Assembly (NCBI RefSeq): GCF_027580225.2 | Contig: NC_073361.2 | Span: 34,590,501-34,654,500, forward strand | DNA length: 64,000 bases | Source: Misgurnus anguillicaudatus | Taxonomy: Eukaryota > Chordata > Actinopteri > Cypriniformes > Cobitidae | Direction of reading: 5' to 3' | Part shown: in pieces, positions 1 to 64,000 of the stretch | Layout of the letters: each line of letters opens with the position of its first letter | How positions within the stretch are numbered: the first letter of the stretch is position 1 | Translations under genes and position numbers: made by a program | Notes under the pieces: model-generated | Told to the model about the DNA's origin: nothing | Database searches by the model: none | Seen by the model: only the letters and a program-made list of their open reading frames with translations

Positions 1-1823
1 GGTATTCCCTATAGTGTCTAACCCAGTACTAAATGTCTTTAACTCATCATTAGAATTAGGCTACGTTCCTACAGCTTTCAAACTAGCAGTTATTAGACCA
101 CTCATTAAAAAACCAAACCTTGACCAGGGAGATCTAAATAACTTTAGACCAATCTCAAATCTCCCTTTTCTTTCCAAAATATTAGAAAAGGTAGTGGCAA
201 GCCAGCTACGCACATTCTTAGCAAATAATAGTACGTATGAAAAGTTCCAATCAGGATTCAGGCCCCACCATAGCACAGAGACAGCGCTGCTTAGAGTTAC
301 AAATGACCTTCTCCTAACATCCGACCGTGGTGAAATATCACTCCTTATATTATTAGACCTTAGTGCAGCCTTTGACACAATAGATCACACAATCTTACTT
401 AATAGGCTAGAAAACTATGTTGGCATCAGTGGTCAGGCGCTAGCTTGGTTCAGATCGTATCTAACCAATCGCTATCACTTTGTTTATGTAAATGAGGAGG
501 AGTCACATCACTCCCTGGTTAAATACGGCGTACCGCAGGGATCAGTTTTAGGTCCTATCCTGTTCTCATTATATATGTTACCTCTGGGAGATATTATCAG
601 AAATCATAACATACAGTTTCACTGCTATGCAGATGACACACAGCTTTACATCTCCTCGCATCCTAGCGAAACACAAAATTTTTCTAAACTATCAGACTGC
701 ATCAGCGATATAAGTGACTGGATGTCACATAACTTTCTTATGCTAAACTCCAATAAGACAGAGATAATTGTTATCGAACCGAATCGCTACAAATATAATA
801 TGACAGATTACAAGTTGCCCATAAATGGCTGCACTGTGGTGCCAACCTCCACGGTTAAGAATTTAGGTGTGATGTTCGACAGCAGTTTATCCTTCGACAG
901 CCATATCTCCAATGTCTGCCGCACAGCATTCTTCCACCTTAGAAATATCTCAAAAATACGCCATATGTTGTCTGCATCAGATGCAGAGAAGCTTATCCAC
1001 GCTTTTATGACCTCTAGAATAGACTATTGTAACTCGTTACTCGGAGGATGCCATGCAAAACAGGTCAACAAGCTTCAGCTAGTTCAAAACGCTTCTGCAA
1101 GAGTTCTTACTCGAACTAAGAAGTATGACCGCATAAGCCCAATTCTGGCATCTTTACACTGGCTACCAGTTAAATATCGTATACAATTTAAAATATTACT
1201 AATCACCTACAAAGCCTTAAATGGCCTAGCACCCTCATATCTTAGAGAATTATTATCAGAATACAATCCATCACGTGCATGCGGTCACAAAATTCTGGCC
1301 TCTTAATTATCCCTAAAATATCAAAAGTGTCTAAAGGTGGCAGATCCTTTTCCTACTTAGCCCCTAAGCTATGGAATGATTTACCAACCGACGTCCGAAA
1401 ATCAGAGACAGTAGATAACTTTAAATCTAGACTTAAAACTTTTCTCTTTAACAAGGCTTTCAAATAGTTGTTTTAACAATGGTACTTATTCGCTTACCCG
1501 CCTCCTATCCCTACCATTTCTATAAATATATATATAAATTCCTCCCTAGGGTTTTTGTCCTTCTAGGACTTTTTCCCATTGGGTTTTTTTTCCTAGAGGG
1601 TTTTTAGTCCCAGGGAGAGTCAGCCAACTTTGGCTTAACTTAGCACTTTACTGTATACGTTACATTATTAATATGCTCGCTTGTACGGCTTAACCGCTTT
1701 CTCTACTTCTTATATTATCTATTGATTATCTGTGTTCTCCTCTACATCTTCTCATGTAAAGCTGCTTTGCAACAATTAACACTTGTGAAAAGCGCTATAT
1801 AAATAAAATTGAATTGAATTGAA
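1..1823 (+). mobile_element. 3' part of a CR1/L2-type non-LTR retrotransposon (LINE)
   Basis: The element enters from the left edge of the window, so its 5' end is not seen. It contains the reverse transcriptase and C-terminal part of the LINE protein (to 1467). A 3' UTR of about 360 bp follows and ends in the tail aataaaattgaattgaattg at about 1800-1823. The terminal segment (gctgctttgcaacaattaac, then a gcgctatataaat phrase) is the usual 3' end of CR1/L2-like fish LINEs. A second copy of this 3' UTR lies at about 2605-2914. The clade is assigned from RT style and tail and was not tested by phylogeny. Confidence 0.85.
14..1467 (+). pseudogene. LINE ORF2 fragment: reverse transcriptase and C-terminal region, one frameshift
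   Basis: This is the reverse transcriptase of a non-LTR retrotransposon, which primes cDNA synthesis on nicked target DNA. The reading frame is open from the left edge. Visible RT motifs are [12 protein letters not shown] near residue 113, [10 protein letters not shown] near residue 172 and the catalytic YADDTQLY near residue 204. The first frame stops at 1306. The conserved C-terminal part (LAPKLWNDLP, then NFKSRLKTFLF) continues in another frame at 1279-1467, so there is one frameshift between about 1265 and 1290. The endonuclease domain would lie upstream, outside the window. The copy is probably dead because of the frameshift, although the rest of the frame is intact. Confidence 0.85.
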
Positions 1824-2040
1824 AAAAAATTGAACTTATCTCCTAATAGCTAGCTTGTACAACCTAATAAATAAATAAATTAATGAATAAATTTAAACCT
1901 TTTTTTTTTTTTCGTCAACACTTCAAAGCATGGTAAATCTCATTAATACTCTTTAGTAATATGCTGAAACTTTGAATTGGTTTTCGACTGAGTCTTAACT
2001 GCCAAATATGGCCGGCTTGCAATTTTGGCCTTTTCCCATG

Positions 2041-2294
2041 ACCTTAAAATAGTATGTCATACAGAACCGTTTGCCACTGTACGTTAGCATTAACGACGGC
2101 AGTGGGGCCTCTGGCCTTAGTCAAACGAGTTCTGTTTCCGTTTCTAAAATCATTAACTATATGTAATACCTTAAAATAGTATGTCATACAGAACCGTTTG
2201 CCACTGTACGTTAGCATTAACGACGGCAGTGGGGCCTCTGGCCTTAGTCAAACGAGTTCTGTTTCCGTTTCTAAAATCATTAACTATATGTAAT
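2041..2294. repeat. 127-bp tandem duplication (two copies)
   Basis: The segment starting accttaaaatagtatgtcat at 2041 is repeated at 2168, giving two head-to-tail units of 127 bp (2041-2167 and 2168-2294) that look essentially identical by eye. Each holds a gcattaacgacggcagtggg phrase. No coding frame is seen. The near identity suggests a recent duplication. Confidence 0.9.
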
Positions 2295-2604
2295 ACACTT
2301 AACCAGCAATAGTTAGCCTGTCCGGAACCGAGCTGACTAAAACCACATTACTGTGTGACACTTGTTTTCTATGTGAACGGCCCCTACGCTAATAAGATTT
2401 TGTGTCTCTCTCCCTGTCTCGTCCTTGATCCCGAGGACGAGACAAACAGATCCAGTTCCGGTACATGTGAAAGTCGGCACACAACTGATCTACTAGCTGT
2501 TCTTCAACGTGATGTCCAGCTGATGCCTGACCAAAGACCACCGGCAGAACCCGCTTAATCTCCGCTCAATCTCCTTCCGTTTCAGTATATATATATATAT
2601 ATAT
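2295..2604. other. Unrecognised segment ending in a (TA)n run
   Basis: There is no gene here. A 67-codon frame at 2355-2558 has no recognisable features. A (TA)n run lies at about 2586-2606 and leads straight into the 3' UTR of a truncated LINE copy. The segment could be a deleted 5' part of that LINE or a short non-autonomous element that borrowed its tail. I cannot tell which. Confidence 0.4.
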
Positions 2605-2914
2605 ACCTCCCAAGGGTTTTTTCCTCCTATGACTTTTTTTACTTCCCCGGCTAAAATTCCGGGTTTTTTTTCTCCTAGGGGGTTTTTCAACCCGGGGAGG
2701 CAGCCTTTTTGGGCTTAACTTCTATACGTTACATTAGTAATACGTTTGTTTATAGCCGTAGCAAATTTAACTGCTTGTGCTATCGTTTATTATGTTGTAC
2801 TATCTGTCGATTTTCTGTGCTTTTCACTGCATCTATTATGTAAAGCTGCTTTGATACAATTACCAAATTGTGAAAAGCGCTATATAAATAAAATTGAATT
2901 GAATTGAATTGAAT
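2605..2914 (+). mobile_element. 5'-truncated second copy of the CR1/L2-type LINE 3' UTR
   Basis: This segment aligns with the 3' UTR at about 1540-1823. It shares the pyrimidine and T-rich blocks, the ggcttaactt phrase, the cgttacatta phrase, the gtaaagctgcttt phrase and the gcgctatataaataaaattg end. It finishes in a longer (gaatt)n tail at about 2890-2914. It holds no coding sequence, which is typical of truncated target-primed insertion. Confidence 0.8.
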
Positions 2915-3340
2915 GTGGTTAATGTGCAGACAGGGCCTGTGAGCACACTGTGACCTTTAACAATGTATGCACATTATGCACACATGACACACATTAATAA
3001 TGTTAATAATGTTATTACACAAAGCGTGTGTACACAATCTTTGTCATATGTCTAATCATAAAGTATTATAATGCACATAAGACATTAGAAAAGTACATTA
3101 CATATATAAACCCATGTAAAATGCATGGTTTTCTGATGCACTAGAGTCTGGAAAGAGTTAAAAGTTTCTCTGAGCAAGATGTTTGTAAATTTACTCCCTC
3201 TGGCAGACGTAACAGACTTGTGTAGAAGCACATGGTCATTTGAATGCTGCAGTCATGCCACATGTAAGTCTCTTTTAAATCTCTTTCAAATGTAATGTAA
3301 AAAGACTATAATTAGTGCAAAATCAAACTATTAATCATCT
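2915..3340. other. Non-coding region with short repeats inverted relative to 50.58-50.76 kb
   Basis: No gene is seen. The stretch at 2918-2960 (aatgtgcagacagggcct, then gagcacactgtgacc) matches the reverse complement of 50580-50620 with few differences. A tgacacacattaataatg phrase occurs at about 2985 and also, in the same orientation, near 50670. The remainder is AT-rich and unrecognised. Confidence 0.5.
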
Positions 3341-3634
3341 AAGAACATCATGTAATGTGCATGTACAGGTGCCATCCACAATTAACTATGTGCTTGTGTC
3401 TTTTGCATGTGCCATTCACATTTAACACTCTCAGATGTTAATGCATGTGTGTTTGCAGTCTTACTTTTGTATTTTACAGCATCGTTGGCAGGCCTGAATC
3501 CATGTTAACTGACTTTGACCTTTGACCTTTGACCTTTGCATTGTACCTATGTGCTTGTGTGTTTTGCAGGTTCTGTTTTTTTTGCATGATTTAATTCACA
3601 TTTAACACTCTCAGATGTTAAAGCATGTGTGTTT
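3341..3634 (+). repeat. TGACCT tandem array, left piece
   Basis: These are about two units of the tandem repeat that resumes at 31044. Landmarks are gtgccattcacatttaacac, the ctctcagatgtta phrase, tgtgtttgcagtc, and a run of TGACCT hexamers at 3516, 3523 and 3530. The piece from about 3395 to 3560 is nearly identical to about 31760-31920. The array was one continuous block before element X inserted at 3635. Confidence 0.85.
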
Positions 3635-4618
3635 TGTAGGACAGGTGGATAAGTTTTGGTTTTGGAGCTGGACCATAAAAAAATAAAAAACACATTCTGT
3701 GTCTATTTTTGAGAGACGTGTTGTCTCTCTCCACAGGGGTCACGGATACACAGGAACTGATCTGTATTTCACCCCCTCTCTCTTCTCCTTTAAGGTTTTG
3801 GTTACTGGAAATATACTAAACACATGTAACATTGGATATATCATATGTTGTGATGCTACAAAGGTTTCATCTTCATGTTTGGTGTTGTTTTAAAGGTCAT
3901 GGTGCGATGGTTAAAAAGGTCTAATTTCTATAATGCTAAGAGAAAGTATATCAAAGTTTAAAACTTAAGACATAATCTGTACTCCTGTGATGGGTGTCAA
4001 CTCATGAGGAGATCTAGATTACAGAAGGTTAACAGTCCCATTTGGTGCTCCTTCAGGTCACGAGAACCGACCAACCAAATCCTGTTTTGAGATTTTATTA
4101 TTCTTTGTCTCATTCTGTGTATATAAGGTGGCTTGGCAAGAGACTCTGGGAAGTATTCTTTAGTAAGAATCTTCCCCACACTTTGGGTGTGTGTATTCAG
4201 ACATTATGGAAGTATTCTTTAGCAAGAATCTTCCCCACACTTTGGGTGTGTGTATTCAGACATTATGGAAGTATTCTTTAACAAGAATCTTTCTAAACCA
4301 TTTTGGGTATATTATATTCACGATGGAAGTACTCTGTAGCCAGAGTGTCTATTGCCAGGTATGACTTTGTAACTTTTGCAACTGTTGATCATTTTAATTA
4401 ATTGGAATTGAATCAAATTCTGTATGATATTGTTTAATTTATGTTTGAAGCTGAAACCTGCCTGGTATAATAAATTGTTACATTTGATTCATCTGAATTC
4501 TTCAGGAATTGTATTGATTTATTTTAATTCTTTCAGAAATTATTATTTCCAGTAGATTAGAAGGAGTCTGATATTACCGCAAAATAAGTATGTCATGATA
4601 TGTACACACTGGTGTTTT
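3635..4618 (+). repeat. Element X 5' LTR, first piece
   Basis: This is the first 984 bp of the 5' LTR, matching 20255-20455 plus about 21452-22214 of the 3' LTR. It holds two near-identical units of about 65 bp around 4150-4270 (gaatcttccccacactttgg). The last 16 bp (tacacactggtgtttt, 4603-4618) is the target duplication of the L1 insertion. The other pieces of this LTR are 10258-10720 and 15311-15350. Confidence 0.9.
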
Positions 4619-4757
4619 TTTTTTTTTTTTGTGATCAAAACTTTTATTTATTTTTCAAATATAACAAAATCATACAAACATACAAAATTAAAGTCAAAAT
4701 AATATAAAGGGAGGGGGGAGCAACAGACACAATATTTCACAGTTTAAAGTCAGAGTG

Positions 4758-4790
<33 letters not shown>

Positions 4791-4842
4791 TTTAAAAAAT
4801 AAAACAAATAATGCACATAATTAAACATCTTGGTGAGGACCA

Positions 4843-7800
4843 TTACATTCTTTTCATATGATCCAATAGTTTGGAAGAGATACAGTTCCAGGAATTAATT
4901 GTAGAAGGTTTTGCCTTATTAAGCCGAGCAATTGTACATTCACACGTTGATATTTGAAGAAGATTCTGAACCCAAAATTTTTCTTTACACATGTAAGGGG
5001 TAAACCAGTTCTGTATTATAGTTTTTTTGGCAGAGGTAAAGCCAGCAAAAAGCATTTTTTTCTGTGTTAAATTTAGATTTGAGCCAGAATCATCATTGAG
5101 AAGACACAGACCTGGGTTAGGAATAAGGTCAAATCCTAATAAAAGGGACAAAGTGGAGATTACATAAGTCCATATACTGGAAACAACTGGACACTCCCAG
5201 AACATATGTAGAAAAGTGCCTGCAACTGCAGTGCCACATATATGACAGTCATACGTCGGTTGTAGCTTCATTCTGTACCTCTTATAGGGAGTGATATATG
5301 CTCTATGAATAGATTTGAAGTGAATGAGACGATGTGCTAGATTTTTAGATGTTAGATTAAGATTGGACCATACCCTCTCCCAGTCAACAGTAATGTTATA
5401 GTTAGACAATTCACGATTCCAAATAGACTTAATAGAGAGAGGTTTTGCACAGTGATCATTGAGTTTATTATATATAATCGCTACGGATGGCGGACCAGAA
5501 GATGGAGCAATCAAATTCCACATAGGATGAGGGGAGATGCTTGATCCCCATGGAACTCCATATGTTTTCAGAGCGGATCGTAGTTGAAAAAAAACAAAGT
5601 ATGAGGATGCTGGTAAACAGAACTTAGTTCTCAAGTCCTGAAGTGAGCAGAGGCCCTTGCTGTCATATAGATCCCCAATTGTGTTTATGCCGTGTGCAGA
5701 CCATGAGGGTTGCGCAAATGGACAGTTCCCCCGTAAGAAGTTAAAATTGTGCCATAAGGGTGTTTTGTCACAGAATTTAATAGGTTTCCCCAGCAGACGT
5801 TCAACTCTTTTCCAGATCCTGATAGAATTTGCAACAATGGGACCAAACTTGTACTTATCTGCTTTTTTCCCTGTCCCAGTAAATAAAATATCCTCTAATC
5901 TATGTGGTTTAACTTTATCAGACTCAATTACTCTCCATGACACTTTGGATTGAGGATTTATCCAATTATGAAGAGCCCTGAGCTGGAACGACCAATAATA
6001 TAGTTCAAAATTTGGAACCGCCAGTCCCCCTAAAAATATAGGATGTTGTAATGTGGCAATTTAATTCTAGGGTTTCTGTCATTCCAAATGAAACGAGATA
6101 TTGTAGATTTGATCTGTTTAAAGTAATTTAAAGGGGGAGAAAGTGGCAACATAAAGAACAAGAAATTAAGTCGGGGTAGTAGATTCATTTTAACCGTAGA
6201 AATTCTACCTTGGAGAGAGATTTTAGATCATTCCATCTTTGGATATCATTTTTAATCTTACTTAGCATATTATTGAAGTTGTCTCTAGCTATCTTATGAA
6301 TATTTTTATATATAGTTATACCCAGATATGTAAACGAATCCTTAATAGGAATAAATGGGGGGGTGGGAGAGACTATTTTAACATTATTAATTGGAAGTAG
6401 GGCAGATTTAGTCCAATTTATCTTATAGCCTGAAAAACTACTGAAATAATCAAATTCCTTAATTATATAGGGTACAGAGATATCGAAGTTGTCTAAATAC
6501 AGGATAATATCGTCAGCATATAATGAAATAATGTGATTGTGGTCATAAATTTTAATTGGTACTGCTTTGGATTTCCTAATAGCTTGTGCTAGTGGTTCAA
6601 GGGATAGACAAAACAATAAAGGGGAGAGTGGGCATCCCTGCCGTGTTCCTCGTTGTAGAGGGAAGGAGGGAGAGATAACGTTTCCTGTCAAAACGGAAGC
6701 AGCAGGTGCATTATAAAGAGTTTTTATCAGTGAAATAAAGTATTTGCCAAAGCCAAAACTTTGTAGAACAGCCCACATATAGTTCCATTCCAGCCTGTCA
6801 AAGGCTTTTTCCGCATCAAGCGAGAAAACTGCACAAGGATTGGTATGAGAATCTGCAAAGTCCAATACATGAAGAAGTCGACGCATATTGTCTGAGGCAT
6901 GACGTCCCCTGATAAAACCTGTTTGGTCCTCACTGATTAAGGAATGAATTACTTTGTCCATACGAGAAGCAAGAACCTTAGCAGATCCTTCAGATCACAA
7001 GGGATAAGTGATATAGGTCTGTAGCTGGAGCAATCTAAAGGGTCTTTCTCTTTTTTTAATAGCAGAGAGATCAGCGATGTGTTTTGATCCCTGTGAAATG
7101 TGCCATGCTCAATCGCATGGTTAAATGAGTTAAGCATAAGTGATCCTACCAGATCCCAAAGTTCCAAATATAATTCAGGAGGAAGACCATCTAGGCCCGG
7201 AGACTTGCCCTTTTGAAGATCTTTAAGTGATTCATAAAGCTCCTCCGGCCTTATTGGGGAATCTAAGGAGTCTTTATCAATTTGTGAAATCTGGGGCAGT
7301 TGTAGTTTGTTTAAATATTCCATGCAGCTTGTTTTGTCGAATTCAACCTCAGATTTATATAGGTTTGTATAAAAATGTTTACATGTATTATTCATTTTTT
7401 GGGGATTTGTGGTGATCTGCCCATCAGATGATTTTATTGCACTGATATATGATTTGGATTCGCATTCTTTTAGTCTAATTGCTAATAAATGGCTGGGTCT
7501 CTCTGATTCATAATAGTACTTCTGCCTAATTCTATGTAAAATGAACTCTGCTTTTGATTGTGATAATATATTATATTCCTCTTTCAGAGAGGTTAATAAT
7601 GTGTTTTGATCATCTGTAAAATTCTGCTTTTGCAATTTTTGTAATGCTTCAATTTTGTTTTCTATTTGTGTAAGCTGATAAGTTTTAGCTTTGGCAAGAT
7701 TAGAGGAAAATGAAATACAAAACCCCCGTATGGCACATTTAGTGGTTTCCCATAATATTTGAGAATCCACACCACATTGCATATTAATGTCAAGAAATTC

Positions 7801-8604
7801 CTTTATGTGATCTTTCAATGAATTTATAAATGCCCGATTATTTAGCAGTGATGTGTTGAAGCGCCACCTAGGGGCCTTTGTCTTAATAATGGAAAGGTGA
7901 ACTTTACATAAAACAGCTGAGTGATCTGAGAGTAAAATTGGTAATATAACTATGGAGGTTTCGGATGTAACTAAGGTTGGGCTAAGAAATATATAGTCTA
8001 TCCTGGAGAAAGTCTTGTGTCTATTTGAAAAGAAAGTGAAATCTTTAAGTGTAGGATTCTGAATTCGCCAAAGAACGATTATATTTAAGTCTCTAATGAA
8101 TCTATTCAACAGTTTGGAAGATGAATTTGCCATTGTATCCGGGAGAGATTTGTCTAGCGTAGGATTTAAGACAGCATTAAAGTCACCTCCCACCACTAAA
8201 GGACAGTCAATCTGCTCAAGTAGGATATTGGAAATATTTGCAAAGAAATTTTTATCAGTCTCGTTTGGGCAATAAACGGAAACCAATGCTAATCTGTCAT
8301 TGTGTATATTACAACGGAGAAAAACAAATCTACCCTCGTTGTCATTCCCAATGTGTTCAATAGTTACATTGAGTTTTCTGTTGACTAATATAAGTACCCC
8401 TTTGGTTTTATTAAGGGCGCAGGAGGAAGCAACCAATTTGTAATGTTTGTTTTGAAAGCGCGTCACATCGCACTGTTTTAAATGTGTCTCCTGTATAAGG
8501 GCACATGATACCGCATGGCGATGTAGATATTCAAGTACACGGGTACGCTTAACAGCCGAGTTTAGGCCATTCACATTTAGTGATAAGATATTTAAAGTCT
8601 GCAT
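4843..8604 (-). pseudogene. L1 ORF2: endonuclease-reverse transcriptase, frameshifted
   Basis: ORF2 nicks target DNA and reverse-transcribes the L1 RNA. The 8604-6949 part carries the APE-type endonuclease: LSLNVNGLN (residue 6), QETH (about 38), GGDFN (about 138), SRIDYIF (about 195) and SDHSAV (about 222). It then enters the RT N-terminus (GKSPGLDGLPPE, SSYRPISLI). The frame breaks near 6950-6990. The RT core continues in another frame to 6185, with FSLDAEKAFDRLEW, GTRQGCPLSPLLF and the catalytic YADDIILY. Another break lies between 6185 and 5943. The last part (5943-4843) has the C-terminal cysteine motif CHIC...HMFWEC. At least two disabling lesions make this copy inactive. Confidence 0.88.
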
Positions 8605-9060
8605 TGTATATTTATAAAGCTGGAAATGTACGTAGTTGGCAAGGAGATAAAAATAGTTTCATTAAGTAACACGGGCATATTAACAAGTGACAGTTCGTTT
8701 GAAAAAAATGTCCTTTTCACATTATATAGATGAAATAAAGTCATTAGTGTCTGTTGCCAGGGGTGTAACCAAACATGTAAGAAACAAGAAAAAAAAATAA
8801 TAATAACAGTTATAATAGTAACTATATACAACAAACGGGGCAGACCGCACAGTAATACACATGCAAACATGTAGGTCTGCCAAAAAACAAAACAAATATT
8901 GAAGCGTGGCCGGTCAACTTCAATGCAAGCCATAACCCCACGCAGGCCCACTGAGCCAAACTTAGTTATCAATTATCAAACATACTCTCCAAAACCCCGA
9001 TAACATCATCGGTCTTACCAGTCAACATGTTATTGCGCGTAGGTTCATTACAGTGAGAGA

Positions 9061-10125
9061 TTAATAAGTATCCATGTCTCCTTTATTACTGCTGTCATCG
9101 CCTGGGCTATTTAGATCGCCGGCATCCCGTTCTTCGGGGTTCTTTTGCTGAGCACCAGAGGTAACGTTAGAGGATGTCGATGCTGTGTTCCCATTGCTCC
9201 GTAAGGCTGCTGCATAAGTCTTTGTCTGTGGCAACGTAGTGACGAAATCCTCCGCTTTTAGGGGAGAGTCGAACATTAGCACTTCACCCTTGTGTTGTAG
9301 CTTGATCGTTGCCGGATAGATGAGAAAAGGCTGTAGACCCAGCGCTGTCATTTTCTTCAGGATAGGATTGAAGCTCTTTCTCTTCGCCGTTGTAATCGGA
9401 CTAAAGTCAGGAAAAAAGAGTAAAGTGACATTGTCCTGTGAGAATTTTACCGGATGCGCCTGCCGAGCTCCCTTTAGAATCGCTGACCTATCCTGCCACC
9501 TCAGGAGACGGAAAATGAGAGTTCGCGGGCGCCCGGAGTTGTCTCCTTTTCCACCATACACTCGATGAGCTCGATCAATCTCAATATCTCGGCCCTTCAA
9601 TGATGGGATCCATTTGGAGAGGTTAGCTCTAAGGAAACCAGCTGCATCAGATCCCTCCACTCTTTCCGGTAGGCCTACCAGTCGAACATTGTTTCTCCTG
9701 CTTCTGTCTTCGATGTCCGTCATCTTATCCGTGAGTTGTTCTAGTTGCTTTTTCAAGTTTGTGACAGATCGTCTATCGTCACGTGCAGCCGCCTGAATGG
9801 AGTCTACCCGATCCCGGGTCTGTTTTTCGGTGGTAACTAACTTTCCAAGTTCTTCTCTCATCACTTCGACAGATTGATTTGTCAGTTGTATCTCTGCATT
9901 TAGATCGCGTAATGCAGGGATTAAGATCGAGTCTACCGCGTCTTTTACCGCCGTGGTCACAACTGAATCCAGTGTACGTTGTTGTTCCTCCAGCGCCTGC
10001 TTAATGCCATTAGCAATGGCGGCCTCGAGATCGTCCCTGGAGATGATAGAATCTTTGAATTTTTTCTTGATTGGCGATTGCTCAATCTCTCGCTTTCGCG
10101 TGTCCTTGACTGATGAAGTATTCAT
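9061..10125 (-). CDS. L1 ORF1 protein (RNA-binding chaperone)
   Basis: This is a 354-residue LINE-1 ORF1-type protein, which trimerises, binds the element's own RNA and acts as a chaperone during retrotransposition. The N-terminus is basic (residues 10-30). A long heptad-rich region from about residue 35 to 145 is predicted coiled coil. It is followed by the RRM-type segment with NNVRLVGLPE (about 145-155), RAHRVYG (about 185-192) and RPRTLIFRLL (about 198-208), then the C-terminal domain with ILKKMTALGLQPFLIYPA. Length and order fit vertebrate L1 ORF1. The frame is intact, unlike ORF2 downstream. The start is the first ATG after the short 5' UTR. Confidence 0.88.
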   Translation of the reverse strand: MNTSSVKDTRKREIEQSPIKKKFKDSIISRDDLEAAIANGIKQALEEQQRTLDSVVTTAVKDAVDSILIPALRDLNAEIQLTNQSVEVMREELGKLVTTEKQTRDRVDSIQAAARDDRRSVTNLKKQLEQLTDKMTDIEDRSRRNNVRLVGLPERVEGSDAAGFLRANLSKWIPSLKGRDIEIDRAHRVYGGKGDNSGRPRTLIFRLLRWQDRSAILKGARQAHPVKFSQDNVTLLFFPDFSPITTAKRKSFNPILKKMTALGLQPFLIYPATIKLQHKGEVLMFDSPLKAEDFVTTLPQTKTYAAALRSNGNTASTSSNVTSGAQQKNPEERDAGDLNSPGDDSSNKGDMDTY

Positions 10126-10257
10126 GACGGGTTTGGTAAAGGTTAGTTCGAAATTTACTGACAGGATTAAAGTAAATTCGGCAAAGTGAGCAGAGCGAAA
10201 AACTATGCGTGCATTGCCGCCGAAGGGTCACGTGACTCCTCTACACACTGGTGTTTT

Positions 10258-10720
10258 GATGTTGAATGGAGCAGGTAGCACATTCACCAGGACTCTCAGA
10301 TTTATGTCTATCACCTGCCTTAGCAAGTTGCATGATCGTGACTAAAGTAACTATTTTTATGATCAGAGCAAGCATGGGGCGGCCAGACATAAAAATATTA
10401 GTTTACCCGGCAACCTCTGACTAAGATCAGAACTGGCAATTTTGTGTCCGTGAGATGTACGCAAACGGCCGGCGTATATCCTGTGCGATATCGGGTCCCT
10501 AATGAACGAATAATTAAGACTATGGGAATATATAAATAATCAAACATCTAAATTATGATAAACAGATAATTGGAATAATGCACAAAATTCTTAATATATT
10601 AAATTGGAGTCAGATTATAATTTAAACACAGAGATCAAAGAAATTAATTTAATCATGATATGGAATTATTCTTCTAGAAGCGCTGAGGAAGGAACGAACA
10701 CGAGTTCCCTTCACCCACTC
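10258..10720 (+). repeat. Element X 5' LTR, second piece
   Basis: This continues the 5' LTR after the L1 insertion and matches 22234-22359 plus 30666 onward of the 3' LTR. At about 10375-10395 (catggggcggccagac) it preserves the empty site for element C. The final cactc (10716-10720) is the target duplication of the Gypsy insertion. Confidence 0.9.
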
Positions 10721-10895
10721 TGTCATGTGATGGTGTAACACTGTTCCTTTAATGGAGAGTGACGGCAGCACGGAAGAGGTGTGTCTAGGGGAAACTTGAG
10801 TTGTCTATACAGAGAGAGATTGTGGAGTTGTTGTGGCATGTTGTTAATAAACGAATGTTCATCTGAAGAAATCGCATATTAATGGTCATTTTACA
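10721..10895 (+). repeat. Gypsy 5' LTR
   Basis: This is a 175-bp LTR from tgtcatgtga to ggtcattttaca. It contains an aataaa signal at about 10847, expected for the R/U5 part. It differs from the 3' LTR at about 10753 (t/g) and 10843 (g/a in the gttgtggcatg phrase). Confidence 0.93.
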
Positions 10896-10914
10896 TGGTG
10901 TCAGAAGTGACGGA
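10896..10914 (+). other. Gypsy primer binding site, tRNA-Leu-like
   Basis: The sequence tggtgtcagaagtg directly follows the LTR. It fits the 3' end of tRNA-Leu (expected tggtgtcaggagtg) with one mismatch, then diverges. The identity of the primer tRNA is inferred from memory of the tRNA sequence. Confidence 0.6.
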
Positions 10915-10916
10915 AT

Positions 10917-12190
10917 ATGGCGAAGTTTAATCCACCATCGAGTTTTTCCTTCGACAAGCCGACGGAATGGATGGATTGGAGACAAAGATTTCAGCGCTTC
11001 CGAACAGCTACAAAGCTGGACAAAGAGGACGGAGAAGTGCAAGTGAGTTGTCTCATTTACGCCATGGGGAGCGAAGCAGAGAACATTTATAAATCGTTTG
11101 TGTTCGCGGAGGAGAGACAGAAAAATGACTTCGCGATCGTCTTGGAAAAGTTTAACGAGTACTTCTTTCCGAGGAGAAACGTCATACACGAACGAGCATG
11201 CTTTCACCAGCGCGTGCAACAACCCGGGGAAAGAGCAGAAGCGTTCATCAGAGCGCTATATGAGCTGTCCGAGCATTGTGAGTTCGGCGCTATGAGAGAC
11301 GAAACAATTCGCGACCGCATCGTGGTCGGCATCTTGGATAAAGATCTCTCTCGGAAGCTGCAATTGATTACCGATCTCACGCTAGCACAAACAATCCAGA
11401 CTGTTCGTCAATCGGAGGAGGTGGCCACACAAGTTAGCATGCAAGGTGAGACGGTGAGCATGGTCAGAGCAGTTGCCAGCACAAGTAAAAAACCTGTGAG
11501 GGGACAGCGCAAACATAAGGACAAAATTCGAGGGGACAGTCATGGAAAATGTGGACAGTGTGGAAAGGCTGTGCATGCAGGCGATGAGCGCTGCCCCGCA
11601 AAGAAAGGTAAATGCCACAAATGCCACAAAATCGGACACTGGGCTAGAGTATGCCACAGTAACAGGTCAGTCAGAGAGGTCACTGAATGTTTTGACCAAC
11701 CCTCATACTTTCTGGGTTCAGTTTACAATGTAAACAAACTAGAAGAGCAGTGGATGGTGCAGCTGCTGATAGGGGAGACCCCTGTAAAATTTAAAATAGA
11801 TACGGGTGCTGATGTAAATATTGTAGCGGAGGAGACTTTCAGCACATTAGTCCCAACAAAAGCACTAGAGCCAGTCAATGTTACGCTGAATAGCCCAGGG
11901 GGAAAGCTAGCCTGCATAGGTCAGTTCCAAGCCACCGCAGTGTACAAAGGACGGTCGTACCCATTTTCTGCTTATGTGGTCCGTGGATACAATGTCAATA
12001 ACCTGCTAAGCCGGACGCTATCAGCTGACATGAACCTTGTACGGAGAGTGGAGGAGGCAAACAGAGTGGCTTCCGAGCACTACGATGCATTTGGTGAGCA
12101 TGGCACACTCAAGACCGACCCTGTCAAAATTCAGTTAAAAGACTCTGCATCACCATTTGCAGTAGCCTACATGCTGAGAGACGTGTTCCA
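10917..12190 (+). CDS. Gypsy Gag with zinc knuckle and aspartic protease
   Basis: This encodes the structural Gag of the retrotransposon particle followed by its protease. The ATG at 10917 lies 22 bp after the LTR. The retrotransposon Gag region (WMDWRQRF near residue 18, ERAEAFIRALYELSEHC near 100-120) is followed by a cysteine-rich stretch and a canonical CX2CX4HX4C knuckle, CHKCHKIGHWARVC (about residue 233). The protease active site DTGAD is near residue 295. The frame runs on to a stop at 12212, but homology leaves this frame at about 12170-12190, where pol continues in another frame. The one-base offset could be an inactivating indel or a programmed shift, and no slippery motif is obvious. 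Confidence 0.9.
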
Positions 12191-12196
12191 ATACCA

Positions 12197-14830
12197 ATGC
12201 TGGAAATGGTGAAAGAGGAGCTGCAGAGGATGGAGAAGAATGGCGTCATAGAGCGGGTGACACAACCAACGGAATGGTGTGCGCCAATGGTTCCTGTTCT
12301 GAAGAAAAATGGCAAAGCCCGCATTTGTGTGGATCTTAAAAGACTAAATGAAGCAGTAAAACGAGAACATTTTGTGCTACCTACAGCAGACGAGATTATT
12401 GCTAAACTGAGCGGCGCCAAAGTTTTCTCCTCCTTAGACGCAGCCAGCGGATTTTGGCAGATCCCTCTCCATCCAGATAGCTGCAGACTTACCACTTTTA
12501 TCACGCCATTTGGTAGATATTGTTTCAGGAAGCTTCCTTTTGGGATTTCTAGCGCCCCAGAGATCTTCCAGAGGAAAATGCAGGAGACGCTCCAAGGGCT
12601 GGAGGGGGTAGAAGTCTTCATGGATGACATACTGGTCTACGGGTCTTCCCTGGAACAACACGACTCCCGCTTGGAACAAGTGCTGCAGAGAGTGGAGTCT
12701 ACAGGGTTAAAACTGAATCCTGAGAAGTGCACATACAGACAAAGCCAACTTCGGTTCCTGGGACACATTATTAATGAGACAGGGGTACAGCCAGATCCAG
12801 AAAAGGTGGATGCCATCAGGCAGCTGCCACCACCCAAAAATGTGCAGGAACTGAAGAGGGTGCTTGGCATGGTAAATTACTTGGGAAGGTTCATTCCCAA
12901 CCTCTCAACTGTCTGCCAGCCGCTGTATGAATTACTCAGACAGAAAAGTTTGTGGATGTGGACACACACGCAGCAGACAGCTTTTGAAAACATCAAAGAG
13001 CTGCTCATGAAGGCACCAGTTCTTGCATTTTATGATATCACTAAGACCACTGCCGTCTCAGCTGATGCGAGCAGTTATGGACTTGGAGGGGTGCTCATGC
13101 AGCTCCACAATGAAGGATGGAAGCCGGTAGCATACTGCTCCAGATGTCTCACTGATGCAGAAACTCGATATGCACAAATCGAGAAAGAATGTCTGGCTGG
13201 CGTGTGGGCGTGTGAGAAGTTCGAGAAATATCTGTGCGGCCTGGATGAGTTTAAGCTGTTGACAGACCATAAGCCACTGGTTCCTCTCATTAACAATAGG
13301 AGCCTTGACAATGTTCCAGTACGATGCCAGAGACTTTTGATGCGTCTGATGCGATTTAAGCCCAAAGCAGAATATGTACCAGGCAAGACGCTTGTCGTTG
13401 CAGATACACTGTCGAGGAGCCCACAAACTGCTCACACTAAGGAAACAGAAACACATGCTGAGGTGGAGCGTTATGTGAACGTGGTAATACAGGGTATACC
13501 TGCGACGTTCCATAAAATCGACTGTATCAGAAATGCTACAACAGAGGATGGTGAGTTGCAAGCCGTAATCAAGCTGATCAGAGCTGGATGGCCACTACAC
13601 AAGAGCCAAGTCCCAGTAGCAGCCAGAGAATACACAATAAAAGCGGAGCTCTCAGAGCATGATGGTTTAGTGATCAAAGGTAGGAGAATCGTTGTGCCAA
13701 AGGCGATGAGATCTGAGATTTTGGAGAAGATTCACGAAGGTCACCAGGGCCTTACAAAGTCTAGAGAGAGAGCACAGGAGTCAGTGTGGTGGCCAGGAAT
13801 TTCAGTGGATATAAAGAATGCTGTGCTGTCATGTCAGATATGCCGTGAGCTGAGGAACGCACAGCAGAAGGAGCCCCTGATCTCCACACCACTCCCGGAC
13901 AGACCCTGGAAAAAGATTGCAGCTGATCTTTGTGAACATCGTGGACAGAATTATCTAATTGTGTCTGATTACTATTCCAGATTTCTAGAGATACTACACT
14001 TACCTTCCACAACGACATCTCAGGTCACACAAAAGTTGAAGGCCGTCTTTGCCAGATTCGGGATTCCAAATGAGGTGGTGAGTGACAACGGTCCTCAGTT
14101 TTCCAGTGCTGAGTTCCAGGAACTGGCCAAGCAACTGGATTTCAAACACTGTACATCAAGCCCTCACCACCCCCAAGGTAATGGTCACATCGAAAGGGCT
14201 GTGCAAATAGCAAAACGAATCCTGAAGCAGACAGATCCTCTGGTAGCTCTCATGTGCTACCGATCAACCCCATGTGCCACTACAGGAGTCAGCCCGGCGG
14301 AACTTCTTATGGGAAGGAAGATCAGAACAACGCTTCCAACCCTAGAGAGAAATCTTCAACCTAGGTGGCCAAACAGGAAGTCTGTCATGTTAAAAGACAA
14401 AATGGAGAAAGACAGACAAGCTTTCTACTATAATCGTCGTAATGGAGCTAAAAATCTGTCTCTGCTGAGACCGGGTGACACCGTTCTTACCAAGGTGGAC
14501 CATGAGAAGGTCTGGGCTTTGCCAGCAGTGATTAGGCAGGAAAGTGTAACACCTCGTTCCTATGTCATTGAGACAGAACAAGGAGCAGCACTGAGACGTA
14601 ACCGACGTCATTTGCAAGCTGTACCAACACCAACCCTGATAACCAAACAGACTGTGGACGCAAATCCACCACAAACACAAGGGTCTGTTGATTTTCAGCC
14701 TACTCATACTGATGCAACGGTGTCTGTACCAGCCCAAACATGCGGGAAAACATTGCCTGACCCAAAGTCTGGACTGATGCTAACTAGGTTTGGACGAGTC
14801 AGTAAGCCTGTTGTCAGGCTTGATCTGTGA
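12197..14830 (+). CDS. Gypsy Pol: reverse transcriptase, RNase H, integrase
   Basis: This polyprotein copies the element RNA and integrates the DNA. Domains in order are the RT with ICVDLKRLNEAV (about residue 48), PFGISSAPEIFQRKM (about 113) and the catalytic FMDDILVY (about 140); RNase H with SADASSYGLGG (about 288) and TDHKPL (about 355); an integrase zinc domain with HEGHQG and CQICRE (about 512-547); and a DDE core with SDYYSRF (about 591), VVSDNGPQFSS (about 626) and GNGHIERA (about 660). All catalytic acids are present and 877 codons are open. The true upstream part (PIPMLEMVKEEL context) begins a few codons earlier, joined to Gag by a one-base frameshift near 12170-12190. Confidence 0.93.
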   Translation: MLEMVKEELQRMEKNGVIERVTQPTEWCAPMVPVLKKNGKARICVDLKRLNEAVKREHFVLPTADEIIAKLSGAKVFSSLDAASGFWQIPLHPDSCRLTTFITPFGRYCFRKLPFGISSAPEIFQRKMQETLQGLEGVEVFMDDILVYGSSLEQHDSRLEQVLQRVESTGLKLNPEKCTYRQSQLRFLGHIINETGVQPDPEKVDAIRQLPPPKNVQELKRVLGMVNYLGRFIPNLSTVCQPLYELLRQKSLWMWTHTQQTAFENIKELLMKAPVLAFYDITKTTAVSADASSYGLGGVLMQLHNEGWKPVAYCSRCLTDAETRYAQIEKECLAGVWACEKFEKYLCGLDEFKLLTDHKPLVPLINNRSLDNVPVRCQRLLMRLMRFKPKAEYVPGKTLVVADTLSRSPQTAHTKETETHAEVERYVNVVIQGIPATFHKIDCIRNATTEDGELQAVIKLIRAGWPLHKSQVPVAAREYTIKAELSEHDGLVIKGRRIVVPKAMRSEILEKIHEGHQGLTKSRERAQESVWWPGISVDIKNAVLSCQICRELRNAQQKEPLISTPLPDRPWKKIAADLCEHRGQNYLIVSDYYSRFLEILHLPSTTTSQVTQKLKAVFARFGIPNEVVSDNGPQFSSAEFQELAKQLDFKHCTSSPHHPQGNGHIERAVQIAKRILKQTDPLVALMCYRSTPCATTGVSPAELLMGRKIRTTLPTLERNLQPRWPNRKSVMLKDKMEKDRQAFYYNRRNGAKNLSLLRPGDTVLTKVDHEKVWALPAVIRQESVTPRSYVIETEQGAALRRNRRHLQAVPTPTLITKQTVDANPPQTQGSVDFQPTHTDATVSVPAQTCGKTLPDPKSGLMLTRFGRVSKPVVRLDL

Positions 14831-15104
14831 GGACTTTGAATGCCTTATGCTCAGTTACTGGTTGCGCTACCTGGTTAAAGGGTGCACTTTTCTGATACTA
14901 AACCTGTTTGTTCTGTTCTTTGGACTGATGGGTGTTTCAGTACGTGACTTCTGGGTTTTGGGTTATGTTTATGTGCGATTTATATATATCTATATATATT
15001 TCTATATATATGCTGTTTTGTTTTGCAGGGCATTTTGCTGTCGCAGGGTTACTGTGGACTGACGTCTATATGTTTGTTTACCTTTATGTGGCTAAATATA
15101 TAAC

Positions 15105-15130
15105 AAAAAAAAAAAAAAAAGGGGGGGAGA
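15105..15130 (+). other. Gypsy polypurine tract
   Basis: An A-run followed by gggggggaga abuts the 3' LTR start at 15131. This is the expected primer for plus-strand DNA synthesis. The preceding 270 bp (14831-15104) are non-coding and contain a TATA-rich microsatellite-like stretch near 14980-15010. Confidence 0.85.
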
Positions 15131-15305
15131 TGTCATGTGATGGTGTAACACTGTTCCTTTAAGGGAGAGTGACGGCAGCACGGAAGAGGTGTGTCTAGGG
15201 GAAACTTGAGTTGTCTATACAGAGAGAGATTGTGGAGTTGTTGTAGCATGTTGTTAATAAACGAATGTTCATCTGAAGAAATCGCATATTAATGGTCATT
15301 TTACA
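15131..15305 (+). repeat. Gypsy 3' LTR
   Basis: This is a 175-bp copy of 10721-10895, followed by the target duplication cactc at 15306-15310. Confidence 0.93.
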
Positions 15306-15350
15306 CACTCCACTTGCATCCGTCGTTGGGCTTGTGGGTGGTACCTTACA
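15306..15350 (+). repeat. Element X 5' LTR, last piece
   Basis: These are the last about 45 bp of the 5' LTR (ccacttgcatccgtcgttgg through ggtaccttaca), identical in sense to 31004-31043 of the 3' LTR. Confidence 0.9.
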
Positions 15351-15353
15351 GCT

Positions 15354-15371
15354 TGGTGATCCCGACGTGAT
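15354..15371 (+). other. Element X primer binding site for tRNA-Trp
   Basis: The 18 bases tggtgatcccgacgtgat lie three bases after the LTR end. They match the complement of the tRNA-Trp 3' end (expected tggtgaccccgacgtgat) with one mismatch. This fixes the orientation of X and confirms that the flanking repeats are LTRs. The tRNA assignment is from memory of the vertebrate tRNA-Trp sequence. Confidence 0.8.
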
Positions 15372-18300
15372 GACGTATACCACGGGACGTGATGACGTAG
15401 TACACCCGAACAAGTGACGTGGTACTCCAGGAAGCTTTCCAGCGCGACATTTCAACCATAACAGAGTATTCCATTCATCGCAAAATAGGAGTTTTAAACG
15501 TCTACCTTTCTGTCTGCAGCTGTGTTGGTAAGTTGATTTTATTTGCCTATTAGAAATGTTGAGGGTGAGCATAAACGCACCCGTATGTTGTAGAATGGGA
15601 CGTTAAACTCCCATTGAAAGTCCGGAGAAATCCGGTTAGGCATGAAAATTGGAATAACAACACAGCTGTCAGAGAAATAATAACCTTGCGGATAAGGAAA
15701 TAATATATTTCCTCGCGCTTCGAATCAAACATCATCTCCTGTGTTTACACTCTGTAGGAGTGAATATTACATGGACTAATGACTAAATGTTATCGTGGTA
15801 CATTACACAAAGTCGTAAATTTGAGTCTAAAAGTGGAAACATCGCCGTGGCGATTATCTATTTGCTTCGTGGAACGATCTCGCAATTATATCGGAAAACC
15901 ATAAAGTATTAGAATATCCGTGAATAATAAAAATCCAGTCGGATGACAAAACTCCGTGCCCAAGTCAATGCGTCCATGTATGTAAACAAACCTGCGCAAA
16001 ACAGGCGATATTAACTCTGTTAATGGAAATACACAGCATGACAACAGCAGTGTAGATGAGAATAAATTCCCTTTGTTAGCAAATTAAAGATCTTTTGTTT
16101 GTTAAAGCAACGAAAGATAAACTTAAAATGGAGTAACATCTTCCAAATTTTATTCTGGTTCTCAAATAAGGGTTAACATTGAATTAATACAGTAATAACT
16201 ACATTTAAACTCCCTGCATGAGATTTTTTGTTGTTCACAGCACATGTGCAACATTTAAAGGAACAAACTCCTTCAGAGTAAGAATTAACTTAATTAAAGT
16301 GATGGTGTTTAAACTACAGTGTACATTAAGGTGTTTGCATATGAGAAGTGGATTTCGAGTTTACATGATTGATATGACAAGAACAAATGTTCGTATTAAT
16401 CTTTATAGGATCATTAAATGCAGCAAACTATACAGTTTACATACTATACATGATGAGTTAAGGAGATAATTGTAATTATGGAGAATGAAGGAGAGATGGA
16501 AGTGTATAAATGATTGAAGGCAGCATTCTTGGGGTTAGAGGTTCAGTGCATGCAGAGTGGAACTAAATGTTGGATATTAAGCAAGTAGGGAGATAGAGAT
16601 TTGTAACAAATCGATTGATATGGATTGATTAGGAGTGATTTTGTTAAAGAACACTCAGAACTGGATAAGTGTAGATAGAATGGAACCAGGAAGTTTTGTT
16701 ACAATTCCTTAATTAATGCAGGATTTCTCATTGTGTAAATAAGGTAAATTGAGGTAAAGCTTTGACTGATGCACAGCAAAATAATGATGAAACTGCTAAA
16801 ATGGTCAATAAAACACCTGTGATCAGAAAGTTTCACCACTAAGATCAAAGGGCTTTAACCCCCTCTCAGAAAAGATCTGCTGTTTCTCCTTGATTCAAGG
16901 GAAATATTTTTAGCTTGGTTGTAACACATAAAATACATCATTATTTTCTGTGAATCAATCAAAGTGATTTAAGGCAATGATTTAACATGATATACAGTAC
17001 AGCGGTGTTAAAAGTTCTAGGCCTAGTCCTTTCTTTATGAGATTATGGGAATTGTCAAATAAACAATTTAGTCCAGTTGTCTAGAGATTGTTGAAGCTGA
17101 GTCTTTGTTTCTCTATGAGATTGTGGAAATTGTTAAAGAGCAATTTGTTGTCTAATTGTCTAAAGATTGTGAAAATCATAAAAATAGAGCTTATAGCTGA
17201 GTCCTGAGATCACAGCAGGAATACAGAATTCCTGTTTAAAGTGAATCAGTGGGAGCTAGTAAAAGTGTTTTTAGACCTCTGTATGTCTTCAGGCTAAAAG
17301 TTTATGACTTTAAAATCTATAACAAAATTTGTGTGTATGTGCTGCGGTGCATTGCATCCTAAAAACAACAGAGAACTGTTGCTGTTAGTAGACCTGTTAA
17401 TGCAGCTGCTACTGCAGGGTCAATTCACAGAAATGTGCTCTCAATTTTGCAAAAGTACCATCATTCTAGAAGCCCTTGAGACCAGTTATAACATTTATTT
17501 TAATTAATATTATTTTTAATATAATGTAATTTATATTATAATTACATTATAATATATATTATATTATAATGGCCAGACAGGCCTAATATGGTGAAAAATG
17601 ATGCATTACATGCATTTCAAACTTACATGATTAAAACCCACAAAAAGGCCCAGGGAATATTTAGATTCAGATTTATTTGGTCCACTATCTCGTGCCAAAA
17701 CGGGGGTATGTGTATGTTTTTTGCTTGTTGTTCGTTTTGTGGTTTATTGTTGTTTCGTTTTGTGGTTTATTGTTGTTTGTTTGTTTGTTGTTGTTTGTTT
17801 GTTGTTGTTTGGCTTTGTTTTTTGCTTTGCAGGAACACTGATAATATCATGGCACAAGATAGCAAACCAAACAACTCTTTTATAAATTTGAAACATCAAT
17901 TTAAACTGAATCTGATCAGTCAATGTACTTTTATAGTTGGTTAAAACTGTGGGAAATGTTAAATCATCAGAAATTACAGTCCTACAGGTCACAGAGATTG
18001 AAAAGTTTAATAGTGTGTACCATAAACAGACATCACAGCAGTTAAACATATGAGCTGACGGTACTGAGAACAACTCAGAGTAAAGCCATTTAAGTTTAAG
18101 ATTAAAAAGTTAATCCAGAAATTTCCCCAGCAAAACTGGGACTTCTTATGCTCACAGTTTAAATGCAAATGCAGTTTATGGTGTTATACACACTCATACT
18201 AAAACAACATAGTCAAATATAACAGAAAATTCCCAACTTAATCTGGCCTCTGAAATTAATTTGCAGAAAGTAATGATACAAATCTTCTTACCAGGAAGAA

Positions 18301-20243
18301 TTTACACCCTAATGCATTGCTGTCATTGATAGCTGTGTGATAGTGACATCATTTTAAACTTAAGATGATGCCATGTCTTAATGCAAATTGCCCAAAATTT
18401 TAGAAATTAATGTTTCTTTGTCTGTTATCTTAACTTTTTTCCTTTCAGGTGGATTACTATGACTCCTTAAGAGTCCTGAAACTAGAGACGTGTCTGAGCC
18501 CAAATACAGGCACAAACCTAAAATGCAGGAGGTGGGTGTGATAATGCTTTGTGGGGTCATACACATCTCACAGTAATAAACTACTATATTCATTATATGA
18601 CCTCCCGATGTAGCATCGGAACTAAAATTTTGCAACACAGATTACTTTAGGTTAGAATCCACCCACTTCCAGGCATGAACATGTAATGCACATATTTTCA
18701 CCATTGCAACAACATAACACTGCGACCTGGTATAAGTTTTAAAACTATCCAGGCTTAAAACATCACACATATGTATGATTAATGACTTACAATCCAAACT
18801 CTAGAGTTTGTCATACATGCAAACCCATTTAGCATCTCACACATAGGAGAGAAAATTGATTTTAATTTCATGGTAATATAAACTATTGGGTCAATTTTCT
18901 CTTGAACTACATGAAACATTTCAGTGTGCATGGAACATATGTATGGTTATAGTCACACATCAATTGTTTTGTCTCTAATGGTACAAATACAGGTAAAATA
19001 CGAACTATTAATTGATTACATAAGACCTATTTCAGATTAAAATAAGTAAGTGAAGAATGAAATGGCTAGCATGGCTGCAGACATGTCTAAACATTTCAAA
19101 CTTTACAAAATGGTTATATTTGAAGTGCTGGCACTTCTAATGATCAATCACATTAATCAGACACCTTACCATTGAATGTGACTAAACCAACATATATGTA
19201 CAGAATTATTTGACAACATGCAAAGAATTATTGACAATGGATAAATAAGAAATTCAGAAATTATTTGATTTAAGTTTAAGTTGTCTGGGTATGTTTTAAG
19301 TACTTAATTGAATTTTTAGATATACATGGTTAACTTGCATTTCAAGGTTTTGAGTAATTCTATTATTATTAAAATTATAAATATATCATATTATATATAC
19401 TTTAGTATAAATATCTGTATTTTTTATACATATAATTTACATTTATTTGTATTATATTTGAATGGTATTGTTATTATATGCTTTAATGATGTATACCACT
19501 GGTAAATATGCTAGTTAAAATAACTTTTGCCACTCTCCCTTTAAAATACACAGATTATATCAAAATTCCACTCTATGTTCAATATGCATAGTAGTGAAGA
19601 GTTTGGTAATGGGATCACCTTTTGGGACAAATTATTTTGAAAAAGGAAAGGAGACCTTATTTACCATTCGCACCAATATCATGAAACATCTAATAATGTC
19701 ATGTGTTATTGTAATCCAAGGAAAGTCAAGTTCGTCAGTGTTCAGTCATTTCATGGTCATGTGTCTTATATTCTAATTCCCTCTCATACAGTGGTGCATT
19801 CTCAGTGTGAGGAATTCCTTCACCTACGGAGGTCTGACTTTTCTATCAAAAAAATACCTTCTGCCAATAGGTAACAGAGGACTGTTCAAAAGGTCAGGAA
19901 AATATCCAGGGGAGGACCCCATTAGAGACAGATGCTTCTAAATGTTGAGAGGAGACAGCTTCCATGAACAGAGCACATGCGTTTGGCTGACACAATGGAC
20001 TTTGTACAACAAATTTCAACCAGATCCATTTGGGAGATTATCTAACTACGAGAACCACAGAGATTCTGTCCATCACAGACACCTGTTCAGCACAGTTAAG
20101 TTCCTGCTTTGATATCTGCAGGCATTGTTTAACATTACAGGTGTTCATCTTGAAAAGACTGTTACATTTACAAAGGACGTATGGAGACCCAAGAAGTCCA
20201 CCCAAAATGACCCCTTGGGTTCTCTGACAGTTTCCCAATGGTC
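15372..20243 (+). other. Element X internal region, no recognisable coding capacity
   Basis: These 4.9 kb should hold gag and pol, but the longest frames are about 60-125 codons and none resembles retroelement proteins. Visible features are a diverged direct repeat of about 90 bp at about 17025-17190 (tttatgagattatggg / tctatgagattgtgg), a GTT-rich stretch at 17725-17825, AT-rich palindrome-like sequence at 17500-17570, and an AT-rich block at 19340-19480. This looks like a large non-autonomous derivative that keeps only the cis signals needed for mobilisation. Confidence 0.7.
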
Positions 20244-20254
20244 AGGGGAGGAGA
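20244..20254 (+). other. Element X polypurine tract
   Basis: aggggaggaga sits immediately before the 3' LTR start tgtagg at 20255. This is the expected position and composition for the plus-strand primer. Confidence 0.85.
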
Positions 20255-20455
20255 TGTAGGACAGGTGGACAAGTTTTGGTTTTGGAGCTGGACCATAAAA
20301 CAATAAAAAACACATTCTGTGTCTATTTTTGAGAGACGTGTTGTCTCTCTCCACAGGGGTCACGGATACACAGGAACTGATCTGTATTTCACCCCCTCTC
20401 TCTTCTCCTTTAAGGTTTTGGTTACTGGAAATATACTAAACACATGTAACATTGG

Positions 20456-21443
20456 CAGTGTTGGGGTTAGTTACTCAAAAAAGTAATATATTACTTATTA
20501 CATATTACTCTCAAAAATAGTAATGCCTTACTTTACTTTATTACTCCCTGGAGCAAGTAACTAGTTATATTACTAGTTATATTACTAGTTACATTTTTTT
20601 TCTGGGCAAGAATGTTTATTTGGGCAAGCCACGGCCAAGAAAACATCCAAACACAAAACTCCCAAATCAATAAAAATTTACAATTTTATTAGATTAAATT
20701 TGATAACAATTTACTCATTCAAAATACAGCGATGACAACAGGTTGCAATTATTTTTAGATGGACACCTTTAAATGGACAGCTGATAAAATAATGACGGTT
20801 CACAATAAATTATTTCCTGATTAAGACTTCCAAGAGTTCTGTATTCTTAGCAGGGGGATACCATGATGTTAGTGCACATTATTTACCCACCCACTATACA
20901 CAGCAATGCACAGCAAATTCATCCAACACCCAAACATATAAATATATCAATTTAACACTGCAAAGTAATAAATACACAATCAATTCAATAAATATCATTA
21001 ATATCACTCAAGCTAAAGACACAGCCTTCGTCAATTACGGTAAAATTGATATACAAAATTGATGGGATAAACAACCTGCACGCAACCCCTGTTTACATAC
21101 AAACAAACAATGAAATGAGCGCCGGGAGACCGTGGCATAACCTCACATTCATCAAGGTCTCCACGGCGAGAAAACCCACCGTAAATACACCACCTTTTAA
21201 TACAACATAAAAATTACTGCTGGCTTCCTTACCCGCTACCGGACGTGGGGCACAGCGTTCGGAGAAACATTAAAGAGTGTGCACTTCACCGTAAAGTTAT
21301 TTTCCTTCCGTTGAACATAATAAAATAATGACTGAATCTCCTCCCGTCGTAACTAGCGAACCTTCCTCTGAAAAAAAGCTTGCCATTGTTGACGCTTCCA
21401 TTTTCCCGATCTGTTACTTTGTAACGCGTTACACCCAACACTG
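20456..21443. mobile_element. Non-autonomous hAT-type DNA transposon
   Basis: This 988-bp insertion starts cagtgttggggtta and ends cacccaacactg, giving terminal inverted repeats of about 10-11 bp. An exact 8-bp target duplication aacattgg flanks it (20448-20455, 21444-21451). Eight bases is diagnostic of hAT-type integration. The empty site, cacatgtaacattggatata, is at about 3823-3845 in the other LTR. Subterminal TTACT/GTTAC repeats (20475-20590) are typical of fish elements of this group. No transposase frame is present, so mobilisation would be in trans. Confidence 0.93.
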
Positions 21444-22359
21444 AACATTGGATATATCATATGTTGTGATGCTACAAAGGTTTCATCTTCATGTTTGGTG
21501 TTGTTTTAAAGGTCATGGTGCGATGGTTAAAAAGGTCTAATTTCTATAATGCTAAGAGAAAGTATATCAAAGTTTAAAACTTAAGACATAATCTGTACTC
21601 CTGTGATGGGTGTCAACTCATGAGGAGATCTAGATTACAGATGGTTAACAGTCCCATTTGGTGCTCCTTCAGGTCACGAGAACCGACCAACCAAATCCTG
21701 TTTTGAGATTTTATTATTCTTTGTCTCATTCTGTGTATATAAGGTGGCTTGGCAAGAGACTCTGGGAAGTATTCTTTAGTAAGAATCTTCCCCACACTTT
21801 GGGTGTGTGTATTCAGACATTATGGAAGTATTCTTTAGCAAGAATCTTCCCCACACTTTGGGTGTGTGTATTCAGACATTATGGAAGTATTCTTTAACAA
21901 GAATCTTTCTAAACCATTTTGGGTATATTATATTCACGATGGAAGTACTCTGTAGCCAGAGTGTCTATTGCCAGGTATGACTTTGTAACTTTTGCAACTG
22001 TTGATCATTTTAATTAATTGGAATTGAATCAAATTCTGTATGATATTGTTTAATTTATGTTTGAAGCTGAAACCTGCCTGGTATAATAAATTGTTACATT
22101 TGATTCATCTGAATTCTTCAGGAATTGTATTGATTTATTTTAATTCTTTCAGAAATTATTATTTCCAGTAGATTAGAAGGAGTCTGATATTACCGCAAAA
22201 TAAGTATGTCATGATATGTACACACTGGTGTTTTGATGTTGAATGGAGCAGGTAGCACATTCACCAGGACTCTCAGATTTATGTCTATCACCTGCCTTAG
22301 CAAGTTGCATGATCGTGACTAAAGTAACTATTTTTATGATCGGAGCAAGCATGGGGCGG

Positions 22360-22885
22360 TGTTGTGGTTTTCCTTTTCCTCAAATGAAACAATCTTCAGT
22401 CTTAGGTTCTGATTTCAAGAGATAGACTTTTATTTTCCGGACAAAATAATAAGCCGAGCCTGCCTGATGAAACCTCCCAGAACCAGCCTGGCCGGCCTGG
22501 GAGGGATCTCAAAACCAGTCTGAACCTCTGAGCCAGGCTTGGTAAATATATATGGTCTTTGTCCCTCCCCTCCATATGCTTTAACAATATGTTTCTGTTC
22601 AGGCAAGACCCACATGACATTCCTCAGACCAGTGTCTTGTTCCCATGACCTATTTGCCCTTTGGCTGAAACCCTTTGTGCCTGTTCAGATGGCTCTTTAA
22701 ACTACCATGAAACCTGATCACACACAGCTGTTCTTAAATCCACACAGAGATAAACTCCTGACTCACATACAGCCTAACACATGACATAATGCATAACTTC
22801 ATGGAAAACAAATTGCATGTGATTATAATGGTAAACTCATATTCATCATATTCATGTAGATTGGGATTAAAATAAAACTTCTTCA
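22360..22885 (-). repeat. Element C 3' LTR (plus-strand left copy)
   Basis: This 526-bp LTR is followed on the plus strand by taatccccgctctgagg. Read on the minus strand, this gives a purine-rich cctcagagcggggatta just before the LTR, a weak polypurine-tract candidate. The small frames inside it recur in the other LTR copy because of LTR identity and are not genes. Confidence 0.85.
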
Positions 22886-23218
22886 TAATCCCCGCTCTGA
22901 GGCTTAATTTAGCCTCACCTTTCCTGTTTATTTTAATCCGGAGTGCAGTTTCATAATTCAGCGTTTCAATTATTAATATCTTGTGGCTAAAGAAAGCCAC
23001 TATACCTTACCAATTACTGAATTATGCCACTGCACTTCGAACTATGGACAATAAGACAAACATCTTTCCATTCTCATTTTGACTTGAATGTAAAAGTAAA
23101 AGTACTTAAGCCCTAAACAGTTTGTGCGCAATTGGTTCTACGCTTACAGTTATCATTTTAGCTATGTAGAGTATATGATAAAGCATCGTAAATGTAAATT
23201 CAACGTTAATGAATCCAA

Positions 23219-23338
23219 GTAAAAAATAATAAAAACACAAGTAAAGTATGCATAATAAACACAAAATAAATGTTAAAGTAAAAAAATAATAAAAACACAA
23301 GTAAAGTATGCATAATAAACACAAAATAAATGTTAAAG
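23219..23338. repeat. 60-bp tandem duplication
   Basis: The unit containing aaaaaataataaaaacacaa and gtaaagtatgcataataaac occurs twice head to tail with a period of exactly 60 bp, nearly identical. It lies inside element C. Confidence 0.9.
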
Positions 23339-26300
23339 ATTAATGTTCAAATTGAAAACGAGTAAATATAACTAATTGATACTGAATTGAAGCATAAAAA
23401 CTCAAAAATTAAGTATAATAAACAAGTATAAATGTAAGTTAATTCAAATAAACAAAGTAAAGAGCAATAACCAATAATAAAACTAGGTAAAGATGGCATC
23501 AAAAACACAAATAAATGTAGATTAACTCGAATAACATAATAAAATGTGAACCACTAATATACTGAGTAAAGATTGCAACACAAATGAAAGTAAATTACTC
23601 CAAATAAAACAATTAAATGTAAATAACCAATAATAAACTAATTAAAGATTGCATATTACACGCATAAATGTAATTAATTCAAATAAAACTAGTAAATGGA
23701 AATAACCCATAATACAACTAAGTAAATCATCCATAATAATTCTTGATCACAATTTAAATTAATTTTTCCATCCTCATCAGAGGTGCTTGAATTCTCGTTT
23801 ACTATTTGTAAATTCATTACTGTCTTGTAACGTAATTCCTGATAACATTCTTGTTGATTTCAAGTAAATTTTTCCATCATATTTTAAATTTCATTTGGTT
23901 CTTTAACCAGACACCAATGCCTCATTTACCCACTAACCTCTAATTAAAATTGATTCAGTGTATGTTATCATGTATTTCTAATGGCTGCATCTAGTTGTTA
24001 TCCTAAGATATAAATTAATGCCTTATTTGTAAACTTAATAATCTACTTTTTGATTGTAGTACTGTACATAATTTATTTATTCTGTATTCTTATTCTGACA
24101 AAACTTTATTAAATTCCTTATTTAGCTTAATCCCATGCCTGAATCTAATTTGGTATCCATTTGGTTGATCAACAGAATCTACATATAATTGATGATTAAT
24201 TGTTGTGTTCATCCTTTTATAAGGATTCTAAATACCCTTCTTTTGTAGTGATTTCTTGTCTCCATCATATTTAAGTACTTTTTCTCTCCCTCCTAATGAG
24301 GTCAAGCATTTTCTTTTTCTATAAATTCAAAATAATTCTCCAATCGATATGATTGGATCTTCAAATATCTTCAATGTATATGTTTCTCTGATTTGATTAT
24401 ATTATTCTTCTAATAGCATTTCTCTTCTCACTTTTACACCTTAAGTTATATGTTTTGATGTCTTCATAATAGATCTAGAGGTTTTTTAGTTGATTCATTC
24501 AAAATTCCTGTTATAAAACATTTCCTATTTAATTTCCTTAAGTCTATAATTCCATAAGGCTTATATTTTCTTGATTGTAATCTTACTGTACCATTCAGAA
24601 TTTTACTGTACCATTCTGAAATATCTATCATTCCTTTTTTATTTTTAGTGTTATTTACTACCATTGACACAAATTTCCAAATTGTGGCCTATAAGATGTA
24701 TTTTTAAACTCAGAATTTCCCAAAAGACCTAAATATTATCCAGATAAGTTGACCTTAAACTTTTTCTCGTAACCCATAAGAATTCTTGTTGAATTTATCA
24801 CCCTATTTATGTGGACTTTAAATTGTTATTACCTTATTAAAAGCTGGTTTAGTTTAAAGCATAAAAAGCAACTTTGTGAGCATATTTCCTTAACTTTAAA
24901 TATTCTCCATTTGTATCATTGTTATCTTTGGGATGTTTCCCATAAAATGTCCACCTTAAGTTCTCTGTTTAATGTCTCTATGTTTTCAGTCTTTCTTTCA
25001 GATTCTGTTCCTTTGAATTTATTGCAGATCTTTCACTGGGCCTTGTTTAAGGCAAAAGTCCATCGCCATGAAGTTTAATTGACTGTAGCAATGCAAATCT
25101 TCTGTAGTAATCAGCTTCATTTTTTAATTGACTGTAGCAATGCAAATGTTCTGTAGTAATCAGTTTCGTTTTTTTTTTTTAATTCAATTTCTTTTGACAA
25201 TTTCTCTTTTTCACTTTTTCCTCTCGGTGTTCAAAACTTTGCTCTCCATCCGTCGGTATACTTGAATTGCTTTAACTTTGATTTGGTTTTGATGTTTCTT
25301 CTTTCATATCATTGGCATTCTTTCTCCTTCTCTCCTTCCTACGAGCTCTGCTACATTGACTGCTCCTCCCACTTGGACATTCTGGAGCTGGTCTCATCTT
25401 GTCTCCCCCAGTTAGGCGCCCTGTGGCCGTGTTTGGCCTCCTCCGACCTCTCGAACCTCAGATAAGCTAGATCATCTCGCACAAGGAGTCATGTTTCTCA
25501 TCTCCTCCTCCACTCCTTTCAGCTTTTTCTGTACACAAATAACTCAATACATAGACAATTAGTTTGTTCATATAACACTTAATTCCAGATGTTTTTACAA
25601 TACGCATAGGTCTATCGGCGAATATTTCATGCAGTGTTAAAGGTGTACGTTTGTTAGTTTAGGTAAAACATAAGTTCTGTTATGATTAGTATTTTCACAC
25701 ATTTTGTTAAGTATGGCTTTGATGATTATTCCTTTTCTATACCTTTTTATCCACCATCCTTTGTGATTATAGATGATAGTCAAATTTTTCTTCTCTCTTA
25801 TCCGTCACTTCAATTTTTCCCTTCTTATCTCAACTCAAAATCTTTATTCTTCTCATGAATCAAATAATTCATTTTCATTCCACTTATTCACCCCATGTAC
25901 ATCTATGATAATAATATTTATGACTGAGATTTCTCACTTCTTATACAATCTAAAAAGATCTCCTGACACTCTGAGGCCCTTTTTAGCTTCCCCATCTGTT
26001 TGCCCATGCTGGCAAATGAACTGTTCTCCTGTGTCCCTATAACTCAATAACAACCAATCATTTTATCAACTTTTTAGCATTAATCAACCAAATTAACTTT
26101 CCGCATGTTGTAATAGTAGTTCATCCATTCTAAACCTGTATAATATTTTCCCTTATAATTAAATACGTAAATGCAAGTATCTACTTCTTATGCAAATCCT
26201 AATTCACAGTAAAAATGTTTATCAAATGGAGAAACACTTGTAACCAAAGTATGTAATTTTTTGGATCATCAATCTTTTCTTGTCATTAATTGCTCTTAAA

Positions 26301-27380
26301 TCGTGACTAGATACAATTTAGATTTATTTCCTTAAATTGTATGTTTGTTACAATAATTAGTTATTTCTTTTTTCTATTCTCACAGCTTTTTCTTGTTTAC
26401 CTATTATAGTATCCTATGGTGTTTTTTTTTCAATTTATTTCTTTTATCTATTTTATTTTCCTTTCTGCCATAGCTGTTCGATGCCATTTATATTTGCTTT
26501 TTAGCTTAGTACCATCATTGGAGTTCTAACTTCCTCTGTAGAATACCAAATTCAAACCCCCCAATTTTCATTATGCATTTCTTCCTGTCAGATTAATAGG
26601 AGTCTGATTTGATTTCAGAAAAGGTAGTTACACCTAACAGCATAAGTTCTTGATCAGCCTTTACATTTGTCTAGCTGATTTTCACCTAAAGATTGTATGT
26701 GTCCCTACAGTTATAAAGTCCTTTGCTAAACATTGAACGGCTGTTTCACTCTTTCCCCTCTTTCACTCAAAGGCTCGTATGAAAATGAAAAAGTATAGTC
26801 CAGTTTTTCTCTTGTCTCCAAGAACAATATTGTCTTTGTGGGTCTCTTTCTGGATTCCACTCAGTCTTTTTTTTTCCGTGCAGTGCCCCCTTCACTGCTT
26901 GAGATCAGTTATAGTCCCATTCTTGTAGGATGTGTTCTCAGTCCAGTTTATGAGTTCTCCTGTCTTTGCAACTCCAACACTTTGATGTCACACAGTTTTT
27001 GCCATTGTCTTTTCATCGCCAGCTTTTATTCACTTTCTTGAATGTCAAAGGATCAGAATGATCAGCCCACAAGGTTTTAGCTTGACCCATGCAAAATATT
27101 GCCTTTTGATTTAAAATAAAATTTATTTTGTGACCACCTTCCATCATCAGACGAAGACTCCTCTCCATTTTGTAATAATTTATCTTTGTATAATTTATCT
27201 GTGTCATTCACCTTTTAATAATTTTCCTGTCCTTTTTATTTTTCTCTTTATTTCCACCTTTAATAACTTGGTCTCTACTTTTTTCTCTAATTTGTTGTTT
27301 TTTCTTTTCAAGGCTTTACTTCTGTCTTCCTGCTAGATTTTAATCTCACAATTCCCTTGAGCTATGGCTTTCCTTTTCCC

Positions 27381-27384
27381 TTTC

Positions 27385-27435
<51 letters not shown>
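27381..27435. repeat. (CT)n microsatellite
   Basis: This is an almost uninterrupted CT dinucleotide run of about 55 bp inside element C. On the minus strand it is a GA-rich tract. Confidence 0.95.
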
Positions 27436-27440
<5 letters not shown>

Positions 27441-29239
27441 CCTTTGAGCATTTCTTTGTCTGTTAATTATCTCCTCTTATCTTTCATTAGTTTATATTTT
27501 TATTTAGTTGTACTTCTCCTCACACAATGCCACATCAAATGTTTCCTCATTTGAACATCCAATTATTCTATTTTCTAATTCTCCACACAACAGTTGTTTA
27601 ATCCTTATTTTTCCATTAATGTGACTGCCATAATCTTTCCTTTGCAATATAACACACCTTATATTTTATAGTTATTTCTCATTTAACCACTTCACAAACT
27701 TATTGTTTTTATTTATCCAATTTATATATTCTCCAAATAATTACTTAGATTTCCAATGTGTCTTTAAAATAAAATTTCCTTTATAATATTTTGTAGTGTT
27801 TCGTCAAATAGAATCAATACCTTCACCAACATCTGTCCTTTTTTGGACTAGCAATCTTTTCCTATTGAGCACATTTTTTTTATTTTAATCAATCATTTAA
27901 ACGAATTATTTAATTTCTAGAATTAGCTGTATATTTCACTGTAATAACTAAAATATTTTTTTTTTTTTTTTTTTGACTACAATACCTCAGAACCACAATG
28001 TCTTCAACTCTAATCTTTAATACCCAGCATTTATAACTGCCTCTTATCCATAATCATATTCTTAGTCTTATTCACATACTTTCAAACTTTATCCCCTTTT
28101 TTATAGTTTTGAACAATCTTCACTCTTGTAACACAACACCTCTCTGTGGCCTCTACAGAGCAACAGAAGAAAGACACACCCACTGCTCACTCAGCCCCCA
28201 CTCTTTCCATCTCATACATTCACACACAGACTCTTTATCACAGACACATTGCATTCTCACACAAATAAAATAAAACAACTCTATCTAGACTACCTGGCCA
28301 AATTCATCTTTCCACTACACTTCAGTCGACATGGAAAAGATTCACTTACACAATTTACCAATCCGACATGACAAATAAAACAAAAACAATATCTCTCATC
28401 AGCCCGGGCCTTCCAAAACAACAAAACAAATAACACATAGACCGTACCTGACCTGCAGGACTTTAATAACTCTTCTCTCCGAACCCCAACGTGTCTGCCC
28501 CGACACGGTAACACTCAGGTTCGCGAAACTTCTTAGGCATTTTCTCAACTTAACATTAAATCTTTATCCAAGCCACTCAACGACAAAAATAAAACAATAA
28601 AACTCATTCACACAACAAACCATCATCTGTCCTAGCACACATTCCTTTTGAAAATGAAACCCTTTATTCTTATAATTTAATCTCGTAATCTTTAATTTCC
28701 CCTTTTTATTCTTAAATTTGGAAGAGCATTTGTGATTTGACCACCACGAGCCATCTCAGGTGAACAATACAATCTTTAAACAAGCAAAACTGCTCATCTC
28801 TGTAGGTGGCCACCTGATTGCATTGTCCATTGAGAAAGCCAGCTGTGGTCTCAGGTTCTGTGCTCCTTTTGATGTCCCATCTGGTGTCAATTGTTTTTAC
28901 CAAACCTTACATTTCAAATGTATGTTTGATAACTTATAAACCAAATTGTTAACCCAACCATTTTTCAGTTATAACCCATTAGCATTTATTTCTTTATTTA
29001 TTTATTTTTTAGGGCTCATTCTTCCACACTCTAACACAGTAACCATCCCCCATACACTCAAAGGACAGCACTTACACCCCCCTTAACAGCCCACAGAGAG
29101 ACTGCCTAAGGGAAACTTTCTCCCGGCCTGCCAGATGCACGCTCACATTTATCTCACTATCAAACAAAATCTGCAGCTGCATACATACACACTCAAACAC
29201 AAATTATTAAACAAATAACCAATCGTTAATTCACATAAC

Positions 29240-29840
29240 GATTCAAACTTTTATCCGTTCTCTTAACTTAAACCTCTACGTCATCCTTTTCCCCGATAGA
29301 CGCAGCATATGCAACCTTGCATACAAACTCTTACGCGTTTTCTTAACTTAAACCTCTACGTCATCCTTTTCCCCGATAGACGCAGCATATGCAACCTTGC
29401 ATACAAACTCTTACGCGTTCTCTTTTACTTAAACCTCTACGTCATCCTTTTCCCCGATAGACGCAGCATATGCAACCTTGCATACAAAACTCTTACGCGT
29501 TCTCTTTTCCTTAAACCTCTACGTCATCATTTTCCCCGATAGACGCAGCATATGCAACCTTGCATACAAACTCTTACGCGTTCTCTTTTACTTAAACCTC
29601 TACGTCATCCTTTTCCCCGATAGACGCAGCATATGCAACCTTGCATACAAAACTCTTACGCGTTCTCTTTTCCTTAAACCTCTACGTCATCATTTTCCCC
29701 GATAGACGCAGCATATGCAACCTTGCATACAAACTCTTACGCGTTCTCTTAACTTAAACCTCTACGTCATCCTTTTCCCCGATAGACGCAGCATATGCAA
29801 CCTTGCATACAAAACTCTTACGCGTTCTCTTAACTTAAAA
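29240..29840. repeat. 80-82 bp tandem repeat, seven copies, in the leader of element C
   Basis: The phrase cctctacgtcatc begins at 29273, 29353, 29434, 29516, 29597, 29679 and 29759, with a partial unit after. Each unit also holds ccccgatagacgcagcatat and cttgcatacaaa phrases. The copies differ mainly in short insertions (aaactc/aaaactc, cttaac/cttttac). On the minus strand the array lies about 300-900 bp after the primer site, where an LTR element carries its untranslated leader. There are no unique spacers, so it is not a CRISPR array. Confidence 0.93.
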
Positions 29841-30115
29841 TCTGTTTCAATTTACCCTGATCATCAAAGCCAAAGCAAATTAATATAGATTCATGCATGC
29901 ATGCCTTAATTAGATTGTACCCTTGAAATCAAAACCCCGTTCACCTATATGGTTCTTAAATTTAGAAGAGCTTAAATTTCTCACCACCTGGAGCAAATTC
30001 TGGCAAACAACACAAACCTAATTTAATAAGCAACAAGTGCTTACCTTATGGCCATACGTTGTTTGTGTTGCTCGTCAGGTTCGCCCAGGTGGTGTGACTG
30101 TCCAGCTCTTTTCTA

Positions 30116-30133
30116 TCCCGGGTTTCGGCACCA
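30116..30133 (-). other. Element C primer binding site for tRNA-Phe
   Basis: Plus-strand tcccgggtttcggcacca lies two bases from the LTR. Its complement, tggtgccgaaacccggga, is an 18/18 match to the sequence that pairs with the 3' end of vertebrate tRNA-Phe including CCA. It is the strongest evidence for the minus orientation of element C. Confidence 0.85.
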
Positions 30134-30135
30134 AA

Positions 30136-30661
30136 TGTTGTGGTTTTCCTTTTCCTCAAATGAAACAATCTTCAGTCTTAGGTTCTGATTTCAAGAGTTA
30201 GACTTTTATTTTCCGGACAAAATAAGAAGCCGAGCCTGCCTGATGAAACCTCCCAGAACCAGCCTGGCCGGCCTGGGAGGGATCTCAAAACCAGTCTGAA
30301 CCTCTGAGCCAGGCTTGGTAAATATATATGGTCTTTGTCCCTCCCCTCCATATGCTTTAACAATATGTTTCTGTTCAGGCAAGACCCACATGACATTCCT
30401 CAGACCAGTGTCTTGTTCCCATGACCTATTTGCCCTTTGGCTGAAACCCTTTGTGCCTGTTCAGATGGCTCTTTAAACTACCATGAAACCTGATCACACA
30501 CAGCTGTTCTTAAATCCACACAGAGATAAACTCCTGACTCACATACAGCCTAACACATGACATAATGCATAACTTCATGGAAAACAAATTGCATGTGATT
30601 ATAATGGTAAACTCATATTCATCATATTCATGTAGATTGGGATTAAAATAAATCTTCTTCA
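30136..30661 (-). repeat. Element C 5' LTR (plus-strand right copy)
   Basis: This is a 526-bp copy of 22360-22885, with differences near 30197 (agagtt/agagat), in the aagaag/aataag phrase near 30225, and aaatctt/aaaactt near 30652. It is followed by the target duplication gcgg at 30662-30665. Confidence 0.88.
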
Positions 30662-31043
30662 GCGGCCAGACATAAAAATATTAGTTTACCCGGCAACCTC
30701 TGACTAAGATCAGAACTGGCAATTTTGTGTCCGTGAGATGTACGCAAACGGCCGGCGTATATCCTGTGCGATATCGGGTCCCTAATGAACGAATAATTAA
30801 GACTATGGGAATATATAAATAATCAAACATCTAAATTATGATAAACAGATAATTGGAATAATGCACAAAATTCTTAATATATTAAATTGGAGTCAGATTA
30901 TAATTTAAACACAGAGATCAAAGAAATTAATTTAATCATGATATGGAATTATTCTTCTAGAAGCGCTGAGGAAGGAACGAACACGAGTTCCCTTCACCCA
31001 CTCCACTTGCATCCGTCGTTGGGCTTGTGGGTGGTACCTTACA

Positions 31044-32290
31044 GTTTGCAGTCTCACTTTTGTCTTTTACGTCATCTGTGGTAGGCCTTGCATCCATGTG
31101 AGCTGACTTTGACCTCTGGCCTTTGCATTTTTACTTTGTGCTTGTGTCTTTTGCATGTGCCATTCACATTTAACACTCTCAGATGTTAAAGCCTGTGGGT
31201 TTGCAGTCTCACATTTGTCTTTTACATCATCTGTGGTAGGCCTTGCATCCATGTGAGCTGAATTTGACCACTGACCTTTGCATTGTAAGTATACAATTGT
31301 GTCTTTTGCATGTGCCATTCACATTTAACGCTCTCAGATGTTAAAGCATGTGTGTTTGCAGTCTCACTTTTGTCCTTTACACCATCTGTGGTAGGCCTTA
31401 CAAGCACAAAGTAAAAATGCAAAGGCCAGAGGTCAAAGTCAGCTCACATGGATGCAAGGCCTACCACAGATGGTGTAAAGGACAAATGTGAGACTGTAAA
31501 CCTGCATGCTTTAACATCTGAGAGTGTTAAATGTGGATGGCACATGCAAAACACACAAGCACAAAGTAAAAATGCAAAGGCCAGAGGTCAAAGTCAGCTC
31601 ACATGGATGCGTGTTTTGCATGTGCCATCCACATTTAACACTCTCAGATGTTAAAGCATGCAGGTTTACAGTCTCACATTTGTCTTTTACGTCATCTGTG
31701 GTAGGCCTTGCATCCAGGTGAGCTGAATTTGACCACTGACCTTTGCATTGTAAGTATACAATTGTGTCTTTTGCATGTGCCATTCACATTTAACACTCTC
31801 AGATGTTAATGCATGTGTGTTTGCATTCTTACTTTTGTATTTTACAGCATCGTTGGCAGGCCTGAATCCATGTTAACTGACTTTGACCTTTGACCTTTGC
31901 ATTGTACCTATGTGCTTGTGTCTTTTGCATGTGCCATCCACATTTAACACTCTCAGATGTGGATTTGCAGTCTCACAATGCAAAGGTCAGAGGTCAAAGT
32001 CAGCTCACCTGGATGCGGGGCCTACCACAGACGATGTAAAAAACAAGTGTAAGTATATAATTGTGTCTTTTGCATGTGCCATTCAAATTTAACACTCTCA
32101 GATGTTAAAGCCTGTGGGTTTGTAGTCTCATGCTTGTCTTTTACATCGTCTGTGGTAGGCCTGCATCCAGGTGAGCTTACTTTGACCTCTGGCCTTTGCA
32201 TTGTACCTATGTGCTTGTGTGTTTTGCAGGTTTTATTCACATTTAACACTTTCAGATGTTAATGCATGTGGGTTTGCAGTCTCACCTTTG
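31044..32290. repeat. TGACCT tandem array, right piece, with orientation switches
   Basis: Units of about 155 bp start with tttgcagtctcac at 31045, 31200 and 31355 in plus orientation. From about 31403 to 31612 the units are inverted (acaagcacaaagtaaaaatg, with agaggtcaaagtcagctcac). They return to plus at about 31613-31975, invert briefly at about 31976-32050, and are plus again to 32290. Each unit contains one or more TGACCT hexamers and a tttgcag or tttacag phrase. The small frames across this region are by-products of the repeat. Confidence 0.9.
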
Positions 32291-32512
32291 CCTTTCTCTT
32301 TTGTTTTCTTTACCAGACACCTAAATCTGAGTGCCCACTGTGCCACAAGCACATAGTTTACTGATGTCTTAATGCTGCTCCACAACTCTCCTATCACATG
32401 CAATTAAACTGATCTGTTTCTCTCTTGCTTTTCCAGTTGAGCGAAATGATGCCAATTGTGGACTCTGTGTTTATGCTGCATGAAGAATTCAGTTGCATAA
32501 CCAAATTTTCTT
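32291..32512 (+). pseudogene. Internally deleted copy of gene A
   Basis: Three consecutive pieces match the downstream gene almost base for base: 32291-32357 to 32717-32783 (acceptor and start of the zinc-finger exon), 32357-32453 to 33176-33272 (intron end and start of the Ser/Pro exon), and 32453-32512 to 33799-33858 (last intron). Intron sequence is retained, so it is a DNA-level copy with two internal deletions and not a processed pseudogene. The junctions share only tttac-type or single-base microhomology. It sits between two array segments, so an array-plus-gene unit was probably duplicated before deletion. Confidence 0.9.
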
Positions 32513-32742
32513 TTGGTTTGCAGTCTCACCTTTGTATTTTACAGCATCAGTGGCAGGCCTGCATCCAGGTGAGCTTACTTTGACCTCTGGCCTTTGCATT
32601 GTAACTATGTGCTTGTGAGCTGAATTTCACCTTTTAGCTGTGCATTTTTAAGGCAGACGCATCTACACTGTCCTTGTACTGCTTTTACATGCTCAATTGA
32701 CAATGTCAAGTGATTTCCTTTCTCTTTTGTTTTCTTTACCAG
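32513..32742. other. Single array unit and upstream sequence of gene A
   Basis: About one TGACCT-array unit in plus orientation (gcagtctcacctttgtattt, then actttgacctctggcc) runs to about 32620. It is followed by about 100 bp of unrecognised sequence and the polypyrimidine tract and AG acceptor (32741-32742) of the first visible exon of gene A. No convincing upstream exon or promoter was found. Confidence 0.6.
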
Positions 32743-33937
32743 ACACCTAAATCTGAGTGCCCACTGTGCCACAAGCACATAGTAAATTTCAAGCAGCACC
32801 TGCAGGTGACACATTATATTAAAAACCTGGAGGAGCGCCAGTTGTGGCAAAAGTTGGCAAGGGGCAGGGTTGTCCTTGGTGGACAAACCTGCCCCTTGTG
32901 CAACCACTTTTATAAGTGTTTCGAAGCCCATCTAATGAAACGCCACGAAGATATGTCCGTAAGTAATTTGTGTTAGACATTTAATTAATTATTTGTGCTC
33001 AATGAAACTGTTACTCAACAAGGTTATTTTTCAGAGCGATGAGAAGAACAAAATTATCAAGCAGAAGAAGTGGGAGGTCACCATGAGGGCCTTGGCGGAG
33101 CTGGCATCCAGCAAACCTGCCATCCCCTTGGTGACCTTGGTGGAGCTGCAGGAAAGTGGAAGTAGGTCCTAGTTTTTTACTGATGTCTTAATGCTGCTCC
33201 ACAACTCTCCTATCACATGCAATTAAACTGATCTGTTTCTCTCTTGCTTTTCCAGTTGAGCGAAATGATGCCTCCGCTGCCTCCGCTGCCTCCACCACTC
33301 CATCTCCCCCTCCATGTGAAATCCCTGCCACGCCTAATGTCACCTCCCCACCTGCCACCTTTTCCCTCAGCCCCACAATCACCTCCCCACCTGCCAACTT
33401 TTCCCTCAGCCCCACAGTCACCTCCCCACCTGCCACCTTTTCCCTCAGCCCCACTGTCACCTCCCCCCCTGCCACCTCAACTAGCCCTGATTTCCCCATG
33501 TCTTTCTCCCCCTTCTCTGAATTCCTTCCCACCTTCTCGCCTCCTCCTCCAACCCCCCCCCCCCCCCTTTAACCCAGACTCTATCAACTTGTCACCATGT
33601 GACTATTATATGGAAAGAACCCCCTCCCCTATAACAAGGGAGGGAGGCTGAACTAATCGAGGAGCTGTTGGGTAAGTCTTACGTGACAAGTGTAATCTTA
33701 GTGAGGGTACAATGTTCCAAAAATTAAACCATTGCTTTGTTTTATTGAAGGAATCCCTTGTGATGTGGGGAAGATTGAGGAGCAACCACGTAGGTGTTCA
33801 ATTGTGGACTCTGTGTTTATGCTGCATGAAGAATTCAGTTGCATAACCAAATTTTCTTCTTCCTTTCAGAACAAGACATGGCGACAGAAATTGAGAAAAC
33901 TTTAGGTTTTAGTTTTTTAGCAGATCTCGAATTTTAA
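32743..33937 (+). pseudogene. Gene A: zinc-finger protein, five exons, frame broken in exon 3
   Basis: Exons by GT..AG signals are 32743-32958, 33035-33161, 33256-33671, 33751-33789 and 33870-33937. Exon 1 encodes two zinc fingers: CPLCHKHIV..HLQVTH, and CPLCNHFYKCFEAHLMKRH, with NLEERQLWQKLARGRV between. Exon 2 gives LAELASSKPAIPLVTLVEL. Exon 3 is Ser/Pro/Thr-rich with a 39-bp unit repeated about 3.5 times (TSPPATFSLSP). Exons 4-5 end in LGFSFLADLEF and a stop. Phases agree across all junctions, but exon 3 loses frame around a run of 15 C at about 33553-33567 and has stops before its donor. It may be a pseudogene or hold a homopolymer error. The fingers and the AELASSKPAIP block are homologous to gene C at 60.5 kb. 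No initiator ATG was found. Confidence 0.75.
33341..33470. repeat. 39-bp coding minisatellite in exon 3 of gene A
   Basis: The unit cacctgccaccttttccctc plus agccccacagtcacctcccc recurs about 3.5 times with few changes. It encodes a 13-residue TSPPATFSLSPTV-type repeat in the frame that is open from the exon start. Confidence 0.85.
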
Positions 33938-34190
33938 TTTAATTATTTTTTTTTAATCTGTGTTTTTTGATTGTAAATAGTTTTTAATATTGTTATGTTC
34001 TTATTTTTATGTTCTTGTTTTATTAATTATTCATTCTTGTTTTAGTGTTAATCTTAATTAAATTTTGTAAATAGTTTTTATATTGTAATAATTTTTATAA
34101 TCAAATTAAATAAAATGAAATTTTATCAAATGGAATTTTTTTTAAACAAATAAATAAATAAGAGAGTTATTTTTGAAAGTCTTGTCTCAT
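33938..34190. other. Gene A 3' flank, AT-rich
   Basis: The gene A stop is followed by T-rich sequence. A candidate poly(A) signal aataaa lies near 34108 and another near 34150. Nothing else was recognised. Confidence 0.5.
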
Positions 34191-34199
34191 TCATAGAAC

Positions 34200-35095
34200 T
34201 ATCATTTAAGTGATAAGTAATCTGCATATATATAATCTACACACTTTGTAAGCTTTAGACATGCCAAACATGCCTGCTGCATAAAAGTTGAATGAAAGAT
34301 AATAGTTTTAACATGAGGTTCAAAGTTGAAAACAGTAAAAGTGCTCCCAGATGGTCACCAGGCCAGAATCTTAATAGGGTAGTTCACTTTAAAGATGGGG
34401 CCCATTGACTTTACCATATTATTTTATTACAATGTAATAAAAATAATATAATGCCTATCTGTTTTCAATGAAAACAGATAGGCATCATATCAAACTGAAG
34501 CTCATTATGTACAATTTCCAAAGATTTAATCACATTAACTTTATTTTAATTGTTGTAACTCATGTGAAACTAAAAGAAACAGTTTTAAACCATACTTTAA
34601 TCTACACACTTTGTAAGCTTTACATAAAGATGCCAAACATGCCTTCTTTCTTTGCTTCAATTTTTATGCAGTAGTTTTAACTGGAGTTTCAAGGCATCAT
34701 ATCAAACTGAATCTCGTTATTTCCAATTTCCAAAGATTTTATCACTAAAATATTTTAAACCATACTTTAATCTACACACTTTGTAAGCTTTACATAAAGA
34801 TGCCAAACATGCCTTCTTTCTTTGCTTCAATTTTTATGCAGTAGTTTTAACTGGAGTTTCAAGGCATCATATCAAACTGAATCTCGTTATTTCCAATTTC
34901 CAAAGATTTTATCACTAAAATATTTTAAACCATACTTTAATCTACACACTTTGTAAGCTTTACATAAACATGCCAAACATGCCTGCTGTATAAAAATTAA
35001 AGGAAAGAAAATAGTTAAAACAGGAGTTGACAACAGGAAAAGTGCTCCCAGATGGTCACCTCTCTGCACCTTATCATATAGTGCATTTTTAATCT
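34200..35095. repeat. 170-bp repeat, about four copies
   Basis: The phrase taatctacacactttgtaagc occurs near 34230, 34600, 34770 and 34940. The middle copies are tandem with a period of 170 bp (tattttaaac at 34751 and 34921). Each unit contains a gatgccaaacatgcc phrase. The first and last copies share the cagtaaaagtgctcccagat phrase (with one change in the last). The repeat is non-coding. It lies between genes A and B. Confidence 0.85.
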
Positions 35096-35099
35096 TATT

Positions 35100-35705
35100 T
35101 CTTTAAAATCTAAAGCTTTTTTATGTGTTTCCTATCAAAATGAAGCTCTTGATCTTCAGTTTACAAATATTTGGTCACATTGCCTTAAAAGTTATGAATT
35201 AAAAACTTACAGAAACTGAAACAAAAAATGGTACAAACTATTGTATGAACTGATGACTCAGCATGCCCCTCTTAGGTGATAATGGGCCCTAAAATCTGGG
35301 TTGAGTCACCCATGATATCAGAAAATTTTTTGTACCATTTTTTTGTAAGTTTTTATAACTTTATAAAGGATTACATTTAACTAAATGTGAAAAAATATTT
35401 GTGAACTGAAGACCAAGAGCTTCATTTTGATAGGAAACACATAAAAAAGCTTTAGATTTTAAAGAAAAAAGATTAAAAATGCAGTCCTCCTCATTTGATA
35501 AGGTGAAATCTCAAGCTTTTTTAATGTGTTTCCTATCAAAATGAAGCTCTTGATCTTCAGTTTACAAATATTTGTTCACATTTTCTTACATTTAAGTTAT
35601 AGAAACTGACAAAAAAATGGTACAAACAACTTTTATGATATGATGGGTCACCCATGATTTTAGGGCCATTAGCACATAAGAGGGGCATTCTGAGTCATCA
35701 GTTTC
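35100..35705. repeat. Compound inverted repeat upstream of gene B
   Basis: The order is block A (35100-35235, ctttttatgtgtttcctatc...), block B (35236-35330, gatgactcagcatgcccctc), inverted A (35331-35480), direct A (35505-35625) and inverted B (35626-35705, gaggggcattctgagtcatc). Each block is well conserved. The region could fold into two hairpins. It lies about 200 bp before the first exon of gene B, so it may overlap its promoter. Confidence 0.8.
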
Positions 35706-35896
35706 AGTGCAATTCTCACCTTGCAGTGTAATGCTGCAACCTCATTGGCTAGTTTGAATCCAGAAACAGGGTTAAAGAGAGACCATTTGGTCAGTTCATA
35801 TTATCCTTGTTTACCTGGTTTGTTTTAGACCTCACATTTTGCTCCCAGACAACGAATTTGACTTGGACTTCATTTGACTTCATCTGATACTCTTGA

Positions 35897-38800
35897 ATGA
35901 TGGCTGAACAAGCTCAGAAGAAGAGGTAAGACTTTTGTTTTTTTAACTTTGGCTCAAACTATGAAACCTCGACCTATGAAACTATGGACCTCATAGTCTA
36001 AACCCTTTATCTAAACCATTTAGAGAGTATAAACATAACTATTTCAAAGTGCCTTTTAAGTGCCCTAACCATGGTTTTATTGTGTTAAAAGCATAGTAAC
36101 CATGTTTTTTGGTGTATTGATTACAAATTAACAAAACCATGGTTTTACTACACTAACCATGGTTGAAAAACTATTCATAATTTTCGTAAGGGTGAGCTTT
36201 ATTTTGATAACAAAAAACATAAAAAACTTGTTTTTTTTTCTTTTAAACTCAGTAAAAATCTAATGTTAAAAATGTAAAAGAAGGAGACTAATCTATATCA
36301 TGTCATTTTGTCTTGAAGGTCTGTTGACCGCACCTGTGTGCACTGCTTGCTGTGCCACCAACCCCAGGACCATCTCTCTGTTCCTCTGGCCAGGGTGTGC
36401 ATGAAGAACTGCACACCTGAGGAAAGAGCAGCTGAAGTTCAGAGAGCCAAAGCTTCAAGCAGAGAGTGGGTCTGCAACAACAGGAGCTGGGACTTCAACC
36501 AGCTCTGTGTTCTCCTGCCTGACAGACGCTCTCGGGTCACCATGGTCAAGGAGCTTCTTAGACGTGGTTTTTTCATCATGAACCAGCCCCGGGACTCTGA
36601 GTCTGACGGTGACCTGGAAGAAGAAGCTGCTGTTGCTGGTCCGTCTGATCTTCCTCAAACGTAAGGGCAATACTTAAATGCTTTAGCTGAAATGCTTTAA
36701 TTTAAATGCTTTTCTAACTTAGCATTTTTTCAATAACTTTAATTGTCTTGTCTGCTATGCTCCAAACAGCCGGGTCGTTAAAAGGTGGGCTCCTGCCATA
36801 ACAGACTGCCAGAAGATTTTGCGAGTGGCAAAGTCAGACGTGCTCAGGATCCAGAGGGACGTCCAGGTGGGCAGAGAGCTCTCCAGCACCCACAAGACGC
36901 TGTACCGTTACTACTGCGAGGCGCTGTTGGTGTTTGTCCACATGCAGCGTCCACGAGCTGTGGAAGCCTTGACTGTAAGTTCATACATTTTAACTGGTTT
37001 ACCCTTTAAGCTGTAATAATGGCACACTTATGCATGTGTAAATAACACCTTTTCAATATTTTCCAGGATTCAGAGTGGGTGAACAGGACCGAGCTGGGTG
37101 ACAGGGTTGTGATTGGCGTACAAAGGGGCACAACCTCGAGTATGCAGATCGCTCTGACCCAAGAAGAGCAAGCTGTAAGTTTTACAACGATCGAACTGTT
37201 GATGGCTTATCACCATTGTTTTACATTTAATAACTTTAATAACTAATAACTTTTTTGTAGTGCTTGGAGCTGTACTTCACCACCATCAGGCCTGAGAGCG
37301 TTCAGTCTGAAAAGCTTTGCAAGACCTTCTTTGTCTCGTCGTCCGGCGTGGATGTTCACAGTGTCTCACGGGACATGAATCGGTTCCATAAATTGTAAGT
37401 GCCCAACACAGGTCCATGTGCATGTGTGTGATACACTTAAGTGCTTCTTACCTCATCACAGTCACATCACAATTAACATTTACTTTTTTTCCCCTGCAGG
37501 TACAAGCTGGCTCCTTTCTCTTCCCAGTGTGTGCGAGGGGCTGTTGAGGCAGCTGCAGAAAAGCTCCCGGTGCAACAACAGGGAGTACTGCACCATTACC
37601 TGGGCCTCAGCGCTGGTGCATTTCAGCCTCAGGATGTCGTTGACGCAGCTCTGCTGCTGGAGTCATTGTCCAGGTATGGCTCTTTATTCAACCAGGGCAT
37701 AACTCATACAAAAAAAGTGAATGACATCTTGCTAAATTTCATGTGCAAAATGTAATATTATAAACCTTGTATTCCTTACATTTACAGGACTTCTGTGCAC
37801 GAGACATCCTTGACCGTCAGCGGTACAGCACATAAGGACTTTGTTGAGTTTGTGGCGAGATTTCCTGTTTCGCTGGAGGGTCAGCCACCATCCAAGAAGA
37901 AACGGGTCGAATCTGGTTTTCCAGATGACCGCGTTTTCTACGACAAGTGGAGGACCACCCAGTATGCCCAGAGACAGGAATATCTGCTGTGTAAGTCTCC
38001 GAATCCATCAATAGAGAATTGTCACTAATTAACTCAAAACTTTGCCATGAATTTACAATATCAAGTGACTCGCATGAGTAACATGTTTTAATTCTGTCTT
38101 TCAGCACGTTTCACAGTCCGCAAGCCTTCGGCAGCAAAGGTGGCACGCCTTATCATGCAGGAGGGCTGGAAGGTCAACTGTCCTAAGCCGGAGGACATCG
38201 AACGGCTGTGGGTGCCACCTTCGAAGGTAGCAGTTGAAGATGACAAGTTCATCCTCAGCTGTGTTTCTCAGCAGACCTGGTCAGGCCTGGCCATCAAAGA
38301 CTTCGGTGCCAAGCAAGGTTTAGGTACGGAAACCTTTCATTTGTGCAGGACATAATGTAAAATTTCATTTTAGCAGCCATGAACTTCATCAAGACCTGAA
38401 TTTAAATTATGAACTGTTTGTCTACATGTAGTGTTTATTCATTAACTCAATAAATAAAACTCTTTTTTATAGGAGTCGTTGCGACCCGGCAGTTCTCCAT
38501 GCACGACATTGTCTGTGACTACCATGGCAGGGTCATCTCAGGTGCTGAAGGGAGGGCCAAGATGGAAGGACTGAATGACCGGGTACCTGTTTTTCTTCAA
38601 GGCTGGACAGAGAGACCTGTGCGTGGATGCCCAGACCTTCCCCTGTGAGTGCCACCCTGCTACAGACACTGTGGGCAGGCGGATTAATCACTCTATGAGG
38701 GCGCCTAACCTGAAGCCCTTTCACTGCAGGCTGCGTGTGAATGGAGAGGAAAAGGTATTTTAATCTAATTTATGGCTATGTTCTAAGTGCATGTATGTTG

Positions 38801-39018
38801 TTGATTATATCTTGAAGCTGCCGTGACACTAATTTCCAGCAAATTATTAATAAAGTATATATCTATCTATCTATCTATCTATCTATATTTCTTAGGACAC
38901 CATCCTCTTCAGGGCACTGCAGGACATCAGTGTGGGCACAGAGTTGTGTTTCAACTACGGAGTGAAACGGAAGTCCTTCCGTGGAGAGGGCCTGGACCTG
39001 GACTGGCTGGATGATTAG
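35897..39018 (+). CDS. Gene B: tyrosine-recombinase-like region joined to a KMT5A-like SET methyltransferase; one frameshift
   Basis: Ten exons with GT..AG signals and agreeing phases: 35897-35925, 36319-36660, 36770-36974, 37067-37174, 37261-37394, 37500-37673, 37788-37990, 38105-38323, 38473-38754, 38896-39018. Exon 2 starts with a Cys/His segment (CVHCLLCHQ). Exons 3-6 resemble the catalytic half of Crypton-like fish tyrosine recombinases (RYYCEALLVFVHMQRPRAVE, then VIGVQRGTTSS, KTFFVSSSGVD, FSSQCVRGAV), but the expected catalytic tyrosine is not visible. Exons 8-10 are a SET domain close to KMT5A, the H4K20 monomethyltransferase: QGLGVVATRQFSMHDIV, GRRINHSM and ELCFNYGV, with the ligand-binding NHS and tyrosine kept. 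Exon 9 has a one-base frame change near 38577 (MEGLNDR against GYLFFFKAG), by mutation or sequence error. Nuclear chromatin action is inferred from the family. Confidence 0.85.
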
Positions 39019-39674
39019 GCTTGGTCTTGGTCTTTCAGAGACATGTGTCGTGCACTTCCTCGCCAACACCTGTGCTTAATTTCTTGTACTTCTGTTTATA
39101 ATTTTTTGGTGTATTTTTGTTTTGCACTTTAATACATTTTATACACTTTTCATAAAATACAGTTGTGTTCTTTAAAAAAGTGAGAGTTTTAAGCTTGTGA
39201 ATTGCTTTAATTACTTTAATGTTTAACTTGCTCAGAAGTATTAATAGCCTTAAACCATTCTGTGTGTTTCTTGTATGGTTTGTGTATTTCTGATGCCCAC
39301 TCTAATAAATCGAATACTTTTTTACTGAAACACAGTTGTTATAAAGTTTAACTAGCAGCAGCTTTTAGCAGGGACACTAAAATAGCATAGCAATGGTCTC
39401 TCCCTTTGTGTGTGTATATTGGCTATGTTGGAAATATTTTTTTTTTAAAACAATTAACCATAATGATATATAAAATATGTCATATTTTAGAGGGCCCCTA
39501 CAACACCTGTGCTTAATTTTTTACCACTGTTTACATTTGTGTGTTTTTCTGTTGTGCACTTTAATAAATGTTATACATTTTTCATACAATACAGTTGTGT
39601 TCTAAAAAGGAATTCACCTGCTAGTTTTACCCTAATAAATTGTATACTTTTTGTGCATTGCAATGGTCTCTCTC

Positions 39675-39712
<38 letters not shown>

Positions 39713-39720
39713 ACACACAA
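39019..39720. other. Gene B 3' flank with a duplicated segment and (TG)n
   Basis: A segment of about 110 bp at 39073-39180 (cttaattt... gcactttaatacattttata ... atacagttgtgttct) recurs at about 39510-39605. Candidate aataaa signals occur near 39304 and 39563. A (TG)n microsatellite spans about 39677-39709. No gene is seen. Confidence 0.7.
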
Positions 39721-39729
39721 TTGTAGTAT

Positions 39730-42700
39730 TGTTATACAGGGGCCAAAAGTTGTGTTCCTCAATGACATACAAAGTAATTGAGGCACCCAGTGGGCTTGGA
39801 GTAATTTGGCACTTGGGGCCCCCAGAGCCTGGGGCCCTTCGTGTCATTTGGCCCCCAGGGGCCCTCAAGAGCCATAAATGGCAGATGGGCAGTTTAATGG
39901 GCTAATGGGCAAAATAGTGGGCAAATGGTCAATGCATAAATTGGCAGTGGGCAAAATAAACTGACAGTGGGCAACATAACTTGGGGGCCCCAAGGGGGCC
40001 AGGCCCAGGGGCCAAAAGTCGTTTTCCTCAATGACAGACAAAGCAATTGGGCACCCGGTGGGCCTGCAACACTTTGGCACTTGGGGCCTCCAGAGCGTAG
40101 GGCCCTCTTGGTCATTTGGCCCCCAGGGGCCCTCAGAGCCATAAATGGCAGATGGGCAAAAAAGTGGGCAAATGGTCAATGCATAAGTTGGCAGTGGGCA
40201 AAATAAACTGTCGGTGGGCAACATAACTTGGGGCCCCAAGGGGGCCAAGCCCAGGGGCCAAAAGATGTTTTCCTCAATTGCAGACAAAGTAATTGGGGCA
40301 CCCAGTGGGCTTGGAGTAATTTGGCACTTGGGGCCCCCAGAGCTTAGGGCCCTCTTGGTCATTTGGCCCCCAGGGGCCCTCAGAGCCATAAATGGCAGAT
40401 GGGCAAAAAAGTGGGCAAATGGTCAATGCATAAGTTGGCAGTGGGCAAAATAAACTGTCGGTGGGCAACATAACTTGGGGCCCCAAGGGGGCCAAGCCCA
40501 GGGGCCAAAAGATGTTTTCCTCAATTGCAGACAATACTTTGGCACTTGGGGCCCCCAGAGCCTGGGGCCCTCTGGGTCATTTGGCCCCCAGGGGCCCAAA
40601 GAGGCATAAATGGCAGATGGGCAGTTTAATGTGCTAATGGGCAAAATAGTGGGCAAATAGTCAATGCATAAGTTGGCTGTGGGTGAAATAAACTGTCAGT
40701 GGGCAACATAACTTGGGGCCCCCAGGGGCCTTCAGAGCCATAAATGGCAGATGGGCAGTTTAATGTGCTAATTGGCAAAATAGTGGGGAAATGGTCAATG
40801 CATAAGTTGGCTGTGGGTGAAATAAACTGTCAGTTGGCAACATAACTTGGGGCCCCAGGGGCCCTCAGAGCCATAAATTGCAGATGGGCAGTTTAATGGG
40901 CTAATGGGCAAAATAGTGGGCAAATGGTCAATGCATAAATTGGAAGTGGGTGAAATAAACTGTCAGTGGGCAACATTACTTGGGGCCCCAAGGGGGCCAA
41001 GCCCAGAGGCCAAAAGTTTTTTTCCTCAATGGCAGACAATACTTTGGCACTTGGGGCCCCCAGAGCCTGTGGCCCTCTGGGTCATTTGGCCCCCAGGGGC
41101 CCATAGAGGCATAAATGGCAGAAGGGCAGTTTAATGGGCTAATGGGCAGAATAGTGGGCTAATGGGCAATGCATAAATTGGAAGTGGGCAAAATAAACTG
41201 ACAGTGGGCAATGCATAAATTGGCAGTGGGCAAAATAAACTGACAGTGGGCAACATAACTTGGGGCCCCAAGGGGGCCAAGCCCAGAGGCCAAAAGTTGT
41301 TTTCCTCAATGACATACAAAGCAATTGGGCACCTGGTGGGCCTGCAACACTTTGGCACTTGGCCCTCTGGGTCATTTGGCCCCCAGGGGCCCTCAGAGCC
41401 ATAAATGGCAGATGGGCAGTTTAATGGGCTAATGGGCAGAAAAGTGGGCAAATGGTCAATGCATAAGTTGGCAGTGGGCAAAATAAACTGTCAGTGGGCA
41501 ACATAACTTGGGGCCCCAAGGGGGCCAAGCCCAGGGGCCAAGAGATGTTTTCCTCAATGACAGACAAAGTAATTGGGGCACCCAGAGGGCCTGGAGTACT
41601 TTGGCACTTGGGGCCCCCAGAGCCTGGGGCCCTCCTTGTCATTTGGCCCCCAGGGGCCCTCAGAGCCATAAATGGCAGATGGGCAGTTTAATGGGCTAAT
41701 GGGCAGAATAGTGGGCTAATGGGCAATGCATAAATTGGCAGTGGGCAAAATAAACTGACCGTGGGCAACATAACTTGGGGCCCCAAAGGGGCCAAGCCCA
41801 GGGGCCAAGAGATGTTTTCCTCAATGACAGACAAAGTAATTGGGGCACCCAGTGGGCCTGGAGTACTTTGGCACTTGGGGCCCCCAGAGCCTGGGGCCCT
41901 CCTTGTCATTTGGCCCCCAGGGGCCCTCAGAGCCATAAATGGCAGATGGGCAGTTTAATGTGCTAATGGGCAAAATAGTGGGCAAATGGTCAATGCATAA
42001 GTTGGCTGTGAGTGAAATAAACTGTCAGTGGGCAACATAACTTGGGGCCCCCAGGGGCCCTCAGAGCCATAAATGGCAGATGGGCAGTTTAATGGGCTAA
42101 TGGGCAAAATAGTGGGCAAATGGTTAATGCATAAATTGGAAGTGGGTGAAATGAACTGTCAGTGGGCAACATTACTTGGGGCCCCAAGGGGGCCAAGCCC
42201 AGAGGCCAAAAGTTTTTTTTCTCAATGGCAGACAATACTTTGGCACTTGGGGCCCCCAGAGCCTGGGGCCCTCTGGGTCATTTGGCCCCCAGGGGCCCAT
42301 AGAGGCATAAATGGCAGATGGGCAGTTTAATGGGCTAATGGGCAGAATAGTGGGCAAATGGTCAATGCATAAGTTGGCAGTGGGCAAAATAAACTGACAG
42401 TGGGAAACATAACTTGGGGCCCCAAGGGGGCCAAGCCCAGAGGCCAAGAGATGTTTTCCTCAATGACAGACAAAGTAATTGGGGCACCCAGTGGGCTTGC
42501 AACACTTTGGCACTTGGCCCTCTGGGTCATTTGGCCCCCAGGGGCCCTCAGAGCCATAAATGGCAGATGGGCAGTTTAATGGGCTAATGGGCAGAAAAGT
42601 GGGCAAATGGTCAATGCATAAGTTGGCAGTGGGCAAAATAAACTGTCAGTGGGCAACATAACTTGGGGCCCCAAGGGGGCCAAGCCCAGTGCCAAGAGAT

Positions 42701-43930
42701 GTTTTCCTCAATGACAGACAAAGTAATTGGGGCACCCAGTGGGCCTGGAGTACTTAGGCACTTGGGGCCCCCAGAGCCTGGGGCCCTCCTTGTCATTTGA
42801 CCCCAGGGGCCCTCAGAGCCATAAATGGCAGATGGGCAGTTTAATGGGCTAATGGGCAGAATAGTGGGCTAATGGGCAATGCATAAATTAGCAGTGGGCA
42901 AAATAAACTGACCGTGGGCAACATAACTTGGGGCCCCAAGGGGGCCAAGCCCAGGGGCCAAGAGATGTTTTCCTCAATGACAGACAAAGTAATTGGGGCA
43001 CCCAGTGGGCCTGGAGTACTTTGGCACTTTGGGCCCCCAGAGCCTGGGGCCCTCCTTGTCATTTGGCCCCCAGGGGCCCTCAGAGCCATAAATGGCAGAT
43101 GGGCAGTTTAATGGGCTAATGGGGAGAATAGTGGGCTAATGGGCAATGCATAAATTGGCAGTGGGCAAAATAAACTGACAGTGGGCAACATAACTTGGGG
43201 CCCCAAGGGGGCCAAGCCCAGAGGCCAAAAGTTGTTTTCCTCAATGGCAGACAAAGTAAATGGGCACATAGTAGGCCTGGAATCATTTGGCACTTGGGGC
43301 CCCCAGAGCTTGGGGCCCTTCGTGTCATTTGGCCCCCAGGGGCCCTCAAGAGCCATAAATGGCAGATGGGCAGTTTAATGGGCTAATGGGCAAAATAGTG
43401 GGCAAATGGTCAATGCATAAGTTGGCTGTGGGTGAAATAAACTGTCAGTGGGCAACATTACTTGGGGCCCCCAGGGGCCCTCAGAGCCATAGATGGCAGA
43501 TGGGAAGTTTAATGTGCTAATGGGCAAAATAGTGGGCAAATGGTCAATGCATAAGTTGGCTGTGGGTGAAATAAACTGTCAGTGGGCAACATAACTTGGG
43601 GCCCCCAGAGCCATAAATGGCAGATGGGCAGTTTAATGTGCTAATGGGCAAAATAGTGGGCAAATGGTCAATGCATAAGATGGCTGTGGGTGAAATAAAC
43701 TGTCAGTGGGCAACTTAACTTGGGGCCCCCAGGGGCCCTCAGAGCCATAAATGGCAGATGGGCAGTTTAATGTGTTAATGGGCAAAATAGTGGGCAAATG
43801 GTCAATGCATAAGTTGCCAGTGGGTGAAATAAACTGTCAGTGGGCAACATAACTTGGGGCCCCCAGGGCCCCTCAGAGCCATAAATGGCAGGTGGGCAGT
43901 TTAATGTGCTAAGGGGCAAAAACGTTAATC
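39730..43930. repeat. GC-rich satellite, unit about 245-270 bp, plus orientation
   Basis: About 4.2 kb of tandem units. Landmarks in order are ggggccaaaagttgttttcc, cctcaatgacagacaaag, a ttggcacttggggcccccag phrase, gtcatttggcccccagggg, ccataaatggcagatgggca, a gggcaaaatagtgggcaaat phrase and a gggcaacataacttggggcc phrase. Full units alternate with shorter units of about 115-120 bp that lack the first half, especially at 40690-40900 and 43380-43900. The unit is mostly free of stops in several frames, which produces many small spurious frames on both strands. Confidence 0.92.
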
Positions 43931-43974
43931 AGTCAGCACATCATTTGGCAAAATAGTGAGTTTTCTGCTGAATA

Positions 43975-44400
43975 GTTGTTTGGTGGGCGGAGGGGGGTGG
44001 GGTCTTTTGGCCCCTGGGGGCCCGGGACCCTCAGGCCATGATGTGACAAAATAATGAGTTAGGGGGAAGAATAGTTGTTTCGTGGGCAGAGGGGGGTGGG
44101 GTCTTTTGGCCCCTGGGAGCCCGGGGCCCTCAGGCCATGTTGTGACAAAATAATGAGTTAGGGGGATGAATAGAGGGTCTGTGGGCAGGGGGGGGCGGGG
44201 TCATGGGGCCCCCAGGGTCCCAGGGTCCCAGGGCCTTTGTTACATCAAGTGACAAAATAGCAGGTTAGGGGGCAGAATAGTTGCTCTGTGGGCAGGGAGG
44301 GTGTGGCCATTCACCCCAGAGGGCGTGGACAATTTTTGAAATTAGTGGGTCAGGGGGCAAAATAGTGGGTCTGTGGGCTGTGGGGGGGTGGAGTTTCGTG
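43975..44400. repeat. About 100-bp G-rich tandem repeat, about five copies
   Basis: The aggggggtggggtcttttgg phrase and its variants begin near 43991, 44090, 44189, 44295 and 44380, a period of about 99-106 bp. Copies degrade to the right. Several runs of four or more G make the plus strand a candidate for quadruplex folding. Confidence 0.8.
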
Positions 44401-44439
44401 ACCCAGGGTGACGCCCAACCTTGACATGATGTAAATGGG

Positions 44440-44790
44440 GAGTGGGAAAATTCATAGTGCTCGTGCAATTTACTTGAATGGGTTTTGGCCACATTCAAAT
44501 ACATTGGGACTGGACAATGGCTGCGCCGCCCGGTGGATCTCCCCTGAACTGCAAGCTCCGGCACGAAAAAAGGGCTCAACTAAAACGCTCCCCCGTGTGG
44601 CCCCCCGGGGCCCAAATGGCTCGGCGAGACTTTTTCCCGTAACGAGGGGGGGCCACCGACGCGCGTACACCACCGGTTGACCCCCCAAAAATTTCGGGGG
44701 GCCGGCGCGCAACGACCGCGAACCAGCGTCCAAATGGTCACTAAGTAAATTGCACGTAGATACGCAATGGCCTTAGGCGAGTATCCGCAT
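44440..44790. repeat. Left arm of an inverted repeat around the 15-bp minisatellite
   Basis: About 320 bp that match the reverse complement of 46605-46930 with frequent substitutions. Shared landmarks are ttgggactggaca, cccctgaactgcaagctc, ccccccggggcc, ggcccaccgacgcg, and the final gcgagtatccgc against the right end ggccactcgc. It is non-coding. Confidence 0.8.
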
Positions 44791-46612
44791 ATCCAGTATC
44801 CGCATTTCCAGTATCCGCATTTCCAATATCCGCATATCCAGTATCCTAAACTCCAGTATCCGCATATCCAGTATCCTAAACTCCAGCATCCGCATATCCA
44901 GTATCCAAAATTCCAGCATCCGCATATCCAGTATCCGCATATCCAGTATCCGCATATCCAGTATCCGCCACATATCCAGTATCCGCCACATATCCAGTAT
45001 CCGCATATCCAGTATCCAAAATTCCTGTATCCGCATATTCAGTATCCGCATATCCAGTATCCGCATATCCAGTATCCTAAACTCCAGCATCTGCATATCC
45101 AGTATCCTAAACTCCAGCATCCGCATATCCAGTATCCTAAACTCCAGCATCTGCATATCCAGTATCCTAAACTCCAGCATCCGCATATCCAGTATCCTAA
45201 ACTCCAGCATCCGCATATCCAGCACCCTAAACTCCAGCATCCGCATATCCAGCACCCTAAACTCCAGAATCCGCATATCCAGTATCCGCATATCCAGTAT
45301 CCAAAAATCCAGTATCCGCATATCCAGTATCCAAAACTCCAGTATCCGCATATCCAGTATCCGCATATCCAGTATCCTAAACTCCAGCATCCGAATATCC
45401 AGTATCCTAAACTCCAGCATCCGCATATCCAGTATCCAAAATTCCAGTATCCGCATATCCAGTATCCAAAACTCCAGTATCCGCATATCCAGTATCCGCA
45501 TATCCAGCATCTGCATATCCAGTATCCTAAACTCCAGCATCCGCATATCCAGTATCCAAAATTCCAGCATCCGCATATCCAGTATCCGCATATCCAGTAT
45601 CCGCATATCCAGTATCCGCATATCCAGTATCCGCATATCCAGTATCCGCATATCCAGTATCCAAAATTCCAGTATCCGCACATCCAGAATCCAAAACTCC
45701 AGTATCCGCATATCCAGTATCCGCATTTCCAGTATCCGCATTTCCAGTATCCGCATATCCAGTATTCTAAACTCCAGTATCCGCATATCCAGTATCCTAA
45801 ACTCCAGCATCCGCATATTCAGTATCCAAAATTCCAGTATCCGCATATCCAGTATCCGCATATCCAGTATCCACATATCCAGTATCCGCATATCCAGTAT
45901 CCGCATATCCAGTATCCGCATATCCAGTATCCGCATATCCAGTATCCAAAATTCCAGTATCCGCATATCCAGTATCCGCATATCCAGTATCCGCATATCC
46001 AGTATCCGCATATCCGCATATCCAGTATCCTAAACTCCAGAATCCTCATATACAGTATCCAAAATTCCAGCATCCGCATATCCAGTATCCGCATATCCAG
46101 TTTCCTAAACTCCAGTATCCGCATATCCAGTATCCTAAACTCCAGTATCCGCATATCCAGTATCCAAAATTCCAGTATCCGCATATCCAGTATCCTAAAC
46201 TCCAGTATCCGCATATCCAGTATCCTAAACTCCAGTATCCGCATATCCAGTATCCGCATATCCAGTATCCGCATATCCAGTATCCAAAATTCCAGTATCC
46301 GCATATCCAGTATCCGCATATCCAGTATCTGCATATCCAGTATCCGCATATCCGCATATCCAGTATCCTAAACTCCAGAATCCTCATATACAGTATCCAA
46401 AATTCCAGCATCCGCATATCCAGTATCCGCATATCCAGTTTCCTAAACTCCAGTATCCGCATATCCAGTATCCTAAACTCCAGTATCCGCATATCCAGTA
46501 TCCAAAATTCCAGTATCTGCATATCCAGTATCCTAAACTCCAGTATCCGCATATCCAGTATCCGCATTTCCAGTATCCGCATTTCCAGTATCCGCATATC
46601 CAGTAACCTAAA
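44779..46612. repeat. 15-bp minisatellite, about 120 copies
   Basis: The basic unit is gtatccgcatatcca. Regular variants are gtatcctaaactcca, gtatccaaaattcca, gtatccgcatttcca and gcatccgcatatcca. Variants tend to alternate, and one block of about 340 bp around 46015-46190 recurs at about 46343-46520, so higher-order duplication is visible. Because the unit is five codons without a stop, long open frames appear on both strands (44767-46371 plus, 44773-46011 minus). They encode only YPHIQ/YPKLQ or MRILD-type repeats and have no support as genes. Confidence 0.95.
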
Positions 46613-46930
46613 CTCTCCGTTAGGCCACTCGCATCTACATTCCAGTTAGCTAATGGGGAATCGGACGTCGGTTCGTGGACGGTGCGTGCCGGGCCCCCAA
46701 AATTTTTCGGGGGTCCGACGGCGGCGCGGGCGCGTCGGTGGGCCCTCCCCGCGAGGGGGAAAGGTCGCACCGAGCCTCTCGGGCCCCGGGGGGCTGCGCG
46801 GGGCGGCGTTTTTGTAACACTTTATTTGAGGCCTGAGCTTGCAGTTCAGGGGGGATACACCAGGTGGTGCACCCACTGTCCAGTCCCAGTTTATTTGAAT
46901 GGGCCAGAATCCCATTCAAATTTATTTCAC
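46605..46930. repeat. Right arm of the inverted repeat around the minisatellite
   Basis: This is the reverse-complement counterpart of 44440-44790. The gtgcgtgccgggcccccaaa and gcttgcagttcagggggga phrases mirror the left arm. It runs directly into the inverted satellite at 46930. Confidence 0.8.
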
Positions 46931-48150
46931 CCACAGCCAATTTATGCATTGACCATTTGCACACTATTTTGCCCATTAGCACATTAAACTGCCCATCTGC
47001 CATTTATGCCTCTATGGGCCCCTGGGGGCCAAATGACCCAAAGGGCTCCAGGCTCTGGGGGCCCAAAGTGCCAAAGTATTGTCTGCCATTGAGGAAAACA
47101 ACTTTTGGCATCTGGGCTTGGCCCCCTTGGGGCCCCAAGTTATGTTGCCCACTGACAGTTTATTTTACCCACAGCCAACTTATGCATTGACCATTTGCCC
47201 ACTATTTTGCCCATTAGCACATTAAACTGCCCATCTGCCATTTATGCCTCTGAGGGCCCCTGGGGGCCAAATGACCCAGAGGGTCCAGGCTCTGGGGGCC
47301 CCAAGTGCCAAAGTATTGTCTGCCATTGAGGAATAGAACTTCTGGCCTCTGGGCTTGGTCCCCTTGGGGCCCCAAGTTATGTTGTCCACTGAGAGTTTAT
47401 TTCACCCACTTCCAATTCATGCATTGACCATTTGCCCACTATTTTGACCATTAGCACATTAAACTGCCCATCTGCCATTTATGCCTCTATGGGCCCCTGG
47501 GGGCCAAATGACCCAGAGGGTCCAGGCTCTGGGGGCCCCAAGTGCCAAAGTATTGTCTGCCATTGAGGAAAATAACTTCTGGCCTCTGGGCTTGGCCCCC
47601 TTGGGGCCCCAAGTTATGTTGTCCACTGAGAGTTTATTTCACCCACTTCCAATTTATGCATTGACCATTTGCCCACTATTTTGCCCATTAGCACATTAAA
47701 CTGCCCATCTGCCATTTATGCCTCTGAGGGCCCCTGGGGGCCCCAAGTTTTGTTGCCCACTGACAGTATATTTCACCTACAGCCAACTTATGTATTGACC
47801 ATTTGCCCACTATTTTGCCAATTAGCACATTAAACTGCCCATCTGCCATTTATGCCTCTGAGGGCCCCTGGGGGCCAAATGACCTAGAGGGCCCCAAGCT
47901 CTGGGGGCCCCAAGTGCCAAAGTATTCCAGGCCCACTGGCTGCCCAATTACTTTGTCTGCAATTGAGGAAAACAACTTTTGGCCCCTGGGCTTGGCCCCC
48001 TTGGGGCCCCAAGTTATGTTGCCCACTGACAGTTTATTTTGCCCACTGCCAACTTATGTATTGACCATTAGCCCACTTTTCTGCCCACTAGCATATTAAA
48101 CTGCCCATCTGCCATTTATGGCTCTGAGGGCCCCTGGGGGCCAAATGACA
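46931..48150. repeat. GC-rich satellite, minus orientation
   Basis: This is the same family as 39730-43930 but reverse-complemented (gcccatctgccatttatgcc, cccctgggggccaaatgac, and a cccttggggccccaagttat phrase). There are about five to six units. Together with the left array it makes an inverted repeat of more than 1 kb per arm, centred on the minisatellite. Confidence 0.92.
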
Positions 48151-48685
48151 TAGAGGGCATAGGCCAAAGGTCAAAGTAAGCTCACATGGATGCAAGGCCT
48201 ACATCAGATGGTTTAAAAGACTGCAAACACACATGCTTCAACATCTGAGAGTGTTAAATGTGAATGAAACATGCAAAACACACAAGCACATAGTTACAAT
48301 GCAAAGACCAAAGGTCAAATTCATCTCACATGGATGCAAGGCCTACATCAGATGGTTTAAAAGAATGCAAACACACATGCTTCAACATCTAAGACTGTTA
48401 CATTTGAATGAAACCTGCAAAACACACAAGCACATTGTTACAATGCAAAGGCCAAAGGTCAAATTCAGCTCACATGGATGCAAGGCCTACATCAGATGGT
48501 TTAAAAGACTGCAAACACACATGCTTCAACATCTGAGAGTGTTAAATGTGAATGGAACATGTAAAACACACAAGCACATAGTTACAATGCAAAGGCCAAA
48601 GGTCAAATTCAGCTCACATGGATGCAAGGCCTACATCAGATGGTTTAAAAGACTGCAAACACACATGCTTCAACATCTGAGAGTG
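48151..48685 (-). repeat. TGACCT tandem array, inverted distal copy, first part
   Basis: Units of 144 bp (gcaaag phrases at 48301, 48445 and 48589) contain ggccaaaggtcaaattcagc, a catggatgcaaggcctacat phrase and acacatgcttcaacatctga. They are the reverse complement of the array at 3341-3634 and 31044-32290, in a different length variant (144 against 155 bp). The array is interrupted at 48686 by a TTAA insertion. Confidence 0.9.
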
Positions 48686-48689
48686 TTAA

Positions 48690-50056
48690 CTTCTTCCACC
48701 CTGAAGCTATTTTGGGGATTTTCGCCTGGATTTGGCCTACCCAATTTCAAAAGCTTCCCATACCCACATGCAGAGGTTTACATACAAATGTTTGGTATCA
48801 TTTTACAGGAAACCCTTTGAAATTACATAAAACACTGTTGAACGTGCTAAACATGGTTGTATGTGATGTCAGTCCTCTAATAAACACAAAAATAAATAGG
48901 CGCTTTTTGATGTTTTTTTTCTAAAGTTTTTATTTAAAAGTGTATAACTCTGGCCCTGGGTGCCTCAGCTCCCTGCAGACAGTTTTGTTTGATTCCAGCA
49001 ATTGCCAGCTCACAGAGGAAAAAATATTTTTTTCTCTATCATAATCTATGCAAAAGTTATTTTACTCCAACTGATGGGAGGAATAATACCCTTTTTGTAT
49101 ACAATTTCTGCCTAAAAACATTTGAAGTGCTCCCATAACCACATACAGTGGAATAAATGCAATTTCTTTATATCATTTTAAAGAAAACCCTTTGAAGTTA
49201 CATAAAAAGCTGCTGTTTGTGACAAATAGTGTTATTTATGTTGTTTTTCATATGATGAAACACCAAATTTTCTTTTTTTATGTTGTAAATACTGTCTTTG
49301 ATAGTGTATAACTCTGGTTCTGGTTGCTCTAGCAGACTGCAAACAGTTCTGGTTGTTACCAACAGCAGACAGTAAACACCCAAAAAAAAGAATGATCTCT
49401 TTAGCATGTCGCATTCAAAAGTTATTTTCATTTTACTGAAGTGTCCGAAAATACATTTTTCATATAAATATACATTTTTTGTTTAGCACATATAATAAAT
49501 AGCAAGGGATTATTCATGCACACAACCTAAGAAAATGCTGTGAATGGACTCATTTTTTAGAGTAGGGACCTAAGAGAAAAGATGGTGTATTATTTGTGGC
49601 TATCTGTGCTATCTGAGGCAGTCCACACTCAGTTTTTCCCATATGTTTACAAAAGACGATTTTTTTACATCATTATTCATTCAACTATTGTTGGATATGT
49701 GTTAATAATAGAACAAAAATAACGCTGTAGCCTTATTCCTGAGAATGAGAGCTTTCATTTGATATAAGACTTGCCCATGTTTGTCATACTTGAAAAATAT
49801 GACATATGTGAATATTAAATCATATACAAAATTATGGGGGGGGTGATAGTGTAAATTAAGTGTAAATAACTTTCTTACAGTAAAAGATTTCTCAAAGTGA
49901 TGCATATCTGTAGAAAGTAGAGAGTCTAAGCTTTCAAACAGTATCTCATATGTGTTACTGGGGTCCATGATGGACCATTAAAGATTAAAAGAATATTTTA
50001 TTTGAGTCAAAATACGAAATTTTGTCCCCGGGACTGGGTCCTCAGGGTTTAAGAGG
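48690..50056. mobile_element. Non-autonomous piggyBac-like element (TTAA target)
   Basis: A 1367-bp insertion flanked by TTAA at 48686-48689 and 50057-50060. The ends read cttcttccaccctgaag and, on the other strand, cctcttaaaccctgagg, imperfect inverted repeats of 17 bp. Removing it restores gagagtgttaaatgtgaatg, the array consensus. TTAA duplication is characteristic of piggyBac-type transposition. There is no transposase frame. It contains an internal direct duplication of about 365-370 bp (the gtgtataactctgg phrase near 48940 and 49305). Confidence 0.88.
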
Positions 50057-50060
50057 TTAA

Positions 50061-50545
50061 ATGTGAATGAAACATGTAAAACACACAAGCACATAGTTAC
50101 AATGCAAAGGCCAAAGGTCAAATTCAGCTCACATGGATGCAAGGCCTACATCAGATGGTTTAAAAGACTGCAAACACACATGCTTCAACATCTGAGAGTG
50201 TTAAATGTGAATGAAACATGTAAAACACACAAGCACATAGTTACAATGCAAAGGCCAAAGGTCAAATTCATCTCACATGGATGCAAGGCCTACATCAGAT
50301 GGTTAAAAAGACTGCAAACACACATGCTTCAACATCTAAAACTGTTACATTTGAATAAAACCTGCAAAACACACAAGCACATTGTTACAATGCAAAGGCC
50401 AAAGGTCAAATTCAGCTCACATGGATGCAAGGCCTACATCAGATGGTTTAAAAGACTGCAAACACACATGCTTCAACATCTAAGACTGTTACATTTGAAT
50501 GAAACCGGCAAAACACACAAGCACATAGTTACAATGCACTTTAAC
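50061..50545 (-). repeat. TGACCT tandem array, inverted distal copy, second part
   Basis: This continues the 144-bp units after the TTAA element for about 3.4 copies. The units remain similar to those before the insertion. Confidence 0.9.
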
Positions 50546-50800
50546 CTCTATGACCTAAAGGGATTAAAGCGTTATTAAAGGTCACAGTGTGCTCATAGGC
50601 CCTGTCTGCACATTAAGCACAAATGACCCACAGTGTGAACACAGGCCCTGCATGCACATTATACACATATGACACACATTAATAATGCTTGGTTCACTTT
50701 AGCTCATGGAGGTTAAAGGTCACAGTGTGCACACAGACCTTGGCTTGGACTTAGTGTTTTTTGTAAAACACGTGAAATATGCTAAAGTTTAGGGCTCTTT
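50546..50800. repeat. Short repeats matching 2915-3000 in inverted orientation
   Basis: A ggtcacagtgtgctcatagg phrase and ccctgtctgcacattaa (about 50580-50615) are the reverse complement of about 2918-2960. Two further related phrases, cacagtgtgaacacagg and aaaggtcacagtgtgcacac, follow. They mark the right edge of the block bounded by inverted repeats. Confidence 0.6.
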
Positions 50801-50804
50801 TGCT

Positions 50805-51060
50805 TGCCCGAGGAAGGTCGGAGAGACTTGAACTTCCAACAAGCCCAGGGTCAAGGACGTGTCCCTTTCGGGAGCGGAGCTACGGGCATTTGAATATATA
50901 AGCTCATTTGTTACATCTCCGGAAGGGGAGGTCCTAGAAACCTGGGGGTGGGGGCGTTTTGAAGGGGGCCGAGGGAGCTTTCAAATGACACCAACCGCAC
51001 GTCTCTACGACGTTCCTTGGCCGAGTTGTTGTTTTCCGAATTGGACGTGGGCTTAAAGCT
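50805..51060. repeat. GTCGTAGAGAC complex repeat, first copy
   Basis: This unit carries the phrases gaggaaggtcggagagactt, gggagcggagctacgggcat, a ctccggaaggggaggtccta phrase, tgggggtgggggcg and gtctctacgacgttccttgg. The same phrases recur at 54900-55104 and 58614-60190. It is non-coding. Confidence 0.75.
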
Positions 51061-52300
51061 AGGGTTAAGGCTAGGGTTGGCATCTCGGCTCAGGAAAACT
51101 CTGCGGCGACGCAATTTCAACACGTAGACAGTGGCGGGCCACGTAACGGGAGTGCGGAGTTTCGGAGTCGAGCGGCCTTTCTAGCCTGCGCGGGAGATTG
51201 CCCGACTCTGATTTATCACAGTGTGCCTTCGCGGTCTTTGCCAATCTGTTTGGCCATAGCGGTGCGTAAACAATGTCGCAGGATAACGCCGTCGCATGGG
51301 GCGTGTCAGGGACTATTGACAATAAACATACTCAAAATTTGTAACGATCGGGACATGTCAGCGTAGCCGCTACGGAAAAGAATTGCCGTAAATTGAACGT
51401 GGGCTTCTTCCGAAAAGGTTCCGCAGGCCCCAAATCGCACGACTTGGCACGTCCCGGGCCACCGAGCAACATATTGACACCGGGTGCCAAAAAGGGGATC
51501 TTGCGACATCTAAGGCAAAAAACCTCTTCAAACCTTCTGGTGCACCTGCGCCTCTAGACCGTATCGGTGAGGTTTCGAAACGGAGCGACATGCGGTTCCG
51601 AATCACGTGGGACTGCGGAACGTCGCGCACCGACAGTACCTCACTAGCCGTGCGACATACTTAAAGATCGGGCCCATCGGACTTTTCCTCAACGCGTCGG
51701 TTACGCCGCTATTCTGCCCGATCGCAATTTAGTATGTGCAATTAATTGCAATAAACACACCCCAAACTATGTCCTTTGCATGTCGGGACAGAGGCGGTAC
51801 TCATACGTCGAGCTCAGCCTGACAGAACCCCCTTGAGCCGCACGGGGCACCGCCCCACGCGCAATCGGAATAAAATGCCTTTGAAGTGAATTGAGTGCCA
51901 TTGGAGTAGACCACAAAAAAGAATAATGGGCATAAACTGCAAATGGGCATTTCCCCGCGTGGCCTTAGAAAGTCCCCGGGACCCCAAAAATGAACACTGT
52001 CATGCCCCCGGGTCCCCCGATTCATACCCTTGATGCGCAAGTGCATGCGTCGCTGCTCTGGTTTTAGCAAGGGAACCTAGTGGGTTCGTGTCAAAAATGC
52101 CATTCATTTAGTCTGCCATTGTCACCATAGTTGGGGCGAGGGATCGTACGGCCTTCGTGTCAACCATAAACGCGTTAGGCGGGTTACAGAATGGACACTT
52201 TTGAATTTTCAAAGATTTTACCTGCAAGGCAGATTCTACCAGGTAATGGACACCTCTAGGGGTGCCTTTGAGTTGTGGGACCACCCCCCTCGACCCCCCC
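51061..52300. other. Unassigned GC-rich region with diverged repeats
   Basis: It starts with agggttaaggctagggttgg. Short frames occur on the minus strand (51071-51322, 51370-51630), but none is recognised. A ttgacaataaacatac phrase near 51317 and ttgcaataaacacacc near 51747 suggest a diverged repeat of about 430 bp. Part of it appears to be inverted relative to 53.0-53.9 kb (gccaaccct context). No gene is supported. Confidence 0.4.
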
Positions 52301-52311
52301 TCGACCCCCAG

Positions 52312-52790
52312 TGACACGGACCCACTATTTGTCCACTTGCCCATTATTGGACCGGATTTAGCACCACACCCCTCGGGACCCTCGGGCACGCCCCCCAGGA
52401 CACGCCCCCCCTGACACGGACCCACTATTTGTCCATTTGCCCATTATTGGTGCGGATTGACCCCCTGACCCCTCCTGACCACCCCCCCGACCCCCCCCCG
52501 TGACACGGACCCACTATTTGTCCATTTGCCCATTATTGTTGCGGATTGACCCCCTGACCCCTCCTGACCACCCCCCCGACCCCCCCCATGACACGGACCC
52601 ACTATTTGTCCATTTGCCCATTATTGGTGGGGATTGACCCCCTGACCCCTCCTGACCACCCCCCCGACCCCCCCCATGACACGGACCCACTATTTGTCCA
52701 TTTGCCCGTTAGTTGCGCGGGTCGACCAACTGACCCCACCGGACCGCACCCCCGACCCCCCCCATGACACAGACCCACTATTTGTACATT
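52312..52790. repeat. 88-bp C-rich tandem repeat, six copies
   Basis: The tgacacggacccactatttg phrase begins at 52312, 52412, 52501, 52589, 52678 and, as tgacacagaccc, 52765. Periods are 100, 89, 88, 89 and 87. Each unit has long C-runs (cgaccccccc). The minus strand is rich in G-runs. Confidence 0.93.
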
Positions 52791-53029
52791 TGCAGACTAC
52801 TTTTTTGGGAAAAGGTCCAAACCCCAAATGGACGTCACGGGCCCTGCTTACGTCCCCTCACGCGCCCTGTAGCGCAGAGTTCGACGCGAAAATGTCGTTC
52901 CTGTCCGTTTTTGCTCAATTTGGACCCTAGCTCTACCGAACCACCCCTACCCCCTCCTCCTCCATCGGCTGTAAGCTTGCCAGTCGTCCGTTTCGAGATC
53001 CGGCCCGTCTCGGGGTCCTGGGGACGTAG

Positions 53030-54760
53030 TGACACGAACCAGGTACGAAAAATAACATTGCTTTAATGGAGACGTGTCAGTGCCGTCACGCGGCCCCGTA
53101 AGGGCACGCGGCTTCGAAACGCACGTGGTATCCCCTTGCCGACGGCCCAGCTGAGGAATCCGGCGGCCTGCCCCCCGAGAACCTTTCGTGACCCTACTTG
53201 CCAACCCTAACCCTAGGCGTTTTGTGATTGCACTGGGAGGCACACCGAGGGCGCTGTGGGCACGGCGTACGCCAAATGCGCGCGGGCTTCGGAGACGTCG
53301 TGCGAGGGCCCTCTACTGGACCGCATGCCGAATTTCGGGCACCTAGTCCTTTTCCCGGCCTCGCGGGAGCACTGACAGTTTCCCGCTAAAACTGCGGGTT
53401 CGCGGACGGTGTCCGATCGGGTCGAAATTCGGCACCCGCGTGCTTGGGGGCCCCGCCGTACGGGCCCCTGAAGCGCAGACCCCTGGGACCTTCAGAAAAA
53501 AAATTAGCGAAACGGAGCTCGAATGGCAAACAACATTGTCTGGTGGTCTAGGCCATCAAGAGGATCGTGATGAGTGATTTTGAGAACATTTGGACAACCT
53601 TGTCTTATTTAGGAGCTACGTTCACCAGATTCGGATATGTCGATCGGGGGCCCCCCTAGAGGTCATATGACACCGCGCGGGGTCACGAGGAGCGCGTCCA
53701 CAAACCCATTACGGAAAATAACATTGGTTTAATGGAAAAGTGTCGCGACCCCCGCACGGTCCCCGAACGTCGCACAGCCCCGATACGCCCGTCGTAACAT
53801 CCCACATGGGGCCCGGCCGGGGACTCCGAAGCACGCGGCGGAGAGCCTATAGCGAGCCGAGTTACGAACCCTAAAACTGGGATTTCGCGGCGCTCCTGTG
53901 CGGCGTTGGCGCGCGTGTTTCGGATATGTCGGGCCAGAGCCGTCCGGCAGACCGCATGCCGAATTTGGCGAGCTTACGACTTTTCCTGTCCTCGCGGGAG
54001 ACCCGACAGTTTCCCGCGTTTAGGTACGCGGGTTCGTGTCGGCTTCCGATCGGGCCGAAACTCGGCACGCGCGCACTCCGGGGTCCCAAACGACGGAACC
54101 CGGAAGCGCAGACTCGAGCGACGTTCGGAAGAAGAAATATAGGGCCATATCTCGCGCGGCGGTCGCACTTTGCGGTGGGTTTACGCGGTCGCGAAGACTC
54201 CGATTCGACCGGGGCGCGCGCGGGTCTGCTAGTCCGGACGTCCTCTCCGCGGAACACCGAGCGTCGCGGCCGAGACCCCTTCGCGACTCAACCTGCCTGC
54301 ACTAGTTTTAAGGTTTTCGGCAGGGCGTAGCGCGCGCCTTACGCCGTCGGCGCGCGGGTTCCGGATATGTCGCGCTAGAGCTCTCCGGCAGCCCGCGCAC
54401 CGATTTCTGCGACCTTTCAACTTTTCCCAGCTTAGCAGGAGACCTGACAGTTTCCCGCTACCGGCCGTGGGTTCGTGCCGGAGTCCGATCGGGTCAAAAA
54501 TCGGCACGCTCTATGTCGGAGTTCTCCCGAGACGGACCCCCGAAGCGCGAGCCGCTGCGGCGTTCCTGAAAGAATAGATTAAAAAAAGCAACGAAAACTT
54601 GAGGCCTGAGGGGGGAATTTGATGTTTTCGGACGGCGGCCAAACTTTTTCTTTCACGCCACGACGCCCGTCTTCGGATATGTCGTAGAGGGGCACTCTGT
54701 GAGCCAGGGCAACGAATTTGGGGCACCTAGGCCCTTCCGGGGCCCTTCGGTGAGGCTGCG
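53030..54760. repeat. GC-rich long tandem repeat, about 310-665 bp units, diverged
   Basis: Recurring phrases are: ataacattg(c/g)tttaatgga at about 53048 and 53715; gaccgcatgccgaattt at about 53320 and 53951; ctgacagtttcccgct or its variants at about 53372, 54006 and 54443; and cggatatgtcg at about 53634, 53921, 54361 and 54674. The first two units are about 665 bp apart and later ones are shorter. The high GC content opens long frames on both strands (for example 53926-54330 plus, 53871-54257 minus). They overlap each other and follow repeat boundaries, so they are not called as genes. Confidence 0.75.
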
Positions 54761-55104
54761 AAAATCCTCATTTTTTCACGTTTTTTGTATGGGACGTGAA
54801 AATTTGTCACCAGGGAACAAGTTTTCTAGGCGTTTCAGAGGACGCTGATTCACCTGGTAAAATTTCTGTGAGAAGGATTTTTGAGTTTGGACTTGTGTGT
54901 TTTGTGTGAAAAAGGGTGAAAAAAAGCTCAATTTGGGGCTTCATTGCTCAGCCCAGGAAGGGTTGAGGACGCGACCTTTACAAAGAGCCCAGATTCGAGG
55001 GTGTGGCCCATTCAAGGGCGGAGCTAGAGGCATTTAAAAATCAGAAAAGTGTGAAAAAGCTCAAGTTTAGGGCTCTGTTTCTCGGCCCAGGAAGGTCGTA
55101 GAGA
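54761..55104. repeat. GTCGTAGAGAC complex repeat, left of the foldback element
   Basis: It contains the phrases cagcccaggaagggttgagg, aagggcggagctagaggcat and cggcccaggaaggtcgtaga. It ends at the insertion site of the foldback element. The family continues on the other side at 58614. Confidence 0.75.
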
Positions 55105-55113
55105 CTCTAATGA

Positions 55114-58100
55114 ACGTGCGTGAAGTTGGCCCCCCACCCAACGCAAAACGTCGGCAAAATATGCTCAATCGTTTGTGCTCCGTTTGTGCTGGTTTGTGCC
55201 GCAAAAATTTTCGTTTGTGCTGCTTTGGTTTTTTAGATATTAAAAGAACATTTATAGGTCATACTGAGGTCACGTAGCCCCCCAACATGCTCCAAATTTA
55301 CCCAAAATAGTCTTAAACGTTTGTGCTTCGTTTGTGCTGGTTTGTGCAGGTAAAATTTTCGTTTGTGCTGCTTCAGTTTTTATAATATTTGACATTGAAA
55401 TAAGGCGATGACGTCACTCAGCCCCCCACATGCTTCAAGTTCACCCAAAGTATTCTTGTTTGATTGTGCTTCGTTTGTGCTGGTTTGTGCAGGTAAAAAT
55501 TTCGTTTGTGCAGTTTTCGTTTTTTAGATATTAAAAGAACATTTATAGGTCATACAGAGGTCACTCAGCCCCCCACATTCTCAAAATTCACCCAAAATAG
55601 TCTTAAACGTTTGTGCTTCGTTTGTGCTGGTTTGTGCAGGTAAAATTTTCGTTTGTGCAGTTTTCGTTTTTTGATATTAAAAGAACATTTATAGGTCATA
55701 CAGAGGTCACTCAGCCCCCCACATGCCCAAAATTAACCCGAAATAGTCTTAAACGTTTGTGCTTCGTTTGTGCTGGTTTGTGCAGGTAAAATTTTCGTTT
55801 GTGCTGCTTCGGTTTTTATCATATTTGACATTGAATTATGGTGATGACGTTACTCAGCCTCCCGCATGCTTCAAGTTCACCCAAAAACTATTCTTTTTCT
55901 ATTGTGCTACGTTTGTGCTGGTTTGTGCAGGTAAAAATTTCGTTTGTGCTGCTTCGGTTTTTATAATATTTGACATTGAATTATGGTGATGACATCACTC
56001 AGCCTTCAAGTTCACCCAACAACTATTCTTTTTCGATTGTGCTACGTTTGTGCTGGTTTGTGCCGGTAAAAAATTTGTTTGTGCTGCTTCGGTTTTTATA
56101 ATATTTGACATTTGAATTATGGTATTGTTAATTTCAATAAAGTCTATAGTCAATAGAGTCTGATGTTATTTCTTTTTTTTTTTTGCTTAACAATGTTCAC
56201 ACAAGTATAAAGATGGAGAAAGACTACACCTTTTCTGAAGGCTTAAAATACTATTTATCTGATTTCTGGTTATCGCCTAGGGGTGACCCCGAATAGTCGA
56301 AGATTCGATGATAGGAGAACCCTGATTCGACTACCAATCTCACAGTCGAATCGTCGCAGATGTGTTATGAAATGAGGATCCTTTAATTTTGGCCGTATAT
56401 GGGTGCACACATTATCTGATTTCACATATAACAGCTTTCTCCCAATATATTAATATACAGCATATTATTATAATTCTGCAAATAATTTGTGAATTATCAG
56501 CTTTCAATAAATATTTTTAAAATGCGTTAATAAATCCAGCAACCCCTGTGACCGAGCTATACGTCCATAAGAGGTTCCTATGTTAATAAACCATTGCCTC
56601 TTTGTTTCTACATTTAAAAGAAAAAGCTGGAAATTCTGGCTATACTTTCATTCTTTTAATAATTTCTTCATTTTATTTTATTTATAAATCACTCTGGGTT
56701 ATCTGGTGTATCTATTTGGCTTGTGTTTTGTTTTCGTGCACTTGAGGCATTTTGCACATTTGTTCTGCAGTTTGTTACTTCTGACCTTATTTTATTAAAA
56801 ATTGTATTTATTATAAACGTAAATTCTGATCTAATTTAAGTCTGTACATTTTGGATTGCTTTTCGTTGTATAGATTTTGCACTATTGCGTGCTGGCCATG
56901 CTTGCGCATGCAATTTAGCCGAACGTGCTAGGTTCTCTGCATCTCATGTTTAGAAGTTCATCAAACTAAACATTAAAAAACGGATGTTTTCGACGGGTAT
57001 AAGTTTTTAAAATGTATTTAAAACATAGTGGTTATCTTGTCAAAAGTTAAACTACCAAATAGGCAAGCCATTTCTTTAAATTTCCGTGATGAAACGGAAA
57101 ATATCTGCACCGAACCTATATTTATGCCTGACACGACTGTCTTTCTTGTGATTTAATATTATGGTGTTCACTTTCAAATGATAGAAAAGAGATTCCTGAA
57201 ATAAATTATATCATCAGTTGTTTCTGTATCTAAAGTGAATGGAGATGATCAAAGTGAAAGCAAGCAGGTATTTCTGTGCTAATAACGCGTAGTGTCTATA
57301 AAATAATTAATTTCAGTGTTTTTATGAAATGTATATAAAGCTTAGTTTTTATAATTTGCAGTAACAATCACAAATTATTTGTCATTTGTCGTTTTTTTTG
57401 GTCATGACTGCTTTGACGCGCTTAATCTCCAAATTAAATAAAAACACTGAATTAGCCGAGGTTTCCAAGGCAGGATCACCTTTGTTATATTTTTAGGTTT
57501 AGTTATCAAAATGTTTTGTGTGATGTTCTGTAGATCGTCGCTTTAAAATGTTATGAGGAATAATTAAACAAATGTTGCCTTACATTTTACCTTAAAAATA
57601 TATAAATGCATTGTCAGTTTTGTCGCGTTTATCACTTGAAAGACAGTTTTTGGTCACTTTATCAGAAAGTTGTTTATGTGTGCTGCTTGTGAAAGAAAAT
57701 AAAAGTTATCCATTTGTACCTGGTCTGACCCCCTCCCAACCATAATCATCACCATAATTCAATATCAAATATTATAAAAACCGAAGCAGCACAAACGAAA
57801 ATTTTACCTGCACAAACCAGCACAAACGAAGCACAAACGTTTAAGACTATTTTGGGTAAATTTGGAGCATGTTGGGGGGCTACGTGACCTCAGTATGACC
57901 TATAAATGTTCTTTTAATATCTAAAAAACGAAAACTGCACAAACGAAATTTTTACCTGCACAAACCAGCACAAACGAAGCACAATCAAACAAGAATACTT
58001 TGGGTGAACTTGAAGCATGTGGGGGGCTGAGTGACGTCATCGCCTTATTTCAATGTCAAATATTATAAAAACCGAAGCAGCACAAACGAAAATTTTACCT

Positions 58101-58613
58101 GCACAAACCAGCACAAACGTTTAAGACTATTTTGGGTGAATTTTGAGAATGTGGGGGGCTGAGTGACCTCTGTATGACCTATAAATGTTCTTTTAATATC
58201 TAAAAAACGAAAACTGCACAAACGAAATTTTTACCTGCACAAACCAGCACAAACGAAGCACAATCAAACAAGAATACTTTGGGTGAACTTGAAGCATGTG
58301 GGGGGCTGAGTGACGTCATCGCCTTATTTCAATGTCAAATATTATAAAAACCGAAGCAGCACAAACGAAAATTTTACCTGCACAAACCAGCACAAACGAA
58401 GCACAAACGTTTAAGACTATTTTGGGTAAATTTGGAGCATGTTGGGGGGCTACGTGACCTCAGTATGACCTATAAATGTTCTTTTAATATCTAAAAAACC
58501 AAAGCAGCACAAACGAAAATTTTTGCGGCACAAACCAGCACAAACGTAGCACAAACGATTGAGCATATTTTGCCGACGTTTTGCGTTGGGTGGGGGGCCA
58601 ACTTCACGCACGT
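55114..58613. mobile_element. Foldback-type element with long repeat-filled inverted ends
   Basis: The ends are acgtgcgtgaagttggcccc and its reverse complement (58594-58613). Left arm 55114-56110 and right arm 57740-58613 are reverse complements over most of their length. The arms consist of units of about 150-180 bp with cgtttgtgcttcgtttgtgc, a gtttgtgcaggtaaaatttt phrase and a cagccccccacatgc phrase. Flanks ctctaatga (55105-55113) and ctcgaacga (58614-58622) agree at 7 of 9 bases and match the interrupted repeat (gagactcgaacgaggg, as at 59770), so a duplication of about 9 bp is likely. This is compatible with a Mutator-like or other foldback transposon. The core has no transposase. Confidence 0.82.
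56111..57739. other. AT-rich core of the foldback element
   Basis: No frame of note is present. At 56277-56350 the sequence ctaggggtgaccccgaatag followed by gtcgaagattcgatgatagg resembles the end of a known fish hAT-type repeat with TCGA-rich subtermini, but I did not find a matching second end. The rest is unrecognised AT-rich DNA. Confidence 0.4.
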
Positions 58614-60235
58614 CTCGAACGAGGGTTCGTTGGAAAGGCCCGGACCAGGTCAAGGGCGTGGCTCCTTCAAGGGCGGAGCTATGCGCTTTTGAAAAGGCGT
58701 TATGAAAACAATGGTGTTTCGGAAAGGGGCGGGGCCATAGAGACTTGGGGGTGGGGCATGTCTGAGGGGGCGGCGAGACCTTTCAAACGACACCACCCCC
58801 AAGTCTCTACGACATTCCTTGGCCGAGATAGATTTTTTTTTTTTTTTTGGTGAAATGTTCAAAAAAGGCTTTCTTGAAGATTTGCCTCAATTTCTTTTCT
58901 GTGTGAAAATGTGTAAAAAATGCTGATTTTCAGGGCTCTGTCTGTCGGCCCGAGAAGGTCGTAGACACTCCATTTCGGATTCCTTAGAAAGCCCCTGGGG
59001 AGACCTTTCGAAGGAGCCCGAGTTCGAGGGCGTGGCCTTCTAGGGGGCGGAGCAACGTGCATTTGATAAAATAGGCAAATTTCGTATATCTCCGGACCGG
59101 AAGGTCATAGGGACATGGGGGTGGGGGCGTTTGAAAGGTGGCGGAAAGCCCTTTCCAACGAGCCCAAGGTCGAGGGCGTGGCACTCTTTGGGGCGGAGCT
59201 AGGGGCGTTTAAAAATAAAAGCTCGTTTTTCATATCTCCGGAAGGGAAGGTCCTAGAGACTCGTGGGTGGGGGCGTTTCGAATGTCTCGGAGAGACCTTT
59301 CGAACGACACCAGCCTCGAGTCTCTACGACGTTCCCTCGCCGAGATATGGTTTTCCACTTTTGAAAATGTATGAAAAAGGCTTGTTTTCAGAGCTCGTTT
59401 GCTTGGCCCAGGAAGGTCTTAGGGACTCGAACGAGGGTGCTTTGGAAAGGCCCGGACCAGGCCTTTCCAACGAACCCGAGGTCGAGGGTGTGGCCCATTC
59501 AGGGGCGGAGCTATGGGCATTTAAATATGAGGAAAAAATCGTTATCTTTTCGGAAGGGGAGGTCCTAGAGACTTGGGGGTCGGATCGTTTTGAAGGGGGC
59601 GACGACACCACGCCCACAAAACCACCCACACGTCTCTACGACATTTCTGGGCCGAAGTTTTTTTTTTTTTTCTAAAATCGCATTACAGGGGGCCTTTAAC
59701 AGGTTTGCCTCAATTGTTTTTGCCAGAGAAGGGGCTCAAAGTTTGGGGCTCTTTTTCTCGGCCTGGGAAGGTCGTAGAGACTCGAACGAGGGTTCGTTGG
59801 AAAGCCCTGGACTGGACTGTGGCTTTCTCGGGGGCGGAGCTAGGGGCATTTGAATGGGAGGACAAATGTCGTTATATCTCCTGAACGTCGTCGTAAAGGG
59901 GAAGGAGAGACCTTTCAAACGAGCCTACTCTCGAGTCTGGCCGACGTTCGGGGACGGAGCTAGGGGCATTTGAATATGAGGATACATTTCGTTATATCTT
60001 TGGAAGGGAAGGTCCCAGAGACTTGGGGGTCGGATCGTTTTAAAGGGGGCGACGTGACCTTTCCGACGACACCGACCCCGGCCGAGATAATTTTTTCTTT
60101 GGTTTTTCTTTAATTGTTTCCAAAGGGCTCCATCCCAGGAGACGTCTCTACGACATTCCTGGGCCGATATAGTATTTTTGTGTTTTTACTTAGATTGTTT
60201 CCAAGGGGCTGCACCCCAGGAGAGTCTAAGTCGAG
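58614..60235. repeat. GTCGTAGAGAC complex repeat, right of the foldback element
   Basis: About four to five diverged units of roughly 300-450 bp. Each typically has cggcccaggaaggtcgtaga near its start, then acgagggttcgttggaaagg, gaggtcgagggcgtggccca, ggggcggagctaggggcatt, ctccggaagggaaggtccta and gtctctacgacgttcctcgg near its end. The start and end phrases are reverse complements, so single units could fold back. Frames such as 59115-59675 run through repeat boundaries and are not supported as genes. Confidence 0.8.
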
Positions 60236-60285
60236 TCGGGCAGCTCGTGACATCCAGGGTCTGAAATAGCAGGAAAAGTGAAACA

Positions 60286-60375
60286 ATTGACTTTCGTGTC
60301 TAAAAAGTCAAATATACACGAAAGTCAATCCGGTTCGCTTTTCTATCTAAAAAAGCCGGAGAATAGATAGAAAAG
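60286..60375. promoter_or_regulatory. Two perfect hairpins upstream of gene C
   Basis: Hairpin 1 has arms attgactttcgtgt (60286-60299) and acacgaaagtcaat (60316-60329) around a 16-base loop. Hairpin 2 has arms cttttctatct (60338-60348) and agatagaaaag (60365-60375) around 16 bases. Both loops begin with an A-rich stretch. The equal loop sizes and tandem arrangement suggest protein-binding dyads rather than chance. They end about 60 bp before the TATA box. Confidence 0.75.
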
Positions 60376-60436
60376 TGAAATATGGGAGTTTCCGGTCTAC
60401 ATCGATGAGCCAGTGCTCCGCCCCCTTTGCAAGGAG

Positions 60437-60443
60437 TATATAA
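60437..60443 (+). promoter_or_regulatory. TATA box of gene C
   Basis: tatataa lies 63 bp before the ATG at 60506. A short 5' UTR of about 35-40 nt would result. GC-rich sequence precedes it. Confidence 0.6.
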
Positions 60444-60505
60444 GCTTAGAGCTCAAGTGACCTCCCCATTCTTCTATTTCTCTATGCTTAATCATTTTGT
60501 TTCAA

Positions 60506-61738
60506 ATGTATGCAAAGTGTCCATTGTGTGGCAGAGACTACGCGCAACTGAGCCAGCACCTGAAGGTGTTGCACGGTGTCGTCAATCTGGAGGAGAGACG
60601 CCTCCTTCTGGCGCTCGAGTCCGGCCGGGTCAACGTCCGTCAGGGACGTTGCCCCGTGCCGGGATGCCAGAAGGAGGTGTCCAGGATGGACAGACACCTC
60701 TTCTCCCACTCAGAGCTCTCGGCAAAGGCGACCCGGCGTGCAAAAAGCGGCAAAAAATACTGCTGGAGCTGGCGACCCTGAGAGCTACCAACCCGGCGGT
60801 GCCGATGGTGTCTTCCCTCGACCTGCGGGGGGAAGGAGAGCAGGCCGGGGAAGGCACCTCGGCCGCCGCCGCCTCCGCCGAGGAAGACGCGGAGCCGCAG
60901 GACTGCGGCTCCGAGGCCTGTGCGCGGGCTCGCCACAGGCTGAGGGCGACCAACGCCGACCTCAACGACCAGGTCGACGCCCTCACGTCTTCCTTGGCGG
61001 AGGTCACCAAGAGGTATAAAAAACTTCTTCATCGGAAGACGGCGAGGACGGCGCAGGAAGTCCGGAGGGTGACGGGTAAGCTTCTCAGCGCTCTGGAGGC
61101 TCCGGTGTCTCCGGACCGGGAGGAGGCACCACCGGAGGCCACCGGAGACTCTCCTCCGGAGGTAGAAGCTGGGCCCGTCACGCCACCCCCGCAACCTGAG
61201 GAGGAAGAGGGGGGAGAGTCGAGCGGCCCTCAGTTTCCGGACCACGTGGTCGCCCTTAGTGAGTAGCGGTCTTTGTTCCCAGCGACCTCCTACTGTCGAT
61301 AGTCTATAATGCTAACGTTTATCTCCCTCTCTCTCTCTCTAGACGAGCTCCTGGCGGAGTTCAGGAGGCACCACGAGGGGCCGGAACCCAGCCGGAAGCT
61401 GAGGGACAACGTTACCAGCAAAGTGTACCGGATCAGGGCCTTTGTGGCCTACATGGCAGAAGGGAAAAGCCGACTGGCCACGTTGAGGTTCATGGACGAC
61501 CCTGAGAGGATGAGGACGTAAGTTCCGGTCCTCGTTGTCTTTCTGCTGTCGTTTTGACGCCGGCGGGGCGCTATTAACTCTCGTTTTTCTTTGTGTGTGT
61601 GTCCGCAGGTGGGTGACCAGTCTCAGGGCGTCCAAAATGACCGAGACTACCTTGAAACACTATCTGGACAACGTGGCCCAGTTCCTTGACTATGTGCATG
61701 AGACCCCTCCGCCGACCTCCCGCCTGTCCAAGAAATCC
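60506..61738 (+). pseudogene. Gene C: zinc-finger / coiled-coil / recombinase core-binding-domain protein, cut by a LINE
   Basis: Exons by splice signals are 60506-61258, 61343-61517 and 61609 to about 61738, where a LINE interrupts. The N-terminus has two zinc fingers: CPLCGRDYAQLSQHLKVLH (residue 5) and CPVPGCQKEVSRMDRHLFSH (about 50), with NLEERRLLLALESGRV between. The next block, LLELATLRATNPAVPMV, matches gene A. A one-base frame change near 60727 separates the two. An acidic region and a predicted coiled coil (about 140-190) follow. Exons 2-3 (LAEFRRHHEGPEPSRKLRDN, then TLKHYLDNVAQFLDYVHETP) look like the SAM-like core-binding domain of tyrosine recombinases. The catalytic part would lie beyond the insertions. 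Low-GC neighbours contrast with its GC-rich coding sequence. Confidence 0.82.
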
Positions 61739-62735
61739 AAGTTCAAGTTCAAGTTCAAGAAACTTTATTATCCCCGAGGGGAAATTTGTTGTGCAGCAGC
61801 ATACAATACACATTACACAAAACAACGACCATACAATCAACAGGAATAAATTCAATACATACAACACAAAAGTCCGCAACTCACATTAACTTGTTAAGAC
61901 CACCTATAGCAGCGGGAACAAAGGAATGTTTGTGTCTGTTGGTACTGCATTTAGGCAGTTTGAATCTACCACCTGATGGCAACAAAATAAAACAGCCGTA
62001 CAATGGGTGGCATGGATCAGCTAAAATTGAATGTGCCTTTTTAACAGTCATAATCTCATATAAATTGTTTAAACCAGGCAAAGAATTGTGGGAAATTTTG
62101 CCGCACACCTTCACTATGTTTTGAAGCCTGTTCTTGTTTTTAAGTGAAAGGGACCCGAACCAACTCACAAGAGCAAATGAAATAATGGATTCAATAAAAC
62201 AACAGTAAAACATCCTCATAAAAGTATTATCAACATTAAAATTCCTAAGTTTACGGTAAAAAAACATACGTTGATTTGATTTTTTACAGACAGCGTCTAC
62301 CTGTGGCTCAAAGGTGAGTTTGTCATCAATAATAATTCCAAGGTATTTATATTGCTTCACCACTTCTATATCCTGATCATTTATGGAAGAGTGGGAGGGG
62401 AGTGGAGGATTCTTTCTAAAATCAATCAACATTTCTTTAGTTTTTTCCGTATTGATATCGATAAAAGATGACTTACACCACTCTGTAAAATCATTTAAAA
62501 TAGCATCATGCTCTGGTCATTGTGTATCAGCAGCGACACACACACTTAATCGTCAGCATACTTAATAATATGACGCCTTTACTTTGGCATGCATTTGTAT
62601 ATAAATAAATAAGATCGTGGAGAGGACGCATCCCTGTGGGGAACCAGTGGAAGAAAGGAGAACATCAGATAAAATGCCATTCACTCTTACACGTTGAGAT
62701 CTATTAGTTAAAAAATTCATCAACCAACAGATAAG
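61739..62735 (-). mobile_element. Minus-strand LINE fragment inserted in gene C
   Basis: The 3' end is at the plus-strand left side, with a (ttcaag)n tail (61740-61760; CTTGAA repeats on the element strand) after an AATAAAG-type signal. The body encodes the RT C-terminal half. It is itself cut at 62736 by a Gypsy LTR, so its 5' portion lies outside the window. The clade is a Jockey-superfamily type (CR1/Rex-like), inferred from style only. Confidence 0.82.
61881..62735 (-). pseudogene. LINE reverse transcriptase fragment
   Basis: Two minus-strand frames are visible. The upstream one (62735 down to 62562) carries the RT phrases NFLTNRSQRVRVNG and GSPQGCVLS, then breaks. The downstream one (62432 to 61881) carries YKYLGIIIDDKLTFEPQVD and a thumb-type C-terminus (LPSGGRFKLPKCSTNRHKHS). 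The segment between, which should hold the catalytic YADD, is frameshifted; a cgtcagcata phrase near 62551 remains. The copy is inactive. Confidence 0.82.
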
Positions 62736-64000
62736 TGTAAGGGTTTTGTGTTGCATTTAGTTCTGTTCATTGTTAATCATCTTGTTTAGTTCAGTTATCT
62801 CATTTCATCATTATTAATCTCACCTGTTTAATCATTAGTTAAGTTCTTACACCTGTGTTTAATTAGTTTGCTCACCCTTTATATTCTGCCCTCATGTGTC
62901 TTTCCCTTGTCAGTCGTTGAATGTGAATGTATGTCTAATGTGAAGCTGTTCCTCGTCATCGTTGTGTGTATTGAATAAAGTTCCAGAGTATATATATATA
63001 ATCCTGTTTCCTCGTTATCGTTTGTATTAGTAGAGTTAGAGTACGTGACAGAACGACTGACCTAAAAGTTTTACGTGGCGTTTAGTGTTCCCTCCTGTTT
63101 CCAGCTAGTTTTTTGTTTTTGCGTTTCACAGTTTCGGTTTTTAGTTTAGTTTATCATGGATATCCCGGCTGTGAAAATTCTATGTCTGGAGCAGGGACAT
63201 TGTCCGCTGGAAGTTCACATCAAGGACTTTTTAGACCTGGCGTGCCTGACTCACTACCCTGATAGCGCGCTCTGTGTCTTTCTTTTGACCAGCCTGAGCG
63301 CGCAGTCAAAGGCACGCCTTCCAGCGGGCGGTCCAGAGAACAATTCGCCGCTTATGTGGAGTGGGTGCTGTTCCACAACAACTCCCCATTCACTGTTGGC
63401 CCTGCCAATGGGGAGTTTGCCGCCAGCCCCACTTCACTCCCAAAGACCGACACGCCAACACCCTCCATGGACCTCGAGCCCAACGCGGGCGGAGAAAGGC
63501 AATGCGACCAGTGAGCCAGAGCGAACCCCTGAGCCCAGCGTCGCTGAGATCCCGGATCCCTCCTCCGACCAGGTGCGAGAGCCGAGTTGTCTGGGAATCG
63601 CCGCGGGAGCTGCTGAGGATGTCGAGGACGACATCCACCTCCACGCCGCTGAGGGTGAGCATATTACGTCTCTTGGGGAAATTTTTTTGGACTGTGCTAT
63701 GGACATTTCCCTTTCTTCGTCAGCTCCACTGGTTCCGTCCAGCTCCTCCTCGTCACAGTTGGACCCGCCCAACCTCCCACTCCCGCCTCCTCTGCCTACC
63801 TCAGCCAGTCTGAAGCACCTGCAGCCATCACAGCGACACGCCCCTGCTCATCCTCAGCGCGTCAGTGTTGCTGGTTCGATTGATCCGTGGCGTGCCTCTC
63901 TGCCAGCTGCTTTCGGGGAGCTCTCCAGTTCTCCGCCTCCGCTCCCTGAGACCAAGAGGTCGCCTCATCCCGTCGGACCAGTGGCATCACTTCAGGTCTC
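62736..64000 (+). mobile_element. 5' end of a second Ty3/Gypsy retrotransposon, running off the window
   Basis: The 5' LTR (62736-63050, 315 bp) begins tgtaagggt and ends gtacgtgaca, with an aataaa at about 62973. It is followed by a leader of about 105 bp and a gag-like region. It interrupts the LINE at 62735. No TGG-type primer site directly follows the LTR (gaacgactgacc), so the primer is unclear. The right part and target duplication are outside the window. Confidence 0.8.
63156..64000 (+). pseudogene. Gypsy gag of the fish LCLEQG type, frameshifted and partial
   Basis: The ATG at 63156 opens a frame with ILCLEQG, HIKDFLDLACLTHYPD and FLLTSLSAQSKARLP, a Gag type very common in cyprinid Gypsy elements (recognised from memory). 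The frame shifts near 63330, where AAYVEWVLFHNNSPFTVGPA continues in another frame, and again near 63510 (SEPERTPEPSVAEIPDPS). A Pro/Ser-rich tail follows to the window edge. No zinc knuckle is seen in this part. Confidence 0.8.

Follow-up and report, generated by a model that had tools for sequence, protein, structure and literature searches.

A frame-broken loach member of a teleost gene family with a predicted recombinase module fused to a SET8-type methyltransferase domain

Introduction

Can a relative of mobile-element integrases have been joined to a histone methyltransferase in a single fish gene and, if so, which half of such a protein is being kept? This question is raised by a locus in a 64,000-nucleotide stretch of the loach Misgurnus anguillicaudatus (contig NC_073361.2, positions 34,590,501 to 34,654,500), hereafter the window. 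A first-pass annotation, made from the letters alone, described ten phase-consistent exons that link a degenerate tyrosine-recombinase-like region to a KMT5A-type SET domain, and proposed that selection acts on the SET activity. Here, we address the structure of the gene, its relatives in this genome and in other fishes, and the explanations that might account for it.

Results

Structure of the gene and the break in its reading frame

At 35897-39018 of the window, plus strand, we find ten exons separated by nine GT-AG introns. Exon 1 (35897-35925; MMAEQAQKK) resembles the starts of the relatives P0003 and P0006 (MAEQAQKRS) and is without counterpart in the loach copy on contig C13. The deposited Misgurnus protein P0001 (LOC129434954), which shows 97% identity across 98% of our 507-residue in-frame query, has an alternative first exon, MWGRLRSNHVGVQLWTL, at 33763-33813 of the plus strand (17 of 17 residues match). 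Exon 2 (36319-36660) encodes a zinc-finger-like N-terminal domain, which by its motif we take to be of the C2HC type. The recombinase catalytic-type domain begins in exon 3 (36770-36974), with its first arginine in QRPRAVEAL, and extends through exons 4 (37067-37174), 5 (37261-37394) and 6 (37500-37673); exon 6 retains the second arginine, while the catalytic histidine and tyrosine are gone. Exon 7 (37788-37990) holds a conserved linker, FPVS..GQPPSKK..GFPDDRVFYDKWR, which ends in exon 8 (38105-38323), where the SET region starts. The SET domain occupies exon 9 (38473-38754), with CDYHG in frame and GRRINHS out of frame, and ends out of frame in exon 10 (38896-39018) with ELCFNYG, the phenylalanine of which is at the switch position, and the C-terminus.

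The ten exons and their introns thus stand as described, but their phase holds only to position 38579 in exon 9. An Asp codon ends there, GYLFFF begins at 38581, and the single base between them (38580) takes the place of three or six in relatives, that is, one codon (M) in the copy on contig C12 and two (E A) in Xyrauchen P0002. No stop interrupts the frame between exon 1 and mid-exon 9, and a straight reading ends 22 residues past the break, giving ~529 residues. GRRINHS and the NYG of the C-terminal FNYG, reported earlier as kept, are indeed present in an open stretch, but because of the break, which had been missed, they lie in a different frame from exons 1-8. An assembly error can be ruled out as its cause, since the C13 copy has the same break with identical bases and P0001 ends at the same place; for the same reason it is not a slip of the window alone. 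A short intron can be dismissed too, because the GT...AG pair visible there spans only ~20 bases. Because the product of the window copy would be cut short within its SET domain, this copy has likely decayed, or is at most a remnant that binds DNA.

Relatives in teleost fishes

Queried with the in-frame part, a protein search returned 56 proteins; when the query was the recombinase region of Festucalex P0029, it returned 57 (87 in union). Pfam marks its SET family in 41 of the former and 40 of the latter. The species-named relatives, which judging by their names we take to be teleosts, range from Megalops to percomorphs and include zebrafish. Compared with full-length fish proteins, the in-frame part is 79% identical to Xyrauchen P0002 and 51% to zebrafish P0019. 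Full-length members have the order C2HC-like zinc finger, core-binding domain, recombinase catalytic-type domain, conserved linker and SET; in the alignment, the core-binding domain is absent from the window copy and its nearest relatives. Our alignments take in 41 of the 56 proteins of the first search (A1), 44 of the 87 (A2), or 86 proteins plus the window, with P0056 left out (87 rows).

Some database models appear to merge neighbours (P0025, P0124, P0136, P0144, P0086), as would be expected if two genes had been joined by mistake and the SET exons belonged to another gene. We regard such a mis-joining as very improbable: the same order recurs in distant teleosts, P0076, from a short contig, reads through every part in a single frame, and conservation is highest in the linker that connects the halves. 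The recurrent exon order bears out the earlier view that one gene spans both halves, and, as far as sequence can tell, the fusion of the recombinase-like and SET regions is real.

In the Pimephales protein P0086, the database model joins PF14484, PF05729, PF17776 and PF17779, presumably all NLR-type domains, to the recombinase-SET protein. Judging by this model, recombinase-SET genes may sit inside NLR clusters.

The recombinase half

The tyrosine-recombinase likeness of exons 3-6 found no backing in sequence profiles, and so fails the check proposed in the first-pass annotation, but the model folds of relatives and the motif spacing do support it. With two window pieces and 10 relatives as queries, Pfam gave no integrase family at the cut-off, no match to PF12012 (Crypton-derived DUF3504) at E<=1 and no transposase family, so that no mariner-type part was found among these queries. 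Phage_int_SAM_1 matched 2 of the 10 relatives below threshold, and PHROG profiles yielded no integrase-named row at E<=1 for 10 relatives. By fold comparison, models of two relatives consist of core-binding and tyrosine-recombinase domains. Structure matches of the P0067 model include the phage regulators MrpR, YopR and SroF; against a viral library, its one match at E<=0.001 is an uncharacterised giant-virus protein (2.7e-4), followed mostly by phage integrases.

The catalytic tyrosine had been thought to be lacking, and the alignment agrees: of the four residues R, R, H, Y, the window copy has R, R, L and a gap. All four are kept in 12 of the 51 rows with both halves and in 16 of the 74 rows that include the recombinase part, and an H-to-Y motif with a spacing of 9 occurs in 15 of 87 rows. 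At the His position three residues ahead of the second Arg, the rows mostly have Gln.

The SET half

Read separately, the 98-residue SET piece after the break passes the Pfam cut-off (PF00856, E 1.5e-8). Sequence and profile comparisons, together with the fold in models of relatives, place the SET domain closest to SET8, and with SET8 as the best profile match the assignment to the KMT5A type holds. In one comparison supporting this likeness, no recombinase appears among the best 50 matches listed because SET fills the list. At the position of Tyr334, Phe is found in 54 of the 63 rows with a residue there and Tyr in 2; the monomethylation tyrosine is therefore not what the family typically has.

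Copies in the loach genome

A genome search gave at least 42 exon matches at E<=0.001 (56 of 81 candidates scored), which we assign to no fewer than seven multi-exon loci spread over six contigs: the window itself (C25:34.63 Mb), C13:34.86, C12:4.75, C20:6.24, C23:30.55, C22:14.31 and C25:6.50. The window and C13 copies are identical from 36661 to 37499, whereas their introns 1, 7 and 9 differ by 7-10%, a mosaic that suggests gene conversion. Since it looks so, the counts of non-synonymous/synonymous changes between the two are weak evidence: 9/2 in exon 2, 2/4 in the recombinase region, 9/7 in the linker and 4/3 in SET before the break. After the break, 2 non-synonymous and 3 synonymous changes are seen in the SET frame and 5 and 0 in the upstream frame, which leans towards the SET frame but is too few to decide. 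A retrogene candidate (C20:6242496-6245045, listed as an 896-residue open frame) was dropped after an ORF scan of the locus gave exon-sized frames only.

Conservation and selection

Averaged over all pairs of 53 rows, identity is 0.553 for the linker, 0.541 for SET, 0.509 for the zinc finger, 0.489 for the core-binding domain and 0.468 for the recombinase domain. SET is more alike than the recombinase domain in 1143 of the 1378 pairs, and in 18 of 26 when the pairs are disjoint. Between the window and C12 copies, pN is 0.423 in the recombinase region versus 0.274 in SET and is below pS in every part compared. Separate dN/dS values for the two halves, as suggested at first, are limited by saturation of dS between these loach subfamilies, pS being ~0.8 in both halves. 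The idea that SET activity is what selection maintains is likewise borne out in part: SET changes more slowly, but the SET domain of the window is frame-broken and active sites have been lost both ways. Among the 51 rows with both halves, 6 keep both active sites, 15 only that of SET, 6 only that of the recombinase and 24 neither; the window, scored as SET only, was taken as read across the break, and the filter was slightly unlike that of the 53-row analyses of identity and phylogeny. In the 53-row tree, the window forms a group (support 100/99) with Xyrauchen, Siphateles and two Pimephales proteins, and none of the window's group of 22 rows (21 cypriniform, one catfish; 96/85) keeps all four recombinase residues. 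Five cyprinid proteins with the recombinase residues kept and the SET residues lost form a group of their own (100/100).

Might these then be decaying gene copies with no present function, the fusion having been useful once or in some fish only? The rows that keep neither active site, the broken frames of the window and C13 copies and the exon 2 differences between them, mostly amino-acid changes, would all fit. Other copies, however, point the other way. Comparing C12 with C20, we count differences at 9 of 1527 sites in the exon stretches listed and at 33 of 1078 non-exonic sites (Fisher p 1.5e-6), a fivefold lower divergence of the exons; SET is open in both copies; and pN lies below pS throughout the comparison with C12. 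We hold general decay to be unlikely. The nine exonic differences comprise 2 in the zinc finger, 3 in the recombinase exons and 4 in exons 8-10.

Sister recombinase genes that lack SET

An observation new relative to the first-pass annotation is a sister recombinase gene without SET located 5' of the fusion gene. At C12 it lies directly 5' on the same strand (4757974-4760576), and this arrangement is found at three loach loci: C12, C20 (two sisters in tandem) and C22 (one). At C13 and C25, a sister copy is located ~70 and ~55 kb upstream, respectively, on the same strand. Only the fusion gene's own exons matched at C23, with no sister within the 50 kb read, and at C25:6.50, with none within 8.5 kb. 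The window contains a remnant of the sister N-terminal part ~3 kb 5' of the fusion gene (32758-33157, plus strand; P0118 41%, E 1.3e-8; P0097 33%, E 8.4e-10) and a second fragment with zinc-finger-like, coiled-coil-like and core-binding parts (60512-61726, plus strand), for which no catalytic part was matched in the rest of the window.

Sister and fusion proteins are related across 292 columns (hhalign probability 95.8, E 7.9e-9). The sister alignment includes 57 of 62 proteins (P0096, P0116, P0124, P0136 and P0144 left out), and R, R, H, Y are kept in 34 of its 44 rows with all four columns. Genome-wide, there are at least 150 sister exon matches (63 of 418 candidates scored), with a large cluster at C12:0.7-9.1 Mb; presumably, 9 of 17 zebrafish sister entries are on the same 76,376,419-base contig as si:dkey-23a23.2. 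The sister-then-fusion order seems old, because Pogonophryne P0136, one predicted protein, runs through sister recombinase, second recombinase, linker and SET, although this model may merge two genes.

The sisters bring up another explanation, namely a Crypton-like tyrosine-recombinase mobile element with a SET domain of its own, in which the sister would perform strand exchange and the recombinase-SET protein would mark or protect the element. Consistent with it are the intact catalytic residues of most sisters, their position immediately upstream in the same orientation at C12, C20 and C22, the four residues retained in fusion rows from distant fish together with the spacing-9 motif, and the gene-bearing blocks of the C12, C20 and C23 copies, which are 97-99.7% alike. 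Yet the homology edges read of these three copies show neither element ends nor target repeats, and no shared ends; the genes have many introns; the sister matches cluster on C12 as after local duplication; and the satellite repeats around the copies are shared as well. On balance, such an element appears rather unlikely.

The surroundings of the gene are rich in repeats. Directly 3' of it, at 39737-43925, there is a satellite-like GGCCCC-rich array with spacings of ~134 and 267 bases, common to the C13 copy, and an array with a 15/30-base period at 44665-45600 is also present at C13. Nested direct and inverted repeats at 30988-33272 duplicate a zinc-finger-like exon (TPKSECPLCHKHIV) and are probably sister-gene remnants. 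Fragments resembling the sister protein P0138 are found at 53309-54453. On the minus strand, at 61881-62756, frame pieces containing GSPQGCVLS, which by this motif we take to be a LINE-like reverse transcriptase, adjoin the truncated sister gene. At the C12 locus (L011 4799-5126), a 50-base tandem repeat separates sister and fusion gene, and similar units occur between the tandem sisters of C20.

Discussion

We propose that the window holds a frame-broken copy of a teleost family combining a predicted recombinase with a SET8-type domain, the intact members of which would be DNA-guided histone methyltransferases, likely carrying out H4K20 di-/trimethylation at the bound DNA; we would give this reading a probability of about 0.5. 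It draws on the domain order, the model folds of relatives, the loss of recombinase residues in most members examined, the Phe at the SET switch and the slower change of SET. By analogy with SETMAR, the most likely reading is a domesticated recombinase that would serve as a DNA clamp for the methyltransferase. The core-binding and recombinase domains would grip specific sequences in the way the mariner part of SETMAR does, SET would deposit its mark alongside, and the zinc-finger N-terminus could help in DNA binding. Possible targets are the family's own ancestral element, the sister recombinase genes or other repeats.

A more speculative and rather doubtful scenario is an ancient teleost two-gene module, made up of an intact recombinase gene and, on the same strand, a recombinase-SET8-like fusion switched from mono- to trimethylation. 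The fusion protein of such a module might write heterochromatin in a self-targeted manner by recognising recombinase-type sites, the duplicates having split so that some keep recombination and others methylation. If true, it would be a fish counterpart of zinc-finger-guided silencing.

Returning to the DNA-guided methyltransferase, the titles and abstract openings listed for the open PMC papers considered contained no description of a recombinase-SET8 fusion. The teleost range, zebrafish included, leaves the family open to direct tests, and the loss of either active site in different paralogs provides a natural experiment on which half matters.

How does the family compare with known systems? 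With KMT5A/SET8 (SETD8, PR-Set7) it shares the SET fold and the YHG, NHS and DYG motifs, but it differs in the Phe at the Tyr334 position, in the long recombinase and linker region, in being multi-copy and in an extra insert, PCECHP, opposite a gap in the alignment. CpSET8 of Cryptosporidium, which the window SET piece matches best in single-sequence comparison, likewise has Phe at the switch position, although its lineage is unrelated; we know of no recombinase module in it. This enzyme is reported to give an H4K20me3 signal in vitro (PMC9487757).

For the other half, the phage regulators matched by the P0067 model offer one parallel, with a regulator role stated in the entry titles of MrpR and SroF. 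All three, YopR included, have a tyrosine-recombinase fold; to our knowledge, they are bacterial or phage proteins with no SET. Closer to home are the Crypton-derived DUF3504 genes (KCTD1, KIAA1958, ZMYM2-4, QRICH1), which also carry animal tyrosine-recombinase domains with catalysis lost, and the word 'methyltransferase' is absent from the text of the paper describing them (PMC3212892). The fish family, in contrast, shows no PF12012 match in our queries, and some of its members keep R, R, H, Y.

A close counterpart is SETMAR (Metnase), in which a SET methyltransferase is joined to a transposon-derived DNA-binding module. SETMAR has its SET domain at the N-terminus, whereas in the fish family it is at the C-terminus. 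SETMAR is described as a SET methyltransferase with an inactive transposase (PMC8704517), the domesticated transposase acting as a DNA-binding guide (PMC6326780), and its mark as H3K36 (PMC4593633), in contrast to the H4K20 predicted here. Moreover, its transposase is of the mariner DDE type rather than a tyrosine recombinase, and it is one gene of anthropoid primates as opposed to a multi-copy teleost family. If our reading is true, the fish proteins would provide, alongside SETMAR, another independent example of how an enzyme of mobile elements came to aim a chromatin methyltransferase, with both the recombinase class and the predicted mark being different.
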